A stretch of 13,115 nt of DNA from Pseudomonadota bacterium (GTDB taxonomy: Bacteria; Pseudomonadota; Gammaproteobacteria; Steroidobacterales; Steroidobacteraceae), in the NCBI GenBank assembly GCA_021817875.1, contig JAKAFQ010000054.1:1-13115 (forward strand), read 5' to 3'. The translations under genes were made by a program, and so were the position numbers. Shown here piece after piece: positions 1 to 13,115 of the stretch. How positions within the stretch are numbered: position 1 is the stretch's first letter; each line of letters starts with the position of its first letter. Below the pieces are notes generated by a model, which made no database searches, was not told where the DNA came from, and worked only from the letters and a program-made list of their open reading frames with translations.

Positions 1-32
1 CCGTCGTGCGCGGGGGCGAAGGTACGGATCAT
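1..32 (-). CDS. N-terminal start of an unidentified gene, cut by the left edge
   Basis: Reading the minus strand leftwards from an ATG at 32-30 gives MIRTFAPAHD and then the window ends. An AGGAG lies 7 bases upstream of this ATG, which is good spacing and the main reason to call it a start. The gene would lie downstream of the SSB-like gene on the same strand. An MIR..xPA.D beginning is seen in many GNAT acetyltransferases, but ten residues are far too few to assign a family, so the function is left open. Confidence 0.35.
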   Translation of the reverse strand, partial: MIRTFAPAHD

Positions 33-60
33 GGAGCGGCTCCTGGGCAGGTGTGGGACC

Positions 61-88
61 GGACCGCGGCCGGATCCGGCCGCGGTCC
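61..88. repeat. 28-bp perfect palindrome, possible terminator hairpin
   Basis: The arms GGACCGCGGCCGGA and TCCGGCCGCGGTCC are exact reverse complements with no loop base left over, centred on a GGATCC. It sits 18 bases past the stop of the SSB-like gene and before the next minus-strand start. As RNA it would form a very stable GC hairpin. There is no T-tract on either side, so it is not a canonical intrinsic terminator. It could attenuate transcription, protect a 3' end, or be a protein-binding palindrome. Confidence 0.5.
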
Positions 89-106
89 CGAAGCAGGCGG
101 CTGCCC

Positions 107-502
107 TCAGGCGCTCGCCGCAAGCGGCGGGCGCGCCTCGGTGCCGCCGTCCTCGGGCGCCTCGCGCCGGGATTTGCCGGGCGCGCCGAACCTGAAGCCC
201 TGCACGACGTACGAGTAGTCGTAACGCCGCTCGCCCTGCTTGTCGGTCCAGTTGTCGGCCCGCACCTGCGCCTCGACCAGCAGCTGATCGCCCCGGCGTG
301 CGTGCCGCGCGATCGTCTCGCCGAGCACACCGAACGCCACGAACCAGATGCTGGTGGCGATCTCCCGCTCGGCGCCCGCCTCGTCCCGGCCGGCATAGTC
401 GTTGCCGATCAGGCAGAACCTGACATAGGTGGTCTCGCCCTTGACCGTCAGCTCCGGATCGCGCGCGAGATGTCCGATGGCGGTGAGTGTGAAGCTGTTC
501 AT
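107..502 (-). CDS. ssb: Single-stranded DNA-binding protein (SSB-like, no acidic tip)
   Basis: The 131-residue product is one OB fold of the bacterial SSB family, which coats single-stranded DNA during replication, repair or transfer. Family landmarks are visible: IGHLARDPEL near residues 9-18, an aromatic-rich core strand around W53 (SIWFVAFG), and NWTDKQGERRY at 84-93, where W85 matches the DNA-stacking tryptophan of the KWTDQSG segment in E. coli SSB. After about residue 107 the tail is short and polar. It ends in PPLAASA and not in the acidic DDDIPF-type tip that recruits partner proteins, so this is probably an accessory paralogue and not the main chromosomal SSB. The ATG at 502 has GAGGA 7 bases upstream. 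A weak -10-like TAGACT (551-556, minus) lies upstream with no good -35. The family call is firm; the specific role is unknown. Confidence 0.88.
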   Translation of the reverse strand: MNSFTLTAIGHLARDPELTVKGETTYVRFCLIGNDYAGRDEAGAEREIATSIWFVAFGVLGETIARHARRGDQLLVEAQVRADNWTDKQGERRYDYSYVVQGFRFGAPGKSRREAPEDGGTEARPPLAASA

Positions 503-525
503 GTGCAGGTCCTCGTGATGGCTCG

Positions 526-544
526 CCGTGCCGGGTTGGCACGG
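526..544 (-). other. Leader hairpin upstream of the SSB-like gene
   Basis: CCGTGCC (526-532) and GGCACGG (538-544) form a perfect 7-bp stem with a 5-base loop, in the probable 5' untranslated leader of the SSB-like gene. SSB genes can be autoregulated through mRNA structure, but nothing here proves that. In DNA this GC-rich the stem could be chance. Confidence 0.3.
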
Positions 545-678
545 GGCAACAGTCTAGGAACCTGCGGCGGATTTGGAATCGCGTCAGGCTGCGCGTTTGT
601 GCAGAAATGCCGCTCCGGCGCCAGCGGCACCGCGCCGGCCGCTATCCTTTCCGACAGTCCTCTGCGGGGAGCGAACAC

Positions 679-900
679 ATGCCGCCAGACTGGTCTGCCG
701 GCCCGGAGCCGATCGAGGAGTGCATCGAGGCGCTCGATGAGCTCATCCTGAGCCTGCATCGGCATCCGCCGCGCGCGCTCGCCGAAGCCATGGGAGCGCA
801 TCTCGAGGCGCTGCTGCGCGCGCTGCTCGCCTCGGGCGAATGCTCGACGCGGGAAGTCAGAGACTTCCTGCGCGGGATCGCGCGCGGCATCGGATCGTGA
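679..900 (+). CDS. Small acidic helical protein of unknown function (73 aa)
   Basis: The ATG at 679 is preceded by GGGGAG at a spacing of about 7 bases, which favours it over an in-frame ATG at 607 that has no such site. The product has two predicted amphipathic helical stretches, roughly residues 11-27 (PIEECIEALDELILSLH) and 32-52 (ALAEAMGAHLEALLRALLAS), then EVRDFLRGIARG at the end. Third codon positions are strongly G/C, as expected of a real gene here. There is no signal peptide, membrane segment or metal motif; C15 and C55 are the only cysteines. I do not recognise the family. The gene diverges from the SSB-like gene and converges on the cytochrome operon. A TATCCT at 643-648 could serve as a -10, without a clear -35. 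Confidence 0.65.
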   Translation: MPPDWSAGPEPIEECIEALDELILSLHRHPPRALAEAMGAHLEALLRALLASGECSTREVRDFLRGIARGIGS

Positions 901-906
901 CGGGAT

Positions 907-949
907 AAAAAAATCGGGGCTTGCCGCGATCGAGTCACGACAAGCCCCG
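907..949 (-). terminator. Rho-independent terminator of the cytochrome operon
   Basis: CGGGGCTTG (915-923) and CAAGCCCCG (941-949) form a perfect 9-bp GC-rich stem with a 17-base loop. On the minus strand the stem is followed by a run of seven T (A907-A913 on the plus strand). It lies 50 bases after the stop of the diheme cytochrome gene at 999 and so ends that transcript. No T-run follows the stem on the plus strand, so it should not work efficiently for the small gene that ends at 900. Confidence 0.88.
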
Positions 950-998
950 CGTGAGCGCCGGCTGTCGCCAGCCGGCTCCGTGCCGTTACGGGGGGGCG

Positions 999-1649
999 TT
1001 ACGGCAACGATTCGAGATAGTCGGCCACCGCCTTCATCTGTCCGTCGTGCAGCGTCGAGGCCACGCCGTGCATGATGGCGACATTGCGCATGTTGCTCTG
1101 GAAGGAGGCGAGCTGCTTCAGGATGTACTCGGCATGCTGGCCCGCCAGGCGCGGGAACTGCGCACTGCCGAGCGCATCAGGACCGTGGCAGGCCGCACAG
1201 GCGGGCAGGCCCTGCGAGGGGATGCCGTGATGGTAGATCTCACTGCCTTCGGCGATCACGGCCGCCGAATGCGGCTTGCCCGGACCGGTCTTCTGACTCG
1301 AGAAGTATTTCGCCAGGGCGTCGATGGTGGCGTTCGACAATTGGCCCGCCATGCCCCACATGTAGCCCACCGCGTACGGATCCCCGCGGGTGTGTGCGCG
1401 AAACTCCTTGAGCTGCTGCTCGATGTACCAGGCCTTCTGGCCGGCGAGTCGCGGAAACATCGGGTTGACGCTGTTGCCGTCGACACCGTGGCAGGTGCCG
1501 CAGACCCCGACCGCGAGCTCCGGAGCCTGCTCCGGAGAGGTCGGGGCGCCCTGAGCGAGCACCGGCACGCTGACGGCAGTGAGGGCCGTCGCCGTAGCCG
1601 CCAGCAGACCACGATGCAACCAAACCTTGAAAGAATCATTGATGCGCAT
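999..1649 (-). CDS. Periplasmic diheme c4-type cytochrome (Cyc1-like)
   Basis: The 216-residue product has a signal peptide ending near residue 33 (PVLAQ) and two homologous monoheme class I cytochrome domains. Heme 1 binds at CGTCH (C50, C53, H54) and heme 2 at CAACH (C151, C154, H155). Each is followed by FPRLAGQ, the hallmark of the cytochrome c4 family. Aligning the two halves gives M97 and M193 as the likely sixth ligands. Cytochromes c4 carry electrons in the periplasm to terminal oxidases or to bc1. The start is the ATG at 1649, with GAGG 6 bases upstream; an in-frame ATG at 1673 would lie inside the preceding gene. The stop of the cytochrome-porin gene at 1658 is only 8 bases away, so the two are almost certainly co-transcribed. 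In Acidithiobacillus ferrooxidans a c4-type diheme cytochrome (Cyc1) directly follows Cyc2; this gene matches that role by type and position. Confidence 0.93.
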   Translation of the reverse strand: MRINDSFKVWLHRGLLAATATALTAVSVPVLAQGAPTSPEQAPELAVGVCGTCHGVDGNSVNPMFPRLAGQKAWYIEQQLKEFRAHTRGDPYAVGYMWGMAGQLSNATIDALAKYFSSQKTGPGKPHSAAVIAEGSEIYHHGIPSQGLPACAACHGPDALGSAQFPRLAGQHAEYILKQLASFQSNMRNVAIMHGVASTLHDGQMKAVADYLESLP

Positions 1650-1657
1650 GGTCGACC

Positions 1658-3100
1658 TCAGAATGCATACCACAGCATGAAGTACACGGTGTCATTGTCG
1701 GATGCGTTGCGGCCGACTCCATCATAGTTGTTGCTCGCTCCGTTGAATTTGCTGTAGTGGGTATACTGCAGCGCCAGCTTGACGTTGAGCCACGGCAGGT
1801 AGTCCACCTGGCCCACCAGCCCGTCGGTGTCCGGCGAGCCGTTGGCGCTGGTGATGACGCCGCAGCTCAACGGGCCGTTGTTCACGAGATCGCAGCCTCC
1901 GGGCGTCGTCGCCGGGTACAACAGGTTGTCGGTGCTGCCGGTGGTCGAAAACCACTGCAGCTGGGCACCGTACTTGCGCCGGTAGTAGTAGCTGGCCGCG
2001 ATCCGGCTGGTGTTCAGACTGTCTTCCCGGTTGGCACTTGCGCCTCCGAGGAAGCTCGCGAGGAGCTGCATGTTCTCGTGGATGTGCGTGCCGAGCACGG
2101 TGACGATGTTGTTCTCGCCGACGTACTGGTACTGGAAGTCCTCGGCGACATCCTGGAAGCGGTTGTCCGGGCCCTCGAGCAGCGAGCCGCCGCCCGGGTG
2201 CTCCTTGAATTCCGCGCCGTAGCCGCCGACTTCCAGGGAGTTCGCGCCCCAGTCGTACTCGTAGGCGAGCCGCCAGTAGGGCGAGACGCCTTCGATCACG
2301 TTGGAGAACGAGCCATCGAGCGGCCCAGCCTGGCCGGTCAGCGTGTTGACCTGGCCCTGCGCCGCCGTGCGGTATCCGCCGAACTCGACATACAGCGACT
2401 CATCCAGGTAGACGTAGGCGGTGAGGCCCGCCACGCTCTGCGCCAGGGCGCCGTCGATCTGGGTTCCGGCGAGCGGCGAGACCGCCGCGTCGCTTGCCGC
2501 GTAGGGGAAGCCCCAGGCCGGCGTGCTGTTCCACAGGTCCTGGACGGTCGGATTGTTGTTGAGTGACAAGCCGTAGGTCAGGGTGTGTTTGCCCGGCAGC
2601 ACGACCAGCTTGGCGAAGCGGATGTCGGTATTGTCGATGCCGATCGTACCGCTGTCGTTCCCGTAGGTGATCTGCGAGAACACGCCCATGTGCGGCGCGA
2701 TCTTGCCGGCATAGAACAGGCTGAGCTGCTGCGGGAAGCCCGCCGTACCGCTTTCGGTCACGCCCGGTGCCGCCGGGTTTCCGGTGCTGCCGTCGGGCAG
2801 CCGCTTGTTGAGCTGCGTATAGGAAATCTGCGTCATGATCGAGAACGTCGGGGTTCTCGACAGCGACAGCAGCTGCTGGCGGGCGCTGTTCGGCTCGCGC
2901 ACCTGCTGAAGATTGTCCAGCACGTAGCCGTTGGCCTTGAACACGCGACCGAAGTGCGTCAACTCCGGGAATACCGTATGGCATGCCGCGCAGGCCATGC
3001 CGGTCTGGCGCGCGAAGCTCGGCACCGCCTGCGCCGCCGGCGCCAGCAGTATCATCGCCGCAACAGCAGCCGCGAGCTGGAATCTAGTCTGCAATCGCAT
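1658..3100 (-). CDS. Outer-membrane cytochrome-porin fusion, Cyc2-like
   Basis: The 480-residue product starts at the ATG at 3100, with GGGAGG about 6-7 bases upstream; the longer frame to 3223 lacks this site. A signal peptide (residues 1-24, ending PAAQA) is followed by VPSFARQTG and a single heme site CAACH (C37, C40, H41), then PELTHFGRVFKANGY. This layout, a very short monoheme domain at the mature N terminus joined to a long beta-rich region, is that of Cyc2 outer-membrane iron oxidases (A. ferrooxidans Cyc2 is about the same length). The rest alternates polar and hydrophobic strands and ends YFMLWYAF, a terminal-phenylalanine signal typical of outer-membrane barrels. The only other cysteines, C403 and C413, could form a loop disulfide. 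I infer that the protein takes electrons at the cell surface and passes them to the c4 cytochrome encoded downstream. Related cytochrome-porins occur in bacteria not known to oxidise iron, so the substrate is unproven. Confidence 0.82.
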   Translation of the reverse strand: MRLQTRFQLAAAVAAMILLAPAAQAVPSFARQTGMACAACHTVFPELTHFGRVFKANGYVLDNLQQVREPNSARQQLLSLSRTPTFSIMTQISYTQLNKRLPDGSTGNPAAPGVTESGTAGFPQQLSLFYAGKIAPHMGVFSQITYGNDSGTIGIDNTDIRFAKLVVLPGKHTLTYGLSLNNNPTVQDLWNSTPAWGFPYAASDAAVSPLAGTQIDGALAQSVAGLTAYVYLDESLYVEFGGYRTAAQGQVNTLTGQAGPLDGSFSNVIEGVSPYWRLAYEYDWGANSLEVGGYGAEFKEHPGGGSLLEGPDNRFQDVAEDFQYQYVGENNIVTVLGTHIHENMQLLASFLGGASANREDSLNTSRIAASYYYRRKYGAQLQWFSTTGSTDNLLYPATTPGGCDLVNNGPLSCGVITSANGSPDTDGLVGQVDYLPWLNVKLALQYTHYSKFNGASNNYDGVGRNASDNDTVYFMLWYAF

Positions 3101-3115
3101 CTGTACCCTCCCGTA

Positions 3116-3132
3116 CCGCCACCCTGTGGCGG
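3116..3132 (-). other. Hairpin just upstream of the cytochrome-porin ribosome binding site
   Basis: CCGCCAC (3116-3122) and GTGGCGG (3126-3132) form a perfect 7-bp stem with a 3-base loop. In the mRNA it would end only three bases before the GGGAGGG ribosome binding site (3112-3106), and it falls within the roughly 40-base leader implied by the -10 element at 3148-3153. It could affect translation or mRNA stability. No known riboswitch or thermometer is recognised. Confidence 0.4.
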
Positions 3133-3147
3133 GGTGAAAGGAGCATA

Positions 3148-3153
3148 AGTATA
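3148..3153 (-). promoter_or_regulatory. Candidate -10 box of the cytochrome operon
   Basis: TATACT on the minus strand matches the TATAAT consensus at five of six positions. It would start transcription near 3141, leaving a leader of about 40 bases before the ATG at 3100. At 16-18 bases upstream there is no recognisable -35 hexamer, so an activator may be needed. Confidence 0.4.
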
Positions 3154-3191
3154 CGAAGCAGTGGCTGAAATCAGGGACTATCCCCCGGCGC

Positions 3192-3290
3192 GTTTCGCAA
3201 AACCGAAACACCGCGCACGGCACGGTCCCATTCGTAACACTAATGGACGCTGTTGGGTTTACGAAACGGGACTGCCGTCACGTTTACGAC
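3192..3290. promoter_or_regulatory. Cluster of TCGTAAAC-like motifs upstream of the cytochrome operon
   Basis: Between the DUF6600 gene and the -10 box, a stretch less GC-rich than its surroundings carries related short motifs. They are an inverted repeat GTTTCG-CAAAAC-CGAAAC at 3192-3209, TTCGTAACA on the plus strand at 3231-3239, TTCGTAAAC on the minus strand at 3257-3265, and GTCGTAAAC on the minus strand at 3282-3290. These lie about 40-140 bases upstream of the -10 box, where activator sites are usual. The regulator is unknown. Confidence 0.3.
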
Positions 3291-3327
3291 GCGGCCGAAC
3301 CCCGCCGCAGAGTGCCCGACGCAGCGC

Positions 3328-5637
3328 TCAGCGGCGGAAAACCACTCCGGGTGAGCGCAACGGTGCGGCGGCGAACCGCACCGGGCCCGGTCCGGGCCGC
3401 GGCGGCGCCCACCGGGGTGCGAGGGTGGCGTGCGGCGCGGGGCCGCCGAAGGCGCTCGCGCCCACCGGCCGGTACATCGGCGGTGGAGTCAGGGGTGGCG
3501 CATAGCGGGAGCCGGCGTCGAGCGGGGCTGTCGGGGCCAGCGGTTCATCCGTCACCGGCTGCGCCCGGTACATCGGTGGCGCGGACACGGCCGCGGCTTC
3601 AGCACCGCCGGCTCCGAAACTCATCTCGGCCCGCGGCGGGAAGCTCCTCGCGGGTGGCGCTGGAGCAGGACTCGGACGCTCAGCGCGGAAATGCGGCTGG
3701 AACCGTGGGGACGGGCGTACCTCACGGGGCGGGCTGTAGCGAGGCGGGCTCACGTAGCGAGGCGGGCTCACGTAGCGAGGGGGACTCACGTAGCGAGGGG
3801 GACTCACGTAGCGAGGCGGCGCCGGCCGGTACCGCGGCGCGCCGCCCGATCGGGGTGGCTGCGCGGGTCGAGCCGGCGCCCATATCCCCGGCGGCGTGCC
3901 TCGCCCACTCTGGGCCCACGGTGGGCGAGTCCCGCTGAGCGCCGGTCGCCCGGCACTCGGCTGCCCGCGCAGAACCGGCGCCGCGGCGGGCCCCCTGCGC
4001 GCAGCTCCTCCTGCCCAGGGCGGGCGATTGCTCGGTACGCCTGAACGCCCGAATGCCGGCGGACGCTGCAATCTCGACGCGCCCGGCACTCGCGGCGCGG
4101 TTCGCCACTGCAGCGCCGCGCCCGCCAGCCGCACCGGGACCGCCGGCCGGTTGGGTCGCAGATGCGCCCATTGTCCCGAGGTCAGGGGATGCCCGCCGTT
4201 GGCCCGAATCGCGGTCTGCTGCGCGACAAACGGCACCGGCGCCCGCGACGGGGCCAGCCGCGCCACCACCGGACGATCGACCAGGCGGCGGGGCGGGACG
4301 GCCGCCACTCGCGCGCCTGGACCGAGGACGCTCGCCTTAACGGGCGCGACGGCCGGAACCGCGCTCGTGAAACGCCTCATCATCCCGCCGTGCCGCGGCA
4401 GGACGATCCGGTGCGCGGCGACCGGCTGCGCGGTGGTGAATACGGTGCGCGGCACGAGCGTGAGCGCCCCGGGAACCGTGCTGTTCTGGTAAGAGACGGG
4501 CCTGTAATGCCCTCTGGACAGAGCGCTGATGACGTTGGGATTGACGCTCGTACTGTTCGTGGTGTTGATGTCGCGCACATAGCGGCGGCTCGCCGCGTAG
4601 CCCGGGCGATACACATCGCGGGGCCCGAGGGGGATCCAGCCCACGGCGCGCCGTGCGCCGCCCACCCTCCCGAGCGGGCCGTGCGTGAATGCCACCAGCG
4701 CCGGGGCAAAAATCGGCCGGACCACGCGTGGCCCCGGGACCCAGCACCAGCCGCCGTGCCACCGGCCCCATCGGCCGTAATGAAACGGCGCATAACCCCA
4801 GGGCTCCTCGTCGACCCAGGTCCAGCCCCAGGGCGCGACCCATGCCCAGTAGCCGACGCTATAGGGAGCCCAGCCCATCGGCACGACCGGAAACCAGGCA
4901 TACCCCCAGGTCGTGTATTGCCAATTGCCATAGTCCGCCAGATCATCCGCGCCCACCACGTCCGGCGAGACGTACTGCCCCACCGTCGTCGCCGCCGCAG
5001 CTTCCTGCCTGTCCCGCGCCATCGACCAGTCGTCGAAGGCATCGGGCGCTCCCAGGGTCGCGTAATCCGCCGTCAGTCTGTGCGTGCCCATGAACGTCAC
5101 GCTCTGCTGTGCACTCACCGGAAAGGTCTGGCCGTCACCGCTCGCCAAGGCCTCGCCGCTCACCACCCCGACGATGGTGGTGTCGCCGCTCTCGCTGACG
5201 TCCACGCGGTACGTCCCCGGCCGTTCGAGCGACAACGCGAGGTTGGGCGTGTCGATCTCGTCCTGCTCGCCATCGGCGAGTCCCCGCACGTGCACGATGA
5301 CTGTGCCGGCGGTCACCTGCATCTGCGCGGTGCGCCGATCGAGGTTGAGGAAGGAAAATCCGGTGAAGCTTCCCAGGCGGATGACCGCATCGCCGATGTC
5401 GAGCTCGGCGCGCGAGTGACGGTCGGCCCAGAGCCTGTCGCCGACGGTCACGGGCCGGTTGAGCTCGGCCGCGATCCAGTGGTGCGTGCCCGCGGGCTCG
5501 AGCGAGACGCTGCCCTCGATATCACTCAGCTGCGCGGCGCGCCCCGGCGGACTGTCCTGCGCGACCGTCACGGCGCTCATCGCGACGCACAGCGCCGCGG
5601 CGATGGCGGCCCATACCCCCGACGGATGGATTCTCAT
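3328..5637 (-). CDS. Secreted FecR-like / DUF6600 protein with Pro-Arg-rich tail
   Basis: The 769-residue product has a signal peptide (about 1-27, ending VTVAQ). A FecR-like beta-rich domain follows at roughly 33-190; the segments AQLSDIEGSVSLEP, VTVGDRLWADRHSRAELDIGD and VSGEALASGDG are typical of that fold. Next comes a Trp/Tyr/Gly-rich segment at roughly 235-330 (YGNWQYTTWGYAWFP, WVAPWGWTWVDEEPWGYAPFHYGRW), which is characteristic of DUF6600 proteins. The last 400 or so residues are low-complexity, rich in Pro, Arg and Ala, and include five PPRY copies near residues 606-634. The molecular function of DUF6600 is not established; a periplasmic or surface-bound structural or adhesive role is a guess. 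The ATG at 5637 has GGAG 8 bases upstream. It precedes the cytochrome pair on the same strand, but a 227-bp gap with its own -10 candidate suggests separate transcription. Confidence 0.85.
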   Translation of the reverse strand: MRIHPSGVWAAIAAALCVAMSAVTVAQDSPPGRAAQLSDIEGSVSLEPAGTHHWIAAELNRPVTVGDRLWADRHSRAELDIGDAVIRLGSFTGFSFLNLDRRTAQMQVTAGTVIVHVRGLADGEQDEIDTPNLALSLERPGTYRVDVSESGDTTIVGVVSGEALASGDGQTFPVSAQQSVTFMGTHRLTADYATLGAPDAFDDWSMARDRQEAAAATTVGQYVSPDVVGADDLADYGNWQYTTWGYAWFPVVPMGWAPYSVGYWAWVAPWGWTWVDEEPWGYAPFHYGRWGRWHGGWCWVPGPRVVRPIFAPALVAFTHGPLGRVGGARRAVGWIPLGPRDVYRPGYAASRRYVRDINTTNSTSVNPNVISALSRGHYRPVSYQNSTVPGALTLVPRTVFTTAQPVAAHRIVLPRHGGMMRRFTSAVPAVAPVKASVLGPGARVAAVPPRRLVDRPVVARLAPSRAPVPFVAQQTAIRANGGHPLTSGQWAHLRPNRPAVPVRLAGAALQWRTAPRVPGASRLQRPPAFGRSGVPSNRPPWAGGAARRGPAAAPVLRGQPSAGRPALSGTRPPWAQSGRGTPPGIWAPARPAQPPRSGGAPRYRPAPPRYVSPPRYVSPPRYVSPPRYVSPPRYSPPREVRPSPRFQPHFRAERPSPAPAPPARSFPPRAEMSFGAGGAEAAAVSAPPMYRAQPVTDEPLAPTAPLDAGSRYAPPLTPPPMYRPVGASAFGGPAPHATLAPRWAPPRPGPGPVRFAAAPLRSPGVVFRR
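3736..3820. repeat. 18-bp tandem repeat (4.7 units) inside the DUF6600 gene
   Basis: The unit GTAGCGAGGCGGGCTCAC repeats in tandem at 3736, 3754, 3772, 3790 and partly at 3808. Units 3 and 4 share the variant GTAGCGAGGGGGACTCAC, which points to duplication of a unit pair or local conversion. On the coding (minus) strand each unit encodes a six-residue VSPPRY step. Because 18 is a multiple of three, unit gain or loss would change length without a frameshift. Confidence 0.95.
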
Positions 5638-6069
5638 AGTGCGTGCTCCGGTGCCCGGGCCGCGGATCCGGTCCTGCTCGTCCCGGCGGTCCTCCGATCA
5701 GGGCGACATGATGGCAGGTATTCCTGACGCAAGCCTGACAGGAACCCCTCCGGGCGGGCCTGCATGGCGTGACGATCCATGCGTCGCTTATCGCGCGGTC
5801 GGGCTGAACCGGGCATGAACCCCCCGGGCCGCACGGCAGGGCGCGCTCCGGGCAGCGAGGGGAGAGCAGGAGCAGGCGCCACCCGGCGGGCCGGATATCC
5901 TGCGGCACAACCCCGGGAACGGCCGGCGGGCCGCACAGCCCTGGACCGGCCGGCATCCCGCGAGGGGCCGTATGGCTGCTGCCGCATGAACGATCGCCAG
6001 TGAGAATGATTTTTCCGTATAGCACACGGCGGGATGCCCCCGGAATTCCGCACTGCGTAGAATGCCCCG
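5638..6069. other. 432-bp divergent intergenic region, no convincing gene
   Basis: This lies between the divergent DUF6600 and MOSC genes. Short frames cross it on both strands, but none has a ribosome binding site with sensible codon use. The middle is very GC-rich, with an 11-bp direct repeat CCGGCGGGCCG at 5883-5893 and 5923-5933 and a possible stem between GGCCGG (5921-5926) and CCGGCC (5946-5951). The right end (about 5998-6023) is AT-richer and holds the possible promoter elements of the MOSC gene. Confidence 0.6.
6001..6015. promoter_or_regulatory. Weak Fur-box-like site
   Basis: TGAGAATGATTTTTC matches the 7-1-7 Fur pattern TGATAAT-N-ATTATCA at 10 of 14 positions, with a good left half (6 of 7) and a poor right half. 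It lies just upstream of a -10-like TATAGC at 6018-6023 before the MOSC gene. It is a candidate only, because the right half is weak. Confidence 0.25.
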
Positions 6070-6888
6070 ATGCCGCGCGCCATCGTTCAGGAACTGCATG
6101 TTTATCCTCTGAAATCCACCCGTGGCATCCCGCGCGCATCGGTACGCCTCACCGCCACGGGTTTCGAATGGGACCGGCACTGGATGGTGGTGCGCGCCGA
6201 CGGTCTGTTCCTCAGCCAGCGCACCCACCCCCGGCTCGCGCGTATCGCGACCGCGCTTTCTGCCGAGGGCCTCGCTCTCGACAGCGCCGGGCTGCAGAAG
6301 CTGGTCCTGCCGCTCGAGCCACGCGGCGAGCGGCGCCGCGTGAAGGTCTGGAACGATGTGTGCGAGGGCCTGGATCAGGGGGATGCGGCCGCGCACTGGG
6401 TGAGCGCCGTGCTCGAGGAACCGGCGCGCCTGGTCCGGGTTCCGCCCGGGCCCCGTCGGTTCGCGAACCCCGAGTACGCCGGCACCCAGGCCGCCCCGCT
6501 GGCCTTCCCGGACGGCTACCCCGTGCTCGTCTGCAACCGCGCGTCGCTCGATGATCTGAACCGCCGCCTGCCCGAGGCGCTGCCCATGGAACGCTTCCGC
6601 CCGAACCTGGTGATCGAAGGACTCGCGCCGTTCGCCGAAGATCACATCCACACCCTCGGCATCGGCCCGGTCACGCTGCGTTTGGTCAAGCCGTGCACAC
6701 GCTGCATCATTCCCTCGACCGACCAGCGCACCGGGGCTCGCGGGCTCGATCCTCTGCCGGTGCTGCGCACGTACCGCTTCGACCGCACGCTTCGCGGCGT
6801 CACCTTCGGAGAGAATGCCGTCATCGTCTCAGGCGCCGGCGAGACCCTGGAGTGCGGCGCCGAATGCCGGGTGATCGAGGAGGACTGA
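6070..6888 (+). CDS. MOSC-domain molybdenum cofactor protein (YcbX/mARC type)
   Basis: The 272-residue product has an N-terminal MOSC_N beta-barrel domain (about 1-120; opens with VQELHVYPLKSTRGI, then GFEWDRHWMVV) and a MOSC domain (about 140-268). Family signatures are RFRPNLVIEG (176-184), KPCTRCIIPSTDQRTG (207-222, cysteines C209 and C212) and GVTFGENA (243-250). In YcbX and the mARC proteins a cysteine in the PCxRC region holds molybdenum in the cofactor, and the enzymes reduce N-hydroxylated compounds. E. coli YcbX carries an extra C-terminal 2Fe-2S domain, which is absent here, so a separate electron donor would be needed, as for mARC. The ATG at 6070 has no clear Shine-Dalgarno, but a TAGAAT at 6058-6063 lies 6 bases before it, so the mRNA may be leaderless. 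The neighbouring ModE-like regulator supports a molybdenum link. The substrate is unknown. Confidence 0.88.
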   Translation: MPRAIVQELHVYPLKSTRGIPRASVRLTATGFEWDRHWMVVRADGLFLSQRTHPRLARIATALSAEGLALDSAGLQKLVLPLEPRGERRRVKVWNDVCEGLDQGDAAAHWVSAVLEEPARLVRVPPGPRRFANPEYAGTQAAPLAFPDGYPVLVCNRASLDDLNRRLPEALPMERFRPNLVIEGLAPFAEDHIHTLGIGPVTLRLVKPCTRCIIPSTDQRTGARGLDPLPVLRTYRFDRTLRGVTFGENAVIVSGAGETLECGAECRVIEED

Positions 6889-6997
6889 CGGGATCGCCTG
6901 CGCGCTGTGCGGCTTGCCGCTGCCGCGATCTCGGACAGCCCCTACCCACACCCGCTACAGTTACGGGTATGCTGGGCACGATAGGCGGTCTGGTCCC

Positions 6998-7420
6998 ATG
7001 AACCACACAGTGCGCATCCGGGTGGACTTCTCTGCCGGCGGCTCGATCGGCCCGGGCAAGGTGGCGCTGTTGGAAGGCATCCATCGGACCGGCTCGCTGC
7101 GCCAGGCCGCGCAGGAGTTGCGCATGAGCTACCGCCGCGCATGGCTGCTCGTCGATGAGATCAACCGTTCGTTCCTCACGCCGGCCACCACGGCGACCGT
7201 CGGCGGCGCGGGCGGCGGCGGCGCCGCGCTCACCCCGTTCGGCGAGGAGCTCATCCGGCGCTTTCGCAGGCTCGAACGCGCGATCCAATCGCTCTCACGC
7301 GAGGCGCTCGCACCGATCACCGCGCAGGTCAGGTCCGCACCTCCGGCCAAGGCCCGCAGCACCTCGAGCGCCCAGCGCCGGCGCCTCTCGCGCACGGCAT
7401 CCTCGGGACGCGCGGATTGA
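6998..7420 (+). CDS. HTH-only ModE-like transcriptional regulator
   Basis: The 140-residue product is the winged-helix DNA-binding domain found at the N terminus of ModE, the molybdate-responsive regulator. The helix-turn-helix is at about 22-57 (LLEGIHRTGSLRQAAQELRM, then SYRRAWLLVDEIN). The wing carries GGAGGGGAALTPFGEELI at 69-86, which matches the conserved GGxGGGGAxLT segment of ModE. The two molybdate-binding MOP domains of full-length ModE (about 260 residues) are missing, and a basic Ser/Arg-rich tail (about 110-140) follows, so metal sensing cannot be assumed. The start at 6998 is chosen because homology to ModE begins there; an upstream in-frame codon at 6914 adds unrelated sequence. 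The Shine-Dalgarno is weak (AGGCGG). The MOSC gene lies 109 bases upstream. Its stop codon overlaps the longest frame of the Omp85 gene, suggesting co-transcription with it. Confidence 0.85.
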   Translation: MNHTVRIRVDFSAGGSIGPGKVALLEGIHRTGSLRQAAQELRMSYRRAWLLVDEINRSFLTPATTATVGGAGGGGAALTPFGEELIRRFRRLERAIQSLSREALAPITAQVRSAPPAKARSTSSAQRRRLSRTASSGRAD

Positions 7421-7446
7421 GCCGCGGCGGCGGCAGCCTTCGCCAG

Positions 7447-9183
7447 ATGCGCCCGACGGGCGCCCCGCTTGCACCGGTACCGGCGCTGCTGCTGTGTCTC
7501 ACCGGCACCGCCCTTGCCTCCGTCCAGGTGTCCCCGGCCGGTGCTGCCGCGCGTGCGCCCCACAGCGCCGCCCCTGCTCCCCGGAGTGCCCCCCACAGCG
7601 CCGCCCCTGCCCCCCGCAATGCTGCCGCCCTGCCCTCGGATGCGGCGCTGGTGCGCATGGGCGCGGTGATCGGACGGATCGAGATCCACAACAAGAACAT
7701 CTTTGACCTCAGCAATCCGAAGGACAACAAGGCGCTGTTTCGCCTCGCAGACCGCCTGCACCGCACCACCCGCCGCGAGCTGATCGAGCACCAGTTGCTC
7801 TTTCACAGCGGCGAGCGCTACTCGCCGCACCTGCTCGCCGAATCGGCCCGCATCCTGCGGGCCGACCCGTATTTCTACGATGCCTCCATTCGTCCGGTGC
7901 GCTATCACGACGGCAAGGTGGATGTGCTCGTCACCACCCGCGACGTGTGGACGCTCAACCCCGGGTTCGACTTCTCGCGCAGCGGCGGCAAGAGCACCAC
8001 CGGGGTGCAGCTCGAGGATCTCAACGCATTCGGCACCGGCACCGACATCAAGCTGCAGCACCTGAACACGGTCGACCGCACGGAATCGGAAATCGAGGTC
8101 TCCAATCAGCACGCCTTCGACTCCTGGACGGGTGTCGATGTGGCCTACGGACAGTTGAGCGACGGCCGGCTGCGTCAGCTGATCGTGAACCGTCCGTTCT
8201 ACGCGCTCGAGGCCCGCCACGCGGGCGGCGTGGCGCTCGTCGACAGCACCGTGGATGATTCCCTGTATGACCGCGGCCAGGTCATCGACCGGTTCCAGGC
8301 ACTCAACCGCCATTACGAGCTCTACGGCGGCTGGTCGGACGGCCTCGTGCACGGCTGGACCCGGCGCATCAGCCTCGGGCTGACCTACAACGAACATCGT
8401 TTCGCGGCGGCGCCGCGTGCCTTCTGGAACGGACCGAGCGTGCTGCCCGCCAACCGCAAGTTCGTCTATCCCTGGCTGCAGCTCGCCTGGGTGCAGGACG
8501 AGTACGCGAAGCTGCGCAATCACAACCAGATCGACCGCACCGAGGATTTCGATCTCGGGGCGTATTTCAACGCCCAGGTCGGTTGGGCACCCCGCGCCTT
8601 CGGCTCGAGCCAGGATGCGCTGCGGGTGCGCTTCACGGCCGGCGACGGCTACTGGCTGAGCCGCGCCGACACGCTGCTCGTCTCGGGCGCCGCGAGCGGC
8701 CGCGTGGTGCGCGGCACGCTCGAGAACGGTGTGCTGGGCGCAAGCCTCACCAACTTCGACGAGCAGTCCTCGAGTTGGCTGCTGTACAGCGCGCTCAGCG
8801 CCACGGCCGGCAAGCGCCTCAACCTCGACAACCAGATCCTGCTCGGCGGCGACAACGGCCTGCGCGGATATCCGCTGCGCTACCAGGACGGCACGGCGAG
8901 CGCGCTGTTCACCATCGAGGAGCGCTGGTTCAGCGACTGGTACCCGCTGCGGCTGTTCCGGGTCGGCGCGGCGGTGTTCTTCGACATGGGACGCACCTGG
9001 GGCCGGGCGCCGCTCGCGGCCCCGAGCCTCGGGCTGCTGAAGGACGCCGGCTTCGGACTACGCTTCGGCAACGCCCGCACCGCCTTCGGCAACGTGATCC
9101 ACGTGGACCTCGCATTCCCGTTCGATGGCGGCCCCACCATCCGCCGGGTGCAGTTCCTGGTGACGACCCAGCGGTATTTCTGA
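7447..9183 (+). CDS. Omp85/BamA-superfamily outer-membrane protein
   Basis: From the ATG at 7447 the product has 578 residues. A signal peptide (about 1-24, ending TGTALA) leads into an Ala/Pro-rich linker with a duplicated 11-residue unit (37-58). One POTRA-like module (about 74-165; IGRIEIHNKNIF, RRELIEHQLLFHSGERYS, LRADPYFYDASI) is followed by a barrel. GGDNGLRGYPLRY contains L472-R473-G474-Y475, the counterpart of the VRGF/Y motif in the L6 loop of Omp85 barrels, and the protein ends TTQRYF with a terminal phenylalanine. Omp85 proteins insert or translocate proteins or lipids at the outer membrane. With one clear POTRA module instead of five, this is not BamA itself; its substrate is unknown. 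A TTG at 7417 in the same frame, overlapping the regulator's TGA, is an alternative start adding 10 residues. Neither start has a clear Shine-Dalgarno, so coupling to the regulator gene is likely. Confidence 0.88.
   Translation: MRPTGAPLAPVPALLLCLTGTALASVQVSPAGAAARAPHSAAPAPRSAPHSAAPAPRNAAALPSDAALVRMGAVIGRIEIHNKNIFDLSNPKDNKALFRLADRLHRTTRRELIEHQLLFHSGERYSPHLLAESARILRADPYFYDASIRPVRYHDGKVDVLVTTRDVWTLNPGFDFSRSGGKSTTGVQLEDLNAFGTGTDIKLQHLNTVDRTESEIEVSNQHAFDSWTGVDVAYGQLSDGRLRQLIVNRPFYALEARHAGGVALVDSTVDDSLYDRGQVIDRFQALNRHYELYGGWSDGLVHGWTRRISLGLTYNEHRFAAAPRAFWNGPSVLPANRKFVYPWLQLAWVQDEYAKLRNHNQIDRTEDFDLGAYFNAQVGWAPRAFGSSQDALRVRFTAGDGYWLSRADTLLVSGAASGRVVRGTLENGVLGASLTNFDEQSSSWLLYSALSATAGKRLNLDNQILLGGDNGLRGYPLRYQDGTASALFTIEERWFSDWYPLRLFRVGAAVFFDMGRTWGRAPLAAPSLGLLKDAGFGLRFGNARTAFGNVIHVDLAFPFDGGPTIRRVQFLVTTQRYF
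7555..7620. repeat. 33-bp tandem duplication in the Omp85 gene linker
   Basis: Two in-frame 33-bp units (7555-7587 and 7588-7620) encode APHSAAPAPRS and APHSAAPAPRN. They lie between the signal peptide and the POTRA domain, so they lengthen a flexible spacer at the N terminus of the mature protein. Confidence 0.9.
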
Positions 9184-9200
9184 CCACCCAGCGGCATCTC
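9161..9200. repeat. 20-bp tandem duplication across the Omp85 stop codon
   Basis: TGACGACCCAGCGGTATTTC (9161-9180) is followed at once by TGACCACCCAGCGGCATCTC (9181-9200), with 17 of 20 bases the same and a third TGAC at 9201. The first unit codes the final residues; the TGA at 9181 that opens the second unit is the stop. In another frame the second copy would read TTQRHL-stop, a degraded image of the genuine TTQRYF end. Confidence 0.85.
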
Positions 9201-9350
9201 TGACACCGGACGCGCCGCACCCGCCGACGCCGCCGGGCCTCGATCGCCGGCCCATCCCTGGCGCGCCACCGCGCGCTGCGCCCCGCGGCCGCCGCGTTGC
9301 AATGGCAAACAACAGGTTCGGCGCGCCTGCCACGCCCCGCCATCGCCCAT

Positions 9351-9372
9351 CCGTCAGCATTCCGTCAGGAAT
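9351..9372 (+). promoter_or_regulatory. Pho-box-like direct repeat 1
   Basis: Two adjacent 11-bp units, CCGTCAGCATT (9351-9361) and CCGTCAGGAAT (9362-9372), have the 7-base core plus 4-base AT-richer spacer geometry of PhoB sites (CTGTCATAAAT-type units). Counting by eye, they match the 18-base E. coli consensus at about 12 positions. A further CCGTCA at 9375-9380 is out of the 11-bp phase. Confidence 0.4.
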
Positions 9373-9395
9373 GACCGTCACGGCGCCGCGCAGTC

Positions 9396-9414
9396 GACAT
9401 CAACCGTCGATGTC
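9396..9414. repeat. Inverted repeat overlapping the second Pho-like cluster
   Basis: GACATC (9396-9401) and GATGTC (9409-9414) are reverse complements separated by 7 bases. The right arm shares bases with the first unit of the second Pho-like cluster (9410-9420), so it may be an operator or a coincidence of the TGTCA core. Confidence 0.3.
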
Positions 9415-9442
9415 ATCTTCCCGTCACGCTGCTGAAACATTC
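9410..9442 (+). promoter_or_regulatory. Pho-box-like direct repeat 2 (three units)
   Basis: Three consecutive 11-bp units, ATGTCATCTTC (9410-9420), CCGTCACGCTG (9421-9431) and CTGAAACATTC (9432-9442), keep the PhoB helical phasing; the first two match the 18-base consensus at about 13 positions by eye. The cluster ends 93 bases before the receptor start codon. No convincing -10 element is seen downstream (GCATGGTACC is the nearest possibility). Confidence 0.42.
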
Positions 9443-9535
9443 CGACCGCATGGTACCCGACCTTCGGGGGCCGTCGGCGGGACCGAGCGCTCCTGGTCAG
9501 GCTTGAACAACACGAACCCTTGCAGGAGACCGGCC

Positions 9536-12109
9536 ATGCCCACCACAGCGAGTTCAGCGGCTTCCCGGCGCAGCCCACAGAGCAATCGAATCAGGACAGC
9601 CGTGCGGCTCGCACTGGCAGGCACCCTGGCGGGCGGCATCGTTTCCCAGGCCGCCATGCCCGTACCCGCGTTGCCCTCTCCCGGACCAAGCCCCATTTCG
9701 ACCACCGCACTCAACCAGGTGCTGGTCACGGCGCGCCGCGAGCGCCACAAGCAGGACTTCGTGAGCAGCTCGACCGTCAAGACCCTGGATCGCGACCAGA
9801 TCCGCGCCAGCACCACGGTCGGCGGCGCGGCCCAGGCGATGATGCTCGTGCCCGGAGTCAGCGTCTCCTCGTACGGCGCCACCGGCGCGCAGAAGTCCAC
9901 CATCAGCATCAACGGCATCAAGACCGGCTGGGCCGGATTCTCCGGCGGCAACCCCGACAACGGCAGCATCGCCCCGAGCTTCGACGGCGTGCCGATGAGC
10001 AACCCCGGCAACGATCTGTGGCAGGCCACGCTCATTCCGCAGACCTCGCTGCTGCAGACCATCAACGTCACGTATGGTCCCGGGCAACCCAAGGACCGCT
10101 GGTGGACCAATATCGGCGGCGCGATCGACTTCGTGCCACTGCAGCCCTCGGGCGCATTCGGCGGCGATGTCGCCCTCACCTACGGCAGCTACCAGACCAA
10201 GAACGTCTCCTTCGACCTGCAGACAGGCGACCTGCACGGCTGGCGCACGGCGATCGCCGGCGGCTGGAACCACGCGCACAACTTCCTGCGCGGCCGCGAC
10301 GGCTACGAAAATCCGAGTTACAACTACGCGTACTATCTCAAGACACGGCATCGATTCGCCGGCGGTGACGGCGACTTCAGCATCGGCGCCTACGTGGCCC
10401 GCGCCAGCGCACAGCGTCCGTTCCCGATACCCGTCACGCCGATTCCGGGCGTCTACATCACCGGCCCGGCGACCCCGGGAGCGCTGATCAGCCAGCGGAC
10501 CACCGGTTTCTACACGACCCTGCCGTACTCGGTGAACTGGAAACTCGACGTCAACGCCATCGAGATGCTCTGGAGCAAGCTGAACGTGCGGCTGTCCTCG
10601 GTCACCTCGGTGCACAACCTGGTGTACTTCGACCACGAGCACCGTCTGCACTACACACCGCTGCACGACTACCTGCCACCGCAGCAGTCGAGCTGGGAAA
10701 TCAACCGACCGTCCTCGCACGTCCTCGGCGACAAGCTCACATTGGAATTCAACCTGCCGTACAATCGGGTGTTCGCCGGCGGCTATCTGCAGTTCAGCAA
10801 GTACTATTCTCAGGAACAGACCTACTATCCGAACGAGACCTTCGCGCAGGCACTGACGCAAAACGGCTATACCGGGACGTTCCCGGCGGCCGCCTACACC
10901 ACCTACGGCTCGCCGAGCGCCCCGAACGGCACCTACGACAGCGACATCTTCGATCAGCTCAATGGCGCGCTGTACGTGCAGGACACCATCAGGCCGATTC
11001 CGACGCTGCGCCTCGAACCGGGGTTCCGCGAAGTCAACTACACGATGGACTTCTATCCGAACGAGTATTCGGTATTCCCGCTCGGCGTGCAGCTCAACCC
11101 ATGCGGCGACTACAGCCAGATCACCCCGAGCGCCGGCTGCCAGAGCCAGACGCTGACCCCCACAACCTCGATCAACCCCTCCCCGACGGCCCATACCAGC
11201 TTCTTCCGCGCCGAGCCGTACATCGGAGTGAACTGGCGGGCTCTGCCCTGGCTCGCGGTCTACGCCAACTGGGGCTGGACCTACCGCTACCCGGAGAACG
11301 GCGGCGGCACCGGGCCGTACGTGAACATAGCCGCTTCGAGCGTCCATCTGGAAAAGGGCGCCGACACCATCGTCGGATTCAAGATCCACAAGCGCCGTTG
11401 GGGCCCGGTCACCGACATGGAACTCGACATGAGCTACTCACACCTGGATTTCACCCACGAGACCATTCCCTCGGCCCTGGCGGCGGGCGGCGCGCTGCTG
11501 GCATACGGCTCCTCGACTTACGACGGCGTGAACATCTTCGGCGACGCTTCGCCGCTGCACGATTTCTACCTGTTCGCCAATATCGGCGTCGTCAGCGCGA
11601 GGTTCACCAGCTACATCAACGGCGACACGAACGCGACCGGCAGCCTGACGATCTACCACCACGTTCCGGTGCCGTACACTCCGACCACCAACATGAGCTT
11701 CGGCGTGTATTATCTGCTGCAGGCCGGCAGGGTGCTCATCGAGCCACGACTCACCTACCTGCGCACCGGCTCCCAGTATGCCTTCGACAACAATACCAAC
11801 ATCACCGCGAACGGCGTGATCCCGGACTCCTATCTCGGGGCAAACGGCAACACCATCAATACCGGCAGCACGAACATCCCGGGCTACGGACTGCTCAACT
11901 TCTCCACCAGCTTCGACGTGCCGACCTCGTGGAGCGACGGCATCCAGGACCTGAAGGCGACCATCGAGGTCGACAACCTCGCAAACAGGCAGTACAACTC
12001 GTTCGAATACGTCACCTCGGGCGGGTTGTACAACTCCCCGGGCGGACCGGTGATCGCATATCCCGGCGCACCGAGAACCTGGTACCTGACGTTGACCGCG
12101 AGCTTTTAG
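9536..12109 (+). CDS. TonB-dependent outer-membrane receptor
   Basis: The 857-residue product starts at the ATG at 9536, where AGGAGA lies 6 bases upstream. A long signal peptide has a basic start (R11, R12, R18, R20) and a hydrophobic core (TAVRLALAGTLAGGIVSQAA). A TonB-box-like QVLVTARRE (61-69) precedes the plug domain (about 72-205; VGGAAQAMMLVPGVSVSSYG, STISINGIK, SFDGVPM, INVTYGPGQ, IGGAIDFVPLQPSG). A large barrel follows, rich in Tyr, Asn and Thr, and ends WYLTLTASF with the usual terminal phenylalanine. Such receptors import scarce ligands such as siderophores, vitamin B12, sugars or phosphorus compounds, using TonB energy. There is no N-terminal signalling domain, so it is not a FecA-type transducer. 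No transport genes are adjacent, so the ligand cannot be named; Pho-like repeats upstream suggest control by phosphate supply. Confidence 0.93.
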   Translation: MPTTASSAASRRSPQSNRIRTAVRLALAGTLAGGIVSQAAMPVPALPSPGPSPISTTALNQVLVTARRERHKQDFVSSSTVKTLDRDQIRASTTVGGAAQAMMLVPGVSVSSYGATGAQKSTISINGIKTGWAGFSGGNPDNGSIAPSFDGVPMSNPGNDLWQATLIPQTSLLQTINVTYGPGQPKDRWWTNIGGAIDFVPLQPSGAFGGDVALTYGSYQTKNVSFDLQTGDLHGWRTAIAGGWNHAHNFLRGRDGYENPSYNYAYYLKTRHRFAGGDGDFSIGAYVARASAQRPFPIPVTPIPGVYITGPATPGALISQRTTGFYTTLPYSVNWKLDVNAIEMLWSKLNVRLSSVTSVHNLVYFDHEHRLHYTPLHDYLPPQQSSWEINRPSSHVLGDKLTLEFNLPYNRVFAGGYLQFSKYYSQEQTYYPNETFAQALTQNGYTGTFPAAAYTTYGSPSAPNGTYDSDIFDQLNGALYVQDTIRPIPTLRLEPGFREVNYTMDFYPNEYSVFPLGVQLNPCGDYSQITPSAGCQSQTLTPTTSINPSPTAHTSFFRAEPYIGVNWRALPWLAVYANWGWTYRYPENGGGTGPYVNIAASSVHLEKGADTIVGFKIHKRRWGPVTDMELDMSYSHLDFTHETIPSALAAGGALLAYGSSTYDGVNIFGDASPLHDFYLFANIGVVSARFTSYINGDTNATGSLTIYHHVPVPYTPTTNMSFGVYYLLQAGRVLIEPRLTYLRTGSQYAFDNNTNITANGVIPDSYLGANGNTINTGSTNIPGYGLLNFSTSFDVPTSWSDGIQDLKATIEVDNLANRQYNSFEYVTSGGLYNSPGGPVIAYPGAPRTWYLTLTASF

Positions 12110-12147
12110 CGGGACCCGGGGCGGGAATGCGGCGAGCGGCGCTCACC

Positions 12148-12627
12148 TCATCTGGGCTTCGGTCCCAGTCCCGGGGGCGTGAGCAGCGTGCCGTCGGGAA
12201 GCCGGATGCCCCTGCCGCCGGCGGGCGCGGCAGGAGTGGTCCTGGAAACGGCGACCAGCGTGGCCGGTGCCGGCTTTTCCACCGGCCGCGGCGGCGGCAG
12301 CACCTCGACCGAGAGGCTGATGCCGCATTTCTCTCCCGGCTGCAGCGCTCCGACGCCGACCACCCTGCGGGCGATCTCCTCTCCGCGGTCGTCATGCACG
12401 ACGATGACGACGTTGTACTCCAACGGCGCCTCGGCGCCCGGATGGCGGATTTCCCCTTCCACCTTCAGGGCGCAGGTTGCCGCCTCCTGGCGCTGCTGCG
12501 CCTCGACATCGAACCGCAGATGATGACGGCACCCCGGACAGACGCTGAGGCTTTCGAGAACGACGGCCCTGCAATGCGGACAGACACGCGTCCTGCCCGC
12601 GGGCGCCGGACGGACGCCGGCATTCAT
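12148..12627 (-). CDS. Zinc-ribbon protein with a C-terminal beta domain, unknown function
   Basis: The 159-residue product opens with a zinc ribbon: CPHC (C16, C19) and CPGC (C30, C33) can bind one zinc. Residues about 50-110 alternate hydrophobic and polar positions (CALKVEGEIRHPG, YNVVIVVHDDRGEEIARRVVG, LQPGEKCGISLSVEVL) and look like a small beta-sandwich, in the style of FxLYD or similar extracellular-type domains. A Pro-rich linker follows, then a conserved-looking GIRLPDGTLLTPPGLGP end. There is no signal peptide or membrane segment. Its ATG overlaps the bactofilin stop by 4 bases (ATGA), with only a weak ribosome binding site, so it is probably translated by coupling and works with the bactofilin. 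The function is not known. It converges with the TonB receptor gene; the 38-bp gap shows no terminator. Confidence 0.82.
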   Translation of the reverse strand: MNAGVRPAPAGRTRVCPHCRAVVLESLSVCPGCRHHLRFDVEAQQRQEAATCALKVEGEIRHPGAEAPLEYNVVIVVHDDRGEEIARRVVGVGALQPGEKCGISLSVEVLPPPRPVEKPAPATLVAVSRTTPAAPAGGRGIRLPDGTLLTPPGLGPKPR

Positions 12628-13115
12628 ACGGTGCCTGTGTCAGACAGCGCCTGGCTCTCCTCTTCCCAGCCGAATTCCACCTTGCCGCGCATGCGCGCGC
12701 CGGAGGCGACGGTGAACGAGCCCGCCTTGACGTCGCCCTCGACCCGTCCGCCCTGCAACAGGTCGACCTGCCTCGCCTCGGTGATGTTGCCGAGCAGCTC
12801 GCCGGAGACGATGACCGCGCCCGCCTTGATCTGTCCTTCGAGCCGCGCGCCGGCATCCAGGGTAAGTGTGCCGTCGATCTGCACATCGCCCTTGAAGCGG
12901 CCTGCGACACGCACGTTGCCCGAGCCGACGATCTTTCCCTCGAGCGTCAGGCCCGAGGCGAGCACCGATTCCCGGCCCTCGGAACGCTCCCTGGCGGGAC
13001 GGCGCGGCGCCTCGGGAGTAAGCGGGGCGACATTCGCCGGCGCGCTCTCGCGCAGCGGCGTCGTGCCGCCCGGCGCGGCTCCTGAGAAGCTCGAGCCCGA
13101 GGAACTCGCATCTTT
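12624..13115 (-). CDS. Bactofilin (polymer-forming cytoskeletal protein), N terminus beyond the edge
   Basis: The reading frame is open to the window end and gives 163 residues. The visible N-terminal part (about 50 residues) is rich in Ser, Pro, Ala and Arg and probably disordered. It is followed by a bactofilin domain of short repeated beta-helix turns: GLTLEGKIVGSGNVRVAGRF, KGDVQIDGTLTLDAGARLEG, QIKAGAVIVSGELLGNI, VDLLQGGRVEGDVKAGSFTV, ASGARMRGKVEFG. Bactofilins polymerise without nucleotide into filaments that position cell-wall and envelope machinery. A GTG at 12965 lies at the domain edge, but the frame continues well upstream of it, and disordered tails before the domain are usual in this family, so the real start is probably beyond 13115. 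It is the first gene of a coupled pair with the zinc-ribbon gene. Confidence 0.92.
   Translation of the reverse strand, partial: KDASSSGSSFSGAAPGGTTPLRESAPANVAPLTPEAPRRPARERSEGRESVLASGLTLEGKIVGSGNVRVAGRFKGDVQIDGTLTLDAGARLEGQIKAGAVIVSGELLGNITEARQVDLLQGGRVEGDVKAGSFTVASGARMRGKVEFGWEEESQALSDTGTV

Follow-up and report, generated by a model that had tools for sequence, protein, structure and literature searches.

The window analysed here, a 13,115-nt stretch from an uncultured bacterium that probably belongs to the Steroidobacteraceae, contains two adjacent genes that probably constitute an electron-intake unit of the Cyc2-Cyc1 kind, similar to the opening steps of the established bacterial route of iron oxidation. 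The upstream gene encodes a monoheme segment fused to what is strongly predicted to be a 16-strand outer-membrane barrel, and the downstream gene of the same short unit encodes a diheme cytochrome c4 (Table 1). The barrel would admit a donor in its reduced form, for which dissolved Fe(II) is the likeliest candidate, to the heme at its pore, from which an electron would move to the periplasmic c4 and onward to terminal oxidases and, uphill, to a bc1 complex encoded elsewhere.

The gene pair was re-found in the sequence as an initial annotation had described it, with its heme site, signal peptide, two FPRLAGQ segments, terminator and a gap of 8 bases (1650-1657) between the genes; furthermore, a GAGG fitting a ribosome site overlaps the TGA stop of the Cyc2-type gene. 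Positions 1-6000 contain three terminator-like sites (shuffles average 2.1), the longest being the stem-loop behind the c4 gene, and in 11 of 21 window-clade c4 genes, window included, the stop codon is trailed by a hairpin with a T-run (a raw count without shuffle control). The window ends 998 bases beyond the c4 gene. Chance or a mis-call as the source of the pair was ruled out by family size, synteny and the structure model, since at least 7789 of the 8000 candidates scored are kin to the 480-aa Cyc2-type protein and the pair is kept in all 20 same-subfamily genomes of the order.

Table 1 Features of the two-gene unit, its upstream neighbor and the c4-less relatives located near RND genes
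Feature	Sequence	Position	Strand	Details
Cyc2-type cytochrome-porin gene	window	1658..3100	minus	ATG at 3100, 480 aa, C-terminal Phe
Signal peptide, residues 1-25	window	3026..3100	minus	Sec-type, ..APAAQA / VPS, read by eye
AXPXFAR[QK][TY] motif (AVPSFARQT)	window	3002..3028	minus	matched to motif printed in PMC8406198
Heme site CAACH	window	2978..2992	minus	single CXXCH of Cyc2-type protein; sequence
PXL motif (PEL)	window	2960..2968	minus	sequence
16 predicted beta-strands, residues 87-479	window	1664..2842	minus	AlphaFold2 model and porin match
Diheme cytochrome c4 gene	window	999..1649	minus	216 aa, two CXXCH, two FPRLAGQ
First c4 heme site CGTCH	window	1488..1502	minus	sequence
First FPRLAGQ of c4	window	1437..1457	minus	sequence
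Second c4 heme site CAACH	window	1185..1199	minus	1h1o has CMECH at this place
Second FPRLAGQ of c4	window	1137..1157	minus	sequence
Intrinsic terminator stem-loop, T run after	window	915..949	minus	15 pairs, behind c4 gene
DUF6600 protein, 769 aa	window	3328..5637	minus	upstream neighbor of pair; proline-rich C-terminal half
c4-less Cyc2-like gene with RND	L090	4312-8802		CusB-like partner present
c4-less Cyc2-like gene with RND	L091	12110-15193		
c4-less Cyc2-like gene with RND	L093	2703-5837		
c4-less Cyc2-like gene with RND	L096	5752-8904		
c4-less Cyc2-like gene with RND	L097	5349-8486		

The upstream protein was compared with the Cyc2 criteria of Keffer et al. 2021, which in the accessible part of that paper comprise the motif, a single CXXCH, PXL, at least 365 aa, a 16-strand porin and clusters 1-3 (PMC8406198). 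Its N-terminal region, which reads ..AQAVPSFARQTGMACAACHTVFPELTHFGRVFK, carries this signature: AXPXFAR[Q/K][T/Y] stands ahead of the single CXXCH (AVPSFARQT-GMA-CAACH), PXL lies shortly past it (CAACH-TVF-PEL), and a chain of 480 aa with a signal peptide recognized by eye continues into a fused porin of 16 strands in the predicted model. Heme-site residues C37, C40 and H41, as well as P45 and L47 of the PXL motif, are invariant across a 56-row alignment. A barrel had been guessed at in the initial annotation and is now supported by the AlphaFold2 prediction and its porin match, Foldseek porin matches reaching modest TM-scores of 0.33-0.45 by query. No Pfam or NCBIfam match to the protein was obtained at 0.1, a result that speaks only to the lack of a suitable model in these two collections.

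The 216-aa downstream protein has the two c-type domains and two CXXCH sites of a cytochrome c4 / Cyc1. Its best PDB match is 1h1o (cytochrome c-552; 132 bits, E 2.2e-37), which we take to be A. ferrooxidans Cyc1 (CYC41), and 1etp (cytochrome c4), presumably from Pseudomonas, comes second at 128 bits; a search with the 1h1o sequence itself recovers, from A. ferruginosus (L001), a protein of 99% identity encoded behind Cyc2. The Glu that 1h1o has at position 121, presumed to act at the interface with rusticyanin, is Ala in the window c4 and is present, besides 1h1o itself, in 3 of 32 c4 rows (L001, L004, L005).

Relatives of the 480-aa protein include some whose named source is Steroidobacteraceae, which together with synteny to genomes G759 and G779 makes that family the probable home of the window, and one (P0068) labeled Tepidiformaceae, perhaps through a binning error. 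The protein aligns over its full length with Acidithiobacillus rus-operon Cyc2 (31-38% identity), and only its first 120 or so residues align well with Mariprofundus ferrooxydans P0203 (29%). A tree of 79 rows, which left out two long-branch rows of an earlier tree (L040 and L051), separates three groups, each forming one side of a branch: a window clade of 25 rows (support 98), a rus set made up of three rus-type loci plus the stand-alone L120 (support 100), and a Mariprofundus set of 15 rows (support 100). By cluster, the window protein lies outside the Mariprofundus set; it is related along its full length to the rus set (cluster 2) but falls outside that clade, in a comparison that included no cluster 3 reference. 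The Cyc2 phylogeny proposed at the outset places the protein in neither of the clades standing in for tested Cyc2.

Of the known systems, the Acidithiobacillus rus operon cyc2-cyc1 genes (L001-L011) resemble the window pair in gene order, in their monoheme-porin plus diheme c4 build and in signature; c4 is directly downstream in 11/11 of these loci, a set that had been retrieved through its c4 in the first place. The window differs in sequence (31-35% identity), in its separate clade, in a c4 without Glu at 121 and in the lack of linked coxA or rusticyanin, and on this linkage membership in a rus operon was ruled out. As the initial annotation had it, a Cyc2-type fusion is followed by a Cyc1-type c4 with no attached oxidase or rusticyanin genes: coxA was found neither in the window nor in any window-clade region (20 regions, six with <5 kb of downstream sequence), and rusticyanin exceeded the cut-off in 0/22 genomes, with one weak match (G740), vs 3/3 Acidithiobacillus-type genomes. 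In the genome of L001 (G001), one contig carries both rusticyanin and a Cyc2, ~5.4 kb apart. Without rusticyanin, the window c4 would accept electrons straight from the Cyc2-type heme. According to the accessible sections of one study, stand-alone cyc2 and cyc1 genes exist in Acidithiobacillus, and heterotrophs such as Acidiphilium carry Cyc2 relatives (PMC10654088). The stand-alone Acidithiobacillus type L120 is like the window in having Cyc2 followed by c4 with no coxA in the region, but it belongs to a different lineage, sister to the rus set and not to the window. The Mariprofundus ferrooxydans Cyc2-type proteins (P0194, P0199, P0203) share the N-terminal heme signature, although they form a separate clade and serve as stand-ins that may include the tested Cyc2 of strain PV-1.

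Matches to the Cyc2-type protein were detected in 39 of 299 genomes of a phylum sample at 1e-10 (12 covering most of the length or long pieces and the other 27 mostly the N-terminal part), in 27 of 369 genomes of a class sample at 1e-30, and in 22 of 196 genomes of an order sample at 1e-30, with identity up to 81%; the order sampled was reached via the best MOSC match. Within this order, tblastn with the window c4 located a c4 directly downstream on the same strand in all 20 window-subfamily loci (L159-L177, L179), as likewise in L081 of another order (G428), and no c4 in the 10 regions of divergent same-order copies (L178, L180-L188; 31-40% identity), a c4-less type of copy that 8 of the 20 pair genomes hold additionally. 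Across 40 phylum and class regions (L081-L120, three of them, L085, L114 and L118, with little downstream room), c4 is directly downstream in only five (L081, L099, L100, L112, L120) and ~2 kb upstream of the Cyc2-type gene in L092 and L095, so that outside the window's order the Cyc2-c4 pairing is the exception, rus loci apart. Over 32 sets, three of which have c4 not directly downstream, pairwise identity in one protein tracks that in the other (r 0.87), a parallel divergence that may be explained by plain shared descent. Two order copies, G828 (L176) and G751 (L179), have an internal stop or split match in the Cyc2-type gene, reflecting sequencing error or decay. In L112 (6435-14182), the gene after the Cyc2-c4 pair encodes a protein of 1769 aa that has 57 CXXCH motifs and MtrC/MtrF-like and c7 domains.

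Gene order around the pair is shared as well. The window and genomes G759 and G779 have in common the series SSB, c4, cyc2, DUF6600, MOSC, Omp85-like protein, zinc-ribbon protein and bactofilin, and these two relatives can therefore stand in for the window's host. Five relatives (L159, L160, L161, L165, L166) likewise have the DUF6600 gene as the immediate upstream neighbor of the pair, which need not make it part of the unit. Elsewhere in the window, the MOSC-domain protein (6070-6888) is followed by a regulator resembling the ModE molybdate-response domain below cut-off (6914-7420), and a TonB-dependent receptor (9302-12109; siderophore-type profile match below cut-off) is unmatched in the otherwise syntenic L159 and L160. 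In the window's order the unit seems to have passed mostly by descent, with 4 changes counted on an RpoB tree that spans 60 genomes. That tree lacks 14 of 80 genomes, those without an RpoB match (including pair genomes G787, G836 and G839), along with partial G749 and G802 and G656, G694, G743 and G766. The proposed "portable module" accordingly fits relatives elsewhere, which occur on nine plasmids, and not the apparently inherited unit of this order. In 7 of 8 plasmid regions viewed, a c-type cytochrome gene lies directly after the Cyc2-type gene or within ~500 bases; tblastn recognizes it as c4 kin in three of the seven (L012, L016, L018), and L014 has a c4 placed 3.8 kb upstream. The Caballeronia sp. 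SBC1 plasmid pair (L012) is like the window in its 44% identical Cyc2-type protein with c4 directly after, and unlike it in being plasmid-borne with a HiPIP gene upstream. Acidithiobacillus ferrooxidans YQ-N3, Acidiphilium cryptum and Acidiphilium multivorum share nearly the same plasmid block (pdxST, U32 peptidases, SCP2, Cyc2-type gene, c-type cytochrome; L015, L019, L013), and the Cyc2-type gene is split in the A. multivorum copy.

The metabolism of the pair genomes gives a hint of autotrophy in the window's lineage. RuBisCO of form I strength (nine matches to PF00016 at 1e-130 or better, with G836 at 2.0e-130, and G740, split in two pieces) occurs in 10/20 pair genomes vs 3/100 genomes without a match. 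At all strengths, PF00016 matches 13/20 pair genomes, 0/2 genomes holding the divergent copy alone, and 1/20 and 3/80 genomes with no Cyc2 match at 1e-30 (20 listed and 80 of the remaining 154, in which weaker Cyc2 matches are possible). Reading 13/20 as a RuBisCO count was rejected as over-reading, the weaker matches (E about 1e-68 to 1e-72) probably being RuBisCO-like proteins; that of G759 (L284), the one whose surroundings were scanned, neighbors a sugar-kinase-type protein, GH127 and an MFS transporter. Form I gene neighborhoods were scanned in G759 and G755, and a small subunit was confirmed beside the large one in both, with an adjoining AAA ATPase, presumably CbbX, in G759 and a phosphoribulokinase-family gene in G755. 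The two nearest relatives, G759 and G779, carry form I-strength RuBisCO, though the third nearest, G771, has only the weaker type; the description of the host as "otherwise heterotroph-like" was accordingly dropped, the autotrophy hint going against it. All 17 placeable pair genomes fall in one 24-row group of the RpoB tree, and their common ancestry might by itself account for the RuBisCO link; because only 4 independent contrasts were available (none opposing, median p 1, alike for all PF00016 matches and form I alone), no significance is attainable and the Fisher value is no proof of it. NiFe hydrogenase was found in 4/22 genomes (G697, G759, G779, G839), all form I carriers, leaving 6/10 form I carriers in which none was detected; since both nearest relatives carry it, H2 could drive CO2 fixation. 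SoxB was found in 0/22 genomes at 1e-20, a cut-off that no control genome passed either.

Published metagenomes touch on the same family. In the available portion of an acid mine drainage study, Steroidobacteraceae MAG 28 may encode a Cyc2-like cytochrome and has carbon fixation tabled as yes (PMC8357290); it is probably of the window's family, a likeness by description only, with no paired c4 mentioned in that portion. A 2026 karst cave study, as far as its accessible text goes, assigns all Cyc2 of 25 positive MAGs to cluster 3, calls their role uncertain, and describes genes for RuBisCO and methanol oxidation in a Steroidobacteraceae MAG, one that is not identified there among the Cyc2-positive MAGs (PMC13264449). 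No description of the conserved Steroidobacteraceae pair was found in the partly accessible literature, which is weak evidence of absence.

The nature of the donor and the fate of the electron were weighed against other readings. The same conduit might take reduced humics or quinones, Mn, an electrode-like surface or another cell as its natural donor in place of Fe(II), a reading we regard as unlikely, given that tested Cyc2 proteins oxidize Fe(II) and that the window gives no pointer to another donor. It draws on the accessible parts of two studies, in which a Cyc2 homologue of 'Ca. Tenderia electrophaga' responds to cathode potential, the biocathode organism expressing a Cyc2 homologue and a Cyc1 c4 (PMC5371394), and the listing for a humic bog lake has 90% of Steroidobacteraceae MAGs as EET-positive, oxiEET genes numbering 0-2 (PMC12285243). 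We consider it more improbable still that the pair detoxifies or disposes of electrons, whether by surface oxidation of Fe(II) or another metal or by passing electrons outward, with no energy conserved. Five c4-less Cyc2-like genes adjoin RND efflux genes (ACR_tran) or sit within two genes of them, one with a CusB-like partner, and the plasmid copies would also fit such a device. These neighborhoods suggest a function connected with metal resistance for part of the Cyc2-like family, and because some c4-less relatives adjoin RND pumps the wider family may have other roles. Against this for the pair itself, an RND-like gene appears in only one of the 20 window-clade regions (L164, some 5 kb from the pair) and none in the window, and c4 cytochromes commonly feed oxidases.

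It would be more surprising again, and is very unlikely, if the c4 were the cell's ordinary respiratory c4, placed behind the cytochrome-porin for historical reasons. The near-equality of the 1etp and 1h1o matches and the missing Glu at position 121 are compatible with that, but direct adjacency in 20/20 genomes and the absence of c4 from the 10 divergent-copy regions argue against it. For the favored two-gene electron intake, the form I RuBisCO of relatives means that it could feed autotrophic or mixotrophic growth. More tentatively, and with rather more doubt than belief, we propose that the Steroidobacteraceae-type lineage keeps a minimal Cyc2-c4 unit mostly by descent, with Fe(II) feeding Calvin-cycle growth without Sox, and would comprise unrecognized iron-oxidizing autotrophs or mixotrophs.

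This kind of unit is already known, and the window holds a good but ordinary example of it; the additions are the tightly conserved two-gene form in the order, the c4-less copies in the same genomes and the hint of autotrophy. The split between c4-paired and c4-less genes may give a cheap genomic sign for separating electron-intake Cyc2 from relatives with another job, such as the copies near metal pumps, which bears on the caution, voiced in the accessible part of PMC8406198, that the function of many Cyc2 homologues lacks testing. With this pair, the candidate iron oxidizers gain a lineage that has been little studied and may fix carbon. If the unit oxidizes Fe(II), a group known so far from MAG lists would become a predicted iron oxidizer, with a simple two-protein conduit that lends itself to testing more readily than the rus operon does.
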